A model generated the notes under the pieces. The model saw only the letters and a list, made by a program, of their open reading frames with translations. It had not been told where the DNA came from and ran no database searches. DNA of 64,000 nt, from positions 402,292 to 466,291 of the forward strand of contig JARJHS010000003.1 of assembly GCA_029269725.1 (NCBI GenBank). The letters are read 5' to 3'. This DNA comes from Pollutibacter soli (GTDB taxonomy: Bacteria > Bacteroidota > Bacteroidia > Chitinophagales > Chitinophagaceae). This document shows, in pieces, positions 1 to 64,000 of the stretch. Position numbers and translations under genes: made by a program. Position 1 is the first letter of the stretch. The number at the start of each line of letters is the position of its first letter.

Positions 1-1094
1 ATCCCTACCAGGTTACGTATGAAGAACTCGTTTTAGGGAAAGGTGAAGGTGACGCCTATTCACGGCCCTACCCTTTTTGCCTTGCCTATGCTCTTGAAGT
101 ACCGGCGTCTGATCTTGGTGCTCCTGAAGATTGGTACGCAGAATGGAAATGGGATGGTATTCGCGGGCAACTGATCAGAAGAAATAATGAATGGTTTGTC
201 TGGAGTCGTGGTGAAGAATTGATGACTGAAAAATTTCCTGAACTATTGCCCTTAAGAGGATTTTTCCCTGATGGAACTGTTGTAGATGGCGAAGTGCTGA
301 TAGCCCGCAATGGTGTTCCACTTCCATTTTCATTACTGCAAACAAGGATTGGCAGAAAAAACATCAGTAAAAAACAACTCACAGAAGCACCTGTAAGTTT
401 TTTTGCATTTGATCTTTTGGAATGGAAAGGTGAAGACCTTCGGCAAATCGCATTCAAAGAGCGAAGAAGATTATTGCAGGCACTTTACGAAAATGTTCAG
501 CATCCTGCATTCCTCATGTCGCCGGAAATAATTTACTCTGATTGGGAAGAGCTTACAGAAATCCGGCAACGTTCGAGAGAAAATGGAAGTGAAGGACTGA
601 TGTTGAAAAGAAAAAGCTCAACCTATCAGACCGGCCGCAAGCGTGGCGATTGGTGGAAATGGAAAATCGATCCGATGACAATTGATGCTGTAATGATTTA
701 TGCACAAAAAGGTCATGGAAGACGAAGTAATCTTTATTCAGACTATACCTTTGCAGTCAGGGACGGTGACAAACTGGTGCCTTTTACAAAAGCGTATTCT
801 GGATTGACTGATAAAGAAATTGCCCAGGTTGATAATTTTGTGAAAAGGAATTCTCTTGAGAAATTTGGTCCGGTCCGCACTGTCAAGGCGGAGCTCGTAT
901 TTGAAATAGCGTTCGAAGGAATCGCGGCGAGCAATCGTCACAAATCTGGTGTTGCATTAAGATTTCCGAGAATGAGCCGTTGGCGCCATGATAAAAAAGT
1001 GGAGGACATAAACACGCTCGGGGATTTGAAAAATATGTTGAAAATTTACGATGCTGTTCGCGAAGAACAAACAAGGGATGCACGGGAGGACTGA
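1..1094 (+). CDS. ATP-dependent DNA ligase, 5'-truncated by the window edge
   Basis: The reading frame is open from base 3, so only the C-terminal ~363 residues are present. Motif I (KWDGIR, catalytic lysine) lies near base 150, followed by FFAFDLLEWKG, the motif IV-like EGLMLKR and the motif V-like WWKWKID; an OB-fold region follows (FEIAFEGI, SGVALRFPR). It joins nicks in DNA using ATP. The gene overlaps the DEXH helicase downstream, the arrangement of the ligase-associated DNA damage response module (ligase, Lhr-like helicase, exonuclease, PdeM). The exonuclease is not in the window and may lie upstream. Family assignment is strong; the exact subfamily (cisplatin-damage-response ligase) is inferred from the neighbour. 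Confidence 0.93.
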   Translation, partial: PYQVTYEELVLGKGEGDAYSRPYPFCLAYALEVPASDLGAPEDWYAEWKWDGIRGQLIRRNNEWFVWSRGEELMTEKFPELLPLRGFFPDGTVVDGEVLIARNGVPLPFSLLQTRIGRKNISKKQLTEAPVSFFAFDLLEWKGEDLRQIAFKERRRLLQALYENVQHPAFLMSPEIIYSDWEELTEIRQRSRENGSEGLMLKRKSSTYQTGRKRGDWWKWKIDPMTIDAVMIYAQKGHGRRSNLYSDYTFAVRDGDKLVPFTKAYSGLTDKEIAQVDNFVKRNSLEKFGPVRTVKAELVFEIAFEGIAASNRHKSGVALRFPRMSRWRHDKKVEDINTLGDLKNMLKIYDAVREEQTRDARED

Positions 1095-3606
1095 TCAATT
1101 CACAGATACAACTGGCTTTTTACATATTAAGCAGTGGTTACATGCAAAGCAGATGTTTCCATTTGCATTCCAACAGGAAACCTGGGAACATATTCATTTA
1201 GCAAAAAGCGGTCTTGTAAATGCACCGACAGGTTGCGGAAAAACTTTTTCAGTTTTCCTGGGGAATGTCATTCGCTATATCAATGCATATCCTGATTCCT
1301 GGAAGCAAAAAAGAAAGAATGGCCTGCAACTGATATGGATCACTCCATTGCGCGCGCTTGCAAAAGATATCGGACGCGCCATGGAAACCGCGTTAGCAGA
1401 AATAAATCTGCCATGGCAGGTAGGTATCCGCAATGGTGACACCGATACAGCCGAACGCCAGCGCCAGAAAAGGAACATGCCGGAAGTGTTGATCATTACT
1501 CCGGAAAGTCTGCATTTATTACTCGCGCAGAAAGATTACTCCAATGTTTTTTCATCACTTCAATGTATAGCCGTAGACGAATGGCATGAATTGCTTGGAT
1601 CAAAAAGAGGTGTGCAGGTGGAACTTGCGATCAGCAGGATTGCTGGTTTGCGTAAAAAATCGATTGTTCATGCTGAAAAGCAGGGAATTGATTTACCGGG
1701 CAAAATAATGATCTGGGGAATCTCGGCAACTATCGGCAACCTGATTGAAGCTCGTGATGTATTGCTCACCCCCGTTATTAAAAACTTTGGCGAGGGAAAT
1801 ACAGTAATCGTCAAAGCCGAAATAAAAAAGAATATCGTTATAGAATCCATCTACCCGGATGAAATTGAACATTATCCCTGGGCTGGTCATCTGGGAATAA
1901 AGCTTGCGCATAAATTATTACCGATCATAGAGAGTAGTCGCACAACGCTGATATTCATAAACACACGTGGAATGAGTGAACGTTGGTACCAGGTATTACT
2001 TGATATCAAACCCGAACTCGCAGGTGCGATTGCTATTCACCACGGTAGTATAGAACAGGCGTTACGGCTTTGGGTGGAAGATGCGCTCCATGAAGGAGTA
2101 CTCAAAGCAGTGGTTTGTACGGCAAGTCTTGATCTCGGTGTTGATTTCAGACCAGTAGAGACCGTAGTACAGGTAGGTTCGCCAAAAGGCGTGGGACGTT
2201 TTTTACAGCGAGCCGGACGAAGCGGTCATCAGCCGGGGGAAACCAGCAGAATATATTTTCTTCCAACACACTCTCTTGAACTCATGGAAGCCGCTGCTTT
2301 AAAAACAGCGATGGAAGAAAATGAAATCGAGAGCCGTGTTCCGATGATGTTGTGTTTTGATGTACTCATACAATACCTGTGTACGCTTGCGATTGCAGAG
2401 GGTTTCAGGCCGGAGGACATTCTACCCGAAATCAGAACCACGCATTGTTATTCCGATGTCACCGATGAAGAATGGTTACAGATTCTGCAGTTCATCACTA
2501 TCGGCGGCAAAGCGCTGCAGCAATACGATGAATTCAAAAAAGTGGAGATTGAAGATGGTGTGTACAGGATAAGAAATAGAAGAGTGGCCATGCGTCATCG
2601 CTTACATATCGGTACCATAGTGAGCGAAGCGATGATGAAAGTGAAATTTATGTCCGGTGGATTCATCGGTGTGATTGAAGAATGGTTTATTTCGAGATTG
2701 AACCCCGGTGATGTGTTCACTTTATCCGGAAGAAATCTCGAATTTATCATGATTAAGGACATGACGGCTGTTGTAAAAAAATCAAACTCAAAAAAATCTA
2801 TAGTACCAAGCTGGCAGGGCGGGCGTATGCCACTATCCGCTAACCTTGGCAGAATATTGAGAAGAAAATTTGATGAAGCAGCAGATCGAAGCCGGGAAGA
2901 AGAAATAAGAAAACTACAACCGCTGCTAGATTTGCAACAGGAACTATCCTATGTGCCAAGACAGAACGAATTACTGATCGAGCATATTGAGACAAGAGAT
3001 GGATTTCATCTTTTCGTACACACTTTTGAAGGACGACTGGTGAATGAAGCGATGGCTGCACTGCTTGCATTTCGTATCAGCAGGATAATGCCGATCACAT
3101 TTTCACTCGCAATGAATGACTACAGTTTTGAACTTCTCAGTGATCAGCCTATTCCAGTAGATGACAGCAATGTGTATGAATTATTCAGTTCAGACAATTT
3201 AATTGAAGATATCCAGCGAAGCGCCAATGCAACTGAAATGGCTAAACGAAAATTCAGGGATATCGCTGTAATCGGTGGATTGATTTTCCAGGGCTTTCCG
3301 GGTGAGCAAAAAAAAGCAAGACATCTTCAGTCATCTGCATCATTACTGTTCCAGGTTTTTCATGACTACGATTCTCACAATCTTCTTATGCGCCAGGCGT
3401 ACCAGGAAGTTTTTGATCAGCAAATGGAGGAAACAAGATTGCGCGACATGCTGACGAGAATACAGCAATCGAAAATCATCCTTTCATTTCCGGAAAGATT
3501 AACTCCGTTCAGCTTCCCGGTTAAAGTGGACAGTCTTCGTGAAAATTTATCTTCTGAAAAGCTCGAAGACAGGGTCAAAAGAATGCAGACGCAATTAGGG
3601 AAATAG
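1078..3606 (+). CDS. Ligase-associated DNA damage response DEXH-box helicase (Lhr-core type)
   Basis: An SF2 3'-5' helicase acting with the upstream ligase in DNA repair. Counting from the earlier possible ATG at 1051, motifs are Walker A APTGCGKT (58-65), DEWH (176-179), SAT (225-227), HHGS (330-333), DLGVD (361-365) and motif VI QRAGRSGH (386-393), followed by winged-helix and Lhr-core regions. The total of ~840-850 residues is normal for this family, shorter than full-length Lhr. I chose the ATG at 1078 because it overlaps the ligase by 17 bases rather than 44; homologues have only a short lead before the FPFQQ motif, so both starts are possible. It ends 15 bases from the convergent ORF6N gene. 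Confidence 0.93.
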   Translation: MHGRTDQFTDTTGFLHIKQWLHAKQMFPFAFQQETWEHIHLAKSGLVNAPTGCGKTFSVFLGNVIRYINAYPDSWKQKRKNGLQLIWITPLRALAKDIGRAMETALAEINLPWQVGIRNGDTDTAERQRQKRNMPEVLIITPESLHLLLAQKDYSNVFSSLQCIAVDEWHELLGSKRGVQVELAISRIAGLRKKSIVHAEKQGIDLPGKIMIWGISATIGNLIEARDVLLTPVIKNFGEGNTVIVKAEIKKNIVIESIYPDEIEHYPWAGHLGIKLAHKLLPIIESSRTTLIFINTRGMSERWYQVLLDIKPELAGAIAIHHGSIEQALRLWVEDALHEGVLKAVVCTASLDLGVDFRPVETVVQVGSPKGVGRFLQRAGRSGHQPGETSRIYFLPTHSLELMEAAALKTAMEENEIESRVPMMLCFDVLIQYLCTLAIAEGFRPEDILPEIRTTHCYSDVTDEEWLQILQFITIGGKALQQYDEFKKVEIEDGVYRIRNRRVAMRHRLHIGTIVSEAMMKVKFMSGGFIGVIEEWFISRLNPGDVFTLSGRNLEFIMIKDMTAVVKKSNSKKSIVPSWQGGRMPLSANLGRILRRKFDEAADRSREEEIRKLQPLLDLQQELSYVPRQNELLIEHIETRDGFHLFVHTFEGRLVNEAMAALLAFRISRIMPITFSLAMNDYSFELLSDQPIPVDDSNVYELFSSDNLIEDIQRSANATEMAKRKFRDIAVIGGLIFQGFPGEQKKARHLQSSASLLFQVFHDYDSHNLLMRQAYQEVFDQQMEETRLRDMLTRIQQSKIILSFPERLTPFSFPVKVDSLRENLSSEKLEDRVKRMQTQLGK

Positions 3607-3620
3607 CAGGCATAAATGAC

Positions 3621-4202
3621 TTATTTGTCATGACGCTTAAACCCGATCATGTTACGCGGAACAGGCTGGCTCTGCTTCTCAATAAAATCTTTTAATACGC
3701 GAAAAATAATACCAATATCAATCGTATTGCTTTTTACATCTTTCTCCAGTTTTGCAAGCTGAGCAAGCATTTCTTTATTGGTTAACGCCAGGTCTTTCAA
3801 TTTCGTGAACACCCTGATGATACGAATATTCACTGCTATAGCAATATCACTGTTAAGCACACTCGATAACATTGCGATTCCCTGTTCAGTAAAAACCATT
3901 GGCATAAAGCGCTGACCTCCCCAACTTGAGGTCGCAAATTGCGACCTCAAGTTTTCAAATTCTTTTTTTGTAAGTACGAACATGAAGTCTTTTGGGAAGC
4001 GAGCAGAATTTCTTTTAACTTGTTCCTTCAACCTCTTCGTTTCAACTTTATACATTTCCGCAAGGTCAGAATCAAGAATTACTTTCTGACCACGAATAAC
4101 CAATATCTTGTTTAATACTTTTTGCTCCGCAACCAGAGTCGCCAATTTATCGCCTTTCATCTTCCGAAATTTACCTGCTGGATTATTAGGTATCACAGCC
4201 AT
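3621..4202 (-). CDS. ORF6N domain protein
   Basis: 193 residues. The central part (about 33-125) has the ORF6N/KilA-N-like pattern: ILVIRGQKVILDSDLAEMY, then RFPKDFMFVLTKKE, RSQFATS, GGQRFMPMVFTEQGIAML and a helical tail. These domains occur in phage antirepressors and also as stand-alone chromosomal genes in Bacteroidota; they are thought to bind DNA. A second ATG (MKGDKL, residue 15) could be the real start. It is convergent to the helicase and lies between repair genes with no other phage gene nearby, so it reads as a solitary domesticated or mobile gene. The biological role is unknown. Confidence 0.85.
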   Translation of the reverse strand: MAVIPNNPAGKFRKMKGDKLATLVAEQKVLNKILVIRGQKVILDSDLAEMYKVETKRLKEQVKRNSARFPKDFMFVLTKKEFENLRSQFATSSWGGQRFMPMVFTEQGIAMLSSVLNSDIAIAVNIRIIRVFTKLKDLALTNKEMLAQLAKLEKDVKSNTIDIGIIFRVLKDFIEKQSQPVPRNMIGFKRHDK

Positions 4203-4695
4203 AATTTGAAAAAAATACTTCAGGAAATTTAATAATGATGAGGAGATTTTTTACGTGCAAAAAACAGTCACATCGGAGAAAATTCACGCACTAAATAGGA
4301 AATTTCTACCGGGGTACTCATAAGCCGGTTATTCGGAATCAGCATAGGAACAAAAAAACCATCTACCCGCAGGCAGATGGCTCCTCCACAAAGGGAGCAG
4401 ATATTTCGATGAAGTAAGCCCGGTTAGGCGATACTAACCGAAGGCTTCCATGATGAATCTGTAGATTGCATGAATACCTCCTTTTTCTTTGGTGAATTGA
4501 AGATTAAATTTACGTAAAAAGGAAATACGCGCACACATTTCAAAAACCCAAACTGAATGTAGAACGGCACATGATATGGGATTTAACTTTTCCTGAAGAA
4601 AAACAGGTTTTTCATTTGACAATCCGGAAAGCAGAATTACGTTGATGACGTATATTTTTCTTTAAAATTCTACATTTGTCGCCTAAATCCACTGC
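4203..4695. other. Intergenic region with three consecutive small hairpins
   Basis: No convincing gene. Bases 4359-4440 hold three adjacent inverted repeats: CCATCT/AGATGG (4359-4364, 4375-4380), GCTCC/GGAGC (4380-4384, 4394-4398) and CGGTTAG/CTAACCG (4421-4427, 4434-4440, loop GCGATA). AAGCCGGTTA-like sequence also occurs twice (near 4323 and 4418). They could be a folded RNA or REP-like debris. The promoter of the downstream kinase gene is at the right end. Confidence 0.5.
4671..4678 (+). promoter_or_regulatory. Bacteroidota -7 box TACATTTG upstream of the AmgK/RapZ_C gene
   Basis: TACATTTG matches the TAnnTTTG consensus of Bacteroidota housekeeping promoters and lies 18 bases before the ATG at 4696. 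No clear -33 TTTG box was found at the expected spacing. Confidence 0.4.
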
Positions 4696-6153
4696 ATGTC
4701 AGATATTCTAAGAGAGATCGATCAGTTTTATTCTACCTGGAAAGCTAACCGTGAACCCGAAGTTGTTACCCTCAAACAAGCAGGAAGCAATCGACAATAC
4801 TTCCGGTTAAAAGATGGAAAAGATTCCTTTATACTGACCAGCAACCCAAATAATATTCCCGAGAATCACGCCTTCGTTGAATTTACGCGGCATTTTACAA
4901 GGCAACAGCTACCCGTTCCGGAAATTTTACATGTTTCAGACGACGAATCAATGTATATCCAATCAGATCTGGGTGATATTTCATTATTCAATATCATGCA
5001 GCAGGAAGGTTTTTCTGACCGGGTTTTTGACCTTTTTAAAAAGACTTTATCACAGCTGGCCAGATTGCAGATTGAGGGCGGAAAGAATTTCGACTATAAT
5101 AATTGCATTGCTACTAAATCTTTCGATAAGCAGGCCATCTACTCAGATCTTCTTTATTTCCTATACTATTTTGTAAGGGCCTTTGATCTCCCTTATGATA
5201 AAAATTTATTGCTGAATGATTTTGACCTGCTGAGTAGTTACCTCATGCAGGAGGACCAGAGTTATTTCATGCACAGGGACTGCCAAAGCAGAAACATAAT
5301 GGTAAAAGATGAGAGAGTATTTTTTATCGATTACCAGGGTGGTATGCAGGGTGCTTTGCAATATGATGTATCAGCCATGTTATGGCAGGCACGGGCTGCG
5401 TTACCCTATGAGTGGAGAGATGAACTCCTCAGATATTACTTTACACAGGCGAATGCTCTTTTGTACAACGGTCTTGACCAGCAGAATTTCACGGAGAGTT
5501 ATGATGGTTTTGTGTTGATAAGGATGCTTCAGACGCTTGGTGCCTATGGCTTCCGAGGACTGTTTGAAAGAAAACCTCATTTCATTTCAAGTATTCCGTT
5601 TGCTTTAAAAAATCTGCGCTGGTTCCTGGATAATAAAAAGTTCCCGATCAGGCTGCCGGAACTTCAGAAAGTATTACGCCTGCTGGTATCAGATGAAATG
5701 CTGACGCGTTACGAAACTGTCAAGGCTGGTCCGGATACACCTTTAACAGTTCACATAAGAAGTTTTTCCTATCGTAAAGGAATACCCGAAGATGAATATG
5801 GAAATGGGGGGGGATATGTTTTTGATTGCAGGGGAATCTTAAATCCTGGAAGAATAGATAAGTACAAAACACAAACTGGCAGAGATAAAGAAGTGCAGGA
5901 ATTTCTTCTTCACAAAACAGAGATCAGTTCGTTTTTACAACATGTATTCGGACTTGTTGACCTGACCGTGCAGGATTATATCAAACGTGGGTTTGATCAT
6001 CTTTCAGTTAGCTTTGGTTGTACAGGCGGTCAACATAGAAGTGTTTATTCAGCCGACAGACTTGCAGATCACCTGAAAGAGAAGTTCGGCGTGAAAACAA
6101 AAGTTGAACACGTAGAACAGGAGGCGAAAAAGTGGATCAATGAAACCTACTAG
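4696..6153 (+). CDS. AmgK-like sugar kinase fused to a RapZ C-terminal domain
   Basis: 485 residues, two domains. Residues ~20-330 are an aminoglycoside-phosphotransferase/choline-kinase fold: Brenner motif HRDCQSRN (193-200, catalytic D196) and metal-binding IDYQGG (D212). Residues ~349-482 match the RapZ C-terminal domain: YVFDCRGILNPGR, TGRDKEV and GCTGGQHRS (441-449), with Thr, Gly, His and Arg conserved. The RapZ N-terminal ATPase is absent, and the basic RNA-binding tail of E. coli RapZ is not visible (the C-terminus is QEAKKWINETY). Family knowledge: AmgK phosphorylates MurNAc/GlcNAc at C1 and pairs with MurU; RapZ_C binds glucosamine-6-phosphate. The MurU-like gene 70 bases downstream supports an amino-sugar kinase. 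A sensory role for RapZ_C here is inference. Confidence 0.85.
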   Translation: MSDILREIDQFYSTWKANREPEVVTLKQAGSNRQYFRLKDGKDSFILTSNPNNIPENHAFVEFTRHFTRQQLPVPEILHVSDDESMYIQSDLGDISLFNIMQQEGFSDRVFDLFKKTLSQLARLQIEGGKNFDYNNCIATKSFDKQAIYSDLLYFLYYFVRAFDLPYDKNLLLNDFDLLSSYLMQEDQSYFMHRDCQSRNIMVKDERVFFIDYQGGMQGALQYDVSAMLWQARAALPYEWRDELLRYYFTQANALLYNGLDQQNFTESYDGFVLIRMLQTLGAYGFRGLFERKPHFISSIPFALKNLRWFLDNKKFPIRLPELQKVLRLLVSDEMLTRYETVKAGPDTPLTVHIRSFSYRKGIPEDEYGNGGGYVFDCRGILNPGRIDKYKTQTGRDKEVQEFLLHKTEISSFLQHVFGLVDLTVQDYIKRGFDHLSVSFGCTGGQHRSVYSADRLADHLKEKFGVKTKVEHVEQEAKKWINETY

Positions 6154-6158
6154 GGTAT

Positions 6159-6179
6159 AACGTAGAACGTTTAACGTAA
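6159..6179 (+). repeat. AACGTnn heptad repeat, 3 units
   Basis: AACGTAG, AACGTTT and AACGTAA in exact 7-base register between the kinase and MurU-like genes. The same unit recurs in at least five other gaps of the window. Confidence 0.8.
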
Positions 6180-6223
6180 GCTCGTGCGAACGCAGTGACT
6201 CCTATGAATATTAAGAAGTCTAA

Positions 6224-6985
6224 ATGATGTCAAATCAGCATAAATCATTTCAGTTGAAAGATGTGAAGGCCATGATTCTCGCCGCGGGATTAGGAACGCG
6301 TCTGAAACCATTTACAGATAAGCATCCTAAAGCACTCGCGCCTGTAAACGGAAAGCCTTTGCTTCAACGAACGATAGAATATCTCCAGGGATTCGGCGTG
6401 CAGAATTTTATTATTAATGTTCATCATTTCGCAGACCAGATCATTGATTTTTTAAAAGACAATGAAAATTTCGGTGCAGATATTACTATATCACATGAAA
6501 AGGATGAGCCTCTTGAAACAGGAGGTGGTTTAATGTACGCTTCATGGTTCTTTGAAAAAGATCGGCAGCCTTTTATAATGATGAATGCTGATATTCTTAC
6601 CACATTGGATATTTCTGCGATGTACGAATTCCACCTTGAAAATAATCCATTGGTTACGCTTGCTATTACAAGAAGAGCGAGTTCGAGGAATTTTCTTTTC
6701 TCCGAAGATGATTACCTGAAAGGATGGCGCAACAACAAAACAGCTGAATTAAAACTGGCTTCAGGATCTGATGAAAATCTTCAACCAGCATCTTTCAGTG
6801 GCATACATATCATCAGCCCTGCGATCTTTCCATTAATTAGCCAGAAAGGAAAATTTTCAATTGTGGAAACATATCTCCAGCTTGCTGCAGATCATCCTAT
6901 CCTTGGATATTTTCACGATCATGATATTTTTATCGATGCAGGAAAACCGGAAGCGATTCTCGATGCAGAGAAATATTTTAAGTAA
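6224..6985 (+). CDS. MurU-like sugar-1-phosphate nucleotidyltransferase
   Basis: 253 residues (or 252 from the second ATG at 6227). The N-terminus carries the NTP-transferase signature MILAAGLGTRLKPFTDKHPK (17-36), then ETGGG (98-102), the metal-binding NADI (121-124), FSGIHIISP, and a C-terminal FIDAGKPEAILDAEKYF. The length and the HFADQI and SGI segments resemble MurU (MurNAc-1-P uridylyltransferase) more than the longer RmlA, GalU or GlmU enzymes. With the AmgK-like gene upstream it would convert MurNAc or GlcNAc 1-phosphate to the UDP-sugar, bypassing fosfomycin-sensitive de novo synthesis (known for Pseudomonas AmgK/MurU; inferred here). Mannose-1-phosphate guanylyltransferase is the main alternative. 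Confidence 0.85.
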   Translation: MMSNQHKSFQLKDVKAMILAAGLGTRLKPFTDKHPKALAPVNGKPLLQRTIEYLQGFGVQNFIINVHHFADQIIDFLKDNENFGADITISHEKDEPLETGGGLMYASWFFEKDRQPFIMMNADILTTLDISAMYEFHLENNPLVTLAITRRASSRNFLFSEDDYLKGWRNNKTAELKLASGSDENLQPASFSGIHIISPAIFPLISQKGKFSIVETYLQLAADHPILGYFHDHDIFIDAGKPEAILDAEKYFK

Positions 6986-7014
6986 TTTAGCGCCTCGACA
7001 AAAGAGGAGTGTTT

Positions 7015-7698
7015 GTGAATCCACCTATCGCGTTTGATATTGCAGGTCAACATTGTTGGTTAAGTGCTGAGAGAACCTTGTTCTGGGAAGAAGCCAAAAC
7101 TTTAATTATTTCGGATCTTCATTTTGGAAAAACCGGGCATTTCAGAAAATCTGGTATACCCATTCCGCAGTCGGTGTATAAAGAAGATCTGCAAAGACTA
7201 TTTCAACAGATTCAGTATTTCCAGCCGCAGGAAATTATCATCACCGGGGATCTTTTTCACAGCAGGGAAAACCAGGAGCATGATTGGTTTGCTCGCTGGC
7301 GTTCGGATATACCAGGAATTCGAATGCACCTGGTAAAAGGAAATCATGATAGTTTAAACAACCGGGTGTATGAAAATCTAAACCTCGTTGTTCATGAAAG
7401 GGAATATTTCTGCAATCCTTTCCGGTTCATTCATGATCCTGCGATGATTCAGGATGAAGTTGAAGGGTTTTACACATTCACTGGTCACATCCATCCCGGT
7501 ATACGGATTTCCGGTGTTGGTAAACAGAGTCTGAGCTTTCCGTGCTTTTACTTTTCAGATTCATTTGCGATACTCCCTGCATTCAGCAAGTTCACTGGTT
7601 ATATTGTTGTTGAGGCTGCAAAGAATGATCGTGTATTTGCTATTGTGAAGGGAGACGTTCGTCGTAAAGAAATGTGTTCGATCATTCAGATACAATAA
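7015..7698 (+). CDS. pdeM: Ligase-associated DNA damage response endonuclease PdeM
   Basis: A calcineurin-type metallophosphoesterase of ~227 residues. Metal ligands are visible in ISDLHFG (near 34-40), ITGDLFHSR (78-86), VKGNHDS (109-115) and FTGHIHPG. Family knowledge: PdeM/MPE is a Mn-dependent single-strand DNA endonuclease encoded with the Lhr helicase, exonuclease and ATP-ligase. Here it lies 3.4 kb from the helicase on the same strand. Two GTG starts are possible (7009 and 7015); I chose 7015 because the purine-rich AAGAGGAG ends 5 bases before it, whereas it abuts 7009. The HDAC-like gene starts 4 bases after the stop, so the two are probably co-transcribed. Confidence 0.9.
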   Translation: MNPPIAFDIAGQHCWLSAERTLFWEEAKTLIISDLHFGKTGHFRKSGIPIPQSVYKEDLQRLFQQIQYFQPQEIIITGDLFHSRENQEHDWFARWRSDIPGIRMHLVKGNHDSLNNRVYENLNLVVHEREYFCNPFRFIHDPAMIQDEVEGFYTFTGHIHPGIRISGVGKQSLSFPCFYFSDSFAILPAFSKFTGYIVVEAAKNDRVFAIVKGDVRRKEMCSIIQIQ

Positions 7699-7702
7699 AG
7701 GA

Positions 7703-8605
7703 ATGGTGCATATCGCCTGGAACCCGATCTACGCACATCCTCTACCGGAGGGACATCGGTTTCCGATGATTAAATACGAGTTGATCCCTGAACAACTTCT
7801 GCACGAAGGGGTAATTATTCCGTCACAATTAATCTCACCATTGCCCTGTGACGACAAAGTAATTCTGTTGACTCATGATAAGATCTATCTGGATAAATTA
7901 GATCATCAGACACTCAGTGAAAGAGAACAAAAGAGGATCGGGTTTCCTCAATCACCTGCGCTCACGTTGAGGGAGAAAGTAATCACGCAAGGTACGATCG
8001 ATTGTTGCGTGTCTGCTTTAAAAACAGGTGTTGCTTTGAATGTAGCTGGCGGAACACATCATGCTTTTGCAGATCACGGAGAAGGATTTTGTTTACTCAA
8101 TGATTTTGCAGTTGCGGCTAATTGGTTGCTTTCTGAAAAACTGGCACAAAAGATTCTGATTATAGACCTGGATGTACACCAGGGAAATGGTACAGCGAAA
8201 ATTTTCGAAAATGAGCCGGCGGTTTTCACTTTCAGCATGCACGGGGAACACAACTATCCATTTCACAAGGAAAAATCGGATCTCGACATTCCATTGAAAG
8301 ATGGGACAGATGACAATACGTATTTGTCGTTACTGGAAAATAATTTGCAACAACTGATAACTGTAGTCAAGCCGGATTTTGCATTTTTTCTTTCAGGTGT
8401 CGATATCCTTGAAACCGACAAATTCGGGAAACTAAAAGTGACGATGGAAGGTTGCAGGCAAAGAGATCGTCTGGTTTATTCAACATTACATCTGTCAAAA
8501 ATTCCTTGTGTAACTGCGATGGGTGGTGGCTATTCCGCGGATGTGAGATATATTGTTGAAGCGCATTGCAATACTTTTAAGGAGGCGATGCGGACATATT
8601 CGTAA
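7703..8605 (+). CDS. Histone deacetylase family protein (Zn-dependent deacetylase)
   Basis: 300 residues with the arginase/HDAC fold signatures: GGTHHAF (His119-His120), IDLDVHQGNGT (D155, D157 and H159 as Zn and charge-relay residues), SGVDIL (D234) and GGGY (Y277, transition-state tyrosine). All catalytic positions are kept, so it should be an active amidohydrolase. Bacterial members deacetylate polyamines, acetoin-related compounds or proteins; the substrate cannot be read from sequence. It follows pdeM by 4 bases, an arrangement suggesting co-transcription with DNA repair genes but not proving a repair role. Confidence 0.9.
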   Translation: MVHIAWNPIYAHPLPEGHRFPMIKYELIPEQLLHEGVIIPSQLISPLPCDDKVILLTHDKIYLDKLDHQTLSEREQKRIGFPQSPALTLREKVITQGTIDCCVSALKTGVALNVAGGTHHAFADHGEGFCLLNDFAVAANWLLSEKLAQKILIIDLDVHQGNGTAKIFENEPAVFTFSMHGEHNYPFHKEKSDLDIPLKDGTDDNTYLSLLENNLQQLITVVKPDFAFFLSGVDILETDKFGKLKVTMEGCRQRDRLVYSTLHLSKIPCVTAMGGGYSADVRYIVEAHCNTFKEAMRTYS

Positions 8606-8794
8606 TTGTTTTTTTAAATTGCAAACACCATGAAGCGGAGATGCTAAAATAAATGGTTGTATAAACTGGAAACAGCAAACGCTATCATTGATTTTTTCAC
8701 CGAAAATTTTTCGGGATTGCAATCCTGCTCATATTCAACACGCCCGGAGGGCCCTCCCCTCCCCCACCTCCACCACCTTTATTGACGAATAGAT

Positions 8795-8834
8795 ATTGAC
8801 GGTCAGGACTGGTCTCTCAGACCATCACGTCAAT
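8795..8834. repeat. Nested hairpin ATTGACG...CGTCAAT
   Basis: The outer arms ATTGACG (8795-8801) and CGTCAAT (8828-8834) enclose an inner GGTCT-CTC-AGACC hairpin (8811-8823). It could be an RNA stem-loop or a DNA cruciform site. Confidence 0.6.
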
Positions 8835-8841
8835 ACCTATA

Positions 8842-8908
8842 TGCCGCGGCAAATGTTAGCTAACATCGTCATTCAGCAGCTGCTGAATTTCCTAATCAAC
8901 ACCGGTGT
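8842..8908. repeat. Four perfect palindromes in a row
   Basis: TGCCGCGGCA (8842-8851), ATGTTAGCTAACAT (8853-8866), ATTCAGCAGCTGCTGAAT (8871-8888) and ACACCGGTGT (8899-8908) are all perfectly self-complementary with no spacer. Four such sites of 10, 14, 18 and 10 bases within 67 bases is far above chance. Confidence 0.75.
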
Positions 8909-9048
8909 CAATCGATACGAAAATACATTCCTCGTTAAGCGATTCCAAGGGAAAAACATCAATAGGTAAAAAGAAAATAAACAAAGATTGATGATGAAAA
9001 CACGTCCGATTTCGAACCCTGTAAAGCATACTGACATCTGCGTGAAAC

Positions 9049-9083
9049 CTGATTATAAATCAGTATCGATTATGTTATCGATA
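9049..9083. repeat. Two adjacent inverted repeats
   Basis: CTGATT-ATA-AATCAG (9049-9063) is followed directly by TATCGAT-TATGTT-ATCGATA (9064-9083). They continue the palindrome run that begins at 8795. Confidence 0.65.
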
Positions 9084-9352
9084 TCAGCAAATACCGATTG
9101 AAGATGACACTGAATTAAAGTAAAATGCAGCAGAAAACCCGAAATTGGAAGCCAACACATTTGTTGACTTCTCAATCCGAATTCTTACTAACCCATGTAA
9201 AGTTTTATATTCTAAGTTGAAGGTTGAAAGTTGAAATTCCTGGTTACAGTGGGCTCTCTGGTATTGCAGTATGACTTATGAAAATTTCTTTTTAACTGAT
9301 ACCGAAATTTCCACCAGAAATTCATCCTTAGCAATTCAGACTTCGGCCTTCA

Positions 9353-10108
9353 TCAATTCATTCTCTTCTTCAAACTACTTACCTGCTCCTGCAAATTATT
9401 CACAAGATTGGTAAGCTGACCCATATCCCATCGTTGCTGGGTGGCAACTTTGCTTATCACCATTTGCGCCTGCCAGAGTTCCAGAATATCTTCTGCATTC
9501 ATCTGATAAGGCTGGTAGGTTGGATTATCACTGATCATCGTAAGCTTATTCTTTGCACGATTGTTCTTTACAACCCTTTTATAAACTATTCCTTCATTAC
9601 GACTTACAACGATATAAGCATTATTGCTTTTAAGATCATCTACATTATCCGTTTTCTGACCTACGATAACTGAACCACTCGGGGTTGGCAGCATACTATC
9701 TCCCAAAATTTCAAATGCCCGGTATTGGCCCGCTCCCAACATAGGTAAAGTGAAAGTATTCAGTTCATCGATAAATTCTTCATCAGCATAACCTGCCAGA
9801 TAACCCGCAGCAGCCTTCACAGGAACAAAATGGACCAGGTTATTTTCAGAAATCAGTTTCTGGTGACGTCTCTTGGCGAGATAACTACCTTTTACTTCGC
9901 TGATATCTCTACGCAATAAATCATCAAGTGATACTTTAAAAAGATCACTTATCGCTTCAAGAACATCCAGTCTCGGTTCAGCACGTTCCTCTTCGTATGC
10001 ACCTAACAGTGAACGTTTGATCCCAAGTTTCGATGCAAACTCCTCCTGTGTCAACCCCCTCAATTTGCGCAGGTATTTCAGATTTTGTCCGGCGAAAGAT
10101 TGTGGCAT
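9353..10108 (-). CDS. XRE-S24 transcriptional repressor (CI/LexA-like)
   Basis: 251 residues. Residues ~8-65 form an XRE helix-turn-helix (NLKYLRKLRGLTQEEFASKL, then SLLGAYEEERAEPRL). Residues ~95-215 are a peptidase S24-like domain: VKAAAGYLAGY (possible cleavage region), FEILGDSMLPT with the nucleophilic serine, and IVYKRVV with the general-base lysine. The C-terminal ~30 residues (QLTNLVNNLQEQVSSLKKRM) look like a short coiled coil for oligomerisation. Such proteins repress phage or stress genes and may self-cleave on RecA activation. No prophage genes surround it, so its targets are unknown; an inverted repeat upstream of its start suggests autoregulation. Confidence 0.88.
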   Translation of the reverse strand: MPQSFAGQNLKYLRKLRGLTQEEFASKLGIKRSLLGAYEEERAEPRLDVLEAISDLFKVSLDDLLRRDISEVKGSYLAKRRHQKLISENNLVHFVPVKAAAGYLAGYADEEFIDELNTFTLPMLGAGQYRAFEILGDSMLPTPSGSVIVGQKTDNVDDLKSNNAYIVVSRNEGIVYKRVVKNNRAKNKLTMISDNPTYQPYQMNAEDILELWQAQMVISKVATQQRWDMGQLTNLVNNLQEQVSSLKKRMN

Positions 10109-10429
10109 ACTAATGATTTTGGAAGCAAGTTACTAAAATATTTAGTTAGACAAAAAAAGATTTCAGGCATGAGTAGGAGGCGGGAGAACTAGTGGATAGA
10201 AATAAGTTGCAAGCTTCAGGTGTTAAGACCTTGCGGACTGCTGGTCATAAGCGTGTCAATAATTAAGATGCCAATTCGTTCCTTATTAGTCTAGCCTTAA
10301 TCCATTATTCAGCACATTAATAATAGATGCTTGTTACTATAAACTAATTACTAAATCTCCTGCCTCCTTACTCCACTCTCCCGCCTGATTTGTTCCACAT
10401 CCAATAATTCCGCATTTTTACACCCGATT
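10109..10429. other. Divergent intergenic region, XRE repressor / surE
   Basis: Holds the operator-like repeat above and purine-rich repeat debris: AGGAGGCGGGAG near 10177 and the pyrimidine-strand TCTCCTGCCTCCTTACTCC near 10357, which belongs to the GGCAGGAG family also seen near 22468, 57651 and 57885. No gene was seen. Confidence 0.5.
10132..10146. promoter_or_regulatory. Operator-like inverted repeat upstream of the XRE-S24 gene
   Basis: ACTAAA-ATA-TTTAGT is a perfect 6+3+6 inverted repeat starting 24 bases upstream of the repressor ATG (10108). Its position in an A/T-rich presumed promoter fits an autoregulatory operator; this is inference. Confidence 0.5.
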
Positions 10430-11233
10430 ATGGCCAAAACATCCAGATCCCGCAAAACCAGCAAAAGGGAAAAACCTGTAATTCTTATTACCAACGACGA
10501 TGGTGTTATGGCGCCCGGCATCAGGCACCTGATCGAAGCCGTCAAAGATCTCGGCAAAATCATTGTTGTTGCACCGGATAAGCCACAGTCAGGTATGGGT
10601 CACGCGATCACCATTGGATTCCCGTTACGCCTTCAACCTGTAAAAATTCTTGAAGATGTTGAAGCATGGAGTTGCAGCGGAACACCGGTCGATTGTGTTA
10701 AACTCGCGGTTGATAAAATTCTTCATCGTAAACCGGATCTATGCCTCAGCGGCATCAACCACGGCGCCAATCATTCCATTAATGTGATTTATTCCGGTAC
10801 CATGAGTGCCGCGATCGAAGCATCGATTGAAAATATTCCATCCATAGGATTTTCATTATTAAATTATAGTCTTGAAGCAGATTTTACAGCAGCGAAAAAG
10901 TATGCAAAAATTATCGTTGAAAAAATGCTGAAAGTAAAAGCAGCAAAACACCTCTGCCTGAACGTAAATTTCCCTTCTGTTGATGAAAGTCTTATAAACG
11001 GAATAAAAGTTTGTCGCCAGGCATATGCCAAGTATGAAGAAGATTTTAATGAGCGTAACGATCCTTCGGGGAAAAAATACTATTGGCTTACAGGCGAATT
11101 TGTAAACATGGATAAAGGAAAAGATACTGACGTCTGGGCATTGGAAAACAATTACGTGTCCGTTGTACCCGTTCAGTTTGACCTGACCAACTATACCTTA
11201 AAAACCCAACTGGAAAAATCGTTAAAATGGTAA
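10430..11233 (+). CDS. surE: 5'/3'-nucleotidase SurE
   Basis: 267 residues. The SurE signature is clear: ILITNDDGVMAPGI (metal-binding Asp-Asp), VVAPDKPQSGMGHAIT, CSGTPVDCVKLAV, PDLCLSGINHGAN and YSGTMSAAIEA. It is a divalent-metal-dependent phosphatase on nucleoside monophosphates and exopolyphosphate, cytoplasmic. The N-terminus has ~14 basic residues before the conserved strand. Its last codons overlap the following small membrane-protein gene by 7 bases, starting a tightly packed three-gene operon with lpxB. Confidence 0.96.
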   Translation: MAKTSRSRKTSKREKPVILITNDDGVMAPGIRHLIEAVKDLGKIIVVAPDKPQSGMGHAITIGFPLRLQPVKILEDVEAWSCSGTPVDCVKLAVDKILHRKPDLCLSGINHGANHSINVIYSGTMSAAIEASIENIPSIGFSLLNYSLEADFTAAKKYAKIIVEKMLKVKAAKHLCLNVNFPSVDESLINGIKVCRQAYAKYEEDFNERNDPSGKKYYWLTGEFVNMDKGKDTDVWALENNYVSVVPVQFDLTNYTLKTQLEKSLKW

Positions 11234-11526
11234 TTTTTAAAAGAGACAATCTTGGATTTGGATTACTCATCGGATTTATTCTGCCGCTAATCAGTGTATT
11301 CGGGTATTACTGGTGGAAATTCAGCCTCTTCTCTTTCAGTGATTTTCTTTTCGCGCTAAAGACCAATAAATCGCTGATTACGGCGATCACCATACCTTGT
11401 CTCTTATTGAATATTGTTTTGTTCACAATCTATATTAATACAAAAAGAGATCAGACAGCCAAAGGAATTTTTGTTGCTACTTTACTCTACGCAATCACTT
11501 CCGTCCTCTTTAAATTTTTTGCGTGA
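11227..11526 (+). CDS. Small three-helix membrane protein between surE and lpxB
   Basis: 99 residues with three hydrophobic segments (about 10-30, 52-72, 80-98) and short charged loops. I do not recognise a named family. It overlaps surE by 7 bases (ATG inside AAATGGTAA) and lpxB by 4 bases (GTGA), so translation of the three is probably coupled. The place beside LpxB suggests an inner-membrane role near lipid A synthesis, but that is only context. Confidence 0.8.
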   Translation: MVIFKRDNLGFGLLIGFILPLISVFGYYWWKFSLFSFSDFLFALKTNKSLITAITIPCLLLNIVLFTIYINTKRDQTAKGIFVATLLYAITSVLFKFFA

Positions 11527-12623
11527 GGTATTATATCATTTCCGGTGAAGCTTCGGGTGACCTGCATGGAAGTAACCTGATCCGGGAAATCAAAAAGCTG
11601 GATCCGGCTGCAGCGATTCGTGGCTGGGGCGGCGATCTCATGCAATCCGCAGGAATGGACCTGGTTAAACACTATCGCGACCTTGCCTTTATGGGCTTCG
11701 TCGAAGTGGTGGCGAATCTTCCTACGATTTTAGGCAATATGAGATTGTGCAAAAAAGATATTCTTTCTTTTAAACCAGATGTCATCATATTTATTGACTA
11801 CCCCGGTTTCAATATTCCCATTGCAAAATTTGCAAAACAACAGGGATTTAAAACGGTGTATTATATCAGTCCGCAGGTTTGGGCATGGAAAGAGGGAAGA
11901 GTAAAAACCATTCGTAAAGTGATCGATAAAATGCTGGTGATTCTTCCATTCGAGGAAGAATTTTATCAGCGTTGGGATTATCCGGTGACCTATGTCGGTC
12001 ATCCCCTGATCGAGGTTATTGATAAATTTAAAAAAGACTTTGTACTGACAGCCGGTCGCAAAAAAACCATCGCGTTGTTACCGGGATCGCGAAAACAGGA
12101 GGTTGCGAAAAAATTACCGATCATGCTCTCTGTCAGTCCGTTCTTTCCTGACTATCGCTTTGCTATCGCACAGGCGCCGGGCCTTGACGACAGCTTCCTT
12201 CATAGTTTCATGAAAGATTATCCAAACGTTGAATTGGTGAAGGGAAAGACCTACGATGTTTTAATGAATGCCGACGCAGCCTTAGTAACATCAGGAACAG
12301 CCACTTTGGAAACTGCTCTGTTCGGAATACCGGAGGTAGTTTGTTACAAAGGCAGTGCAATATCCTACATGATTGCAAAACGACTGATTCACGTAAAATA
12401 CATCTCTCTCGTAAATCTGATCATGGACAAACCTGTAGTGAAAGAACTTATACAGGACGATCTGAACACAGAAAATCTGCGTACTGAACTAACCCGGTTG
12501 TTGAAAGATGATATCCGCAGAGCTGAGCTTAAGAAAGATTACTCAGAATTATATACATTATTAAGCAAGGGCGGTTTTGCATCTGCCGCCGCAGCCAGCC
12601 AGGTCGTTTCATTGATACGCTAG
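11523..12623 (+). CDS. lpxB: Lipid-A-disaccharide synthase LpxB
   Basis: 366 residues, GT19 family. Typical motifs are ISGEASGDLHG near the N-terminus, FMGFVEV, IDYPGFN, YYISPQVWAWKEGR, LPFEEEFY, YVGHPL, LLPGSRKQEV, and the C-terminal SGTATLETALFG and LVNLIM. It condenses UDP-2,3-diacylglucosamine and lipid X into the lipid A disaccharide at the inner membrane. The start is GTG at 11523, overlapping the previous stop in GTGA; no ATG fits upstream. Last gene of the surE operon. Confidence 0.96.
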   Translation: MRYYIISGEASGDLHGSNLIREIKKLDPAAAIRGWGGDLMQSAGMDLVKHYRDLAFMGFVEVVANLPTILGNMRLCKKDILSFKPDVIIFIDYPGFNIPIAKFAKQQGFKTVYYISPQVWAWKEGRVKTIRKVIDKMLVILPFEEEFYQRWDYPVTYVGHPLIEVIDKFKKDFVLTAGRKKTIALLPGSRKQEVAKKLPIMLSVSPFFPDYRFAIAQAPGLDDSFLHSFMKDYPNVELVKGKTYDVLMNADAALVTSGTATLETALFGIPEVVCYKGSAISYMIAKRLIHVKYISLVNLIMDKPVVKELIQDDLNTENLRTELTRLLKDDIRRAELKKDYSELYTLLSKGGFASAAAASQVVSLIR

Positions 12624-12889
12624 CCCTCTTCAAGTCACATTATCCCAATACGAATTTCAACTCTGTGAATTTTTCCATGATTTGTCGCATTTTTGATCAC
12701 CAAGACAGCATTTCGCAAACTAAATTCAATTGGAGCATTTTGACAACCGACTGCATTGAGCAGGGCTTTCCCAATCCCTGAACAGGTGCCATTTTCAGCG
12801 GTAATACAGGCAAATTACTGGAGTCTGGCCTCATCGGTCCGTTAATCATTTATGAAGTAAGAACTCCGTAACAGATCTGTGCATCAATA

Positions 12890-13060
12890 TCACGAGTTTG
12901 CACGTATCAGTTTTATGATAAGGACAATCATTGCAAATATGAACAGCAGCAATGAAATGCGATTGATCCCGTGCATGTATTTCACCCATTTTGTATTCGG
13001 TGCATTCGGATCTTTTTTCCTTAAATATAAATATTCTCCCAATTGTCTGAGAATCCCCAT
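12890..13060 (-). CDS. 56-residue small membrane protein (DUF6728-like)
   Basis: Read directly from the reverse strand: ATG at 13060, TGA at 12890-12892. The protein starts MGILRQLGEYLYLRKKDP, continues NTKWVKYMHGINRIS and ends in one membrane helix, LLLFIFAMIVLIIKLI. A short basic cytoplasmic head followed by a single C-terminal helix resembles the small Bacteroidota family I know as DUF6728; the family name is from memory and tentative. It is on the same strand as DUF456, whose stop is not shared, with 46 bases between them. Function unknown. Confidence 0.65.
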   Translation of the reverse strand: MGILRQLGEYLYLRKKDPNAPNTKWVKYMHGINRISLLLFIFAMIVLIIKLIRANS

Positions 13061-13106
13061 CGTAATCAGTTATTCAACACAAATGTACGTAGTCCGGTAA
13101 AGCCGT

Positions 13107-13610
13107 TCAGTAATAAACGCTGACAAAAAGATAATAAGCCATCACAAAGGCGGTGACAAGTTTTATCAATGTGCCGAAAAGAAAACCGGCAAATGAACCC
13201 AGCGCAGCTTTCAATGCCTGTTTTGAATCTTTATTAGCAATAAACTCTCCGATAAATGCGCCTATGAAAGGACCCAGAATTATTCCCCAGGGACCGATCC
13301 AGAATGCAGCAAGAAAACCAAGTGTACAACCCCATATCCCATACTTACTTCCGCCAAATCGTTTGGTGCCGTAAATAGGTACGAGATAATCCAGCAATAA
13401 AACAACGCCAACAATCAGTGCCCATACAATCAGGAACTGGTATGAAAATGGTTTGTCTGTGCGAAGTTGTTGTATGAGCAGTGCGAGATAGCATAAAGGT
13501 GTGCCTGGTAAAACCGGAAGAATACTTCCTGCAATCCCGGCAAGCATCAATAAAACACCAAGCAAAATCCATATGCTGTCCATAACACCAATGTACAAAT
13601 CAAAATTCAA
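13107..13610 (-). CDS. DUF456 membrane protein
   Basis: 167 residues and nearly all hydrophobic, with 4-5 membrane segments. The DUF456 pattern is clear: GIAGSILPVLPGTPLCYLAL, LDYLVPIYGTKRFGGSKYG, then Gly-rich LGPFIGAFIGEF and KQALKAALGSFAGFLFGT. An alternative start is the internal ATG giving MDSIWIL (residue 10), which begins directly before the first helix and may be the true one. Function of the family is unknown; the glycine-zipper-like repeats suggest close helix packing. Confidence 0.9.
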   Translation of the reverse strand: MNFDLYIGVMDSIWILLGVLLMLAGIAGSILPVLPGTPLCYLALLIQQLRTDKPFSYQFLIVWALIVGVVLLLDYLVPIYGTKRFGGSKYGIWGCTLGFLAAFWIGPWGIILGPFIGAFIGEFIANKDSKQALKAALGSFAGFLFGTLIKLVTAFVMAYYLFVSVYY

Positions 13611-13684
13611 AGAGCCTGTCGTAGTTCAGAAAGCAAAGCACAATTTTTTATTAGCTCTATTTCGATTTGTCTAAATTTATCATT

Positions 13685-14089
13685 ATGGAAAAGAATGGCG
13701 AAAATAACGGGGAAAAAGACCTGAATGTTAAAATGTCAATTGAGAATACTGAACTGGCGTATAAGAGAACACAACTTGCGTGGGTTAGAACGGTGTTTGC
13801 AATTATTACTACAGCGATTGCATTGGACCAGGTGGTGAGAGCCATTCACGATCCGAAAATAAAAATGGGAGGAATCTGGATCAGGAACAGTAATCTGATC
13901 AGTTCCCTGCTGACGTCTGTTGGTTCAGTATTGTTAATCGTGGAAACTATTTTCTATGTTCGCCGGACAAGAAAACTTATTGACCTCCGCAATGGTGAGC
14001 AGCAAAAATTTTCAGGAACTGCAGTACTTTCAGCATTTGTAGTGATAATTGGTCTGCTGGTCACTTATATGCTGATATTTATCGGGTAG
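13685..14089 (+). CDS. DUF202 (YidH-type) membrane protein
   Basis: ~134 residues. The DUF202 motif YKRTQLAWVRT sits just before the first membrane helix; three helices follow (about 36-55, 77-96, 112-132). The ATG at 13685 is preferred over an in-frame TTG at 13667. Function unknown; the family is often linked to membrane stress. Its end overlaps the convergent peptidase-like gene by 11 bases. Confidence 0.88.
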   Translation: MEKNGENNGEKDLNVKMSIENTELAYKRTQLAWVRTVFAIITTAIALDQVVRAIHDPKIKMGGIWIRNSNLISSLLTSVGSVLLIVETIFYVRRTRKLIDLRNGEQQKFSGTAVLSAFVVIIGLLVTYMLIFIG

Positions 14090-14789
14090 GACTTTTTTTC
14101 ATATCCGCCATATAAGCCCGAATCGTGGCAGGACTCATATATCTTTCACTGTAATTTCCTTTTTCACCTTTTACATGTAACTGCTCGATGTCAGGAGCAT
14201 TGAAAACCTCCCGTGCATACATCGCACTTGCGAGCAGATAATCTCCCATCCCCTGGGCAATAACAAGGCTATCCGTCAGGTACTCAAACCTGTTCATATA
14301 ATTTGCAGAAGTATGTTTTACTCCGAGTTTTATCAATTGCCAACCACTCATCTTTGTAAAATTCTGTACATGACCAAGCTCATGGCCGACAATTCCTACG
14401 CTTGGATTATAAGGCATATTCTTCAATGTGTACTTATCCCATTCGCCTTTCACTTTTGTGCTGATGAATACCTTGTACTTGCGCTTCTTTGCATTCAGAA
14501 ATATTCCGCCAAAACTGGGCCTTGCAGACAGCGGTGCATATCCTTTTCTCAATACGAAATCAATTCGTTTATCTTTAAGTTCAGGATAAAATGAAAGCGC
14601 TTTAAGAATAGTTGCTTCATACTGAGGAGGAATTTTTTTATGCTGTCCGAATTCGATCCTCATTTGTGAGATATCCGGCAGACTGTCCGCATATCTGTCA
14701 ACAACTTCCTGTGCATGCAATAAATAAACAGAAAATATCTGGACAACAGCTAATCCTACCCGTAAGTAAAATCCGGTTACTTTATTCAT
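14079..14789 (-). CDS. Secreted putative zinc metallopeptidase
   Basis: 236 residues with a signal peptide ending near LLHAQE (residue ~27). The centre contains VGIVGHELGHVQNF, an HExxH-type zinc motif (HELGH) in a hydrophobic helix; a glutamate ligand may come from the later FEYLTDSLVI segment. This is the only recognisable motif; I cannot name the family, and it may be a peptidase-like rather than active enzyme. Expected in the periplasm or outside. Its 3' end overlaps DUF202 by 11 bases (tail to tail). Confidence 0.75.
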   Translation of the reverse strand: MNKVTGFYLRVGLAVVQIFSVYLLHAQEVVDRYADSLPDISQMRIEFGQHKKIPPQYEATILKALSFYPELKDKRIDFVLRKGYAPLSARPSFGGIFLNAKKRKYKVFISTKVKGEWDKYTLKNMPYNPSVGIVGHELGHVQNFTKMSGWQLIKLGVKHTSANYMNRFEYLTDSLVIAQGMGDYLLASAMYAREVFNAPDIEQLHVKGEKGNYSERYMSPATIRAYMADMKKSPTR

Positions 14790-14823
14790 AAAAATAGAAA
14801 GCGGCTCAACTAATCTAAAAAGA

Positions 14824-14850
14824 AAAAAGGAAGATCAGCTCTTCCTTTTT
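14824..14850 (-). terminator. Rho-independent terminator of the 14.9-15.7 kb lipoprotein gene
   Basis: Perfect 11-base stem AAAAAGGAAGA/TCTTCCTTTTT with a 5-base loop, 26 bases past the lipoprotein stop (14876) on the minus strand. T-runs at both ends could make it bidirectional. Confidence 0.8.
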
Positions 14851-14875
14851 CATACTATGATTTTCTTAACAAATA

Positions 14876-15712
14876 TTAAGGCAATGTAACAGTGTATTCT
14901 TTATTACCTACTGTCAGCGTGGCACTTTTATCACAGGTACCACTTCCATAATCCAGCACACCAGGAACATTATTAAAATTGAGATTCAGTTTTCCTGAAA
15001 CAAAATTATAACAGGTGAATTTTCTTAACAGGATGCCATTAGATTCAGCAGTGAGTGTATTTCCTGTCGAAGAAGTAATTGTACCACTGCCTGTGAGGCC
15101 ATACTCATCGTCAGTAAAATTCAATGGTGTAGAAACACCTGCGGACTGTACCCAGGTCACTTCACTTTCCTTCGTGTACCATGCACCGTCAGGATAGGTA
15201 ATTTTGCCGCCAACAAGTTTTGTAGTGATATTCAAACCAGCGATTGATCCATTGTTTGTAATTGTATAAACACCTTCAAGTTTGTGATCATTCACACGAT
15301 AGTTTTCAAATGTCATTACTATTTGCGCTCCTGCATTTACAAACTTTTTGGAAATAACGTAAATAACTTTTCCCTTACGAACGAATCCATTTGCAGCTGT
15401 ACAACCACTGCCAAAATCAACCGTAACTGTTTTCGGAAATTCATTTATTGCCAGTGGTGTAGCAGAGACAGTAGCACATATTTCCTGTGTTCTCGCTTCA
15501 CGCGTGTATCCCTTCGATGCATTGATTATTAAAATCTCTGACGAAATATCATCAAAATAAACGTCAGAAGTTGCTTTCACAGTAGCAAGACCAACTTCAT
15601 TGTCGGTATTGTTACCATTATTACCGGTTTTTTCTTTTGTACAGGATTGCGCCAGCAGGAAGATGCTCATCGCCAGCATGGAGATCCTGATCACAGGAGT
15701 TTTCATAAACAT
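14876..15712 (-). CDS. Hypothetical surface or periplasmic lipoprotein
   Basis: 278 residues. The signal peptide ends in a lipobox LLAQSC (lipidated Cys near residue 24), followed by an Asn/Gly-rich linker (GNNGNNTDNE). The rest is beta-rich, with DFGSGCTAANG and DYGSGTCDKSATLTVG, two similar Asp-(F/Y)-Gly-Ser-Gly segments that suggest an internal repeat. I do not recognise the function. Two starts are possible (15712, or MKTPV at 15706). A stand-alone unit with its own terminator. Confidence 0.8.
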   Translation of the reverse strand: MFMKTPVIRISMLAMSIFLLAQSCTKEKTGNNGNNTDNEVGLATVKATSDVYFDDISSEILIINASKGYTREARTQEICATVSATPLAINEFPKTVTVDFGSGCTAANGFVRKGKVIYVISKKFVNAGAQIVMTFENYRVNDHKLEGVYTITNNGSIAGLNITTKLVGGKITYPDGAWYTKESEVTWVQSAGVSTPLNFTDDEYGLTGSGTITSSTGNTLTAESNGILLRKFTCYNFVSGKLNLNFNNVPGVLDYGSGTCDKSATLTVGNKEYTVTLP

Positions 15713-15787
15713 TCAGAATTTAGGTTTCAGGGTATAAAACGTGGAGTGGAAAGCGCACATTGCACCAGATTTAGAAATAAAGTGTTA

Positions 15788-15822
15788 AACGTTTAGGGTT
15801 AAACGTAGAACGTAAAACGTCA
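15788..15822. repeat. AACGTnn heptad tract, 5 units
   Basis: AACGTTT, AGGGTTA, AACGTAG, AACGTAA and AACGTCA keep an exact 7-base register; the second unit is degenerate. Confidence 0.8.
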
Positions 15823-15923
15823 GAACCTGTATGAGGCAGAACCCGGTGAAATATTGAAATGCATCGGTAATACTTTTAGTTATTTGGTCCCTTGACTGTC
15901 AAAGGCTTACATTCGACCTTAAA

Positions 15924-15938
15924 CGTTTTACGTTCTAC
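15924..15938. repeat. Heptad tract, reverse orientation
   Basis: ACGTTTT and ACGTTCT, followed by ACC, are the complement-strand form of the AACGTnn unit. Confidence 0.6.
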
Positions 15939-16002
15939 CTTTTGCTATACCTATAACGCCAAGACCTATCATAAATGACGACACACTGATTCTCATGGAC
16001 TT

Positions 16003-16037
16003 ACGTTCAACGTTGAACGTTATACATTGTACGTTAT
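16003..16037. repeat. ACGTTnn heptad tract, 5 units
   Basis: ACGTTCA, ACGTTGA, ACGTTAT, ACATTGT and ACGTTAT in strict 7-base register, 4 bases from the SDR stop codon. Confidence 0.8.
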
Positions 16038-16041
16038 ACCT

Positions 16042-16728
16042 TCAGGCCTGATTATAAATCTTAATTACCGGTTCCCTGATCGGGTCGGCAGCAGAAGAAC
16101 AATAAAAGTGAATGATGTCAGCGATTTGTGAAGCTTTAACCCATTTTTCAGGGTTGACGTCGGGCATTGATTTTCTATTCTGAGGAGTATCTATCGTACT
16201 TGGAACAATTACATGCACCACCACCTTTGTGCCTTTGGCTTCGGCATTGAGAAATTCTGCAAGTCTGAATATCATCGATTTGGAAATTCCGTAAGCAAGA
16301 ATTCCGGTGCTGTCAGACATATTGATTGCTGGCCTGGCACCAATCAGAAAAATCCGACCTTCGCCTTTTTCTTTCATTTTCAGAAATACCGGCTTAACTG
16401 TATTGAAGGCCGTGATGAAATTCAGTTCCACCATTTTCTGAATATCTGCTGCCGTTGTTTTTTGCAGATTTCCCGCAGCGAAACCGCCAACAGTGAGTAT
16501 AGCGGCGTCGACAGTCCCCTGTTTTCCGTATGCCGTATTTAGTATCTCCTCAACTTTTGCTTCATCTGAAAGGTCGACCTCCAGCCAGTTAACTGCTCCT
16601 TTCAGTTCAGGCTTTTTTTCACCGGGCGCAAGTGTGGCCGTGACCATATCCCCAGATTCAAGAAACTTTTCAATAACAGCTTTTCCCATATTTCCCGATC
16701 CGCCGGTGATCCAAATATTTCTATTCAT
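16042..16728 (-). CDS. Short-chain dehydrogenase/reductase (SDR)
   Basis: 228 residues, Rossmann fold. The cofactor motif TGGSGNMG (8-15) is at the N-terminus; DLSD, GGFAAG, a serine-region segment LIGAR (the catalytic Ser is not obvious here) and YGISK (YxxxK catalytic pair) follow. Classical SDRs have Ser before the Tyr; LIGARPAINMSDS may supply it. Substrate unknown. No operon partner; it sits alone between heptad-repeat gaps and the suf operon. Confidence 0.85.
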   Translation of the reverse strand: MNRNIWITGGSGNMGKAVIEKFLESGDMVTATLAPGEKKPELKGAVNWLEVDLSDEAKVEEILNTAYGKQGTVDAAILTVGGFAAGNLQKTTAADIQKMVELNFITAFNTVKPVFLKMKEKGEGRIFLIGARPAINMSDSTGILAYGISKSMIFRLAEFLNAEAKGTKVVVHVIVPSTIDTPQNRKSMPDVNPEKWVKASQIADIIHFYCSSAADPIREPVIKIYNQA

Positions 16729-17000
16729 TACCCTTGTTGCTTTTAACAGTTCGGTGATAGCTTCTATCCTTTTCCCTTCGCTAATTTCTTATTAATTTTA
16801 CAAAGATGCAGGATTTTAAAAAGGCGCTTAATATGATCAGGCAACTGTCAATCAGTTATTAATTCCGCTGCTTTACGCTACGCTACATCAATTTATCCAT
16901 TGAAATCTTAAAAAACCTTTATTGCTGAGCCATTTAGGGGGATTATTATGGATTTTCAGCTAACATTTCGGAATTTCGCAGACTAAACCAGCGAGTGATT

Positions 17001-18449
17001 ATGTACGAAGAAAATGATAACATATTAGACCAGGTAACTTCTTCCGAATACAAATATGGTTTTGTAAGCCATTTTGAAACAGAAGATGCACCGAAAGGTC
17101 TTAGTGAAGAGACGATCAGGTTTATTTCCGCCAAAAAGAATGAGCCGGAATGGATGCTGGAATATCGACTGAAGGCTTATCGCCATTGGCTTACTATGAC
17201 CGAACCGACATGGCCCAACGTATCATATCCTCCGATTAACTACCAGGATATCATATATTATTCAGCTCCCAAACAAAAGATAAATCCCAATAGTCTGGAT
17301 GAAATCGACCCTGAACTGAGGAGGACTTTTGAAAAACTGGGGATTTCCCTCCAGGAGCAGAAAAGACTTACAGGCGTGGCGGTAGATGCAGTAATTGACA
17401 GCGTTTCGGTAACCACTACATTTAAAGAAGAGCTTGGCAAACAGGGTATTATATTCTGTTCAATGAGTGAAGCTATCCAGGAACATCCGGAACTGGTGCG
17501 CAAACACCTGGGTTCTGTGGTTCCCCCTACTGACAATTACTTTTCAGCTTTAAATGCCGCTGTATTCAGCGATGGTTCATTCTGCTATATCCCCCATGGT
17601 GTAAGATGCCCCATGGAATTATCCACTTATTTCAGGATCAACGCGGCAAATACAGGTCAGTTTGAACGTACATTGATCGTGGCTGAGCCCGGCAGTTATG
17701 TAAGTTATCTTGAGGGTTGTACTGCTCCCATGCGCGACGAAAACCAGCTGCATGCGGCGGTTGTTGAACTGATCGCATTTGAAAAGGCAGAAATCAAATA
17801 TTCCACTGTCCAGAACTGGTATCCCGGCGATAAAGAAGGAAAAGGTGGTATTTATAATTTTGTGACGAAGCGCGGAATCTGTGCCGGTGATTTTGCAAAA
17901 ATCTCCTGGACGCAGGTGGAAACCGGTTCTTCCATCACCTGGAAATACCCAAGCGTTATTCTGAAGGGCGACAATACCAATGGTGAATTCTACTCTGTTG
18001 CCGTGACCAATAATTTTCAACAGGCGGATACAGGTACTAAAATGATCCACCTGGGGAAGAATACCCGTAGCCGCATCGTATCAAAAGGGATTTCTGCTGG
18101 TCGCAGTAACAACAGTTATCGCGGACTGGTGCAGGTAGCAAGGCATGCATCCAACGCAAGGAACTTCTCCCAGTGCGATTCTCTCCTGCTTGGAGATAAA
18201 TGCGGTGCGCATACTTTCCCTTATATAGAAGTTAAAAATAATACAGCCATCGTCGAGCACGAGGCGACAACTTCCAAAATCGGAGAAGATCAGATCTTCT
18301 ATTGCAACCAGCGCGGTATTGATACTGAAACTGCCGTAGCGCTGATCATAAATGGGTTCGCAAAAGAGGTTATGAACCAGCTCCCCATGGAGTTTGCAGT
18401 AGAAGCACAGAAATTGCTGGCTATTAGTCTGGAGGGAAGTGTCGGATAA
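17001..18449 (+). CDS. sufB: Fe-S cluster assembly protein SufB
   Basis: 482 residues from the ATG at 17001 (a GTG six bases earlier is in frame but less likely). Conserved SufB segments include [48 protein letters not shown] and, near the C-terminus, [16 protein letters not shown] and [18 protein letters not shown], containing the Cys and Glu used in cluster assembly. It is the scaffold of the SufBC2D complex in the cytoplasm. First gene of sufB-C-D-S-E, the only Fe-S biogenesis system visible here. Confidence 0.97.
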
Positions 18450-18452
18450 AGA

Positions 18453-18466
18453 CCGGTTTTAACCGG
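18453..18466 (+). promoter_or_regulatory. Small hairpin between sufB and sufC
   Basis: CCGGTT-TT-AACCGG directly after the sufB stop. There is no T-run, so it is more likely an mRNA processing or stability element than a terminator. A TAGCTTTG box (18487-18494) matching TAnnTTTG follows and could give an internal promoter for sufC. Confidence 0.4.
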
Positions 18467-18530
18467 GAAAAACGGCACTTTGTTCGTAGCTTTGCGCTCT
18501 TAAAACTGACCAATAAAGGCAACAAGCATA

Positions 18531-19295
18531 ATGTTAAAGATCAAGAATTTACATGCGGGGATTGAGGAGAAGAAAATTCTGAACGGAATTAATCTGGAAA
18601 TAAAAGCAGGTGAAGTACATGCCATCATGGGACCAAACGGTTCCGGAAAAAGCACACTGGCATCCGTACTGGCAGGACGGAACAGTTTTGAAGTGACAGA
18701 AGGAAGTGTTGAGTTTTTTGATAAAGATCTGCTGGAAATGTCACCGGAAGACCGTGCACGTGCGGGAATGTTTCTCGCATTTCAATATCCGGTGGAAATT
18801 CCGGGTGTTAGCACTACCAACTTTATCAAGACCGCTGTGAATGAAGGACGTAAGTATCGTGGGCAGGAGCCTTTGGATGCTGTAGCATTTCTGAAAATGA
18901 TGAAGGAGAAAATGAAGCTGGTACACATTGATCAATCTTTGTTGAGTCGTTCACTAAATGAGGGATTTTCCGGTGGTGAGAAAAAGAGAAATGAGATTTT
19001 CCAGATGGCGATGCTTGAACCAAGGCTCGCGATCCTTGATGAAACAGATTCTGGTCTGGATATCGACGCATTGAGAATCGTAGCGAATGGTGTTAATGCT
19101 TACCGGAACAGTGACAATGCATTTCTTGTGGTTACACACTATCAGCGTTTGCTGGATTATATTGTTCCTGATTTCGTGCATGTGTTGTACAATGGAAGAA
19201 TTGTGAAATCGGGTACAAAAGAACTTGCACTGGAACTTGAAGAGAAAGGTTATGACTTTATCAAAAATGAAGTTGAACTCGCGGAACAGGTATAA
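18531..19295 (+). CDS. sufC: Fe-S assembly ATPase SufC
   Basis: 254 residues, ABC-type ATPase. Walker A GPNGSGKST (35-43), Q-loop FQYPVEIPG, signature FSGGEKKRNE, Walker B LAILDETDSGLDID and H-switch VTHYQR are all present. It hydrolyses ATP in the SufBC2D scaffold. It follows sufB by 81 bases; a heptad-repeat tract separates it from sufD. Confidence 0.97.
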   Translation: MLKIKNLHAGIEEKKILNGINLEIKAGEVHAIMGPNGSGKSTLASVLAGRNSFEVTEGSVEFFDKDLLEMSPEDRARAGMFLAFQYPVEIPGVSTTNFIKTAVNEGRKYRGQEPLDAVAFLKMMKEKMKLVHIDQSLLSRSLNEGFSGGEKKRNEIFQMAMLEPRLAILDETDSGLDIDALRIVANGVNAYRNSDNAFLVVTHYQRLLDYIVPDFVHVLYNGRIVKSGTKELALELEEKGYDFIKNEVELAEQV

Positions 19296-19328
19296 CGTTA
19301 AACGTTAAACGTTCAACGTAAAACGTTT
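19294..19328 (+). repeat. AACGTnn heptad tract inside the suf operon, 5 units
   Basis: AACGTTA, AACGTTA, AACGTTC, AACGTAA and AACGTTT fill almost the whole sufC-sufD gap; the first unit begins inside the sufC stop codon (TAA 19293-19295). Confidence 0.85.
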
Positions 19329-19332
19329 AAAG

Positions 19333-20640
19333 ATGGCAATCGACACAAAGCAGTTTTTCAATAATAAATTTGGTGAGCAACAGGTCAACGGGTCCGCTCT
19401 TGCAGGATTCAGAAAAAAAGGCCTGGAGTTGTTTAACCATGTAGGTATTCCTCCGGTGAAACATGAAGAATGGAAATACACCCGGGTGAACAGCCTTTTC
19501 AACGACGGGCTGAGGTATGATCTAAATCCCGCTGCCCCATCGGCCGCCGATATTGAAAAATTTAGACTGCCCCATACCGTTAGCGCAACTTCTCTTTTCT
19601 TTATTAACGGTGTTTATAATGAATCGCTGTCAGAAATAAAACACGCAGCAAAGGACCTGGTGATTTTACCACTGGAAACCGCTGCAGCCGGAGAATATTC
19701 CGACCTGGTTGAAAAACACCTGGGTCACAGCGCAAGCTATCATCCTGATGGCATCCACGCTTTAAATGCTGCCTTTACCCATGGCGGTGTTTTTATCCTG
19801 GCAAAAAAGAACAGGTTGATAGAAGAACCTGTATATATCTATCACATTACTGACAGTCGCGGAGGCTTCACGTTTGCACAGCCAAGAATATTGGTGTATG
19901 CTGAAAAGCAATCGCAGGTTCAGCTGGTAGAATACTATGGAACGTTGGGCAACGAAGGCAGTTTCACAAACGAAGTGATTGAAATTGTTGCGGAGGAAGC
20001 AAGTGTGGTGGACTATTATAAGATCCAGCATGAAGGTGCAGAAGCCAATCATGTGGGAACAACTCATGTCCGTCAGCTTGGAAAATGCCTGACAAATGCA
20101 GTTACCATTTCACTCAGCGGTGGTCTGATCAGGAATAACCTGAACATGATCATGGAGTCTGAACATGGAGAATCTCACATGTACGGACTCTACCTGTTAA
20201 ATGGAAAAACGCATGTCGACAATCACACGATCGTTGATAACGTGCAACCGCATTGCTTCAGCAATGAATTGTACAAAGGCATCATGGATGAAAAATCAAC
20301 CGGAGTTTTTAACGGAAAGATTTTTGTGCGTCAGGATGCTCAGAAAACCAACGCATATCAGTCAAACAAAAATATACTGCTGGGCGATTCTGCTAATGTG
20401 AATACAAAACCACAGCTCGAGATTTTTGCAGACGATGTAAAATGTTCGCATGGCTGTACCATTGGTCGTCTCGATGAGGAGGCGCTTTTCTATCTGCGCA
20501 CCCGTGGAATCAGTGAAAAAAATGCGAAATCTTTGTTGTTGCACGCATTTGCTGTGGACATACTGGAAAACATCAAACCCCAATCCCTGAAAGCTTTTGT
20601 AGATCAGATCATTTCAGAACGCCTCGATTTCAATTTCTGA
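19333..20640 (+). CDS. sufD: Fe-S cluster assembly protein SufD
   Basis: 435 residues. The N-terminal helical part contains PPVKHEEWKYTRV; the beta-helix core ends with the SufD signature KCSHGCTIGRLDEEALFYLRT, whose His is the conserved SufD histidine. It is paralogous to SufB and forms the SufBC2D scaffold. The ATG at 19333 is 4 bases after the heptad tract. sufS follows after 2 bases. Confidence 0.96.
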   Translation: MAIDTKQFFNNKFGEQQVNGSALAGFRKKGLELFNHVGIPPVKHEEWKYTRVNSLFNDGLRYDLNPAAPSAADIEKFRLPHTVSATSLFFINGVYNESLSEIKHAAKDLVILPLETAAAGEYSDLVEKHLGHSASYHPDGIHALNAAFTHGGVFILAKKNRLIEEPVYIYHITDSRGGFTFAQPRILVYAEKQSQVQLVEYYGTLGNEGSFTNEVIEIVAEEASVVDYYKIQHEGAEANHVGTTHVRQLGKCLTNAVTISLSGGLIRNNLNMIMESEHGESHMYGLYLLNGKTHVDNHTIVDNVQPHCFSNELYKGIMDEKSTGVFNGKIFVRQDAQKTNAYQSNKNILLGDSANVNTKPQLEIFADDVKCSHGCTIGRLDEEALFYLRTRGISEKNAKSLLLHAFAVDILENIKPQSLKAFVDQIISERLDFNF

Positions 20641-20642
20641 TT

Positions 20643-21884
20643 ATGGAAAGCGTATTAAACAAGAAGACCCTGGATGTTCAAGTCGTCCGGGAACAGTTTC
20701 CTATCCTGAAAAGACAAGTAAAGGGATACCCTCTCGTTTACCTGGATAATGCTGCGACATCGCAGAAGCCAAAAGTGGTCATCGATGCGCTCGTTGAATA
20801 CTATTCCAACTACAACGCAAATATTCATCGCGGAATTCATACGCTTGCCGAAGAAGCAACTGCGGCTTATGAACAGACCCGTGAAACTGTAAGGCAATTC
20901 CTTGGCGCTGCCTCTACGGAAGAAATCATCTTCACACGTGGTACCACGGAAGGCATCAACCTGGTGGCTTACAGCTGGGGAAGAGCGAATCTGAAAGCCG
21001 GTGATGAAATCATTCTCTCCTCATTGGAACACCATAGCAATATGGTTCCGTGGCAAATGATCGCTGAGGAAAAAGGCGCAAAGGTGAAGATTGTTCCGAT
21101 CAGTGATGAAGGGGAATTCAATTGGGAAGCATTTGAACTTATGCTTTCAGAAAAAACAAAATTCGTATCCGTTGTTCATGCATCCAATGCGTTGGGCGTG
21201 ATCAATCCAGTGAAAAAAATAATTGAGGCAGCTCACGCAGTTGGCGCGCTGGTGATGCTGGACGGTGCGCAGTCATCTGTTCACCTGGATATCGATGTAC
21301 AGGAACTGGATTGTGATTTTTTTGCTTTCTCCGGTCACAAAGTTTACGGCCCTACCGGCGCTGGTGCACTCTATGGCAAGCGTGCGTTGCTCGAAGCCAT
21401 GCCCCCCTTTGAAGGCGGTGGTGAAATGATCAAACAGGTAACTTATGAATGGACGACATACAACGATCTTCCTTATAAGTTTGAAGCCGGTACACCGAAT
21501 ATTGCGGATACCATCGCATTAAAACCTGCGCTGGATTTTGTTTCGTCGATTGGTAAAGATGTGATTCGTGCGCATGAAGCGCAATTGCTCGAGTACGCAA
21601 CCAATGAATTGAAGAAATTACCCGGATTAAAAATCATGGGTGATGTAAAAGATAAAGTGAGTGTGGTTTCATTTGTAATGGAAGGAATTCATCCGCAGGA
21701 TATCGGGATTCTTCTGGACAACCAGGGCATTGCTGTAAGAACAGGACACCATTGTGCCGAGCCTTTAATGAATCGTTTGTGCATCCCCGGTACCAGTCGT
21801 GCCTCTTTTGCAATGTACAATACACTGGAAGAAGTTGACTCCCTTATACGTGGTTTGAATAAAGTGATAAAAATGTTGCGCTGA
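20643..21884 (+). CDS. sufS: Cysteine desulfurase SufS
   Basis: 413 residues, class V aminotransferase fold. Recognisable are YLDNAATSQKP, the PLP lysine in FSGHKVYGPTGAG, and the persulfide cysteine in VRTGHHCAEPLM; RGTTEGINLVA binds the cofactor. It releases sulfur from L-cysteine and passes it to SufE. It is 2 bases after sufD and overlaps sufE by one base, indicating translational coupling. Confidence 0.97.
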   Translation: MESVLNKKTLDVQVVREQFPILKRQVKGYPLVYLDNAATSQKPKVVIDALVEYYSNYNANIHRGIHTLAEEATAAYEQTRETVRQFLGAASTEEIIFTRGTTEGINLVAYSWGRANLKAGDEIILSSLEHHSNMVPWQMIAEEKGAKVKIVPISDEGEFNWEAFELMLSEKTKFVSVVHASNALGVINPVKKIIEAAHAVGALVMLDGAQSSVHLDIDVQELDCDFFAFSGHKVYGPTGAGALYGKRALLEAMPPFEGGGEMIKQVTYEWTTYNDLPYKFEAGTPNIADTIALKPALDFVSSIGKDVIRAHEAQLLEYATNELKKLPGLKIMGDVKDKVSVVSFVMEGIHPQDIGILLDNQGIAVRTGHHCAEPLMNRLCIPGTSRASFAMYNTLEEVDSLIRGLNKVIKMLR

Positions 21885-22315
21885 TGGAAGCTGTAACTCC
21901 GATAACAGCAATTGAAGAAGAAATAGTCGATGAGTTTTCCCTTTTTGATTCCTGGGAAGACAAGTACGAGTACATCATCGATATGGGTAAGAAACTTCCT
22001 GCCCTGGAGGATCAGTATAAAAAAGAAGAGAACAAGATTCGTGGTTGTCAGTCGACGGTGTGGATGGTTTCCGAAGCGAAAGACGGAAGAATATTCTACA
22101 AGGCCGATAGCGATGCGGTGATTGTAAAAGGCCTGATCAGTATGCTGATCCGGGTTTTCAGCGGACAGAAAGCTTCAGATATCGTGAGCGCGGATATGAA
22201 GTTTATTGATGACATCGGTATGAGTACCCATCTGGCACAAACGCGTTCCAATGGGTTACGCGCGATGATCAGGCAAATGAAGCTGGATGCAATGGCATGG
22301 AATAGTAAGCAGTAA
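21884..22315 (+). CDS. sufE: Sulfur acceptor SufE
   Basis: 143 residues. The acceptor cysteine is in KIRGCQSTVWMV, and YEYIIDMGKKLPAL precedes it, both SufE hallmarks. It takes persulfide from SufS and stimulates it. The last codons (AGT AAG CAG TAA) lie inside a 7-base AGTAAGn repeat, so the C-terminal residues SKQ are encoded by repeat DNA. Confidence 0.96.
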   Translation: MEAVTPITAIEEEIVDEFSLFDSWEDKYEYIIDMGKKLPALEDQYKKEENKIRGCQSTVWMVSEAKDGRIFYKADSDAVIVKGLISMLIRVFSGQKASDIVSADMKFIDDIGMSTHLAQTRSNGLRAMIRQMKLDAMAWNSKQ

Positions 22316-22331
22316 GAAGTAAGTAGTAAGC
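22304..22331 (+). repeat. AGTAAGn heptad tract over the sufE stop codon, 4 units
   Basis: AGTAAGC, AGTAAGA, AGTAAGT and AGTAAGC; the first one and a half units are the end of sufE. Confidence 0.8.
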
Positions 22332-22379
22332 AGGCGTTAATAATACCTTGTTGAGAGCTAGCGGTTGGGAAAGCCAAGT

Positions 22380-22440
22380 GTATCTGACATTGCGACGAGA
22401 GACAAGGTTCATGTTCCGGTAGGAACATCTGGTATTGTAG
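22380..22440. repeat. 60-base direct repeat, copy 1, with hairpin core
   Basis: It shares its layout with copy 2 at 22596-22655: TATCTGACATTGCGAC, a variable segment, then GTTCATGTTCCGGTAGG. In this copy ATGTTCC (22411-22417) and GGAACAT (22422-22428) form a perfect 7-base hairpin. Confidence 0.7.
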
Positions 22441-22484
22441 CCTCCCGAAAGCGGGAATGTGGTAAGAGGCAGGAGGTAAAAAGT

Positions 22485-22512
22485 AGTTTATAGTTGATAG
22501 TTTGCAGTTGGA
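22485..22512. repeat. AGTTnnn heptad tract, 4 units
   Basis: AGTTTAT, AGTTGAT, AGTTTGC and AGTTGGA in 7-base register. Confidence 0.7.
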
Positions 22513-22595
22513 CGATTCGGCAGGCAAATGGCTCTTTCAATATCCCCCGGCTTCTGCCAGGGGAAAGAAGTCCCCAACCCGTTGCGAGATCCAAT

Positions 22596-22655
22596 GCATC
22601 TGATATTGCGACAAAGGGTAACGTTCATGTTCCGGTAGGCACATCCTGTTTGTAG
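22596..22655. repeat. 60-base direct repeat, copy 2
   Basis: CATCTGATATTGCGAC, a variable segment, then GTTCATGTTCCGGTAGG and CACATC. The hairpin arm has one mismatch relative to copy 1. The copy ends ~20 bases before the DUF59 gene. Confidence 0.7.
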
Positions 22656-22677
22656 ATCGGATATGTAAATTTGCAAA

Positions 22678-22992
22678 ATGATGAACAGTGACGATTTAAA
22701 AGATAAAGTAATAGCAGCGCTGCACGAGATCTTTGATCCGGAGATCCCGGTGAATATTTATGACCTCGGACTGATTTATGAAGTAAGTGTACTCCCCATC
22801 AATAATGTACAGGTAGTGATGACATTAACAGCCCCCAGCTGTCCCGCTGCACAGACGCTTCCGCATGAAGTTGATCAGAAAGTCCGTGAAATAGAAGGCG
22901 TGAATGATGTTCATGTGGAAGTTACCTGGACGCCGGCATGGAATAAGGATATGATGACGGAAGTGGCCAAGCTGGAGTTAGGGTTCATGTAA
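22678..22992 (+). CDS. SUF-associated DUF59 (SufT/MIP18-type) protein
   Basis: 104 residues. DUF59 core: DPEIPVNIYDLGLIYEV, MTLTAPSCPAAQTLP (conserved Cys), and VEVTWTPAWNKDMM at the C-terminus. Family members help Fe-S cluster maturation or transfer. It is on the suf strand but 362 bases after sufE. A TAAATTTG box (22666-22673) ends 4 bases before the ATG; if used, the mRNA would be nearly leaderless (inference). The second ATG at 22681 is an alternative start. Confidence 0.9.
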   Translation: MMNSDDLKDKVIAALHEIFDPEIPVNIYDLGLIYEVSVLPINNVQVVMTLTAPSCPAAQTLPHEVDQKVREIEGVNDVHVEVTWTPAWNKDMMTEVAKLELGFM

Positions 22993-23372
22993 TATGACAT
23001 TGCTGGTTGAACGTAAAACGCAGAACCTGCGTTAGCCGGCAGTCAGGCGTTTAACATATGAATCCGATGAACTGAATTCCTGCTTTTTTTCTGCCAATAG
23101 TTTTCAAAAAAAAATCCCGTTTCTGTCCCCGCCGTCACTTCGCTCTTTCGGGCAGGCGTTTTTACCGACTTAGCGGCTCCATTTGGCAATCGCTAAATAC
23201 CAGGCCAAACAACAAACCGCAATGTAAACAGCCAAGGTCTCCGCGAAGAAACAGTCAAGATCTTATATCCTCGAGCCTAATCATTAAAAATTCTTTGCCT
23301 TTACTTTGCGGGCTGTATTCTTTGTGTTCCTTTGCGGTTTGACTTATAAAAAAAAGCCAGCGATGACCATGA
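22993..23372. other. Convergent intergenic region, DUF59 / eda
   Basis: Only a short heptad tract near 23009-23029 (AACGTAA, AACGCAG, AACCTGC) stands out. No gene or clear terminator was seen. Confidence 0.5.
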
Positions 23373-24032
23373 TTACCTCGAAATCCCGGCAATCAGCTTA
23401 TTCAACTGGACAGTTATCTCATCAAAATTCTTCTTCTGAATAATCTCTTTTGAAAACAACTGACTTCCGATACCGCAGGCAAAGGCACCCGATTTTAACC
23501 AGCTGTTGATTGACTCTGCTGTATTCTGTACTCCACCGGTAACAACCACTCTTAAATGAGGCAAAGGTGCAAGAATATGCTTAAGATAATCAGGCCCGAG
23601 AATACTACCGGGGAAAAGTTTAATCAGCGGTGATCCGAATTTATAAGCCTGTTGAAATTCCGACGGCGTCATGCAACCGGGGATCCAGGGAATATTATTT
23701 TTCAGGCAAACTTCTCCGACTCCAAAATCAAGATTCGGAGCGATGATATAATCTGCACCTGCGTCAATAAATTTCTGAGCGGTTACTACATCGAGTATAG
23801 TCCCTGCACCCAGCGTAAGTTCTGGTAATTCATTTTTTACGAATGGAACCAGCTTCTTAAAAACTTCAAATGCTTTTTCATCCCTGTTGGTTAACTCAAA
23901 TGCGCGGATACCTGCTGCATAACAAGCTTTGATTACAGCAGCACAGATTTCAAAATCAGCAAAATTGAACAAAGGCAATAAACCTGTGGTCCCAATTTTT
24001 GCAAGTACAGCATCTTTATCGTATGTTGACAT
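23373..24032 (-). CDS. eda: KDPG/KHG aldolase
   Basis: 219 residues, class I aldolase TIM barrel. The Schiff-base lysine lies in SPLIKLFPGS; FELTNRDEKAF supplies the conserved Glu, and GAGTILDV and IPGCMTPSE are typical. It splits 2-keto-3-deoxy-6-phosphogluconate into pyruvate and glyceraldehyde-3-phosphate. It starts 4 bases after the kinase gene, so the pair forms a KDG-degrading operon, as in uronate catabolism. Confidence 0.93.
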   Translation of the reverse strand: MSTYDKDAVLAKIGTTGLLPLFNFADFEICAAVIKACYAAGIRAFELTNRDEKAFEVFKKLVPFVKNELPELTLGAGTILDVVTAQKFIDAGADYIIAPNLDFGVGEVCLKNNIPWIPGCMTPSEFQQAYKFGSPLIKLFPGSILGPDYLKHILAPLPHLRVVVTGGVQNTAESINSWLKSGAFACGIGSQLFSKEIIQKKNFDEITVQLNKLIAGISR

Positions 24033-24035
24033 AAA

Positions 24036-25046
24036 TTATCTTTTTATTCTTCCACTGGTATTTCCTTTTACCAGCTCCTGTATTTCCGGAACACTGCATG
24101 GTAATGTGTCTCCTTCGATCGTATGTTTCATCACACCCGCAGCGGTCCCGAAATTTATAGAGTCCTGTTTCGACCAGCCATTCATTTCTCCGTAGATATA
24201 TCCGGCAATAAATGCATCGCCAGTTCCGATTCGTTCAACAATCTGATCGAGATTATACCGATTGCTCATATACAATTGTCCCCCATCCCAAACCTTTCCG
24301 GAAAATCGGTTATGCGAGGCAGAAAGCTGCTCCCGGTCAGAACTAATGACAGCTTTTATCGATTGAAATCTCTTCATCAGTTGTTCGCTGATCGAAACGA
24401 ATGCATCATCCGCACCTTTTGCCGAACCAAACTGAAAAATATTTCTTGTATCATTTTCGCTTGATACAATGTAATTTGATTTGCTGATCAGAGGTTCTAT
24501 GATCTCTCCCGGCGTTTTCCCGTACTGCCAGAGGTTTGATCTGTAATTCACATCAGCGGAAACATTAATCTGTTTTCGTGCGCAGACTTCAAGTGCCGCA
24601 TTAAGTGCGTCGGCTGTACCTTGAGAAAGTGCTGGTGTTATACCAGTCCAATGAAACCAATCTGCACCATCGAGGATTTTTTCCCAGTCGAATGTATTTG
24701 CATCTACAGTTGAGAAAGCCGAAGGCAGGCGATCATAGACTATTGTTGTAGGCCTGGCCATAGCTCCCTGCTCCACAAAAAAAAGTCCCATCCGTGGTCC
24801 GCCAAAACCAACATAGCGGGTATCGATGCCATAATATTTCAGCCATGCAACTGCAGCCTTACCGATAAGGTTATCCGGAAATCGTGTTACATGAAAACTA
24901 TGAACACCCCAGGATGCCAATGCAGCAGCCACATTGGCCTCAGCGCCGGCATATAACACGTCCATTTTCGTGGCTTGTACAATTCGTTGAACTCCGGTGG
25001 CGGTTAACCGCATCATAACTTCACCGAGACTCACCATTTTTTGCAT
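24036..25046 (-). CDS. kdgK: 2-keto-3-deoxygluconate kinase (PfkB family)
   Basis: 336 residues. Ribokinase-like fold: SLGEVMMRL at the N-terminus, GGPRMGLFF, and the anion-hole motif GTGDAFIAGYIYG with catalytic Asp. The fit to KDG kinases (GAEANVAAALASWG, DVNYRSNLW) plus eda directly downstream supports KDG as substrate. Other sugars cannot be excluded. Confidence 0.88.
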   Translation of the reverse strand: MQKMVSLGEVMMRLTATGVQRIVQATKMDVLYAGAEANVAAALASWGVHSFHVTRFPDNLIGKAAVAWLKYYGIDTRYVGFGGPRMGLFFVEQGAMARPTTIVYDRLPSAFSTVDANTFDWEKILDGADWFHWTGITPALSQGTADALNAALEVCARKQINVSADVNYRSNLWQYGKTPGEIIEPLISKSNYIVSSENDTRNIFQFGSAKGADDAFVSISEQLMKRFQSIKAVISSDREQLSASHNRFSGKVWDGGQLYMSNRYNLDQIVERIGTGDAFIAGYIYGEMNGWSKQDSINFGTAAGVMKHTIEGDTLPCSVPEIQELVKGNTSGRIKR

Positions 25047-25114
25047 CGCCGAATTTAAACGATCCGGCTGAAACGGGGAAGCATTTTTTGAGGGGAAGGG
25101 ATAGTGCTGGTTAT

Positions 25115-25142
25115 TTCGTTGTTCGTTGTTCGTTGTTCGTTT
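25115..25142. repeat. TTCGTTG heptad microsatellite with conserved flank
   Basis: TTCGTTG x3 plus TTCGTTT, followed by AAACAGCCGGCTGTTCC (14-base palindrome AACAGCCGGCTGTT) and then AACGATG x2 and AACGAAC (25164-25184), making a long imperfect inverted repeat. The same flank (AAACAGCCGG, then TTGTTC) adjoins the 62.4 kb copy. Confidence 0.8.
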
Positions 25143-25184
25143 AAACAGCCGGCTGTTCCGAAAAACGATGAACGATGAACGAAC

Positions 25185-26327
25185 TCAGATTCCCTCCTTT
25201 AGCTTAATATTAAGCAAAATTGAAATAACTGCATCATTAATACTGACTGTCAACTTATGACTTTTCGGATAATTAAATTCAAGGTATTTTTTCAGCATCT
25301 GCAGTAATTCAAATTGTGCGCGTTCGAGATTATCGCGGATATTTTTCTTATGCCAGCAGAGATTATAAATGATGGAATCACCCCTGGTTTTTATATTTAC
25401 TTTTATTGACTTATCCTTATTGATAATTGATTCATTTTTATATGGCAGCGCAGTGAGTGGCAACAAAATATTTCCTGCAATTTTATTGTCCAGTTCCGGA
25501 CCTGCGATAACCGGATCATAGGAATAATGATCCTGCTCTTTTATCGCAAGATATTTTTTCAGGCCTTCCAGTTCCTGGTTCAGCGATACTCTTCCATTTC
25601 CGCTGTGTTCAAAATAGGAATTCAGAAAATCAAGAATATATGCTGACTTGGATTTTACCGCATTGATCTGATCATCACCGCAATTCATTTTTCTTATATC
25701 AAAAGCGAGATCTTTAAAAATATCTCTCACTACAAAATGTGACGCTGACAATTTCTCCGTGTGTTTCATGCTCAGGTTCATGGAATAATTTTCCCTGCGC
25801 GCCTGCAGCAGATTCTGGTTACTCTTATACCAATGTTTGCCGAATACGATCGCTGCAGCCATACAGCCTTCAAATCCGATGGAGATGGTCATAGAAAATA
25901 TCGCATTCGGCAGTGGTGCCAGTGCCCTCCTTTTGAATCCAAAAAACTCTTCTATGGGAATAATCATCACCTGGTATTGCACGCGAAAACAGAATGCTGT
26001 AAACACGGTAAGAAATAACCAGCTGACGAAAAAACTTACAAATTTTCCCCGGAAGAAAAGTTTTGGAATCAGTAGGTAAATAATAGTGTACACATAGGCC
26101 ATATCTATAAATGCTGTGGCAAGAACATGAATAAAAGAAGAAAGAAAATGGGAAAGATTGGAAACAGGTTGCTCGGTAAAATTATATCGTGCAAAATATA
26201 ACTGCGTTGTATAGAACATTATCCATATAGTCCAGAAAGTGACATGGCGCAGGTATACAATCTCCTTTGATCGAGAAAAAATGAAGGTTTGAAAATTCAT
26301 GGGTGAGTATGTATCAGTTAATGCCAT
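25185..26327 (-). CDS. Degenerate LytS-like sensor protein (probable pseudokinase)
   Basis: 380 residues. Four membrane helices (about 25-45, 60-85, 98-118, 145-165) precede a LytS-type His-kinase region. The usual PHFLFN motif is replaced by SHFVVRD, and the ATP-binding N-box region reads PLTALPYKNESIINKD instead of ENALKHN; the glycine boxes are not found. It therefore looks unable to bind ATP normally. It is divergent from an intact LytS/LytTR pair and may act as a partner or decoy; equally it may be a diverging paralogue with little function. Confidence 0.75.
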   Translation of the reverse strand: MALTDTYSPMNFQTFIFSRSKEIVYLRHVTFWTIWIMFYTTQLYFARYNFTEQPVSNLSHFLSSFIHVLATAFIDMAYVYTIIYLLIPKLFFRGKFVSFFVSWLFLTVFTAFCFRVQYQVMIIPIEEFFGFKRRALAPLPNAIFSMTISIGFEGCMAAAIVFGKHWYKSNQNLLQARRENYSMNLSMKHTEKLSASHFVVRDIFKDLAFDIRKMNCGDDQINAVKSKSAYILDFLNSYFEHSGNGRVSLNQELEGLKKYLAIKEQDHYSYDPVIAGPELDNKIAGNILLPLTALPYKNESIINKDKSIKVNIKTRGDSIIYNLCWHKKNIRDNLERAQFELLQMLKKYLEFNYPKSHKLTVSINDAVISILLNIKLKEGI

Positions 26328-26526
26328 TGTACGAATCCTTTCATATTTGATCTGTGCCTATTAAATAACTAATTGCATACTTAAAATAATAGTTTACAAA
26401 AAATATAGACATTCATTGTAAGTTAGAATTATGCTCAACTTATGCGCAATGAAAAAAGTGTGCGCGGTAAAAATCCTGAAGCATTGATATCGAGCCCTGA
26501 ATCATTTGAAATCTTGCCTGAAAGCA

Positions 26527-27549
26527 ATGCCTGAACGAGAAAACATAGGTAACCGGACACTGCGGGTTTTTGAAAGAATTCTGATTTTGCTGGTCATACC
26601 AGCCTCTGGTTTTTTTATTCCTTTGGTTTTTGGTTTATTTTCTGAACAACCTTCAAAAATCGAGTCTGCTCTTTACCTCTCGACTATTATCTTAAGTTAT
26701 ATCGTATGGTTTGGTTGCAGACAGGCTTTTCTCTTTTTGCGGTTCTCTCCCAAAATTCAATTGAGCTATCAGCGGTACATTGTTTTTTATTCCCTTTTCC
26801 TGGTAAACTACAGCTATTTTATCGTACTGCTTTATTTCAATATGCTCAATAAGTTTGTACCGGTCCAGGGTCGCTTTCATCTGATTGCCGCGCTAACTAC
26901 CGTGATTACAATTCTAATTTCGGCAGTCTATGAAATCATCTTACTCATAGATGAAAAACATCGTCAGCAAATCAATTATACTGATCTCGAACGCGCAAAA
27001 ACACTTACCGAACTTAATGCGTTAAAATCACGCATCGAACCGCATTTTCTCTTTAACTCTTTGAATACGCTTCAAAATCTCATCTCTGAAGATCGTGAAC
27101 TCGCGCATCAATTTAATCGCACACTGACAGACATCTACCAGCAGATTCTCACCGTATCCGATAAGAACTACGTCACATTGAATGATGATCTGGCCATGAT
27201 GTATAAATATTACGAGCTGATTTCTATCCGGTTCCCGGAAGCAACGCAGCTCTCTATCGACATCGCCCATTTCGATATGGAGGCAACACTTCCCCCATTA
27301 TCGCTGCAAATACTTTTAGAAAATGCCCTTAAGCACAATCGATTTTCCAAAAAAAATCCACTGCGTATACTGATTGAAATTGACAGGAATTTTATCAGCT
27401 TTTCTAACAACAAGACGAAAAGTCTTCCTGATATTCAACGCTCTCAAAACGGGCTCAGAATTTTATGTGAAAGATTTCAGTTATTGCAGAATAAAAAGAT
27501 TGAAATAATCAACGACCAGGCAATGTTCACAGTGATGTTGCCATTATAA
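26527..27549 (+). CDS. LytS-family sensor histidine kinase
   Basis: ~340 residues from the ATG at 26527 (an in-frame TTG is at 26506). Four membrane helices in the first ~145 residues, then the His_kinase motif SRIEPHFLFNSLNTLQ with the phospho-accepting His, and the N-box LPPLSLQILLENALKHN. The C-terminus IINDQAMFTVMLPL completes the ATPase domain. It is 8 bases before a LytTR regulator, which it should phosphorylate. The signal is unknown. Confidence 0.92.
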   Translation: MPERENIGNRTLRVFERILILLVIPASGFFIPLVFGLFSEQPSKIESALYLSTIILSYIVWFGCRQAFLFLRFSPKIQLSYQRYIVFYSLFLVNYSYFIVLLYFNMLNKFVPVQGRFHLIAALTTVITILISAVYEIILLIDEKHRQQINYTDLERAKTLTELNALKSRIEPHFLFNSLNTLQNLISEDRELAHQFNRTLTDIYQQILTVSDKNYVTLNDDLAMMYKYYELISIRFPEATQLSIDIAHFDMEATLPPLSLQILLENALKHNRFSKKNPLRILIEIDRNFISFSNNKTKSLPDIQRSQNGLRILCERFQLLQNKKIEIINDQAMFTVMLPL

Positions 27550-27557
27550 ATGATGCT

Positions 27558-28313
27558 ATGAAAGTATTGCTGATTGAAGACGAGATTAATAATACGCAAT
27601 GGCTTAAAAAATTGTTGCTCGAAGCGGATCCGCATATCGAAATTCTTGCCGCCCTGGAAACAGTTGAAGATTCGATCGGCTATCTCGAACATGAGCATAA
27701 TGCTGACCTGATTTTTGTGGATATCAAATTATCAGATGGACTATGCTTTGAAATATTTGAGCAGGTGAAAGTAAACCTGCCTATCATTTTCGTTACCGCA
27801 TACGACGAATATGTTATCAATGCATTACAGTATAATTGCATCGACTATTTACTGAAACCTGTGGAACTGGAAAAATTAAAAAGCGCACTTACAAAATTCC
27901 GGGAAACTGAGAACTATTTTATGCATAGAAATTTCCGTGCATTTTTTGATCAGCTAAAATCGGGCAGCCCCAAAAAACTGGTAGTAAAAAGAGGTTTCGA
28001 ATTTCAGACAGTGTCATATTCCGATATCGCTTTCTTTTTTGTTGAACAGAAAATCGTTTTTTGTGTTGATGTCACAGGAAAAAAATATACAACTGAGTGG
28101 GCCAACCTGGCTGATGTATATACACTGATCGATAAAAACCAATTCTTCCGCGCAAACAGAAAATACATCATCAGTGCAGAATTTGTAAAAAGTTTTAAAC
28201 ACATTGATTTCGGAAAAACACTTGTTGAAATGCAGGTTCGGACGCCCGAGGAAATTGTTATCAGCCAGGAGAATTCGCAGGTGTTTCGGAATTGGATCAG
28301 GAATATACATTGA
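27558..28313 (+). CDS. LytTR-family response regulator
   Basis: 251 residues: REC domain 1-120 (acidic IEDE, phospho-acceptor D55 in VDIKLSDG, conserved Thr/Lys in VTAYDEY and LLKPVE) and LytTR DNA-binding domain ~140-250 (LVVKRGFEFQTVSYSDIAFF, FFRANRKYIIS). Partner of the kinase upstream. Targets may include the adjacent convergent SusCD locus; that is inference from position only. Confidence 0.93.
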   Translation: MKVLLIEDEINNTQWLKKLLLEADPHIEILAALETVEDSIGYLEHEHNADLIFVDIKLSDGLCFEIFEQVKVNLPIIFVTAYDEYVINALQYNCIDYLLKPVELEKLKSALTKFRETENYFMHRNFRAFFDQLKSGSPKKLVVKRGFEFQTVSYSDIAFFFVEQKIVFCVDVTGKKYTTEWANLADVYTLIDKNQFFRANRKYIISAEFVKSFKHIDFGKTLVEMQVRTPEEIVISQENSQVFRNWIRNIH

Positions 28314-28325
28314 CGCATTGCGTTG

Positions 28326-28353
28326 AACGTTCAACGTCGAACGTTTAACGTAC
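28326..28353. repeat. AACGTnn heptad tract, 4 units, covering the 3' end of the accessory lipoprotein gene
   Basis: AACGTTC, AACGTCG, AACGTTT and AACGTAC. The minus-strand stop codon at 28345-28347 and the final Arg codon of the lipoprotein gene lie inside it. Confidence 0.8.
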
Positions 28354-29199
28354 AAGCACATACCTGAAATTCCCAAAATTCCCCAGTGCGCTTGAATGAT
28401 TCAACGTTATATCCAGCGTCTCCTTACAGGAAAAAACAAAATTGTTACTTCCTGTTGTCTGGGCTGAAATATCCGGTGCACCGGGATAACTTCCATACAC
28501 CTGTTTGGCAACGCTAGCAAAACCTGTTACAGGATCGATACTGACTATAAGATCCTTTGCATCTATGGAAAGCGGAAACGGGGTTTTAAGAGTGATTTCA
28601 TTCTCGCCCGGACCTGCAGCCACTTCAATCTTACCACCAACATTTCCGTCCCACTGATCGACAGCGATAGTGAATTCACCAGTCATGTTGTTGGTATAAG
28701 GACAAACGACCGTCGCCGTCCAGTTGAATACACTATTGAAAGCGGGTTGTCCTTCGATATCATCTTCCGTATTCGAGATATCAAATACTCTTCCGTCCGC
28801 GGTAACCATCTGATTGTAAAAAGTATATTGCTGACCTGGCTGAATATCCGTAATTGGAATTCCCAATGCCGCTGCAAGTTCAGCTCCTGTCACAGCGAGT
28901 GTAAAAAGGGAATCTGTCGCAGAAACTTCTTTTACCAACTTCCAATTCGACTCATCAGGATCTGGTCCGCCAGCGACAGCATAAATGTTTACTTTCTGAA
29001 GCTCTGATCCGACCGGCTTAACTTTTATTGCCACTGTTGAGGCCGCAGCATTTGTTGCATCCAGTAACAAATTTTCCGTTTCAACAAGATTCAGATACGA
29101 TCCGATGCTATAACTGGAAACATTCTGGATAAGATCATCCTTGTGGCAGGAAACAGTTATAAATGAGATTGTGCTTAACAGTAATATTATTTTCCGCAT
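28345..29199 (-). CDS. SusCD-associated accessory surface lipoprotein
   Basis: 284 residues. Lipobox TVSC (Cys ~18) followed by HKDD; then two beta-rich domains (about 30-130, and 150-284, the second starting ATVVCPYTNNMTGEF). The family is not named to my knowledge but the position, 12 bases after SusD, is that of an outer-membrane accessory ligand-binding lipoprotein. The last codon and stop lie within a heptad repeat, so the C-terminus may have shifted when the repeat arrived. Confidence 0.8.
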   Translation of the reverse strand: MRKIILLLSTISFITVSCHKDDLIQNVSSYSIGSYLNLVETENLLLDATNAAASTVAIKVKPVGSELQKVNIYAVAGGPDPDESNWKLVKEVSATDSLFTLAVTGAELAAALGIPITDIQPGQQYTFYNQMVTADGRVFDISNTEDDIEGQPAFNSVFNWTATVVCPYTNNMTGEFTIAVDQWDGNVGGKIEVAAGPGENEITLKTPFPLSIDAKDLIVSIDPVTGFASVAKQVYGSYPGAPDISAQTTGSNNFVFSCKETLDITLNHSSALGNFGNFRYVLVR

Positions 29200-29211
29200 G
29201 TGACCGTGTTT

Positions 29212-30870
29212 TTATTTCAGGAAATTATCAGGGTTATTGTCCCAGAATACTTTTTCAGCAACACCTGGTTTTTGTGGTACGTTCTGATTCAGATTGGCTG
29301 ACACTGCAGGATAAAACATAGAACGAACAAATGGACCAGGTGTCGAACTGAGTGTGAGCTGCATGTTATCAGGTTTACCCGTGCGGCGGTAATTATTGTA
29401 CGCATCCGTTCCATTTCCCCAAAGCGCGAGGTACCATTCCGTCATCAGCACATTCAGTTTTCCATCAGCATCTTCCGCATCATATCGACTGAGCACTTTA
29501 GCAACATAGTTATTGATATCCGCCGTGGTAGGCACCCGGTTCTCAGGAATACTCAGCGAAACTTCCGCAGGAAATGCGAGTACGCGGGCGATCGATTTTC
29601 GTACACCTGATTCGAGTAATGCTTTCGGATCACCGGGTGTACCCAGTGTAAGTGCAGCTTCAGCAAGTGCGAAGTCTGTAAAGTTTGCCATCCATAGTGG
29701 AAGTACACCCTGTCCTTTTGCGCCCTGGTTTTGAGCCACGGATGCATTGTTACTGTTGTCAAAAACACCGGCCGCAGGGTACACGCCATAGACTGTGCGC
29801 TTATCCGTATCCTGTGGTATGCCATCATTGTTTCCATGATCACGACCCCAGTAACCAGCAGGGAGAATACAGAACGGCATATCTGCAGGATAGTGGGCAG
29901 GCCTTGGTAACACACTGCATGGCAATTGCTGCGCATCCCAGCCACCTGAGCTGGTACGCTGGCGATACAGGTAATAACGTGTACGCGGATCCGTTAGTCC
30001 TTTTTCCTGGGTAAGGAGATACATAAAATAAGTGCCTACATACAAACCGCCGAGAGTACCGGCATTGTTATAGGTATCAATATATTTCGGGTGACGGCTT
30101 ATCGGGTTTTCCTGTACAGTACTGAAGCGAAAAACAAATTCCTCTGACACATTATCGATCAGATCGTTTTCCGCAATCAGGTTTTCAATTACTGATTTTG
30201 ATTGTTCAGTAGTCACGAGCCTGGTGGTTAGAAAGGCTCTTAGTTTTAGTGTTTTAGCAAGAGTTAGCCAACGGCTACGATTTCCGGAATAGAAAAGATC
30301 ATTGGTTGGAGCAGCCGACGGTGCCCTCTGCAGATAAAGAATCGCGCTGTCAAGATAAGCTACAGAACCGGCGTACACTTCAGCACCACTGTCCTTGTGC
30401 GGATTGGTATTCTCGTTGCCTCGATTGGCCTCCGAAAAAGGTATATCTCCAAAATAATCAACCAATGTCATAAAAGTATATGCATTCAGCACATAAGCCA
30501 TCGCAACATGTGTGGTCAGATTCTTCTCCTTCGCGATTGGCAACAACGCATCATTATGCTTGATAATATTTGTATATGCAGCGATCCATGAGAGATTGAA
30601 ATTTTCCGGAGTATATGCATTCGTATATAGCGGACCAAACATGGTTTCCATCCTCACAAGCTGCGCTCCAAAATCAAGCAAAGGGAACGTAGATGTGGCC
30701 AGGAATTCACTCAGGCCTACCTGGGCATGATTAAGATACAGATCAACGTTTGCATTTTCCGGCGAGGCACTGCTCGGATCATTCCGGTAACTTTCATACC
30801 TGTCTTTTATGCTGCAGGAAAAAAATATTATGAGGAATGATAGAATATATCCTGATCGTTTTAATTTCAT
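29212..30870 (-). CDS. SusD/RagB-family outer membrane lipoprotein
   Basis: 552 residues. Lipobox FFSC (Cys ~19). The alpha-helical SusD-like fold is shown by segments such as YTNIIKHNDALL, VAMAYVLNAYTFMTLVDYFGDIPFSEA, the aromatic-rich middle and a C-terminal DAYNNYRRTGKPDN. It forms the lid of a SusC transporter and binds the nutrient on the cell surface. No glycoside hydrolase lies nearby, so the ligand (glycan, peptide or other) is unknown. Confidence 0.93.
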   Translation of the reverse strand: MKLKRSGYILSFLIIFFSCSIKDRYESYRNDPSSASPENANVDLYLNHAQVGLSEFLATSTFPLLDFGAQLVRMETMFGPLYTNAYTPENFNLSWIAAYTNIIKHNDALLPIAKEKNLTTHVAMAYVLNAYTFMTLVDYFGDIPFSEANRGNENTNPHKDSGAEVYAGSVAYLDSAILYLQRAPSAAPTNDLFYSGNRSRWLTLAKTLKLRAFLTTRLVTTEQSKSVIENLIAENDLIDNVSEEFVFRFSTVQENPISRHPKYIDTYNNAGTLGGLYVGTYFMYLLTQEKGLTDPRTRYYLYRQRTSSGGWDAQQLPCSVLPRPAHYPADMPFCILPAGYWGRDHGNNDGIPQDTDKRTVYGVYPAAGVFDNSNNASVAQNQGAKGQGVLPLWMANFTDFALAEAALTLGTPGDPKALLESGVRKSIARVLAFPAEVSLSIPENRVPTTADINNYVAKVLSRYDAEDADGKLNVLMTEWYLALWGNGTDAYNNYRRTGKPDNMQLTLSSTPGPFVRSMFYPAVSANLNQNVPQKPGVAEKVFWDNNPDNFLK

Positions 30871-30888
30871 AAAATAACTTTTCGATTG

Positions 30889-33800
30889 TTAGAAAGTAAC
30901 TCTGATACTACCGCCGAAACGTTTTGAAGATGGTGCTGTCAGCAATTCAATCCCGCGACCATTGGCAACACCCAGGCTCGAAGTTTCAGGATCGAAATTG
31001 GTGTACCTCGGAATATTGGGTACATGATAAAAAAGGTTCTGTCCTGAAAGCGTAAATGATATTCCACCAAAGGGTGTTCTTTCGAGTGTACGTGCCGGTA
31101 AGGAATAAGAAAGTGAAATTTCCCTGAGCCGTATACAGGTTGCATCGTATACTCCATACTCACTGGCGCCACCCTGGAAATTCTCGAAATACATATTGAC
31201 AGGTGTTGTCTGAATAGTATTTATGTTTCCGTTACCATCAGATCCCGGTGCAATGAGAGGAAGATACCTGTCGAAATCAGTATCCTTTGAAAGACCACGA
31301 CCCAGCAATGTATTTATCGTTGTTGAAAAAATATCTCCGCCACGAGTGTAATCCCATTGCATACGAAAACTTATGCCTTTATAAGTAAGTGTGTTGATGG
31401 CAACAAGCCGATAATCCGGATTCGGATCGCCGATTATGCCAGGAACCGGGTCGATGATATACCAACCGTTGTTGTCCACCATCGGCATGTTATTCTTAGG
31501 ATCTCTCGACACTTTACTTCCGAAAAGTAAACCGAGCGGTTTCCCATTCTGCGCAATAGTGGCGAGATCTGCAAAACCATTGGTGATTATGAACTGTACA
31601 TCATCAGGTATATTGTTCACTTTACTCCGATTGAGTGTGAAGTTGGCGTCCAGTTGCCAGGTGAAATTTTTATTTTTAATGATGGTGTATCCTGCAGCAA
31701 TCTCGATCCCTTTGTTAGTTACATCACCTGCGTTGATGGTTGTACTTGTGTATCCTGTGGCAGGATCGAGGTCACGTGCAAAGATCTGATCCTTCGCTTT
31801 CCTGTTGTACAGAGTGATGTCGATCATTCCGCGATTCCTGAACAGTCTCGCTTCCACACCGACTTCAATCTCCTGTAGTAATTCAGGCTTCAGATGGCTG
31901 TTGGGCAATTCATCAGGAATAGAATTGGAATTGATGATGGTACCATCGCGGGTCTGAAAAATACTGCTGTTGATGCTTAAAGCAGAACGCGTATTGTATG
32001 GAAGCGGGAATCTTGCAGAAGTAGAGTACCCCGCTCTGAGTTTCAGGTAGTTCAAAGTTCCGCTACTCGTCCATCCTTCAAATGCGGAAGTAGGAATAAA
32101 TGATACGCTGGCACTTGGATAGAACAGACTGTTGTTTCCCTTTTCAAGCGTAGAGACCCAACTGTTTCTGCCACCTACTGTCATGTACAGGTATTCTTTA
32201 TAACCGACCAGTGCCTGCGCAAAAGCGCCTATGCTTTGCTGTTTGGTAATATAGTCGAGATCAACATCTGCATCACCAAGAATGCTATGACTGATAAAAT
32301 TGCTGTGATCAAACAAACCATACACCAACTGCTGTGTGCTGGATAGTCCGTTTTGTTCGTAGGAGTCTTCTCTTGAATTCACCCCGGCATCAACATTCAA
32401 CTGCCAGTCGTCATTGAACTGATTTACATAATTGATGAGGAAGGTATGATCCCAGATATTATTCATTCCATTCACCGTTCTGTAAAGCCCATTCACAGGA
32501 CCATCGATGCCGCCCTTGTTCTGCGTTGTTTCATGAAACTCATTATACCTGTCGTAACCCAGGCGATAACTGAGATTCAGGCCTTTTAGAAATGGCGCAG
32601 CATATCTCAGCTGCAAATTACCGTACATCCTGTCAACCTTTTGTGACGTAGATGAATTGTGTACTGTCCACAACGGATGCTGAATATCATTGTTACCGCG
32701 ATAATAAACACTGGATTTGTCAACCGGATTTTCATACGGCAGATTCATCATATCGATTGTTCTTGGTGTGTAAACCAGGTCTCCAAAAACAGAGGATCCC
32801 AATACTGCACTGTTACCGTTACTATATCCGGTTGGAGGTGAAGTGAATTTACTGATCACATAATTAAATGTTCCGCTGGCTGTAAGATTGTTGGACAGTT
32901 TTGCATTTCCACCGAGGCCGAAAGTGTATCGTGAAAACTTATTCCCAGGGGTAAAACCCTCATCCTGCAGCTGTCCGAAATTCATATTGTAATTGATGCC
33001 GGACCCATTACCCGCGAGATTTACCGAAGTTGAATTCACAACACCTGTTCTGAAAAAATCTTCCACACTATTATATGGCTTATAATCATAGGTAGCGCCT
33101 ACATACTGTGGAAAGACATTGTTCAATGCAGGCCGGTCATACGGATGTTTGAGTTGTTGTGGAGGATTTGTTATTCTTGCGCCCCAGTTACTGAATGCAA
33201 ACGTGGCAACGTTATCAATACCACCACCCCAGTTGTTCTGATAGTCGGGAAGGTTTGCAGGTTTATTAAAAAACAAAGTTTGATCAACAGTGACTTCCTG
33301 TTTTTTATTGAGCTTCCTTGTTGCACTGTTTTTTGTTGTGATCAAAATAACGCCGTTTCTTCCCTGTTCGCCGAAAAGAGTAGAAGCACTCAGGCCTTTC
33401 AGAACATCGACTCTTTCGATATTGTTTGGATCGAGATCAAGAAAACGACTTGACGTTTGGTTACCATAACGAAAATCAGATTGTGCGTTGGTGCTTCCAT
33501 TAAATGGAACACCATCAACAACAAAAAGCGGCGTTGCTCCCCCTGTGATACTGGAAGCACCTCGTATAATGATATTGGTTCCGCTTCCTGAAAGTCCGCT
33601 AGTCGCGAGTACGTTCACACCAGGCGCTTTTCCATTCAGAATCCTGGCGATATCACCTTCCGGCCTCGACTCGATATCTTTTTTATCGACCGAAGAAACG
33701 GCGTAGCCTAAAGCCTTTCTTTCTCTTCGTATACCCAATGCCGTTACTACAACTTCCGACAGCACTTTTTGTGCAGTACCCAGTGAAATGGACATATTTG

Positions 33801-34050
33801 CTTCTGCGGGAAGCTCCCTGGTTTCATAACCAACGCTGGAGATTACCAGTCGTTTTCCGGCTGTAGTCGTCAATTTAAAAACACCATTGACATCTGTGAC
33901 AGTACCGTTTTGCGTGTCTGCTTCGCGAATGGAAACATTCTGAATAGGATTACCGGTGGAATCAACCACCCTGCCATTGACTTCCAGTTTTTGTGCGTGA
34001 ACCCGGAGTGTAACTGATAATAAAAAAAAGAGCGTAAAAAATTTCCTCAT
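30889..34050 (-). CDS. SusC/RagA TonB-linked outer membrane transporter
   Basis: 1053 residues. Signal peptide to VHAQ (~20), CarboxypepD_reg-like domain (LEVNGRVVDSTGNPIQNVSI), the SusC hallmark ALGIRRERKALGYAVSSV, plug domain (GVNVLATSGLSGSGTNIIIR, VDGVPFNG, NGVILITTK) and a 22-strand barrel ending in GGSIRVTF with the terminal Phe used by the BAM machinery. It imports the SusD-bound ligand using TonB energy. First gene of the susC-susD-lipoprotein operon; the 956-base gap upstream should hold its promoter. Confidence 0.96.
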   Translation of the reverse strand: MRKFFTLFFLLSVTLRVHAQKLEVNGRVVDSTGNPIQNVSIREADTQNGTVTDVNGVFKLTTTAGKRLVISSVGYETRELPAEANMSISLGTAQKVLSEVVVTALGIRRERKALGYAVSSVDKKDIESRPEGDIARILNGKAPGVNVLATSGLSGSGTNIIIRGASSITGGATPLFVVDGVPFNGSTNAQSDFRYGNQTSSRFLDLDPNNIERVDVLKGLSASTLFGEQGRNGVILITTKNSATRKLNKKQEVTVDQTLFFNKPANLPDYQNNWGGGIDNVATFAFSNWGARITNPPQQLKHPYDRPALNNVFPQYVGATYDYKPYNSVEDFFRTGVVNSTSVNLAGNGSGINYNMNFGQLQDEGFTPGNKFSRYTFGLGGNAKLSNNLTASGTFNYVISKFTSPPTGYSNGNSAVLGSSVFGDLVYTPRTIDMMNLPYENPVDKSSVYYRGNNDIQHPLWTVHNSSTSQKVDRMYGNLQLRYAAPFLKGLNLSYRLGYDRYNEFHETTQNKGGIDGPVNGLYRTVNGMNNIWDHTFLINYVNQFNDDWQLNVDAGVNSREDSYEQNGLSSTQQLVYGLFDHSNFISHSILGDADVDLDYITKQQSIGAFAQALVGYKEYLYMTVGGRNSWVSTLEKGNNSLFYPSASVSFIPTSAFEGWTSSGTLNYLKLRAGYSTSARFPLPYNTRSALSINSSIFQTRDGTIINSNSIPDELPNSHLKPELLQEIEVGVEARLFRNRGMIDITLYNRKAKDQIFARDLDPATGYTSTTINAGDVTNKGIEIAAGYTIIKNKNFTWQLDANFTLNRSKVNNIPDDVQFIITNGFADLATIAQNGKPLGLLFGSKVSRDPKNNMPMVDNNGWYIIDPVPGIIGDPNPDYRLVAINTLTYKGISFRMQWDYTRGGDIFSTTINTLLGRGLSKDTDFDRYLPLIAPGSDGNGNINTIQTTPVNMYFENFQGGASEYGVYDATCIRLREISLSYSLPARTLERTPFGGISFTLSGQNLFYHVPNIPRYTNFDPETSSLGVANGRGIELLTAPSSKRFGGSIRVTF

Positions 34051-34382
34051 ACGTTTGGTTTTAGAATGTTACCGGAATTCTATTACCTGCTTGGACAGTC
34101 AATGTTAAAAAAATGATGTTTCAGGTGAAAAGCTATAAACCTGAAGTACCAGAAAGAGTTCCTGAAATACAAAGGCCGGAGGCCGAGATCGGAATGACGA
34201 ATGGAAAAAAGCAAGTAGTGGGTAGTAAGTAGGAGTTAGAACCCGCTGTTGTTGAAAACCTGCGGGTTTGCGAAGTGTTGTTTTCGCATCATTCAAGATT
34301 TATTTTCAAATCAAAGCTTTGAAAACAAGCCTATTTCGAAATCTGACCTGAATTCCTGGTGGGCTAATGCCCGGAACAAAAA

Positions 34383-34424
34383 ATGTTCAAATACCTCCAG
34401 CTAAAACTTGAGGTATTTGAACAT
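34383..34424. repeat. 15-base perfect inverted repeat
   Basis: ATGTTCAAATACCTC (34383-34397) and GAGGTATTTGAACAT (34410-34424), 12-base loop. No T-run follows it on either strand, so it is more likely a protein-binding site or repeat relic than a terminator. Confidence 0.7.
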
Positions 34425-34670
34425 CATCATTGATAACATATGAAAACTCAATTGCCCGAGGCTGAAACAGGGGCACAGAAGATTATAATTCAAATGGGCT
34501 TCAGCCCTTGATTCAGTTAGACGAAAAAAATTGCAAACTGAAAAATAGCTCAATGTGATTTCTCTCAGAATGTCAGAAGCATTTAGCTTTTGCAAAAAAC
34601 CAACTGTCAACTAAAACCTTTCCACTACTTACTACTCACTGCGCTCACCTCTTACCTCTCCCCTGTCTTA

Positions 34671-34734
34671 AAAAGAAAAGTCCCCCTGTAGAAACAAGAG
34701 GACTTTCGCACCGGGTGGTGCACATGAGAAAACT
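34671..34734 (-). ncRNA. Candidate minus-strand leader/small RNA ending in a terminator (element 1)
   Basis: On the minus strand: AGTTTTCTCATGT, a GCACC-ACCC-GGTGC hairpin, then a 13-base stem (AAAGTCC...GGACTTT, inner pairs TCTTGT/ACAGGG, loop TTCT) and TTTTCTTTTT. A near twin with the same order lies at 42694-42760. No known family was recognised. Confidence 0.5.
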
Positions 34735-34953
34735 ATCTTGTTAATGTTTTTTGTACATATTTTGAATTTCCTGAAACATCTGGCAACGCATCAATCCCAT
34801 TACTTTTACTATGTGAAAATAGTATAGTAAACGAACCTTTAATAATTCTATTACTTCAAATACAGTTTTTTTATCCTGAATCAGTGAAAAATACCCTGTT
34901 GAGTCAATAGTATTTTTTACAATGGCTTTTCGGTTATTCCAGCTCGTTAAATG

Positions 34954-34984
34954 AAAAAAGGCCGTCAGTTACAGACGGCCTTTT
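34954..34984 (-). terminator. Rho-independent terminator of the 35.0-35.3 kb gene
   Basis: AAAAGGCCGTC/GACGGCCTTTT with 7-base loop, followed on the minus strand by a T-run; it starts 22 bases past the stop at 35007. Confidence 0.85.
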
Positions 34985-35006
34985 AAAAGGTTCAGCGGTA
35001 TAAGGT

Positions 35007-35345
35007 TTAGAAAATTAGCGACTCATCTCTTTCGTCAACTTTGATGTCGCGGATAAATTCATCATATCCGTCATCGTCGTGATTACTGTATGCACCGTAA
35101 GCATCGATGCTGTATCCCACCAATCCGTCATTTGCCTCTATCAGGTACAATATCGTTGAATCGGAAGGGTCGGATTCGCCTTCAAAGCGATATGTCCTGA
35201 TGATCTTCAGGTCATCAGCGAGGTAAGTTTTTCCGTTGGGAGCCTGAAATCCACCTAAGGTTTTCTTGAACTCGTTGTCCTGACGTTTTATTCTAAGCTT
35301 CTCAAGAACCCCACTCAATGTTGTCATATTTGTTACCCTCTCCAT
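35007..35345 (-). CDS. Conserved hypothetical protein, ~106-112 residues
   Basis: The segment RTYRFEGESDPSDSTILYLI followed by DGLVGYSIDAYGAY is typical of a small Bacteroidota family sometimes mislabelled phosphoribosylpyrophosphate synthetase; none of the PRPP synthetase motifs are present. Two starts are possible (35345, or MTTLSG at residue 7). Acidic (many Asp in the tail) and likely cytoplasmic. Divergent from the next stress-cluster gene. Function unknown. Confidence 0.8.
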   Translation of the reverse strand: MERVTNMTTLSGVLEKLRIKRQDNEFKKTLGGFQAPNGKTYLADDLKIIRTYRFEGESDPSDSTILYLIEANDGLVGYSIDAYGAYSNHDDDGYDEFIRDIKVDERDESLIF

Positions 35346-35422
35346 AGTATTAGTTTTAGATTAGATTTTTAAATGCTTACCATTCTATTTCCAATTTGTA
35401 TGCCGTCCTTTCCATCTGTTTA

Positions 35423-35438
35423 TGGCATAGATTTTCTA
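35423..35438 (+). promoter_or_regulatory. TGGC-type promoter-like box, 35.5 kb gene
   Basis: TGGCAT-N5-TTCTA, ending 39 bases before the ATG at 35477. One of six similar boxes in this cluster; the first half matches the sigma-54 -24 element, the second half is T-rich without the canonical GC. Confidence 0.45.
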
Positions 35439-35476
35439 CACATTATATAAACCATTGCTCATTAAAACATTCAGAT

Positions 35477-36058
35477 ATGAATTTACCAGACACATTACAG
35501 GAACACTTTAGATTTGCGCCTTTGAAGAAAATAGACCCTAATACTCAGGAAGTTATAAAGGATTCAAAACATCCTGATCACGACAGACTCGGGCAGGCTG
35601 CAATACCGGCTGTATTGACGGGATTATATAAATACAGCGAAACAGATGATGGTGCTTCCGAAATTCTACGTGGAAGTTACTCCACAAACTGGGTAGAAAA
35701 ATTGTTCGGCGATCAGTACAATGCTGTTGTAGATCGTGTATCCGCCTATTCCTTCACGCCTGCTGCAGAAGCTGAGAGTGCAATGAACAATATTGCCGTG
35801 AAAGCAGCTGAGCTGTCCAGGGAGCAGGTCGCATCTAAAAGTGATCCTGTACTGGCCATAAAAGAATTTCTTGTTTCTCAGCGTAAAACCATCTTACATT
35901 ATTTGCCTGCAGCAATGCAGTTAGGACAACTTATCGACGATGATACTGTTGATGATCGTACTAATAAAATGGAAGGGCCTATTTCCAGCCTGATGCAAAA
36001 TATTGGTAGTGGATTTTCAAAAACAGATCACGACGAAAAACTCAGTCACCAAAAATAG
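35477..36058 (+). CDS. Hypothetical protein of the stress cluster
   Basis: 193 residues from the ATG at 35477; in-frame codons upstream (to 35396) look non-coding. Soluble, helical and acidic, with no recognised family. Segments GASEILRGSYSTNWVEKLFG and SSLMQNIGSGFSK may be conserved. Begins after a TGGC-type box and ends 50 bases before the convergent NtrC-type regulator, with a shared terminator between them. Probably a stress-response protein by context only. Confidence 0.75.
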   Translation: MNLPDTLQEHFRFAPLKKIDPNTQEVIKDSKHPDHDRLGQAAIPAVLTGLYKYSETDDGASEILRGSYSTNWVEKLFGDQYNAVVDRVSAYSFTPAAEAESAMNNIAVKAAELSREQVASKSDPVLAIKEFLVSQRKTILHYLPAAMQLGQLIDDDTVDDRTNKMEGPISSLMQNIGSGFSKTDHDEKLSHQK

Positions 36059-36073
36059 GGTGGGTTTTGGAAT

Positions 36074-36110
36074 AGCAGGTGCTTCCCTTCGGGTAAGCGC
36101 CTGCTTTTTT
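36074..36110. terminator. Bidirectional terminator between the 35.5 kb gene and the NtrC-type gene
   Basis: AGCAGGTGCTTCCC-TTC-GGGTAAGCGCCTGCT with T-run TTTTTT on the plus strand; the T-run overlaps the stop codon of the minus-strand gene. Confidence 0.75.
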
Positions 36111-37521
36111 ATTTGGAAGCTTCGAAGTTCCTGATCTTGTTATAAAGCGTTTTACGATCGATTTTAAGTATCGCTGCCGCCTTCGTTTTATTAAAATTCA
36201 CCTCACGTAATACCTGCATGATCATATCATATTCTGCCCGTGTTGCTGTATTCTTCAGATCGGGATTTTTCTCCTCGGTAACAGGTAACACAATAGATTC
36301 AATTACGGGTTGTGGGGCCGGCGTTTCGTTCGGATGATTGATTTCCCAGGGCAATACATCCTTTTTTATCAGTCCGCTCCTGGTGAGCAGTACAGCCCTC
36401 CTGATTACATTCCTGAACTCACGGAGGTTACCAGGCCAGTTGTAATGGAGAAATTTTTCCATTACGTCAGGTTCAAATCCGGCAATGTCCCTTTGCAGTT
36501 CCTGGTTTGTTTTATCCAGAAAAAACTGCGCAAAAAGTGGTATATCTCCTTTCCTGTCCCTCAAAGGGGGCAGATGAATACTGAACTCATTAAAACGGTG
36601 ATAAAGATCCTCACGGAACTTTCCTTTCCTGCAGGCAGTCTGAAGATTTTCATTGGAGGCAACGATAATCCTGATATCCACCGGGATAGCGGTATTGCCC
36701 CCTACCCTTTTTACAAAACGTTCCTGGATAACGCGTAAAAGACTGGCCTGTACTTCGGGTGAAAGATTGGCCACCTCATCAAGGAATAAAGTTCCTCCAC
36801 TGGCAAGCTCAAAAAGCCCCTCCTTATCTGTTACGGCGCCGGTGAAAGATCCTTTTATATGACCAAACAGCTCACTACCCGCCAGTTCCCGGGAAATGGT
36901 TCCGCAATCCAGAGCCACAAAAGGTTTTTTACTTCTCGAGCTCTGGTTATGTATAGTTCGGGCTATGACCTCCTTACCGGTACCACTTTCTCCATATAAA
37001 ATGATGCTGTACTGCGTTGGTGCAACCAGCTTGATCTGGTCATAAAGCTGTTGGGTAACTGCATCTTTACCTTCCAGGAATTCACTGCCAGGTCCGGCGC
37101 TTATGGCCTTACTGGATTTTTCAGTTTGTGCTGGTATTACTGTGGCCGGAGTATCGACCGGCCCGGAAAGTGATTTAGTGAGTACATTGATAACCTCATC
37201 GGGAATCAGTGGTTTTACGATATAATCGAAGGCACCAGCCTTGATAACATCTACTGCTGTTTTTATATCAGAATAACCCGTAATGATTAGTACGATGGCG
37301 TTGGGATTTTCGGCCTTTATCCCTTTGAGTACATCCTTACCATCCATATCCCCGAGCCGGTAGTCACAGATCACGGCATCAATCCCACCTTCCCGGAACC
37401 GGGCTATCCCCTTTTTTCCGGTGTGTACGGACTCCGTTTGGTAACCCTTGGAGCTCAGGAAACGGTCCAGTAACAGGCATAAGTCTACATCATCATCGAT
37501 GACCAGAATTTTTCTCTTCAT
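36109..37521 (-). CDS. NtrC-family sigma-54-dependent response regulator
   Basis: 470 residues: REC (1-115, phospho-acceptor D53 in ICDYRLGDMDG), AAA+ sigma-54 interaction domain (Walker A GESGTGKE 177-184, Walker B GGTLFLDEV 242-250, RFNEFSIHLPPLRDR, NWPGNLRE) and a Fis-type helix-turn-helix at the C-terminus (TKAAAILKIDRKTLYNKIR). The sigma-54 contact loop reads GSFTGA (224-229) rather than GAFTGA. It activates transcription from -24/-12 promoters after phosphorylation. No sensor kinase is adjacent. The nearby TGGC-type boxes are plausible targets (inference). Confidence 0.95.
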   Translation of the reverse strand: MKRKILVIDDDVDLCLLLDRFLSSKGYQTESVHTGKKGIARFREGGIDAVICDYRLGDMDGKDVLKGIKAENPNAIVLIITGYSDIKTAVDVIKAGAFDYIVKPLIPDEVINVLTKSLSGPVDTPATVIPAQTEKSSKAISAGPGSEFLEGKDAVTQQLYDQIKLVAPTQYSIILYGESGTGKEVIARTIHNQSSRSKKPFVALDCGTISRELAGSELFGHIKGSFTGAVTDKEGLFELASGGTLFLDEVANLSPEVQASLLRVIQERFVKRVGGNTAIPVDIRIIVASNENLQTACRKGKFREDLYHRFNEFSIHLPPLRDRKGDIPLFAQFFLDKTNQELQRDIAGFEPDVMEKFLHYNWPGNLREFRNVIRRAVLLTRSGLIKKDVLPWEINHPNETPAPQPVIESIVLPVTEEKNPDLKNTATRAEYDMIMQVLREVNFNKTKAAAILKIDRKTLYNKIRNFEASK

Positions 37522-37679
37522 AAGTCGAGGGTCTGACAGCTAAATTAACCATTTCCCTACGTTCCGAAAATTTTCCTGTAGCCTGCCTTCCACATCAAGG
37601 GGATGTGAATCCACACCATAAAAATTGCGTTACAGATAGTAGGGCAACCCTTTTTCGAAACTCAGGCGGAACCTGTAAC

Positions 37680-37695
37680 TGGCGCTGTATTTGAT
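37680..37695 (+). promoter_or_regulatory. Sigma-54-like box TGGCGC-N5-TTGAT
   Basis: Ends 42 bases before the GTG start of the REC protein; among the best two of the six boxes (TTGA versus consensus TTGC). Confidence 0.5.
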
Positions 37696-37736
37696 AAAAA
37701 AAGTCTGAACCCATTATTAATTTAAATGATTGGAAT

Positions 37737-38090
37737 GTGAAGGCGCTAATAATTGACGATGAAAAGGACATATGCTTCCTTCTCCAAATCATACTTCAGC
37801 AGAAAAATATTCCTACGGATTGTGTCTATCGCCTTGCCGATGCCGCAGAGGCACTCAAATCCGACAGGCCTTCTATCATATTTCTTGACAATCACCTTCC
37901 TGATGGTTATGGAGTAGATTTTGTTGACAGAATTAAAGTAATCTCTCCTGATTCTAAAATTGTTATGATTACTGCTCACGACAGCCCCGACGACAAAAAC
38001 AAAGCATTAAAAAAAGGGGTTGATGTTTTCCTGGGCAAGCCATTTACGCTTGATTCCATCGGACGCGCTGTAGACAAATTAGCCAGTTGA
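37737..38090 (+). CDS. Stand-alone REC-domain response regulator
   Basis: 117 residues, receiver domain only: IIDDEKD acidic pocket, D51 in IFLDNHLPDG, Thr in MITAHD and Lys in LGKPF. No output domain, so it acts by protein contact or in a phosphorelay. The start is GTG (no in-frame ATG near). Divergent from the NtrC-type regulator, with which it may share a kinase. Confidence 0.9.
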   Translation: MKALIIDDEKDICFLLQIILQQKNIPTDCVYRLADAAEALKSDRPSIIFLDNHLPDGYGVDFVDRIKVISPDSKIVMITAHDSPDDKNKALKKGVDVFLGKPFTLDSIGRAVDKLAS

Positions 38091-38197
38091 CTATTCGATT
38101 CCACTTGCGGGTATATTTCTCCACGAATCTTTCATCAATTCAGTTTGATTTCATCCCTTTTTGTCTTATAAAGTGATGTTTTGCCACTTCATCTGCA

Positions 38198-38213
38198 TGG
38201 CAGTATTTTTTTA
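38198..38213 (+). promoter_or_regulatory. TGGC-type box, small membrane protein gene
   Basis: TGGCAG-N5-TTTTA, ending 41 bases before the ATG at 38254. Confidence 0.45.
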
Positions 38214-38253
38214 ATAACAAATGCAAATTCATCACTAAACTAAAATAAAAGTT

Positions 38254-38403
38254 ATGGGCAACTTACTGTACGTCATTGCCGTGATTCTCGTAATCGGATG
38301 GGCAATTGGATTTTTCGCTTATGGTGCCAGTGGTCTGATTCATATTCTACTGGTGATCGCTATAATAGCCGTTCTTCTGAGGCTCATCCGGAGAACAGCC
38401 TGA
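38254..38403 (+). CDS. lmo0937-family small membrane protein (DUF5670)
   Basis: 49 residues, found by reading the frame directly: MGNLLYVIAVILVIGWAIGF, then SGLIHILLVIAIIAVLLRLIRR. Two hydrophobic segments with a Gly turn and a basic end are the pattern of this widespread small family. Function unknown; often found with CsbD and other stress genes, as here. Confidence 0.82.
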   Translation: MGNLLYVIAVILVIGWAIGFFAYGASGLIHILLVIAIIAVLLRLIRRTA

Positions 38404-38447
38404 TAACAGCGAGGGTACCTTTTTGAATAACTTTAAAATCAAATCAA

Positions 38448-38639
38448 ATGGAAAGCTGGAAATTAAAATTGAAAGGAAACTGGAACGAAATAAAAGGAAA
38501 GGCAAAAAAAGCATACGCTGATCTGACTGATGATGACCTGGTGTATGAAGAAGGTAAAGAAGATGAACTGTTGGGAAAATTCCAACAGAAAACAGGTCAG
38601 ACTAAAGAGGCTCTGAAAGACTGGATAGATAAATTATAG
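38448..38639 (+). CDS. CsbD-family stress protein
   Basis: 63 residues. The CsbD pattern is clear: [24 protein letters not shown], then [19 protein letters not shown]. Small, charged, probably intrinsically helical; members are induced by general stress in many bacteria. It follows the lmo0937-like gene by 44 bases and may be co-transcribed. Confidence 0.93.
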
Positions 38640-38705
38640 TTTCTCCGGTTTTATCAATCACAATTTGCAGCTGTGCTGAACGGTAAATTTCACTTTTGAA
38701 ATCAT

Positions 38706-38721
38706 CGGCACAGCTGTATTT
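38706..38721 (+). promoter_or_regulatory. CGGC-type box, AI-2E transporter gene
   Basis: CGGCAC-N5-TATTT, ending 41 bases before the ATG at 38762. The weakest second half of the six boxes. Confidence 0.35.
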
Positions 38722-38761
38722 TTTTAAATTATTCTAACTTCTCCCCGAAATCATCACTGAC

Positions 38762-39907
38762 ATGCCATCGACAACTCCCGGCCCATTGCCGTTCCTGAGT
38801 AAAATGACTTTATCTATACTGCTCCTCGTTCTTATCGGAGGCATTATCTGGGTAGGGCAGGAAATAATCGTTCCGTTTGCATTTGCCATTTTATTAAGTG
38901 TATTACTCCTACCCTTCAATAACTGGATGGAGAAAAAACGAATTCCCAGAGTAGCAGCCATCTTGATATCCTTAATCATATCCCTGGTGTTTATCGCAGG
39001 AGTCATTTATTTCCTGGCTACACAGATTTCCAACTTTGTAGACGATCTGCCTAAGATAAAACAGCAACTGGAATTGCATTTCAGGACACTCCAGAAATGG
39101 GTGTCCCAGCAGTTCAACCTTTCGCGTAAAGAACAGACGGAAATGATTGAAAATGCCACGGAAAAAATGAAAGGTTCAGGCACAGGTGTTATCGGCCAGA
39201 CCTTTACTTCAATTACTCATATGCTGGCTGTCGTGGTATTGCTGCCCGTTTATAGTTTTCTGATGCTATATTATCGTGATATGATCCGGAAATTTTTAAT
39301 CGAGGTTTTTGAAGACAAGCACGAGCCCAGGGTTCGCGAAGTACTGGCAGAATCGCGAACCATCGTACAGAGTTATATGGTAGGATTGCTGATTGAGCTG
39401 GCAATAGTGGCAGCGATCAACTCAGCAGGGTTTCTCATCATCGGTATAAAATATGCGATTTTCCTTGGAATTCTTGCGGCCATTTTAAATCTCATACCGT
39501 ATATCGGTATGCTGATCGCATCGATTTTATGTATGCTTATAACGTTAACAACAACAAATGATATCAGCGATGTTATCTGGACGGGCGTCGTGTTGGTACT
39601 GGTCCAGTTCGTCGACAACAATATACTGATGCCTCGTATCGTAAGTTCCAAAGTAAAGATCAATGCACTCATCTCCATCCTGGGTGTTCTGATCGGCGGA
39701 GGTCTCGCCGGCGTCTCAGGAATGTTTCTGTCAATACCAGCGATCGCGATACTGAAAGTAATTTTCGATCGTGTCGACCATCTGAAACCATGGGGATTAA
39801 TTTTGGGTGATGATATCACCAAACCGCAGGAAGGGAAGATTTATAAACGCATAAGGAGTATGAGTTCAAAACAAGCTCCCAAAAAAACGTCCGTTTCGGC
39901 AAACTAG
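38762..39907 (+). CDS. AI-2E family transporter
   Basis: 381 residues, about eight membrane helices. Family features: paired N-terminal helices (LLVLIGGIIWVGQEIIVPF), VLLPFNNWMEKKRIPRVAA, the central soluble segment, GILAAILNLIPYIGM, and FVDNNILMPRIVSSKVKINAL, then the Gly-rich GVLIGGGLAGVSGMFLSIP. Members transport AI-2 or small ions; the substrate cannot be assigned. Part of the stress/envelope cluster. Confidence 0.92.
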   Translation: MPSTTPGPLPFLSKMTLSILLLVLIGGIIWVGQEIIVPFAFAILLSVLLLPFNNWMEKKRIPRVAAILISLIISLVFIAGVIYFLATQISNFVDDLPKIKQQLELHFRTLQKWVSQQFNLSRKEQTEMIENATEKMKGSGTGVIGQTFTSITHMLAVVVLLPVYSFLMLYYRDMIRKFLIEVFEDKHEPRVREVLAESRTIVQSYMVGLLIELAIVAAINSAGFLIIGIKYAIFLGILAAILNLIPYIGMLIASILCMLITLTTTNDISDVIWTGVVLVLVQFVDNNILMPRIVSSKVKINALISILGVLIGGGLAGVSGMFLSIPAIAILKVIFDRVDHLKPWGLILGDDITKPQEGKIYKRIRSMSSKQAPKKTSVSAN

Positions 39908-40450
39908 TTTTTAAAAGTTCCGCTTACATCCGGCTTCGCTTCCTGAACTGGTTGCAGTTGATTACTCCGTTACGCTTTTATATGGTGGGCCGTATCGTTA
40001 ATTCCAACCATTTGCAAGTGCTTTAGGATTGAGAAAAGATGTAGACTTGTCTGATATACCTCTTCAGGTTTACAGCCCCTGTTTGTAGCGATTTTTGAAA
40101 GTAAACACGAAAATTTTACTAACTCACGTTAACGAACATGCGCTTTTAAATTTTAAAATCAGGTTTCAGTCATTATTACACTTCCAGTGCTGGTGATGAC
40201 ATACTCCACGAGGCAGTAAAAGTCAGTTTTAAGAATGGCTGGAAACTCAGAAAAATGAACGCGCTTTCCTGTCGGAAATACCAACCGGTACCAAGCTTTC
40301 AACGATTGAGGATTGTCCTGTTCAACCAAAATCTACCCTGAATGGGGTATTTCATCCGCAACCTGATTTTAATCATGGCCATATTGCCGATAAATCTGAT
40401 GGCATTGTTTTATCTTTAATAAGTGCAATTCACAACTAAAATGTATAATT
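39908..40450. other. 543-base gap, AI-2E gene to YtxH gene
   Basis: No gene supported in six frames by reading; nothing stands out except the promoter-like box at 40400. Confidence 0.4.
40400..40415 (+). promoter_or_regulatory. TGGC-type box, YtxH gene
   Basis: TGGCAT-N5-TATCT, ending 36 bases before the ATG at 40451. Confidence 0.45.
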
Positions 40451-40729
40451 ATGAGTAACGGAAAACTTTTATCCGGCTTGCTAATCGGCGCAGCTATCGG
40501 TACAGCTCTTGGAATCCTGTTTGCTCCTGAAAAAGGTTCGGAAACAAGAAAAAAAATTTCCAAAAAAAGTGGTGACCTGGCAGATTCACTGAAGAAAAAA
40601 TTCAATGATCTGGTTGATGGCATTGCAGAAAAAATAGATGAAGTTAAAGACGAAGCTGATGAGCTGGTTGAACGTGGAAAAGAAAAAGCTTACAATGTCA
40701 AGTCTGAACTGAAAGGCAATCTTTCCTGA
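40451..40729 (+). CDS. YtxH-domain protein
   Basis: 92 residues. A membrane segment with glycine zipper (GLLIGAAIGTALGILFAPEKG) followed by a lysine/glutamate-rich amphipathic helix (KKISKKSGDLADSLKKKFND onward). YtxH/YqjD-like proteins associate with the inner membrane and appear under stress or in stationary phase. With the next two genes it forms a YqjD-YqjE-YqjK-like set. Confidence 0.92.
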   Translation: MSNGKLLSGLLIGAAIGTALGILFAPEKGSETRKKISKKSGDLADSLKKKFNDLVDGIAEKIDEVKDEADELVERGKEKAYNVKSELKGNLS

Positions 40730-40771
40730 TAACGAATGCTCTTTTTATTGGTCGACCTGGTTTACATTTTT

Positions 40772-40804
40772 ACAGAGCCCCCGGCGTCTGCAGGGGGACT
40801 CTGT
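40772..40804 (+). repeat. Strong hairpin after the YtxH gene with a CCCCCGGC...AGGGGG core
   Basis: ACAGAGCCCCC (40772-40782) pairs with GGGGGACTCTGT (40793-40804, one bulge). The core also occurs at 22544-22564 (CCCCCGGCTTCTGCCAGGGG), so it is a dispersed REP-like element; it may also end the ytxH transcript. Confidence 0.6.
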
Positions 40805-40955
40805 ACCTTAGGGTGGATACCGGATACAGAAGCGCGATTACAGGATGCAAACATGCTGAAAAGGGAAACCGGGACTGTGTGTTGGGGATGCGGGTAGATA
40901 AACCAAATAGATGAGTTAGTGATAAGCAGATTTTTTTACCAGATTAATCAATCAT

Positions 40956-41294
40956 ATGGAAAGTTCAATCAACATTGACGGTTTGTTTGAAAAGACAAGT
41001 GACTATCTCGAGAACCGAGTTGAATTATTAAAATTACAGGCAGTCGATAGTTCGTCAGAACTTGTTTCTTCGATTTCATCAAAATTGATCCTCGCTGTCA
41101 TCGTTATCTTTTTCCTTGTTTTATTGAATATCGGACTGGCGATCTGGATTGGCGATACACTAGGTAAAATGTTTTACGGATTCTTTATCATGGCAGCTTT
41201 TTATCTCCTCATCGGATTGATATTTTACGCATTTCGTGATAAGTGGCTGAAAGAACCCATCGGTAACTATATAGTCAGGCATCTTTTAAAATAA
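40956..41294 (+). CDS. Membrane protein of the YqjE / 'phage holin' (PF07332-like) family
   Basis: 112 residues: a short N-terminal amphipathic helix (DYLENRVELLKLQAVDSSSE) and two membrane helices (about 43-65, 75-95) with a charged end. Commonly annotated phage holin family or Actinobacterial Holin-X, but in this setting it matches the chromosomal YqjE type. There is no lysin, so a lysis role is unlikely. It is 6 bases before the next gene. Confidence 0.85.
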   Translation: MESSINIDGLFEKTSDYLENRVELLKLQAVDSSSELVSSISSKLILAVIVIFFLVLLNIGLAIWIGDTLGKMFYGFFIMAAFYLLIGLIFYAFRDKWLKEPIGNYIVRHLLK

Positions 41295-41300
41295 TCAGGC

Positions 41301-41693
41301 ATGTCTATCAAAACAAAAACCGAATTAAAACAGGCACTCGAGGATCAGCATAGAAAAGTTGCAGCATCTCAGCAGGCGCTGATCACTACTTTCCAGGAAA
41401 CAAAAGAGAATCTCAGACCGGCGAACCTGCTGAAAAATACTGTAAAAAGTGTTACAGGAAATTCCGGCACAGCCGGTACGCTGCTGAAAGCTGGTCTTGG
41501 CATTGGAGCCGCACTGCTTACCAAAAGGTTTGTGACCAGAGGTGCAGGCACAATTGCAGGCAGGGCATTAGGTATAGCTATGAACCTGGGGTTGGTAAAT
41601 GCTGTTGCCACTCCGCTGAAAAATAAGGGACTCAGCATACTTAAAAAACTCCTTCACCGGGGTAATGGCATAGCAAAGAAAGCGAAAGCATAG
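41301..41693 (+). CDS. YqjK-like small protein of the stress cluster
   Basis: 130 residues, basic (many Lys/Arg), with a glycine/alanine-rich middle (GTLLKAGLGIGAALLTKRFV and AGTIAGRALGIAMNLGLVNA) that could insert in or lie on the membrane. No named family recognised; order and spacing (YtxH, YqjE-like, this) suggest the third member of a YqjDEK-type set. Confidence 0.75.
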   Translation: MSIKTKTELKQALEDQHRKVAASQQALITTFQETKENLRPANLLKNTVKSVTGNSGTAGTLLKAGLGIGAALLTKRFVTRGAGTIAGRALGIAMNLGLVNAVATPLKNKGLSILKKLLHRGNGIAKKAKA

Positions 41694-41717
41694 TCACAAC
41701 GCCCCCCTCTGATAACT

Positions 41718-42680
41718 TCATTGATTTATTAGCGCTGAAAAACTGATCCAGTAAATATCATCAGATCCATTCCCGTTTTTACTCAATTGATGGTGAATCT
41801 GATCAAGCGAACGCCGGTCACTGAACGGTTGTTTAAGTGTTGACCTGTTACTGGTAAAGAAAAAATATTTTTTATCGGGACTAACAAATGGACAGTAATC
41901 GATACCTGCAGAATTTATTTTCGGACCAAGATGAAACGCCTGCATCCAATTTCCGGATGCATTTTTTTCTGAAAAATAGAGATCACCACCGCCTATATCA
42001 TCCTTCCTTCCGTAGGCTGTAAACAAAATATATTTTTCGTCGGGATCAACAAACGCATTAAACTCATATCCGTTGGAGTTGATCTCTTCAGGCAAACTTA
42101 CTGCTGCAGAATACCCATTTCCCGACTTTCTGCAAACAACGATATCCTCTTTTGCAGCGCCAATATCCCTCGTAAAAAATATATCACCCGCGCGGTTAAC
42201 CGAAGCGTAATATTCATTCTCTTCAGTGTTCACAGGCGCAGGAAGATGTTCAGGTTTTGACCAAACTCCATTTTCTTTTTTCATTACCCACAGATCCACA
42301 TCTTTTTTCGTATCACTCTCATTTACAGGACGCTTCGATGCAAAATACAGTTCCTTACCATCGGGTGAGAAAGCTGGTTCAAGATCCATCCATCTGCCGG
42401 AAAACCACGCTGTAACCGGGTCAGACCATTTTCCTTTTTCCTTTTTTGAATAAAGAATAACCGAGATCTGAGCCCCCTGCTGAAGAGTCCAGAACATTTC
42501 ATCGCCCATTGGCGAGATAGCCATATCACGATTTCCGAACTGGTCGGACACGCTCTCTGGTGAAAACATTTTTACATCGCTACCTGTCGGTGGATTGCTG
42601 AACGGAGTAAAATCCGGCGCAGGGAAAAATATCAGCGGTAACAACAACGATACTTTAAGAAAACCAGGCAGCTGAAGCAT
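41718..42680 (-). CDS. PD40/WD40-like beta-propeller protein
   Basis: 320 residues. N-terminal hydrophobic signal (LLLPLIFFPAP) and repeats of the form FSPDGKELYFAS, VNRAGDIFFTRD, VDPDEKYILFTAYG and VSPDKKYFFFTSN, the WD40-like (PD40) pattern of TolB-type propellers, about five blades. Secreted or periplasmic. Bacteroidota have many such proteins with unknown targets. Just upstream on its strand lies element 2 with a terminator-like hairpin 20 bases before the ATG, suggesting attenuation. Confidence 0.85.
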   Translation of the reverse strand: MLQLPGFLKVSLLLPLIFFPAPDFTPFSNPPTGSDVKMFSPESVSDQFGNRDMAISPMGDEMFWTLQQGAQISVILYSKKEKGKWSDPVTAWFSGRWMDLEPAFSPDGKELYFASKRPVNESDTKKDVDLWVMKKENGVWSKPEHLPAPVNTEENEYYASVNRAGDIFFTRDIGAAKEDIVVCRKSGNGYSAAVSLPEEINSNGYEFNAFVDPDEKYILFTAYGRKDDIGGGDLYFSEKNASGNWMQAFHLGPKINSAGIDYCPFVSPDKKYFFFTSNRSTLKQPFSDRRSLDQIHHQLSKNGNGSDDIYWISFSALINQ

Positions 42681-42693
42681 GGGCTAATATAAG

Positions 42694-42760
42694 AATAAAA
42701 AAAGCCGGTAGTGGAAACTACCCGCTTTTATGTACTAAAATCCAAGTACATGAGAAAACT
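42694..42760 (-). ncRNA. Candidate minus-strand leader/small RNA (element 2)
   Basis: On the minus strand: AGTTTTCTCATGT (shared exactly with element 1), a TGTACT/AGTACA hairpin, then a stem AAAGC-G-GGTAGT / ACTACC-G-GCTTT with loop TTCC and TTTTTTT. It ends ~14 bases before the PD40 ATG, so it may be an attenuator of that gene. Confidence 0.5.
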
Positions 42761-42904
42761 TGATGCAATGTAATTACAACTTGTCCAAAGACCGTAATAC
42801 ATTTATGTTAAGTCAGCAATTAATCTCATAACAGGATGATTATGCGGATAAAAGGTAAACCACGAATCAGGTTGTTTACATCCCCTTAACAGAAGCGATT
42901 TCCA

Positions 42905-42920
42905 TGGCATATCATTTGAA
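42905..42920 (+). promoter_or_regulatory. Sigma-54-like box TGGCAT-N5-TTGAA
   Basis: Ends 46 bases before the ATG at 42966; among the best two matches of the six. Confidence 0.5.
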
Positions 42921-42965
42921 ACTACCAACTCGCATTTATTACTTTACCATCGGAGAAATCACTTT

Positions 42966-44669
42966 ATGATCGGTGCAAAAAAAAACAGACGAATCTGGCC
43001 AATAGTATTAATCGTTTTTATTATCCTGGCTGTATTGGGTTATTTATATTGGAACTCTATCAAGTACAGATTGATCAGGACAGAAGCCACCGACCAGGTG
43101 TTTGAAAAAAGCAAGGGCCTGTACCGTATGCATTACGATAACCTGAATCTGGATGAAGTATCAGGATTTTTGCAGGTCACTAACCTTCGACTGACGCCGG
43201 ACACGTCCATGTTCTCGAAATCGATCGCAGACAAAACAAATCAACCGTTCATCTTCGAAATAATAATTCCTGAACTAACGGTACGCGGTGTAAAAACACC
43301 GGAAGCCATGCTCAACAAAAACATAGAAGGGCGAAGACTTGAAATAAAAAATCCGCAGATAACAGCATATTACAGCAGCGCTGAAAAAGACTCAACACAG
43401 TATGGGAGACAAAGAGAAATCTATGAGCAGTTGTTGGGCAATTTAAATCTGATACGTGTCGATTCTATTGACATCAGTAACGCTAATATCCGGATGCTGG
43501 ATTTTAACCAGGGCCGGGAAATGGTAAAGGCCGATAGTATTTCGATTCACCTGCTGGACGTTTTTATCGACAGTACACATCAGTCGGACAGTTCAAGGTT
43601 TTATTTTGCAAGAAAAACCGCAGTCCAGATCAAAAAAATAAGCTGGCAGGCAAAAAATAAAACCTATGATTTTGCAATCAACAACCTTGATTTCAATACC
43701 GACGCAAAAACTTTTTCCATAAAGTCTTTCATTCTTGATCCGCTGTTAAGTGAAAAAGATTATGCAAAGCTTGCAAAAGTGCAAAAGGACAGGTTGAACA
43801 TTCGTTGTGGAAATATTGATGTGGAAGGCATTGACATTGCAGCGCTGCAACGTGGAGAATTTACGGCCAATCAAATGAAATTAGGTTCGATCATGCTGCA
43901 TCTTTCTAAAGATCTCTCCTATCCGCACGATGGGAAAAACCGGGTGGGCACATACCCGCAGCAAGCGCTCATGAAAGTTCCGTTTCCCCTGTATATAAAA
44001 AGATTGATTGCAGGCCCGGCAGATATTGAGGTGAAACAAAAAAATCCAAAATCAGACGAGTCAGGAAAACTACAGTTCAGGGAAAGCAGTATAGATGCAG
44101 TTAACGTTACCAATATGCCCGAACTGATAAAAAACAATAATCATCTCAAGGTGTCGGCCCGCACAAAATTCATGGGACTTTCCCAGGTAAATGCTGAGTT
44201 TGATTTGCTGCTGAAAGATAAAGCTGGGAGGTTTGGTTTGAAAGGCACCGCGAGCGGATTTGATGCCCGGGGATTAAATGTCGTTCTTGAACCGCTCGGC
44301 CTGGCAAAAATAGAAGAAGCAAAAGTCAACCAGCTTCGATTTAACCTTAAGTGTTCCGATTACAGTGGCACCGGGACGGTAGTATTGCTGTATGAAAATC
44401 TAAAGATTGCTGCGTTAAAAAAAGATTCCGTGGAACAGAAGCTGGAGAAAAAGAAACTCGCCTCATTTATTTCCAATATAATTTTAAAAGATGCGAACCC
44501 AGCTAAGGGTAAAGATGTGCGTATGGCACATCCTGTTTTCGAACGTGATCCTGTCAAATCATTTTGGAACCTGATCTGGTTTACATTATTTACAGGTGTC
44601 AAAGAGACCGTTGGCATGGAAAAAAATGTGAAAGACGCACCAAAGACAGAAAGCAAACGCAAGAAATAA
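42966..44669 (+). CDS. AsmA-like membrane-anchored protein
   Basis: 567 residues: one N-terminal membrane helix (IWPIVLIVFIILAVLGYLYW, 10-29) and a long beta-rich periplasmic part with repeated phrases such as DSIDISNANIRML and LGSIMLHLSK. The layout fits the AsmA/DUF748 superfamily of lipid-transport or envelope-assembly proteins. The tail is Lys-rich. Preceded by a TGGC-type box, so grouped with the stress cluster. Specific role unknown. Confidence 0.75.
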   Translation: MIGAKKNRRIWPIVLIVFIILAVLGYLYWNSIKYRLIRTEATDQVFEKSKGLYRMHYDNLNLDEVSGFLQVTNLRLTPDTSMFSKSIADKTNQPFIFEIIIPELTVRGVKTPEAMLNKNIEGRRLEIKNPQITAYYSSAEKDSTQYGRQREIYEQLLGNLNLIRVDSIDISNANIRMLDFNQGREMVKADSISIHLLDVFIDSTHQSDSSRFYFARKTAVQIKKISWQAKNKTYDFAINNLDFNTDAKTFSIKSFILDPLLSEKDYAKLAKVQKDRLNIRCGNIDVEGIDIAALQRGEFTANQMKLGSIMLHLSKDLSYPHDGKNRVGTYPQQALMKVPFPLYIKRLIAGPADIEVKQKNPKSDESGKLQFRESSIDAVNVTNMPELIKNNNHLKVSARTKFMGLSQVNAEFDLLLKDKAGRFGLKGTASGFDARGLNVVLEPLGLAKIEEAKVNQLRFNLKCSDYSGTGTVVLLYENLKIAALKKDSVEQKLEKKKLASFISNIILKDANPAKGKDVRMAHPVFERDPVKSFWNLIWFTLFTGVKETVGMEKNVKDAPKTESKRKK

Positions 44670-44681
44670 TAGTTGCAGCTA

Positions 44682-45671
44682 CTAACCGATATATCCGTTT
44701 AAAATTTTGTGGCTGATCTTTCTGCGTATATCTTCCGTTGTGAACGCGTGACGCATCGCTTCCAGGTTACATCTAAGGAAATGCGACTGCTTCCAGTTGA
44801 AAATAGTTTTCATCACTTCATACTCTGATCCGAGGGTAACATCTGAAATCGTCCGCGCATCTGTGTTAATACTCATCGAAATACCCTGGTCAAATATTTT
44901 CGCTGCAGGATGATCATCCATCCTGTCAACGACATTCGTTTGCACGTTACTGGTAGGGCATACTTCAAGATGAATATCATTTTCCCTGAGAAAATTGATG
45001 AGACCTCCATCTTCTATACTCCTTATGCCGTGACCGATGCGGGTTGGCCTGAAATTTTCCATCGTCTCCCAAACACTTTGCGGCCCCCGCGCTTCCCCTG
45101 CATGAGCAGTACAAAATATCTTATTCTCCCGCACAAATTGAAACGCAGCGATATGACTATCTATGGGAAATCCAGCTTCATCCGCAGCAATATCAAAAGC
45201 GGTTACTTTACTACCTTCAAAATCTTTTACAAGGTACGCTGTTTGCATACTTTGTGACTCCGCATAGTGTCTCAGCGTACATAGAATGATTGAAGCTTCT
45301 ATCCCCGTCTCTTCTATACACTTCACCACGGTATCATTGACTGTTGATACTACTTCATGTGCAGTCAACCCCTGCATTATGTGTTGTAATGGAGCAAAAC
45401 GCAATTCTGCATAAACAACATTGTCTGCCTTCAATTGACGGAAAAGATCCATAGTCACCAATTGCAATTGCTCCCTGGATTGCATCAACTCAAACCCGTT
45501 GATTGCTCTTTTTATGTAGTCCGCAAGATCGATGCATTTGGGCGGTGCTATAAAGGACTGCCTGAACGCTTCGTAAGTAGTCCCAGGTTTCAGTTCCTTT
45601 ACTATATCGTAACTAAGTGAACAGTCCAGGTGAAGATGCAGCTCTACTTTAGGAAGATGAGAAAAGTTCAT
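44682..45671 (-). CDS. add: Adenosine deaminase family protein
   Basis: 329 residues. Metal and catalytic motifs: ELHLHLDCS (N-terminal HxH), CTAHAGE (catalytic Glu), RIGHGIRS, LEVCPTSNVQT and SINTDARTISD (metal Asp). The position after HLHLD is Cys where Gly is usual. It deaminates adenosine (or adenine-like substrates) to inosine; the substrate among family members is not certain. Confidence 0.9.
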   Translation of the reverse strand: MNFSHLPKVELHLHLDCSLSYDIVKELKPGTTYEAFRQSFIAPPKCIDLADYIKRAINGFELMQSREQLQLVTMDLFRQLKADNVVYAELRFAPLQHIMQGLTAHEVVSTVNDTVVKCIEETGIEASIILCTLRHYAESQSMQTAYLVKDFEGSKVTAFDIAADEAGFPIDSHIAAFQFVRENKIFCTAHAGEARGPQSVWETMENFRPTRIGHGIRSIEDGGLINFLRENDIHLEVCPTSNVQTNVVDRMDDHPAAKIFDQGISMSINTDARTISDVTLGSEYEVMKTIFNWKQSHFLRCNLEAMRHAFTTEDIRRKISHKILNGYIG

Positions 45672-45741
45672 GTGAAAAATGGTAATGAAAAAATTCGGGC
45701 ATTGAATTTAAACAGACATTTTGAAACTTTCCACAATTAAA

Positions 45742-48042
45742 TCAGAAAGGATATCCGATGGCCAAATTATATACAAGGTTTTCGCTCCTCCACTTCGGAT
45801 CGCCGAACCTGATCTGGTCAAAAACCCAACGATCGCCGGCAGCAAGATAAGGTTTACGAAGCGGGAAGGCAACATCGATCCTGAGTACAAAAAAAGAAAC
45901 ATCAAAACGCAAACCCACACCGGTTCCTACAGCGAGCTCGCTCATGAAATTTTTTGTGAATTTGCCCCCAGGCTTTAATGGATCCTCATTATATAGCCAG
46001 ATATTTCCCGCATCTACGAATACAGCTCCGTGCACGATGGAAAATAATTTCGCACGTAATTCTGAATTGAATTCCAAACGCATATCACCTGACTGCTCTG
46101 CATAAAAATTATTCTCGCCATAATTTGGAGGAAGATAAGTACCAGGGCCCACTGATCTGCTACGGAATGCACGTATACTATTATTACCTCCGGCAAAAAA
46201 TTGTTTGATAAATGGAAGCGCAAGTGAATTTCCGTAAGGAACACCGAAACCCGCAAACACTCTGTTTGCCCATAACCCGTTTCCACCTGCTTTAAGATAA
46301 TACCGAAGGTCACCCTGCAAACGGAAATACTGCGAGAATGCTGCATTAAAAATCTTTGCTTCCTTTCCTGCTTTTACATTCGCACCGGAGACAAGTCCCG
46401 CAATATTTCCCGAGAGATCAATATTTCCATTGAAATAAAAACCATTCATCTGACGTGTGCCAATAAACGGATCGTATGTGTAGGTATAATTTGCTCCGAG
46501 GATAAATTGTTTTTCCACTGCTTTTTCCAGGGTCGGATTTTTTGCAGCACTATCCAGGAATTCCTGGGTAATCGCAATCGGCTGCACATAGTTTATGCTG
46601 ATTGGATTCAACTGATGTTCTTTGGCTAACGATTCTTTCCATACATACCCGTACTGCGCCCGGAAAGAATTCATCGTATATAACCGTTGCTTATTCAGAA
46701 TATCATATGCGAGCTGAATATTTGTTTTTGGAACAAATCCGCTGTTTGTATTAAAATTAAAAAACGGTACAACAAATTTAGGCAGACTCAGTGTAGTCTC
46801 CAGTCCGCCACGTAACGTGTTATACCCTTTAAATTGCCCGCTTACCTGTATTTCCATACCTCCGTATGCCTTCACAGTTAACAACTCACCCGCGCGGAAA
46901 GTATTTCTATTTCGCCAGCTGATACTCAATTGCGAGCCCAGGAGATTATTTGACTTCGTATTTCCATTCAGTTCTACCCGCAGGGATTTTTTTGGCAGCG
47001 GAGTTAAATAATACCAGGTGTTCAGCATTGCAGAATCGGCATCATTCGCATCTTCAAAACGGTTTTTGACAAACTTGAAAAGTCCCATAGTGATCAGGCG
47101 ATTGATCGTCATGTTGTGTTTTTCGCGATCATATATATCACCTGGTTTAAACAGGATCAGCTTGTCAAACATCTTTGGTTTGTATAGATTTCGCCGGTCC
47201 ACGATATGCATTCCGTTATATAAGCTTGCATTCGTTGCCACAGAATCCGAAGGTGGATTTCTTAATGAGAAATTGGTGAAGATGTACACTTCGTTAATTT
47301 TATAAGCTCTTCTCGCTACCCTTGGAGTTTCATTTTTTACATTGACATACAGATTTACTTTATGATCGCCGATCGTACTGTCAACAGTAACGATAATATA
47401 GTCCGGATTGAAAAAATAATAACCCTTCTGTTTCACCATTGCATCAATACGCTCGCGTTCACTTTCGATCACATCGAAATCATAATTCTTACCCACTTTA
47501 AGGAGGCTCTTTTTTTCCGTTGCGCGGACTTCCTGGTTGAGCGCTGCCGTTCCACTATCAAAATAAACTGCATTAATGATATATTGATCACCAGTTTCTA
47601 CCGTGAAAACTGATCTTGCCTTTTTCCCCTTCACAATAGTATCACCCGTAACAACAGAATTGAAAAACCCCTGGTTCTCCAGGTGGGATTTAAGCACATC
47701 CCTGTTAAAACCAAGATCAAGCTGACTCAGCAACACAGGTGCTTCACCTGTATTGTATTTTAATTTCCCAAGCAGCGAAGTTTCTTTTTTCGGTTTGCCT
47801 ACAGCATTATAAATCCAGAGTTTGATCGGCATGCCCAGTACGCGGCGATTGGGCTTCGGGCGAACAAGCGATTCAAGTTCGCTGCGCAAAGCTTTCTTTT
47901 TCTTTTTTTTAACGGGACCATCAATTTTCACTTTTGTACCTGTATACAATGCGTCACCGGCTGGAATATTTTTTGTTGAACTGCAGGATACTGCAATGAT
48001 CATTACAACGGGAACAAACCATATCAAAAATTTTCTGATCAT
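45742..48042 (-). CDS. tamL: TamL: lipoprotein TamA/BamA-type outer membrane assembly protein
   Basis: 766 residues. Signal peptide with lipobox AVSC (Cys 20), POTRA-type domains (~35-330), and a C-terminal Omp85 barrel with FAGGNNSIRAFRSRSVGPGTY (the conserved loop-6 RxR/G-type region) ending in IGYPF. Bacteroidota have this lipidated TamA form, TamL, paired with TamB and involved in outer-membrane homeostasis. Its ATG overlaps the tamB stop by 4 bases (ATGA), so the pair is translated together. Confidence 0.92.
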   Translation of the reverse strand: MIRKFLIWFVPVVMIIAVSCSSTKNIPAGDALYTGTKVKIDGPVKKKKKKALRSELESLVRPKPNRRVLGMPIKLWIYNAVGKPKKETSLLGKLKYNTGEAPVLLSQLDLGFNRDVLKSHLENQGFFNSVVTGDTIVKGKKARSVFTVETGDQYIINAVYFDSGTAALNQEVRATEKKSLLKVGKNYDFDVIESERERIDAMVKQKGYYFFNPDYIIVTVDSTIGDHKVNLYVNVKNETPRVARRAYKINEVYIFTNFSLRNPPSDSVATNASLYNGMHIVDRRNLYKPKMFDKLILFKPGDIYDREKHNMTINRLITMGLFKFVKNRFEDANDADSAMLNTWYYLTPLPKKSLRVELNGNTKSNNLLGSQLSISWRNRNTFRAGELLTVKAYGGMEIQVSGQFKGYNTLRGGLETTLSLPKFVVPFFNFNTNSGFVPKTNIQLAYDILNKQRLYTMNSFRAQYGYVWKESLAKEHQLNPISINYVQPIAITQEFLDSAAKNPTLEKAVEKQFILGANYTYTYDPFIGTRQMNGFYFNGNIDLSGNIAGLVSGANVKAGKEAKIFNAAFSQYFRLQGDLRYYLKAGGNGLWANRVFAGFGVPYGNSLALPFIKQFFAGGNNSIRAFRSRSVGPGTYLPPNYGENNFYAEQSGDMRLEFNSELRAKLFSIVHGAVFVDAGNIWLYNEDPLKPGGKFTKNFMSELAVGTGVGLRFDVSFFVLRIDVAFPLRKPYLAAGDRWVFDQIRFGDPKWRSENLVYNLAIGYPF

Positions 48043-51000
48043 AAGCCTTCAGACAGCTCCTTCTTCTGCTCGCGGGCCTTTCTGCGTTCTGCCCTGCGTT
48101 TTTCCTTCGCCTTCTGGCTCATGAATACTTGCCGGAACTTATTATAGTCTACAGTGATGATAAAACCAAGCCCGGTTTCAATGATATACCCCTCGAGAAT
48201 TCCTTCGTAAACATTTTTCCGGTAACCCCGTATCATATATCTGCCGTCCTGGCTCAATGCGTAATTCAATGAAATGTTTCCCGCTACATTTGTGGAACGC
48301 TGATTGCTTCCCTGTACTCCTTCCAATTCAAAATTGCTGCCGACGGTCACAGTAAGGCGATCGTTAAGTAATCGTTTTGATAACTCAACATTTAAATCAG
48401 TACGGTTTTGCCGACGGCCAGTGGTATAATCCTCTGTTGATGCAACATCAAAATTCACGTCAACTCCCTGTACCAAACTTGCTGCGAGTTGATTCAGCTG
48501 ATCAGTAAGTATTTTACTTACACTTGTGCGTGCAAACGATTCAGCAGAACCTGCAGTACTCGCCTGGAAGGGCGTTTCACTTACAAATCTTTTCAGAAGC
48601 AATAAAGCAAACACCTGTTTATTCAATTCTGAGGGTTCACGCCTGATCAACTCAAGTTTGTCCTGCACCGTTTGTACAACTTCCTTTCCGACAGTAATGT
48701 TGTCGTTTTCAGGAAGCGTAATATCAAATGAAATATCCGGCTTCATCAACTCACCTTTCATAATCAGGCTCACGCGGAAGGGAAGTTTCTGCCGGTAGGT
48801 GTTGCGTAAGGTAGCGTCAACACCCTCAAGTTGGTTTTCCACAAGATCTAACGGCGATGAATCAACTTTGTACACGGCCGTTATATCAACATCAGCCTCG
48901 GTTGCCTGCCCTTTCCAGATGATTTTACTTCCACTGTTGATATCGAATTTCCTTTTGATAAAATTGAATGTCAGCTCATATGTTCCTTCAGAAATCTCAT
49001 AGGATCCCGCAAGGGTTAACTCACCACCCGGATCAATCGCACCACTCAGTTGCCCCTCTCCTTTCATTCGCAAATAATCACCATTACCTTCATCCACCAC
49101 AAGCGTGAGAATCGCCTCTTTATTTATAGAAATATTTACGTTGATATCCATTCCCTGGAGCTCGGTCATAGCCATCGTATCTGCTAATATTTTATAGCTC
49201 GAGTCAATCCTCACGGAATCCATATCAAGAAACCGTACCACACCTTCACGTTGCTCGATCCCGGGCTCTGCAGAAGGAAGAACAACAGTAAGACTGGTGT
49301 TTTTATTAATCGTGATACTACCATCTACAGCCGGTGCAGTCGCTGTTCCTTTTATGGTAAGCCGCGCATCAAAATTTACCTGGCCATAATACAGCTTGTT
49401 GTCTTTTTTCGATGTGTTCATCGCTTTAAAATCATCAGCATTCAGTGCCAGATCAAACCTGTAATTGCGGTAATCATCAGTAAACGCAATTCCATTTAAA
49501 ATGGCCTTGTTTCCTGTAGAGTCGTTAATAGTGAAATTCTTCAACTCCACTCCACGATCCGTAAAATCGATTCCCTGTTTGTCAAGACTGAAATAACTGT
49601 TCAGTAATCCAAGATTGAACCTTGTTTCATTAAACAATAATTTCCCATCGACAGAAGGATCAGAAAGGGTGCCGGCAATTTTCAATTTGCCATTCAGGTA
49701 TCCTCTTGCATCGCGAATCATTCGCTGCGTCACACCTTCCAGTGTACTCAATTGTATTGCGCGGAAGTCAGCATCGAGATTCAGTTTGCCTTCACCGCCT
49801 GGTACAACCTGGTAATCACCAGTCACAGCAACATCATTTCCTTCACCGGATAGAGTGATATCTGCTTTAAAAAGATTTGCCTCTTCATTTCTAACTTTCA
49901 GGGCGAGCGTACCCAGCGTGTCTTTGCTGAATGCAAGATTTTCAACTTTCAGATCACTCGTAAACATGGGTTGCCTGAGCAGATTCATCAGCAATGCGCG
50001 GCCTGTAATCTGACCATCGATGGTGACGGTGTCCTGCTGAATAATATTCATCAGTGTACTTACTTCAAAACTCTGGAAGCTTACGTCGATCGGAGCGTTG
50101 AATGTATCTGAATAGCTGTTGATACTGAGTTCTTCATTGTTTCTTGTCAGTACAAATCTGTCGATATTGATTCCCTTACTTGAATACAGAATATTGTTTC
50201 CATCGTTCATGTACCAGGTTTTGTAATTCAACATAATCGGTTCAGGCCTGATCGAAAATGCAAGCAGGCCCTTTTCCGGGGTCGCTATTTTTGTTCCAAA
50301 CCTGTACCGGTCTTTTCCAGCTTTATCTTTTGTCGCTACTGATGTATTAATAGTATTGCTGTCTATAGCGGACCTGATATCTGTTCTGTACATCTGTATC
50401 GTTCCGGCACTCAATCTTTCCATAGAAATATCTACACGTAAGGAATCTTTATCAGCGCCTGCATCCATTCTCAGATCGCTCAACAGTATTGAATCGTACA
50501 ATAAGCGCGGCATACGCATATGCAATTCCGGCGCAGTTTCCGATTTCAAACGACCGTTAATAGTAATTGAATCTAATCTGTTCAGATCGGGAGTAATTGA
50601 ATGCAGAATGGGATGATCAATAAGTTTAGCATACAGGGTAAAATCGTACGGCTGGACAATAACGGCAGAATCGCCATCAACCGAAAAATAAGGCTTGATA
50701 GTTTGTAATATCACATCGCCCAACTCTGTCAGTTTATATGTTCCTTCAAGACCTGCATGTAACGGAGCACTTGCAAAACGAATAAACTGAGCACTATCAG
50801 TGAAACCGGCCGTCAGTTGCATGGTATCCATGAATACCCGAAGTGAATCATTTGCAATGGAAGTATTGACGAGTTCTAAATGCCCGTCAAGACTATCCGG
50901 ATGGACGTTATTAAAATCTGCACGAAGAGCTCCTTTGTATACCAGTGGCGTCGTACTTAAATTCAGTGCCTTTGCATTCAATGTATCCACGTTCAGATCT

Positions 51001-53111
51001 GCAATAAAACGCAGGCGCCCTGCAACAGAACCTTCAGCTTTCAGGTCGAAATTCAAGTTCGGATCCTGCATGGTTGCTTCGGCCCGGAACTGCTGATCGG
51101 TAATATTTCCATTCAATGCGAGATCGCGATATCGATATTGTTTGAGATCAATGGAATCAATCTTTCCGTTTAATTCAGCATTCATCGTTGCGGGTACATA
51201 ACCTTTTCCCTTAACCGAAAAATCAGCTGTTACTTCCCCAAACAAAGAATCATTTTGAATCAGTGTTCCCAGCTTGAGTTGACGGGTATACACCGAGAGA
51301 TCATATACTGCCTTTACAGAATCTCTGATCTGTATAAGGTTTCCTTTTACGCCTGCATCACCGAGATCAGAATCGATGTTCAGATCCACAAAAAGTTTGT
51401 TTATTCCACCCCTGAGTTTGCCTGCTATTGAAATTTTTTCCGGTACAGTGATATTCTGAGGAAGCGTACTATCTGGCAGAAATAACTGAAGATCACGTTT
51501 ACTTGTGCGGACATTTTTAATTGTAAGATCAAGTTGCATTTTCTCCGTTTCCATTACCATCGCAGCTGTTCCGCTCAGGTCCACATAGGTATTGTTCATC
51601 CCGCTGAGACGAACTTGTGGAAGATCAAGCCTTCTGAGGCTTCCGGAAATCCTGGAGTCAATGCTCCACGTTGCGTTTCTATCGCGGAACATTTTCTGTT
51701 TCGCGAGAGCCGGTACAAAAATCAATAGGTCGCTGTTCTTAACTCTCGTATCATCCAGATCAAGATGAAGATTGAGCAACCCGATATCTTTGCTTAGTGC
51801 ATCGATCGAAGGCCATCGGGCAGAAATCTCTTTACTGATGTGAGTGCCCGGAGTTTGAATATCCAAATCTTTCAGGTACGCTCCTGTATTCGTATACGCG
51901 AAATCTGTATGCAGCTGCTGAATTTTCAGCCCGCTTTTTTCACTCAGTCTGGCAGAGTCCATTTTTCCGGAAATACTGTCTGAACTGAAAATGAAATCTT
52001 TCAGTTTCACCGCAAGTTCTTTTACATCCAGATGTGAATAATCGATACCGTTATTCACCGGCTTCACATTATCATCATCATACCGGATATCATTCCTGGT
52101 TAGATCAATATCTTTTGCAGTAATTATCCAGGGTGCGGTACTACTGTCTTTGGGCTCTGTCGTATTTGGGTTAACGGCCTTTACAGCCTTCCCCATTTTT
52201 ACAACGATTGCTGAACTATCCAGCTTAAATTGGTTAAGGGCTATCCGGTTTTGCGAGAGGTCAAGTTTGTCAATATCGAGCACTAGCTGATTGAGATCGA
52301 TGGTATTGATCATGTGCTGCCCGGCGCTCTGGTACCGCCAGTGTATATCTTTCAAACTTATTTCTCTCAATCCCAGTGTAAGCGGTACGGAACTATCGGC
52401 GGCTTCTTCGATATCAGTAACGGTATTGATCAGCGGATCATCCTGGTGCAGTTGCGCAAATAAACCATGGATGCTGATCGATGGCGCTTTATAATTCATC
52501 GAATCAGGGTTTATTCCGATTTTCTCTATTTCGGCCTGGTCGAGTCTTGCATTGAAATTATTGCCGGATAAAACATCAGTATATATGAACCTGATGTCAG
52601 ACAGCTCCAGCTTGCGCAGAAAAAACTCAGGAGATTTTGAAGTCGTAGAAAGAGAAGTATCTTTTGTACCGGACGAGAACGCATCAATAATAAACTGAAA
52701 ATTAAACTGGGTGTCCGGAAGTGATCTCCTGATTTTTGAGTTCACTGATTGTATACGAATCAGGTCGGCTGAAAAATCACCGTGGATGAAACTCCACATA
52801 TTGAGATCTGCCCGGATCAGTCGTGCGGAGAGAAGAGTATCTTCTGTCCGATCTTCGATGTAAACATTATTCAATTCTAAAGCGGTGGGAAATTTCACAC
52901 GAAGATGTCCTATCGCGACTTTTGTTTCCAGTTTTCGCGACAACCAACCAACGGCTTTGTCTTTTGCCCAATTTTGAACACCAGGGGTTTGCAGCAGCAG
53001 TAAAACAATCAGTATAAGGAGAATGAGCGACCCGATTATCCACAGCAACACTTTACCTGCACGGCGTAAGACTGTTTTTACACGTATTTTTTTGCTTTCA
53101 TTGAAAGGCAT
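48039..53111 (-). CDS. tamB: Translocation and assembly module protein TamB
   Basis: 1690 residues. One N-terminal membrane helix (VLLWIIGSLILLILIVLLLL), a very long beta-helical region, and the C-terminal DUF490/TamB domain (about 1300-1690: ELTFNFIKRKFDINSGSKII, DVDITAVYKVDSSPLDLV). The DEPSELN region is followed by a positively charged tail (KEKRRAERRKAREQKKELSE). It spans the periplasm to move phospholipids or help barrel assembly with TamL. Longest gene of the window and first of the tamB-tamL operon. Confidence 0.94.
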   Translation of the reverse strand: MPFNESKKIRVKTVLRRAGKVLLWIIGSLILLILIVLLLLQTPGVQNWAKDKAVGWLSRKLETKVAIGHLRVKFPTALELNNVYIEDRTEDTLLSARLIRADLNMWSFIHGDFSADLIRIQSVNSKIRRSLPDTQFNFQFIIDAFSSGTKDTSLSTTSKSPEFFLRKLELSDIRFIYTDVLSGNNFNARLDQAEIEKIGINPDSMNYKAPSISIHGLFAQLHQDDPLINTVTDIEEAADSSVPLTLGLREISLKDIHWRYQSAGQHMINTIDLNQLVLDIDKLDLSQNRIALNQFKLDSSAIVVKMGKAVKAVNPNTTEPKDSSTAPWIITAKDIDLTRNDIRYDDDNVKPVNNGIDYSHLDVKELAVKLKDFIFSSDSISGKMDSARLSEKSGLKIQQLHTDFAYTNTGAYLKDLDIQTPGTHISKEISARWPSIDALSKDIGLLNLHLDLDDTRVKNSDLLIFVPALAKQKMFRDRNATWSIDSRISGSLRRLDLPQVRLSGMNNTYVDLSGTAAMVMETEKMQLDLTIKNVRTSKRDLQLFLPDSTLPQNITVPEKISIAGKLRGGINKLFVDLNIDSDLGDAGVKGNLIQIRDSVKAVYDLSVYTRQLKLGTLIQNDSLFGEVTADFSVKGKGYVPATMNAELNGKIDSIDLKQYRYRDLALNGNITDQQFRAEATMQDPNLNFDLKAEGSVAGRLRFIADLNVDTLNAKALNLSTTPLVYKGALRADFNNVHPDSLDGHLELVNTSIANDSLRVFMDTMQLTAGFTDSAQFIRFASAPLHAGLEGTYKLTELGDVILQTIKPYFSVDGDSAVIVQPYDFTLYAKLIDHPILHSITPDLNRLDSITINGRLKSETAPELHMRMPRLLYDSILLSDLRMDAGADKDSLRVDISMERLSAGTIQMYRTDIRSAIDSNTINTSVATKDKAGKDRYRFGTKIATPEKGLLAFSIRPEPIMLNYKTWYMNDGNNILYSSKGINIDRFVLTRNNEELSINSYSDTFNAPIDVSFQSFEVSTLMNIIQQDTVTIDGQITGRALLMNLLRQPMFTSDLKVENLAFSKDTLGTLALKVRNEEANLFKADITLSGEGNDVAVTGDYQVVPGGEGKLNLDADFRAIQLSTLEGVTQRMIRDARGYLNGKLKIAGTLSDPSVDGKLLFNETRFNLGLLNSYFSLDKQGIDFTDRGVELKNFTINDSTGNKAILNGIAFTDDYRNYRFDLALNADDFKAMNTSKKDNKLYYGQVNFDARLTIKGTATAPAVDGSITINKNTSLTVVLPSAEPGIEQREGVVRFLDMDSVRIDSSYKILADTMAMTELQGMDINVNISINKEAILTLVVDEGNGDYLRMKGEGQLSGAIDPGGELTLAGSYEISEGTYELTFNFIKRKFDINSGSKIIWKGQATEADVDITAVYKVDSSPLDLVENQLEGVDATLRNTYRQKLPFRVSLIMKGELMKPDISFDITLPENDNITVGKEVVQTVQDKLELIRREPSELNKQVFALLLLKRFVSETPFQASTAGSAESFARTSVSKILTDQLNQLAASLVQGVDVNFDVASTEDYTTGRRQNRTDLNVELSKRLLNDRLTVTVGSNFELEGVQGSNQRSTNVAGNISLNYALSQDGRYMIRGYRKNVYEGILEGYIIETGLGFIITVDYNKFRQVFMSQKAKEKRRAERRKAREQKKELSEGL

Positions 53112-53244
53112 ATCAACTCTGCTGACGACATTTTTTTGGCTGAATCCGACCGGACAATTCTCTTTCAGAACTTACCGGTGTGCAACGATCATGCTCGATC
53201 AACAAAAGAGAGAGACAGATGATTGCAGGTTCAGTTACTGCAAT

Positions 53245-53276
53245 AAAAAAAGCCTGCCAGTAACAGCAGACTTTTT
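53245..53276 (-). terminator. Terminator of the acetylxylan esterase gene
   Basis: AAAAAG-C-CTGC / GCAG-A-CTTTTT with 8-base loop and T-run on the minus strand, 57 bases past the esterase stop at 53333 and 134 bases before the tamB start. Confidence 0.75.
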
Positions 53277-53332
53277 ACCGAATATTGGAATAAAACGAAC
53301 CTAGCTTAAAATCAGCTTCCGGGCACACCGGT

Positions 53333-54643
53333 TCATGGTTTCAGGTTCATTTTTTCTAGCAGCCAGGTGGTAATAATTTCACGTTGTTCAGGGTAGGTCC
53401 AGTGACCAGTTTCAGGTGCGAGGTACAGGGATTTTGGTGCGGTGATTACATTATAGGAAGCATACATTGACGTTGGGGGACAAGTTTCGTCATTAAAGCC
53501 CCACGAATATATACCAGGAACTTTTAACAATTTTGAGAAGTTAACCACATCATAATAACATACGGTATTGATTTTGTCTTTCTTATCATTGAATGCAAGA
53601 TTATTGCCAGTAAAAAAATGGGGCCAGCCTCCTGCTCTTCCGTGCAGGTAGCCGGTGACGTCACTTAGCGCCGGATAAAATGCTCCAAGAAATTTCACAC
53701 GTGGATCGAGTGCAGCAGTGATGATCGATAGTGCCCCACCCTGGCTGCCTCCGGTCACGCCCAGGTTCACACCGTCAAACTGAGGCATGCTGACCAGAAA
53801 ATCGTTTGCACGAACACATCCGAGATAAACTCTTTTGTAGTAAAAACGGTCCCTGTCATCCAGGTTGTAATTCCAGTACCCAGCGAATGCACCGGCACCA
53901 AGATTTGTATAGACAATCGGATCGAGGTTTACAGGTATGCCATGAATACCGATCTCCAGTGTGATTACTCCTTTTTCTGCAACTGCAATATTACCGGCAT
54001 AGGGTCTAACACCAGCACCAGGCACTGTAAGCAACGCTGGATATTTTCCTGGTTTTTTAGGCACGCAAAGAATTCCATAAACACGGGCAGTAGCAGGAAA
54101 ATTCTGCAGGTTCAGGTGATAGACATCAACTTTTTCAGTACACCTTTCAGGCATGAGCGTCATGCGCGCATCCATAGGGATGGCAGCCAAAGCTGCCTTT
54201 GCAGAATCCCAGAAGGCAACAAAGTCTGATGGATTAGTAACTGTAGGTTGTATTTTCTCGGGGTCGAATCCTGCTGTTCCTGCCCATTTGTAATCTTTTC
54301 CATTAACCGTTGCCGTTACAGTACAACGCAGGAAGCCAGGCGTTTTCATGGTGCCTCCCTCAAGCACCGTTTTTCCATCTTTGAGTTTTGTTGAACCAGT
54401 CTTTGTTGCAGGCATTTTCTCCGGGCCGATTTCATATCTGATATCTGCATCCGGCACGGGATTCCCATCTTTTAAAACCGAAACTATAAACTTTACCGGC
54501 TCTCCTGTCTTGTACAACCAGTTGCTGTGATCGGGTGCAACCACCACCTTGTAGAATTGTTGCTGCGGTTGCGCAGTTAGGCGCACGACTCCACTTAAAA
54601 GGAATGCCCCAATTAAAAACAAAGCATGCTTTTTCATAAACAA
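53333..54643 (-). CDS. Acetylxylan esterase / cephalosporin-C deacetylase-like (AXE1, CE7) hydrolase
   Basis: 436 residues. Signal peptide to TAQ (~24), an N-terminal Ig-like domain (~25-120) and an alpha/beta-hydrolase domain. Catalytic triad: Ser in TGGSQGGAL, Asp in GFNDETCPP and His in ETGHW; the CE7 features YGILCVP and GVTGGSQGG fit AXE1. It removes acetyl groups from xylo-oligosaccharides in the periplasm. Not clustered with other xylan genes. The start could also be the ATG at residue 3. Confidence 0.9.
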   Translation of the reverse strand: MFMKKHALFLIGAFLLSGVVRLTAQPQQQFYKVVVAPDHSNWLYKTGEPVKFIVSVLKDGNPVPDADIRYEIGPEKMPATKTGSTKLKDGKTVLEGGTMKTPGFLRCTVTATVNGKDYKWAGTAGFDPEKIQPTVTNPSDFVAFWDSAKAALAAIPMDARMTLMPERCTEKVDVYHLNLQNFPATARVYGILCVPKKPGKYPALLTVPGAGVRPYAGNIAVAEKGVITLEIGIHGIPVNLDPIVYTNLGAGAFAGYWNYNLDDRDRFYYKRVYLGCVRANDFLVSMPQFDGVNLGVTGGSQGGALSIITAALDPRVKFLGAFYPALSDVTGYLHGRAGGWPHFFTGNNLAFNDKKDKINTVCYYDVVNFSKLLKVPGIYSWGFNDETCPPTSMYASYNVITAPKSLYLAPETGHWTYPEQREIITTWLLEKMNLKP

Positions 54644-54955
54644 TTTTTACTGTTTAATAGATTGAATTTCCTTCTGAATAAAATTTTATTTCAGAACAGG
54701 ATATCCGGTTTTGATCTTTGTTGAAAATCAGGTTTGACTTAGGGGTATTTTTTGTAAGGGCCAGGGCTATCAGTAGTCAGGGATGACAAATTAATTGAAA
54801 AAAAAATTAGTAACCATCGGAATAAATATTTTTTTCTTTCCACCGAAACTACATGCAGATAAAAGAATGGGCAGGATTCATCCTACAGCACAGGATGGTT
54901 TACAGAGGTTAATCGCTAATTTAGATTTTACAAAAGACGATTCAGCCAAGTTATT
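54644..54955. other. Divergent intergenic region, esterase / lutABC
   Basis: Contains the palindrome AATAAAATTTTATT (54677-54690), which could be an operator, and A/T-rich promoter-like sequence. No small gene is supported. Confidence 0.45.
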
Positions 54956-55693
54956 ATGATTGCAGGATTGTTTGTGCCTTGCTATATTGATCAGTTTTAT
55001 CCTGAAGTTGCCATCAATACATTGCAATTACTGGAAAAATTGGGCTGCCAGGTAAAATTCCCGATGAATCAAACCTGTTGTGGGCAGCCGATGGCCAATT
55101 CCGGATTCGCGCATCTGGCTAAGAAATGCGACGATCTGTTTATTGAAAACTTCGCCGGACTGGATTACATCGTTTGCCCTTCGGGAAGCTGCACTCTTCA
55201 CATAAAAGAGCATCTGCATAGCAAAACCGATGAGGCAACGGCGACAAACCTGCGTAAGGTTGTATATGAGTTAACTGAATTTCTTACAGATGTTTTGAAA
55301 ATAGGTCATCTTCCTGCTGAGTTTAATCATAAAGTGAGTCTTCATCAAAGTTGTCATGGTCTTCGGGGATTAATGCTGTCACAGATGAGTGAACTGATGG
55401 CCTCTCCATTTTCAAAGCCCACACAGCTTCTGAAAATGGTAAAGGGTATTGAGCTTGTTGATCTCGATCGGCCGGATGAATGTTGTGGTTTTGGTGGAAC
55501 TTTCTGTGTCACTGAAGAAGCAGTCAGTGTGAAGATGGGAAAGGATCGTGTAATGGATCACTTGCATCACCACACAGAAGTGATCACCGGTGTCGATATG
55601 AGTTGCCTCATGCATATGGAGGGCATTCTGAAACGAATGAAAAGCCCGGTGAAAGTGAAACATATCGCTGAAATATTAAATCACCAATATTAA
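54956..55693 (+). CDS. lutA: Lactate utilisation protein A (Fe-S oxidoreductase subunit)
   Basis: 245 residues. Two CCG domains: NQTCCGQPMANSG (~36-48) and DECCGFGGTFCVTEE (~178-192), ligands for Fe-S or quinone-oxidoreductase chemistry as in LutA/LldE. Part of the lutABC L-lactate oxidation system; lutB begins 10 bases after the stop. Lactate oxidation itself is family knowledge. Confidence 0.94.
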   Translation: MIAGLFVPCYIDQFYPEVAINTLQLLEKLGCQVKFPMNQTCCGQPMANSGFAHLAKKCDDLFIENFAGLDYIVCPSGSCTLHIKEHLHSKTDEATATNLRKVVYELTEFLTDVLKIGHLPAEFNHKVSLHQSCHGLRGLMLSQMSELMASPFSKPTQLLKMVKGIELVDLDRPDECCGFGGTFCVTEEAVSVKMGKDRVMDHLHHHTEVITGVDMSCLMHMEGILKRMKSPVKVKHIAEILNHQY

Positions 55694-55703
55694 TTGTTGC
55701 AAG

Positions 55704-57074
55704 ATGGTGAATCATGCAGACCTGTCGGAGAAGTTTAATGTTGATGAGCCGAGAGTTAACTGGCATGATGAGACTTTATGGTGGGTCAGGCAGAAAAGAG
55801 ATCGTGCAGCAAAACAGATTCCGGAATGGGAAGAACTTCGTTCTGTTGCGTCGTCGATAAAAGACAATGTCCTTTCTAATCTCAGTGAGTATCTCGCAGA
55901 ATTTGAAAAAAATGCGAAACAAAACGGAGTTCATGTTCACTGGGCTGCTGACGCTGATGAACACAACCAGATCGTTCTTGAAATCATTCAGAGCCATGGA
56001 ATAAAAAGCATAGTGAAGAGTAAATCGATGCTGACGGAAGAGTGCCATCTCAATCCGTTTCTCATTAAAAACAATATCGAAGTTGTCGACACTGATCTTG
56101 GTGAAAGAATAGTACAGCTTGCGGAAGAACCGCCCAGCCATATTGTGTTGCCATGTATTCACTGGAAAAAAGAGGAGATCGGAGATCTGTTTCATAAACA
56201 CCTTGGAACACCTGCAGGAAATGCAGATCCCATTTTTCTCACGAGAGCAGCAAGAGCGCACCTGCGTAAATATTTTCTTTCTGCTAAACTCGCTATGACG
56301 GGAGTGAACTTCGCGATCGCTTCTACAGGCGAATTTGTTGTTTGTACAAACGAGGGCAATGCAGATATGGGGGCACATCTTGCAGATGTACACATTGCCT
56401 GTATGGGGCTGGAAAAAATAATTCCTGAAAGAAAACATCTGGGTGTTTTTCTTCGCTTGCTGGCAAGAAGTGCTACCGGGCAACCCATTACATCTTACAG
56501 CAGCCATTTCCGCAAACCTGCAGAAGGACAGGAAATGCATATCGTAATCGTTGATAATGGCCGCAGCCGCCAGCTTGGTCGGCTGGATTTCAGAAATTCA
56601 TTAAAGTGTATTCGTTGTGCCGCATGTTTTAATACATGCCCGGTTTACCGGCGCAGTGGCGGACATAGCTATCACACAGCGATTGCAGGCCCGATTGGTT
56701 CTATACTTGCGCCCAACCTCGATATGCGGAATTATGCAGATCTGCCCTTTGCTTCAACATTATGCGGCTCGTGTTCAAATGTTTGTCCTGTAAAAATTGA
56801 TATTCATCAGCAACTGTATAAATGGCGGCAGGTACTTGTTGAAGAAGGTTATGTAACGAAGGAAAAGTCAGTTGCAATGAAGACGATGAGTTCGGTGTTA
56901 TCAAATCCTTCAAAATACCGGTTAGCGGGTAGGCTTGGACGTTGGATTTTACGCAATGCACCGTTTCTTGCAAAAAACAGATGGAACCTGTGGTTTAAAC
57001 ATAGAGAGATGCCAGAGGCTCCAAAGAACTCTTTCAGGGAATGGTACCTGGAAAATAAAGTGAATAAAAAATGA
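55704..57074 (+). CDS. lutB: Lactate utilisation protein B (LUD domain plus 4Fe-4S)
   Basis: 456 residues. N-terminal LUD domain (~60-290), then two 4Fe-4S ferredoxin motifs: KCIRCAACFNTCPVY (~300) and CGSCSNVCPVKIDIH (~355), then a C-terminal helical part (KYRLAGRLGRWILR). It is the iron-sulfur subunit passing electrons from lactate. It overlaps lutC by 4 bases. Confidence 0.95.
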   Translation: MVNHADLSEKFNVDEPRVNWHDETLWWVRQKRDRAAKQIPEWEELRSVASSIKDNVLSNLSEYLAEFEKNAKQNGVHVHWAADADEHNQIVLEIIQSHGIKSIVKSKSMLTEECHLNPFLIKNNIEVVDTDLGERIVQLAEEPPSHIVLPCIHWKKEEIGDLFHKHLGTPAGNADPIFLTRAARAHLRKYFLSAKLAMTGVNFAIASTGEFVVCTNEGNADMGAHLADVHIACMGLEKIIPERKHLGVFLRLLARSATGQPITSYSSHFRKPAEGQEMHIVIVDNGRSRQLGRLDFRNSLKCIRCAACFNTCPVYRRSGGHSYHTAIAGPIGSILAPNLDMRNYADLPFASTLCGSCSNVCPVKIDIHQQLYKWRQVLVEEGYVTKEKSVAMKTMSSVLSNPSKYRLAGRLGRWILRNAPFLAKNRWNLWFKHREMPEAPKNSFREWYLENKVNKK

Positions 57075-57661
57075 GTTCCAGGGACAAAATACTTTCAGCC
57101 GTTAAAAGTAATCAGCCATCTCGGGTACCGATCGCTGAAATCAATATTACTGTTGCAGATGATGAAGACCTGAAAAGTAAGTATCTGAGGATATTGGAAA
57201 GCATTGGAGGGAAAGGTCAAATCGTCGATAGTTGTGATGAGATTCAAAAAATATTGTCCGCTGATTTTGACCCGTCATCAAGAAAAATTGCGGTAGGCAG
57301 GAGCTGGCCCGGCTTTGCTGAAAGCTTTTCCGCCGCCATCGATCCACATCAGTTGGAAAATGTTGAAGTGGCCATTATTGAAGCTCATTTTGCCGTTGCA
57401 GAGAATGCGGCCGTATGGGTTACTGAAGATCGAATGGGATTCAGGGCATTGCCTTTTATCTGCCAGCATTTGGTGGTGATAATTCCTGAACAGCATATTG
57501 TTGCCACCATGCATGATGCATATCAGTTTATTGGCCATCGCGAATATAATTTTGCAACCTTTATCGCGGGCCCTTCAAAAACAGCCGATATTGAACAATC
57601 ACTTGTGCTTGGTGCGCATGGGCCGATTTCGATGAGAGCGTTTTTGCTCAGGCAGGAGTGA
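57071..57661 (+). CDS. lutC: Lactate utilisation protein C (LUD domain)
   Basis: 196 residues, LUD/DUF162 domain: VAENAAVWVTEDRMGFRALP, QHLVVIIPEQHIVATMHDAY and the C-terminal AGPSKTADIEQSLVLGAHGP are the LutC signatures. It ends LLRQE. The last codons CGG CAG GAG TGA lie in an 18-base inverted repeat shared with the convergent gene that also ends RQE. Confidence 0.94.
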   Translation: MSSRDKILSAVKSNQPSRVPIAEINITVADDEDLKSKYLRILESIGGKGQIVDSCDEIQKILSADFDPSSRKIAVGRSWPGFAESFSAAIDPHQLENVEVAIIEAHFAVAENAAVWVTEDRMGFRALPFICQHLVVIIPEQHIVATMHDAYQFIGHREYNFATFIAGPSKTADIEQSLVLGAHGPISMRAFLLRQE

Positions 57662-57665
57662 GGAG
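57648..57665 (+). repeat. 18-base inverted-repeat arm at the lutC stop codon
   Basis: TCAGGCAGGAGTGAGGAG; its exact reverse complement is at 57883-57900, at the stop codon of the opposite-strand VCBS gene. Confidence 0.85.
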
Positions 57666-57882
57666 CAAGGAAACAGGAGAGGCAATAGTAAGTAGGCAAC
57701 AGGAGTTTAGAGTTGGTAGTTATAGGACCGTTCGATGATAAAACCCATCCGATATTTTAATTGAACTTTAAACGTTAACCTCGGTGTATTTCTACTACAA
57801 GGATTTCTAGAAACAAAAATCTGGCAGCTCCTATTTCCTCCCCACTATTGCCTGTTGGCTGGCTGTTTCTCCTGCCTCCCTC

Positions 57883-57900
57883 CTCCTCACTCCTGCCTGA
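57883..57900 (-). repeat. 18-base inverted-repeat arm at the VCBS gene stop codon
   Basis: Reverse complement of the 57648 arm. Both arms encode RQE-stop for the convergent genes. The 217-base gap between them has more purine/pyrimidine repeat debris. Confidence 0.85.
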
Positions 57901-59077
57901 CCTGTTCAAACACAAACACGCCCTTCTTATTCGAAATTATAATATCCTGCAGCTTGTCTTTATTGATATCTTCTACATTAAATTGAATGCCAACACCTGA
58001 GTTGTTATCAATTTCATGCCTGATCCACGAGGGCTGTCTTCCAGGTTTGAATTCGTACCAGTTCAACATTGAAGCATCATATGCGCCCCGGTCACCACCA
58101 TTGTGAGCAAAATATCTTTTACCTGTAGTTAAATCAGGGTGACCATCGCCGTTAATATCTTTCAGAATAAGTGAATGAGTTTGTGAAACACTACTATCAA
58201 TGAGATGAGAAATAAAGTTTGATGAAGTGCCATCGTTAACCTGCTCATACCACCAGATTCCATAGTCGTGTGCTGAAGATGCAAACACATCCATATCCTT
58301 ATCCCCATCAACATCATAAACGATCATGTCGGCGCAATTGGGACCCAGCTTTGCCGGATGAAATTTCCAGTGGGATGATGATTTCGGATCTGCAGGACCT
58401 TCCCACCAGCCGGTATTGATAATTACATCCTTGCGACCATCTTTATTCAGATCACCATATCCAAGACCATGTGTGTATTTATGTGTTCCGATGTTCGGAT
58501 CATTACTGATCACATATCTTGTCCAGAGGGTATCTCCCTTTTTAACAGGAGCCCGGTACCAGACCACCTCCTTTTTTTCATTATCATTACAAAGCACATC
58601 CTTTCTGCCGTCACCATCCACATCAACAAACTGAGGTGCTTCATTTCCTGCCGTCGGAAGAATCATCCGCATGGTCCAGTGTTGCTCTTTGTTCTTTGGA
58701 TTTTCATACCAGACCATCTCCTGACCGGGTTGATCCATGCGGATAAGATCAATCCATCCGTCGAGATTTACATCCAAAGCAAAATTCAGAAATGTGGTGC
58801 TGTAGCCTTTGTCGTAAGTGAAAGTATCCGGAATGGCAAGTTCATGTTTTTTCCAACCGGGTGCTTCCCACCACCATGCACCCGCAAGAACATCTGTTTT
58901 CCCATCTTTGTTTACATCTGCAACGGCTACACCTTCTGAAACAAAAACTTCGCTAAGTACATTTTTTTTGAAAGCAACTGTCTTCGTCCGAAATATTTTG
59001 GTAGCAGAAAGAATCAACATTATCAATATGAATATCAGCAGATGAAAACCAGAAAACAACATGATACGTTTAAGCAT
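57887..59077 (-). CDS. VCBS/FG-GAP repeat membrane-anchored protein
   Basis: 396 residues. One N-terminal hydrophobic segment (IMLFSGFHLLIFILIMLILS), then a beta-propeller with repeated Ca-binding-like motifs: ADVNKDGKTDVLAG, LDVNLDGWIDLIR, VDVDGDGRKDVLC, GDLNKDGRKDVIIN, YDVDGDKDMDVFAS, KDINGDGHPDLTTG and EDINKDKLQDIIIS, seven in all. Similar propellers occur next to DUF1080 and Gfo/Idh/MocA genes in Bacteroidota; exact role unknown. ATG at 59077; an in-frame TTG is at 59083. Confidence 0.88.
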   Translation of the reverse strand: MLKRIMLFSGFHLLIFILIMLILSATKIFRTKTVAFKKNVLSEVFVSEGVAVADVNKDGKTDVLAGAWWWEAPGWKKHELAIPDTFTYDKGYSTTFLNFALDVNLDGWIDLIRMDQPGQEMVWYENPKNKEQHWTMRMILPTAGNEAPQFVDVDGDGRKDVLCNDNEKKEVVWYRAPVKKGDTLWTRYVISNDPNIGTHKYTHGLGYGDLNKDGRKDVIINTGWWEGPADPKSSSHWKFHPAKLGPNCADMIVYDVDGDKDMDVFASSAHDYGIWWYEQVNDGTSSNFISHLIDSSVSQTHSLILKDINGDGHPDLTTGKRYFAHNGGDRGAYDASMLNWYEFKPGRQPSWIRHEIDNNSGVGIQFNVEDINKDKLQDIIISNKKGVFVFEQVRQE

Positions 59078-59092
59078 ATACAAAAAATTGTT

Positions 59093-59119
59093 TTCAATGA
59101 AATCCCTGATTTCATTGAA
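59093..59119 (-). repeat. 11-base perfect hairpin upstream of the VCBS gene
   Basis: TTCAATGAAAT-CCCTG-ATTTCATTGAA, 16 bases before the ATG. On the minus strand it would be the 5' leader of the mRNA, so it could be an operator or an RNA stem. A GACACTCC-TAT-CGGAGC element follows. Confidence 0.65.
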
Positions 59120-59300
59120 CGGGACACTCCTATCGGAGCGGGAAATTGGAAACTCGTGTGTGATAATCTTCTACAAACAGGTCGCTACTAATGGAGCTGA
59201 AAACAAATCCAGCACAATATGATTGCATAAACAATACCCTTTGCATGAGAATTGATTTGTTTTCACGGAAACCAGATAGGCCCAGCATCCGCATGAACTT

Positions 59301-59335
59301 ACGTTTAACTTTAAACTTTAAACCTTCAACCCTAC
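59301..59335. repeat. Degenerate heptad tract ACnTTnA
   Basis: ACGTTTA, ACTTTAA, ACTTTAA, ACCTTCA and ACCCTAC keep the 7-base spacing, touching the stop of the DUF1080 gene (59332-59334). Confidence 0.65.
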
Positions 59336-60108
59336 TGCCTGATTTCAATATTCCTATACTCCACTTTCATCGGCGGACCCACATGCACCTGAACCCCCAG
59401 CAGCCCTTTGAATTTTCTGTTGATTGTATCTTCATCAGTTACATCACTCATGAGGATGTCGTTCACATAATGCTGCAAACGATTTCCTTTCACAATTAGA
59501 TGAACTTTATTCCAGTCTTCATATTTAATCAACGCTTTTAAAGAATCACTGCTGCCCAACGAACCGGTCACTTTTCGCAATTGCCAGGCATTGTTTTTAA
59601 CATTACCGGCAATCTGTCCGGAGTCCACTGTAACAATCTCTCCGCGATAAGCAAGCGTTGTTCGTCCGCGTTCTTCATAATTCTGACCCGTGTAACTGAT
59701 CTTTCCATCGATATCGGCCTGGTAACCTTTCAAGGCGTTTGGCACATCGGGAAAAATTTCGCTGCGATAGTTGATTCCGCTGTTGCCATCTTTCGAAATT
59801 TTCACTTCGAGTTTTAGTTCAAAATCTCCGGGCTCACCACCCTGCCAGACAATAAAAGAATTCGTCTTCAATAGTGTTGCAGGTGTAATCTCTCCAACCA
59901 GGTTGCCGTTTTCTACTCGCCAGTATACAGTATCACCTTTCCAGCCATCAAGATTTTTGCCGTTAAAAATGGACACGAACGCTGAAGAATCTTTTTTAAC
60001 CTCAGCCGTTGTCTCTTCCGCAGGTTTTTCCTCAGGGGATGAACAGGATGCATTTAACATGTTTAACGAAGCAAGGACTATCGTTACCGCACAACCGAAT
60101 ATTTTCAT
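59332..60108 (-). CDS. DUF1080 (3-keto-glycoside hydrolase-type) lipoprotein
   Basis: 258 residues from the ATG at 60108; upstream in-frame codons to 60252 look non-coding because the lipoprotein signal (MKIFGCAVTIVLASLNM, lipobox ASC) begins here. The DUF1080 jelly roll shows SIFNGKNLDGWKG, VENGNLVGE, GDFELKLEVKI, NSGINYRS and VEYRNIEIR. Members of this family hydrolyse 3-keto-glycosides by eliminative mechanisms. It precedes (in transcription order, follows) the Gfo/Idh/MocA gene by 13 bases, the pairing expected for 3-keto-sugar metabolism. Confidence 0.9.
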   Translation of the reverse strand: MKIFGCAVTIVLASLNMLNASCSSPEEKPAEETTAEVKKDSSAFVSIFNGKNLDGWKGDTVYWRVENGNLVGEITPATLLKTNSFIVWQGGEPGDFELKLEVKISKDGNSGINYRSEIFPDVPNALKGYQADIDGKISYTGQNYEERGRTTLAYRGEIVTVDSGQIAGNVKNNAWQLRKVTGSLGSSDSLKALIKYEDWNKVHLIVKGNRLQHYVNDILMSDVTDEDTINRKFKGLLGVQVHVGPPMKVEYRNIEIRQ

Positions 60109-60121
60109 TTGTTTGATATTT

Positions 60122-61279
60122 TTATTTGGAATTCCAGACAACGCCGGTATTCTTCCAGGACTTGTCTTTGGCAGAATCGATAACCGACTGACAAACTTTT
60201 TGCGTTTCAAGTGCGTCACGGAATGTTGGCGCGCATGAACTTCTATCTTCAAGACTCTTCAGAAAATCTGCTGCCTGGTGAACAAAGCTATGTTCATAAC
60301 CGATGATTAATCCAGGAACCCACCATTTGTTCATGTATGGCTGATCACCATCAGTGACCAGTATGGACCGCCATCCGCGAACTACTGAAGGATCGCGATG
60401 ATCGAAATATTCAAGACGATTCAGATCATGCAGATCCCAGCGGATGGACGCGTGCTCTCCATTGATTTCAAAGGTATATAATGCCTTGTGCCCGCGTGCG
60501 TAACGTGTAGATTCAAATAAGCCGAGTGAACCATTTTCAAAATGGCAATGGAAAATACAGGCGTCATCAATTCCGACTTCCTGCTTCTTTCCGCTTACCT
60601 GGTGTACTCTTTCTTTGATAAATGTTTCAGTAACTGCAGACACATCTTTTATTCCACCGTTGAGCCACATAGCAGTATCGATACAATGCGCAAGTAAATC
60701 TCCGGTCACACCTGAACCTGCTGCATCCACATCAAGTCTCCAGGTTCCTGCTCCACCCTGTGGTACATCCGGACTGATTGTCCAGTCCTGCAAGAAATTT
60801 GCGCGGTAGTGAAATATTCGTCCCAATTTCCCTTCATCGATAAGTTGTTTTGCAAGTGTTACCGCAGGAAGACGACGATAGTTGTACCAGACAGTATTGG
60901 CAACGCCAGCTTTTTCAATTTCATGTGTCATCGCTTCAGCAGCATCAATCGTCGATGAGAGCGGCTTTTCACACAACACCATTTTGCCGGCTCTTGCTGC
61001 AGCAATCGCAATATCAGCATGCGCGTTATTCGGTGTACAGATATCAACAGCATCAATATCCGGACTTGCAACCAGTGCTTTCCAATCGGTTTCAAACGAA
61101 GCATAGCCCCATTGTTCAGCAAAGGCCTTTGCTTTATTTCCATCACGTGCGCAAACGCGCTGCAGCACTGGTTTGTAGGCAAGCTCAGGAAAAAAATGAC
61201 TCACCCTGTTATATGCATTGGAATGGGTGCGACCCATAAATCCACATCCGATCAATCCGATTTTCAATTCTTTTTTCAT
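60122..61279 (-). CDS. Gfo/Idh/MocA family sugar oxidoreductase
   Basis: 385 residues from the ATG at 61279 (an earlier in-frame ATG at 61321 adds a non-conserved lead). Rossmann motif [12 protein letters not shown], catalytic-site EKP in [27 protein letters not shown] and [13 protein letters not shown] are typical. Uses NAD(P)H to oxidise or reduce a sugar hydroxyl, probably the C3 position given the DUF1080 neighbour (inference). Confidence 0.92.
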
Positions 61280-61308
61280 CTTCAGGCAATAATTTGAATT
61301 GCGAAAAA

Positions 61309-62346
61309 TTAATTTGACCATCCGTGAGCTTCTCTCACTTTGATCATCACGGCCAGGATATCATTCCAAGTTTTTTGCTGAGTCATCACTGCGTTTGGAA
61401 ACATGCAACCATCCCAGCAGATGTGCATGAATTTCTTTGTGAGATTATCATTCTCATCACGCAGCCAGAATCCTGCATCACGAACAATATCCATTTTTCC
61501 ATTGGGATCTGTAGCCAGGCAATGTCTTCCTGTTTTATCATGCGAACCTGTACCATGAACGGTTCCATCATTCTGTGCAACATGGAAATCGATCGTCCAG
61601 GGCCTCAGTGCTGCAGTCAGGGTCTTCATAGACTTATCAAGTGTCTCACGATCGTTCCAATCAAAGTTTTCAGGAAGAATTCTGTCCTCAGGACTATTAT
61701 ATCCCAGGAGAAAAAGAAAGCTATGGGCCATATCTGCCTGGTATCCGATGTTCGGACGGTTCACAGCTTCAAGTGTTTCAACCACGTGACGCCAGCTGTG
61801 CATTCCACCCCAGCAGATCTCACCTTCAATCGCAAGCTTCTCATCAAAATCAGCTGCAACATCACATGCTTCTGCAAATGTTGCTGCAATCTTCTTTGTA
61901 TTGTTGACCGGATCTTTCGACCAACTACCGGGGTCACACGAAGAATCCATCCGGATCACACCGTAATGACGAACGCCAAAATCCCTCAGCAATTTTCCAA
62001 TTCTGCAGCTCTTCTTTATCTGGGTTACAAACTGTTTGCGCTCTGTATCCGATCCCATGGCCGAGCCACCACCAGTGCCGCCCCATACAGGAGCAACAAG
62101 ACTTCCTATATTCAAGTTCCGACCGGCAACCTGTTCAGCTAATCTTTTGATATCATCGTCACTGCTATCGATATCTGTATGTGGCAGTGAAAGAAAAATA
62201 TCGATGCCGTCGAACTTAACGCCATCTACTTCTGCGGCAGCGGTCATTTCAATCATCTGATCCTGTGAAATCACCGGTTCAGAGCCTTCGCCTTTACCAA
62301 CGATACCGGGCCAGGCAGCATTGTGAATTTTTGGGAAATGATTCAT
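61309..62346 (-). CDS. Sugar phosphate isomerase/epimerase (TIM barrel)
   Basis: 345 residues, xylose-isomerase-like TIM barrel (AP endonuclease family 2 fold): [35 protein letters not shown] with metal Glu, [10 protein letters not shown] and a C-terminal [10 protein letters not shown]. It starts 30 bases from the oxidoreductase gene in the same operon and may isomerise a keto-sugar. Exact substrate unknown. Confidence 0.87.
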
Positions 62347-62353
62347 ATGAAGA

Positions 62354-62381
62354 AGTTTATAGTTTTTAGTTTACAGTTGAA
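62354..62381. repeat. AGTTnnn heptad tract, 4 units
   Basis: AGTTTAT, AGTTTTT, AGTTTAC and AGTTGAA, directly upstream of the isomerase ATG (62346). Confidence 0.75.
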
Positions 62382-62385
62382 AGGG

Positions 62386-62420
62386 AGTTCATAGTTCTTA
62401 GTTCTTAGTTCTTAGTTCTT
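62386..62420. repeat. AGTTCTT heptad microsatellite, 5 units
   Basis: AGTTCAT then four perfect AGTTCTT units. Confidence 0.85.
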
Positions 62421-62435
62421 AGTTTAAACAGCCGG

Positions 62436-62477
62436 TTGTTCGTTGTTCGTTGTTCGTTGTTCGTTGTTCGTTGTTCG
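62436..62477. repeat. TTGTTCG heptad microsatellite, 6 perfect units
   Basis: Six exact copies, flanked on the left by AAACAGCCGG and on the right by TTGAACAGCCAG. The left flank matches that of the 25.1 kb TTCGTTG locus. Confidence 0.9.
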
Positions 62478-62600
62478 TTGAACAGCCAGTTTTCAATTCT
62501 ATGTTCCCATAAGTTGTCGGTTGTCAGATCAGTCGCAATCAGTTTTTTCATTAGCAATTAGTCTCATTGCAATTTTTATCTTGCGTTGCCATAAACCTCT

Positions 62601-62642
62601 ATTACCTATTACCTATTACCTATTACCTATTACCTATTACCT
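62601..62642. repeat. ATTACCT heptad microsatellite, 6 perfect units
   Basis: Six exact copies, 38 bases from the cupin-gene stop (62681). Confidence 0.9.
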
Positions 62643-62680
62643 GGCTGTTCCCTTCGTCCACCGCCATTCGGCCTTTGGCC

Positions 62681-63901
62681 TTACTCATCCACTTCCATAT
62701 CCGGATTATCCGGACCGAAATGTTTCAACATTACGATCGGATCGGTTTTGGAATGATTTGTTATCACCACGCCATCCTTCGCAGCTTTTTCTGATACAAA
62801 ATATTCATCGTGCGTAAGCTGACCGTAACGTATAAGCGCCGGCGTTTCGATATCCCAGACACCCATTTTTCCATGCCCCTGCATCATGATCATTCCATAT
62901 GCAGCATTGTCCTTGATCGTCACAGTTTGTCCAGGATGTACTGTGAGTTCCTTGGCACCATAGTCGTGCGATTTGTAACAGATCCAGAGTTCACGATAAC
63001 CTTCTGCATCAGTTTCAGCAAAAGGTCTTACCGGTTTTGGCTCCATAAAACGATCATGCAACAGGTTAGGATCAGTATTTAGCTCCCAATCGAGTACATC
63101 AAGCAATGCCTGGTAATCACCAATACTTTCTTTCGGAGTTCCGTTCCATAAAAGTTCTTCAGGAATGACAGCATTGTTCACCAATGATTGATACATCGCA
63201 AATACATCCGACGCTTTCTGTGGCTCATAAGTACACAAACTGCCTGGCGCATGCAACAATCCCGGAGGTACATCCCAACCTGTTCCAGGCTGCAACCTTG
63301 CAGCCTGGGAGTAATTAGTGATCTTATTATCCCCCTTAGTAAAATTTTTTAGACACTCAAGAATCTGATCCTTAGTTGTGCCTGGGGTTATCCCAAAGAA
63401 AGTATATGGGAAATCACCGCCATGATTATTTACCTGCGGAGGAAAATAATAAGCTTCCGGTTTTCCAAGCTGACCAATCAATGCTGCTTTTTCATCATTG
63501 TGATGAACGTGATGCGGAAGTGGTCCGAGGTTATCGAAAAATTTAGAATACATCGGCCACAAGCCATATTTTTTCCAGAGACGATCACCGATAAGGTCGC
63601 CCTTTAATTCACCAACTGCATCTCTGAGCAAAACTCTTTTGACTTTTCCACCATCGTTGAATACGATCTGGCTCAAACCTTCATTCTCTCCGGTCAGCGG
63701 ACCATTTTTCGCAGGCGTTGTGGATGAAAACCACCTTTCGTCTATACCACCCCGTACTCCCCCCAAAACATAGTAGTCATCGGGATGAAGTTTTATCCTG
63801 CGACCTGGTACGCAAAATGATCTTGGTACCCAGTTAGGCGCAAGTCGTACAATTCCTTTTCCCTGTTCTAATGCGCCTGATGCTGATTTAGCGTATTCCA
63901 T
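62681..63901 (-). CDS. ManA-like cupin (mannose-6-phosphate-isomerase-type) protein
   Basis: 406 residues. Cupin motifs: LPHHVHHNDEKA (metal His residues, ~126-137), GTGWDVPPGLLHAPGS (~208-223) with further His, and a second cupin domain (LTVHPGQTVTIKDN, MMQGHGKMGVWD). This resembles class I phosphomannose isomerases in part but is larger and more divergent, so I call it a sugar-isomerase-like cupin. First gene of the minus-strand sugar cluster; nothing is seen between its ATG and the window end (63902-64000). Confidence 0.8.
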   Translation of the reverse strand: MEYAKSASGALEQGKGIVRLAPNWVPRSFCVPGRRIKLHPDDYYVLGGVRGGIDERWFSSTTPAKNGPLTGENEGLSQIVFNDGGKVKRVLLRDAVGELKGDLIGDRLWKKYGLWPMYSKFFDNLGPLPHHVHHNDEKAALIGQLGKPEAYYFPPQVNNHGGDFPYTFFGITPGTTKDQILECLKNFTKGDNKITNYSQAARLQPGTGWDVPPGLLHAPGSLCTYEPQKASDVFAMYQSLVNNAVIPEELLWNGTPKESIGDYQALLDVLDWELNTDPNLLHDRFMEPKPVRPFAETDAEGYRELWICYKSHDYGAKELTVHPGQTVTIKDNAAYGMIMMQGHGKMGVWDIETPALIRYGQLTHDEYFVSEKAAKDGVVITNHSKTDPIVMLKHFGPDNPDMEVDE

Positions 63902-64000
63902 ATAAACAAATTCAGTTTATCGTTGATTAATTAAATGAGTTCCTGAAATCATTAAGTTTATCCTGATCATGAATCAATTCAAATTCCATTTCATATTCTC

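Follow-up and report, generated by a model that had tools for sequence, protein, structure and literature searches.

The window, a 64,000-nucleotide stretch of a Pollutibacter soli contig, contains an open reading frame of 485 amino acids in which a kinase head and a RapZ C-terminal domain (RapZ_C) are joined in one protein (Table 1). Pfam searches placed an APH phosphotransferase domain (PF01636; 1.5e-16) at residues 30-249, where the catalytic RD..N and ID motifs lie, and RapZ_C (PF22740) in the tail, over the Pfam cut-off (3.6e-34; 118 bits against 27). In a sequence search of the PDB, the tail matched RapZ (5o5s, 7.4e-17) and the head matched 3csv, an APH-family protein. A preliminary description of this DNA had reported APH-type motifs and a RapZ_C core in a single 485-residue protein, a MurU-like gene 70 bases after it, and the loss of the RapZ ATPase half. 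We confirmed the motifs, which start at residues 193, 211 and 441, and the spacing. No match to the ATPase half (PF03668) turned up in the window's genome, and none of 40 genomes (the window's and relatives) exceeded the cut-off, with one weak match in a single genome (G033). A chance fusion or an assembly error is excluded, because the fused frame recurs across the family and phylum samples.

Table 1. Features at and around the fused gene (positions in the window).
Feature	Position	Strand	Evidence
Partial match to cisplatin-damage ATP-dependent DNA ligase	219..1094	+	TIGR04120, from profile position 253
Ligase-associated DEXH helicase	1051..3606	+	TIGR04121, 1071 bits
193-aa ORF between helicase and kinase genes	3621..4202	-	no NCBIfam match at 1e-5
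Fused gene, AmgK-like kinase and RapZ C-terminal domain, 485 aa	4696..6153	+	Pfam, NCBIfam, PDB sequence searches
Kinase domain, residues 10-324 by profile (Pfam APH 30-249)	4723..5667	+	
HRDCQSRN catalytic-loop motif, from residue 193	5272..5295	+	motif position
IDYQGG metal-binding-type motif, from residue 211	5326..5343	+	motif position
RapZ C-terminal domain, residues 350-474	5743..6117	+	PF22740 118 bits; PDB 5o5s 7.4e-17
NPGR, site of E. coli N188-P189-H190-W191; Gly in place of H190	5842..5853	+	
GCTGGQHRS phosphate-pocket loop, C-X5-R-S pattern, from residue 441	6016..6042	+	61/61 sequences
MurU-like nucleotidyltransferase, 253 aa	6224..6985	+	NCBIfam, PDB
PdeM	7009..7698	+	TIGR04123, 215 bits

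The two genes had also been described as an AmgK/MurU-type pair, which family searches supported at scores below the curated cut-offs. AmgK was the best named NCBIfam kinase family for the head, weakly (48 bits, short of the equivalog cut-off of 550), and the next kinase-type family scored 17 bits. Five residues of the kinase domain (R185, D186, R190, N191 and D203 in domain-row numbering) are invariant in the 41 rows of our kinase alignment A2. The 253-aa gene encodes a nucleotidyltransferase domain with an AAGxGTR..P.T...PK motif; its two top NCBIfam families were both MurU, at 122 bits (cut-off 250) and 104 bits (cut-off 370), both scores under the curated cut-offs, and the next, non-MurU family reached 83 bits. 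Its best solved relative was MurU (PDB 8hhd).

Ligase, helicase and PdeM genes flank the kinase/MurU pair, which therefore lies inside a DNA-repair gene set. The closest named relative comes from a Chitinophagales MAG contig, with 87% identity, and has its genes in the order kinase-RapZ_C, MurU, PdeM, HDAC, as in the window. Among 60 relatives' loci, helicase and PdeM lay near the kinase/RapZ_C module in one (L079).

Co-occurrence of the kinase and RapZ_C

We searched for RapZ_C (PF22740) in three genome samples, drawn from the window's family (97), class (149) and phylum (392). The three draws overlap, and the genome counts are not phylogenetically independent, as related genomes do not equal independent events. 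RapZ_C was present in 91 of the 97 family genomes (89 in frames of at least 400 aa and two, G215 and G266, as a short separate gene), in 11/149 of the class sample (10 in long frames) and in 54/392 of the phylum sample (40 long frames, 476-524 aa, and 14 short ones, 134-169 aa). Searching genome contigs with the window protein returned one relative (L013), and scans of viral contigs yielded a single distant RapZ_C, without any kinase match.

A kinase-domain profile (A2, 41 rows) was run over the 392 phylum genomes; having been built from RapZ_C-bearing loci, it favours that clade. It matched 120 genomes, 55 of them at 260 bits or more, and these 55 were the 54 with RapZ_C plus one other (G286). 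A tight link between RapZ_C and the kinase is thus supported, as all 54 RapZ_C genomes carry this kinase clade. The remaining 65 matching genomes all belonged to one family (code f85), scored 115-159 bits and had no RapZ_C match. Absences coincided too: the six RapZ_C-less genomes among the 97 of the family had no kinase match at 1e-10, and nor did 18 RapZ_C-less genomes of the class. Strong MurU was absent from five of those six family genomes; the sixth (G243) keeps one (324 bits), with neither kinase nor RapZ_C.

Among the 392 genomes, G286 (locus L162) is alone in having this kinase clade next to a MurU while lacking a RapZ_C match, a natural exception. At three f85 loci (L165, L166 and L167), the gene for a distant AmgK-like kinase lies directly beside a MurU-like gene that is longer (310-319 aa), again with no RapZ_C. 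Because G286 has the kinase, and the 65 f85 genomes a distant one, without RapZ_C, the chemistry does not generally depend on the domain. Related kinases without RapZ_C were also nearer to AmgK (74 bits in G286 and 107 bits in one f85 genome) than those partnered with it (48 bits in the window and 52 bits in one f114 genome). An AmgK-type kinase therefore does not as such require RapZ_C, and the RapZ_C-bearing kinase clade may have changed its substrate.

The fused form accounts for 47 of 61 cases (60 fetched RapZ_C loci plus the window). Most loci of family f37, and that of G303, show kinase, RapZ_C gene and MurU in this order; G215 and G266 have the RapZ_C gene directly next to the kinase, and their fetched stretches contain no MurU. 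In G303, G215 and G266 the linker is where the kinase stops, and RapZ_C begins from an ATG of its own no more than a few bases away. The two genes lie apart in f114 (four genomes), G437 and G576, and both are kept even where the separate RapZ_C is far from the kinase. We found no shared theme among the neighbours of unlinked RapZ_C or kinase genes. In one f114 genome an MFS transporter gene (PF07690; L117:7773-9050, minus strand) follows the separate RapZ_C gene by 33 bases, and at L114 an ORF of similar size follows RapZ_C. On a quick tree of 67 kinases there were three changes between fused and separate forms, a rough count since several branches were weak and the G437 branch was very long. 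Kinase-RapZ_C coupling is recurrent and lineage-wide in the sampled genomes, and a working partnership of the two is well supported.

MurU linkage, AnmK and MurQ

A MurU profile (A4) was run on 80 chosen genomes: the 54 with RapZ_C, G286, 20 without RapZ_C from the window's class, and five of f85. Strong MurU matches (at least 193 bits) occurred in 54/54 RapZ_C genomes and in G286, four of them (G473, G524, G557 and G632) with one stop codon read through, as counted by the tool. All five f85 genomes matched at 129-147 bits. One of the 20 contrast genomes matched, at 95 bits; this contrast set came entirely from the window's class, was not a random draw, and shares two members (G053 and G057) with the 18 RapZ_C-less class genomes above.

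The preliminary description had held that rare adjacency of the two genes among relatives would count against it. Adjacency was not rare: strong MurU lay within 1 kb of RapZ_C in 42 of the 54 genomes and was not near in 12. MurU was matched at 48 of the 60 fetched RapZ_C loci, against one each for PdeM, HDAC and helicase (all at L079), and so the MurU linkage stands out and none of these three is a conserved neighbour.

In Pseudomonas, the route leads from AnmK through the MurNAc-6-P phosphatase MupP and then AmgK to MurU. As sources of, or uses for, MurNAc-6-P we considered the presence or absence of AnmK and MurQ. Among the 54 RapZ_C genomes, AnmK was found in 36 (in G473 as a fragment at a contig end) and not found in 18, and MurQ was found in 23, counted at 268 bits or more, with three of these below the curated cut-off. 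Both were present in 19 genomes, AnmK only in 17, MurQ only in four and neither in 14. All 20 contrast genomes had both, as did the window's genome (AnmK 216 bits, MurQ 319 bits). Since RapZ_C is kept where AnmK or MurQ was not found, a dedicated MurNAc-6-P phosphatase is disfavoured, and a built-in phosphatase of this kind is unlikely as a general role, given the 18/54 genomes where AnmK was not found. Retention in the 14 genomes with neither gene suits a sensor of a widespread metabolite. A gene list of the Pseudomonas AnmK/MupP/AmgK/MurU route is given in PMC13046382.

The RapZ_C pocket and its possible roles

We compared the 61 Bacteroidota RapZ_C sequences (47 fused and 14 separate) with E. 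coli RapZ, whose numbering is used here. C247, T248, G249, G250, H252, R253 and S254 were invariant in 61/61, fused and separate alike, as were D182, R184, N188, P189, G200 and H276. The malonate/sulfate pocket of E. coli RapZ is formed by H190, T248, G249, H252 and R253 (Gonzalez 2017, PMC5737377). Four of these five were identical in all 61 sequences; the H190 position was Gly in all 61, and the Bacteroidota ligand may therefore differ from that of E. coli RapZ. Judged from the alignment, the phosphate loop is strongly constrained and one sugar-side contact is changed. The E. coli C-domain alone is reported to bind GlcN6P (Khan 2020, PMC7073468), and it is plausible that RapZ_C senses GlcN-6-P here too. 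The proposal in the preliminary description, of a built-in amino-sugar sensor that tunes a recycling kinase without sRNA, is partly supported; RapZ_C also occurs as a separate gene, and its invariant loop may be catalytic and not just sensory.

The GC-X5-RS pattern was present in 61/61 RapZ_C proteins, compared with 19 C-X5-R[ST] matches in 282,544 residues of other ORFs. A PDB search with a RapZ_C profile returned three RapZ sequences and two noise matches (E 0.25 and 1.1). Aligned by hhalign, RapZ_C scored 0.5% with the LMW-PTP Wzb and also just 0.4% with PfkA, for which a fold likeness is published; as both were negative, these PTP and PFK sequence tests are uninformative. Structure prediction of RapZ_C from two sequences gave a pLDDT of 43.

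The reading we favour, with about an even chance of being right, is that the pair is a Bacteroidota AmgK-MurU salvage system whose RapZ_C partner binds a phosphorylated amino sugar and adjusts flux without RNA. By family membership, the kinase would phosphorylate C1 of MurNAc (or GlcNAc), and MurU would turn the resulting sugar-1-phosphate into a UDP sugar. RapZ_C would be the kinase's regular partner, acting in cis if fused and in trans if separate. A phosphorylated amino sugar would be bound in its invariant C-T-G-G-x-H-R-S loop, and RapZ_C would tune salvage flux to the amino-sugar pool. The kinase substrate, the RapZ_C ligand and the direction of control are what we infer in this scheme; put more broadly, the data suggest that a partner of the kinase senses or processes amino-sugar phosphates.

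RapZ_C might instead be an enzyme, a cysteine-phosphatase-like (C-X5-R-S) domain with an amino-sugar phosphate as its substrate, in which case the fusion would join a phosphatase to an anomeric kinase; we consider this rather unlikely. The cysteine-phosphatase pattern occurs in 61/61 RapZ_C, the C247A and C247S variants of E. coli RapZ were inactive, for which a catalytic thiol was suggested (Islam 2022, PMC9841335), and a crystal with GlcN6P described there shows a likely 'chemically transformed product'. NTPase and phosphatase activities are described for the RapZ homologue YvcJ (PMC7525490). ATPase and phosphatase activity is also ascribed to HpaP (PMC10782981), which we infer to be a RapZ homologue from its citation in PMC7073468 and PMC7525490. 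However, the published YvcJ and HpaP activities may reside in the ATPase half, a part that the Bacteroidota protein lacks, and the pocket variants tested in E. coli, among them C247 according to the summary of that paper, also lost GlmZ binding (PMC9841335), so lost function need not mean lost catalysis. Moreover, hhalign detected no sequence kinship to Wzb (the PfkA comparison being equally blank), the closest published fold is a phosphofructokinase subdomain (PMC5737377), and as a MurNAc-6-P phosphatase RapZ_C would be idle in the 18/54 genomes where AnmK was not found. The word 'phosphatase' is absent from the text of PMC5737377 and PMC9841335, and the C-X5-R phosphatase reading is that of the present analysis. 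It is improbable, too, that the RapZ C-domain is at root a CX5R amino-sugar-phosphate phosphatase or transferase, with a kinase/phosphatase switch in Bacteroidota and E. coli sRNA control as a later reuse of the phosphate loop.

APH kinases that pair with a nucleotidyltransferase can also have choline or other compounds as substrates, and the scores of the kinase and the MurU-like gene, far below the AmgK and MurU cut-offs, would fit action on another sugar or alcohol, as in an N-acetylhexosamine 1-kinase or a LicA/LicC-like set, with a similar role for RapZ_C. AmgK and MurU are nevertheless still the best named families, and 8hhd is the best solved relative of the second gene, which leaves a different substrate with only a small chance. 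That RapZ_C is a passive oligomerisation or folding module would agree with the reported ability of the E. coli RapZ C-domain to dimerise on its own (PMC7073468), but we hold it very doubtful, with the ligand loop invariant in 61/61 fused and separate proteins and separate, unlinked genes persisting. An RNA-binding regulator is extremely unlikely. Three of seven E. coli RNA-contact positions are largely basic in the 61 sequences (K170 in 60, R184 in 61 and R196 in 54), but the other four are mostly lost, with a basic residue at K194 in 10, R211 in six, R238 in none and K251 in two. The preliminary description was right that the RNA-binding tail is missing: the basic tail is lost, and the median net charge after H276 is 0, versus +3 in E. 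coli. The RNA-binding part of RapZ is also reported to be restricted to Enterobacteriaceae (Khan 2020, PMC7073468).

Significance and comparison with known systems

RapZ has been studied mainly as an sRNA adaptor; for its older function, a role in controlling a two-component system through metabolite binding has been speculated (Khan 2020, PMC7073468). The partnership between the C-domain and a cell-wall-sugar kinase, widespread and near-obligatory in the sampled genomes and fused, operonic or unlinked there, brings the older function within reach of experiments on just two proteins. A peptidoglycan salvage route would then also be under metabolite control; in Caulobacter, loss of AmgK is reported to raise fosfomycin sensitivity (PMC13046382). 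The module is a variant combination of known parts, a kinase and RapZ_C, fused or separate, in many Bacteroidota. Our search found no description of a kinase-RapZ_C fusion in the open-access literature, subscription literature being mostly outside its scope. Protein-domain databases may display the architecture.

As in the AmgK-MurU MurNAc salvage systems of Pseudomonas, Caulobacter and Tannerella, an APH-type kinase gene adjoins a gene for a MurU-like uridylyltransferase; Tannerella forsythia, itself a member of the Bacteroidota, is reported to use AmgK and MurU (PMC7670621). Unlike the Pseudomonas and Caulobacter systems, the kinase carries or co-occurs with RapZ_C, and unlike curated AmgK and MurU, the window pair scores far below the equivalog cut-offs. 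The C-terminal domain keeps C247, T248, G249, H252 and R253 of E. coli RapZ. In contrast to E. coli RapZ and B. subtilis YvcJ, it has no N-terminal ATPase half and is fused to, or partnered with, a sugar kinase; relative to E. coli RapZ, the basic tail is gone and H190 is Gly. Sulfate or malonate binds at the C-X5-R-S loop of E. coli RapZ (PMC5737377). RapZ_C shares this C-X5-R-S pattern with the CX5R[S/T] cysteine phosphatases (e.g. E. coli Wzb), but differs from them in that no sequence kinship was detected with Wzb, the one phosphatase compared, and the published closest fold of RapZ is that of a phosphofructokinase subdomain.
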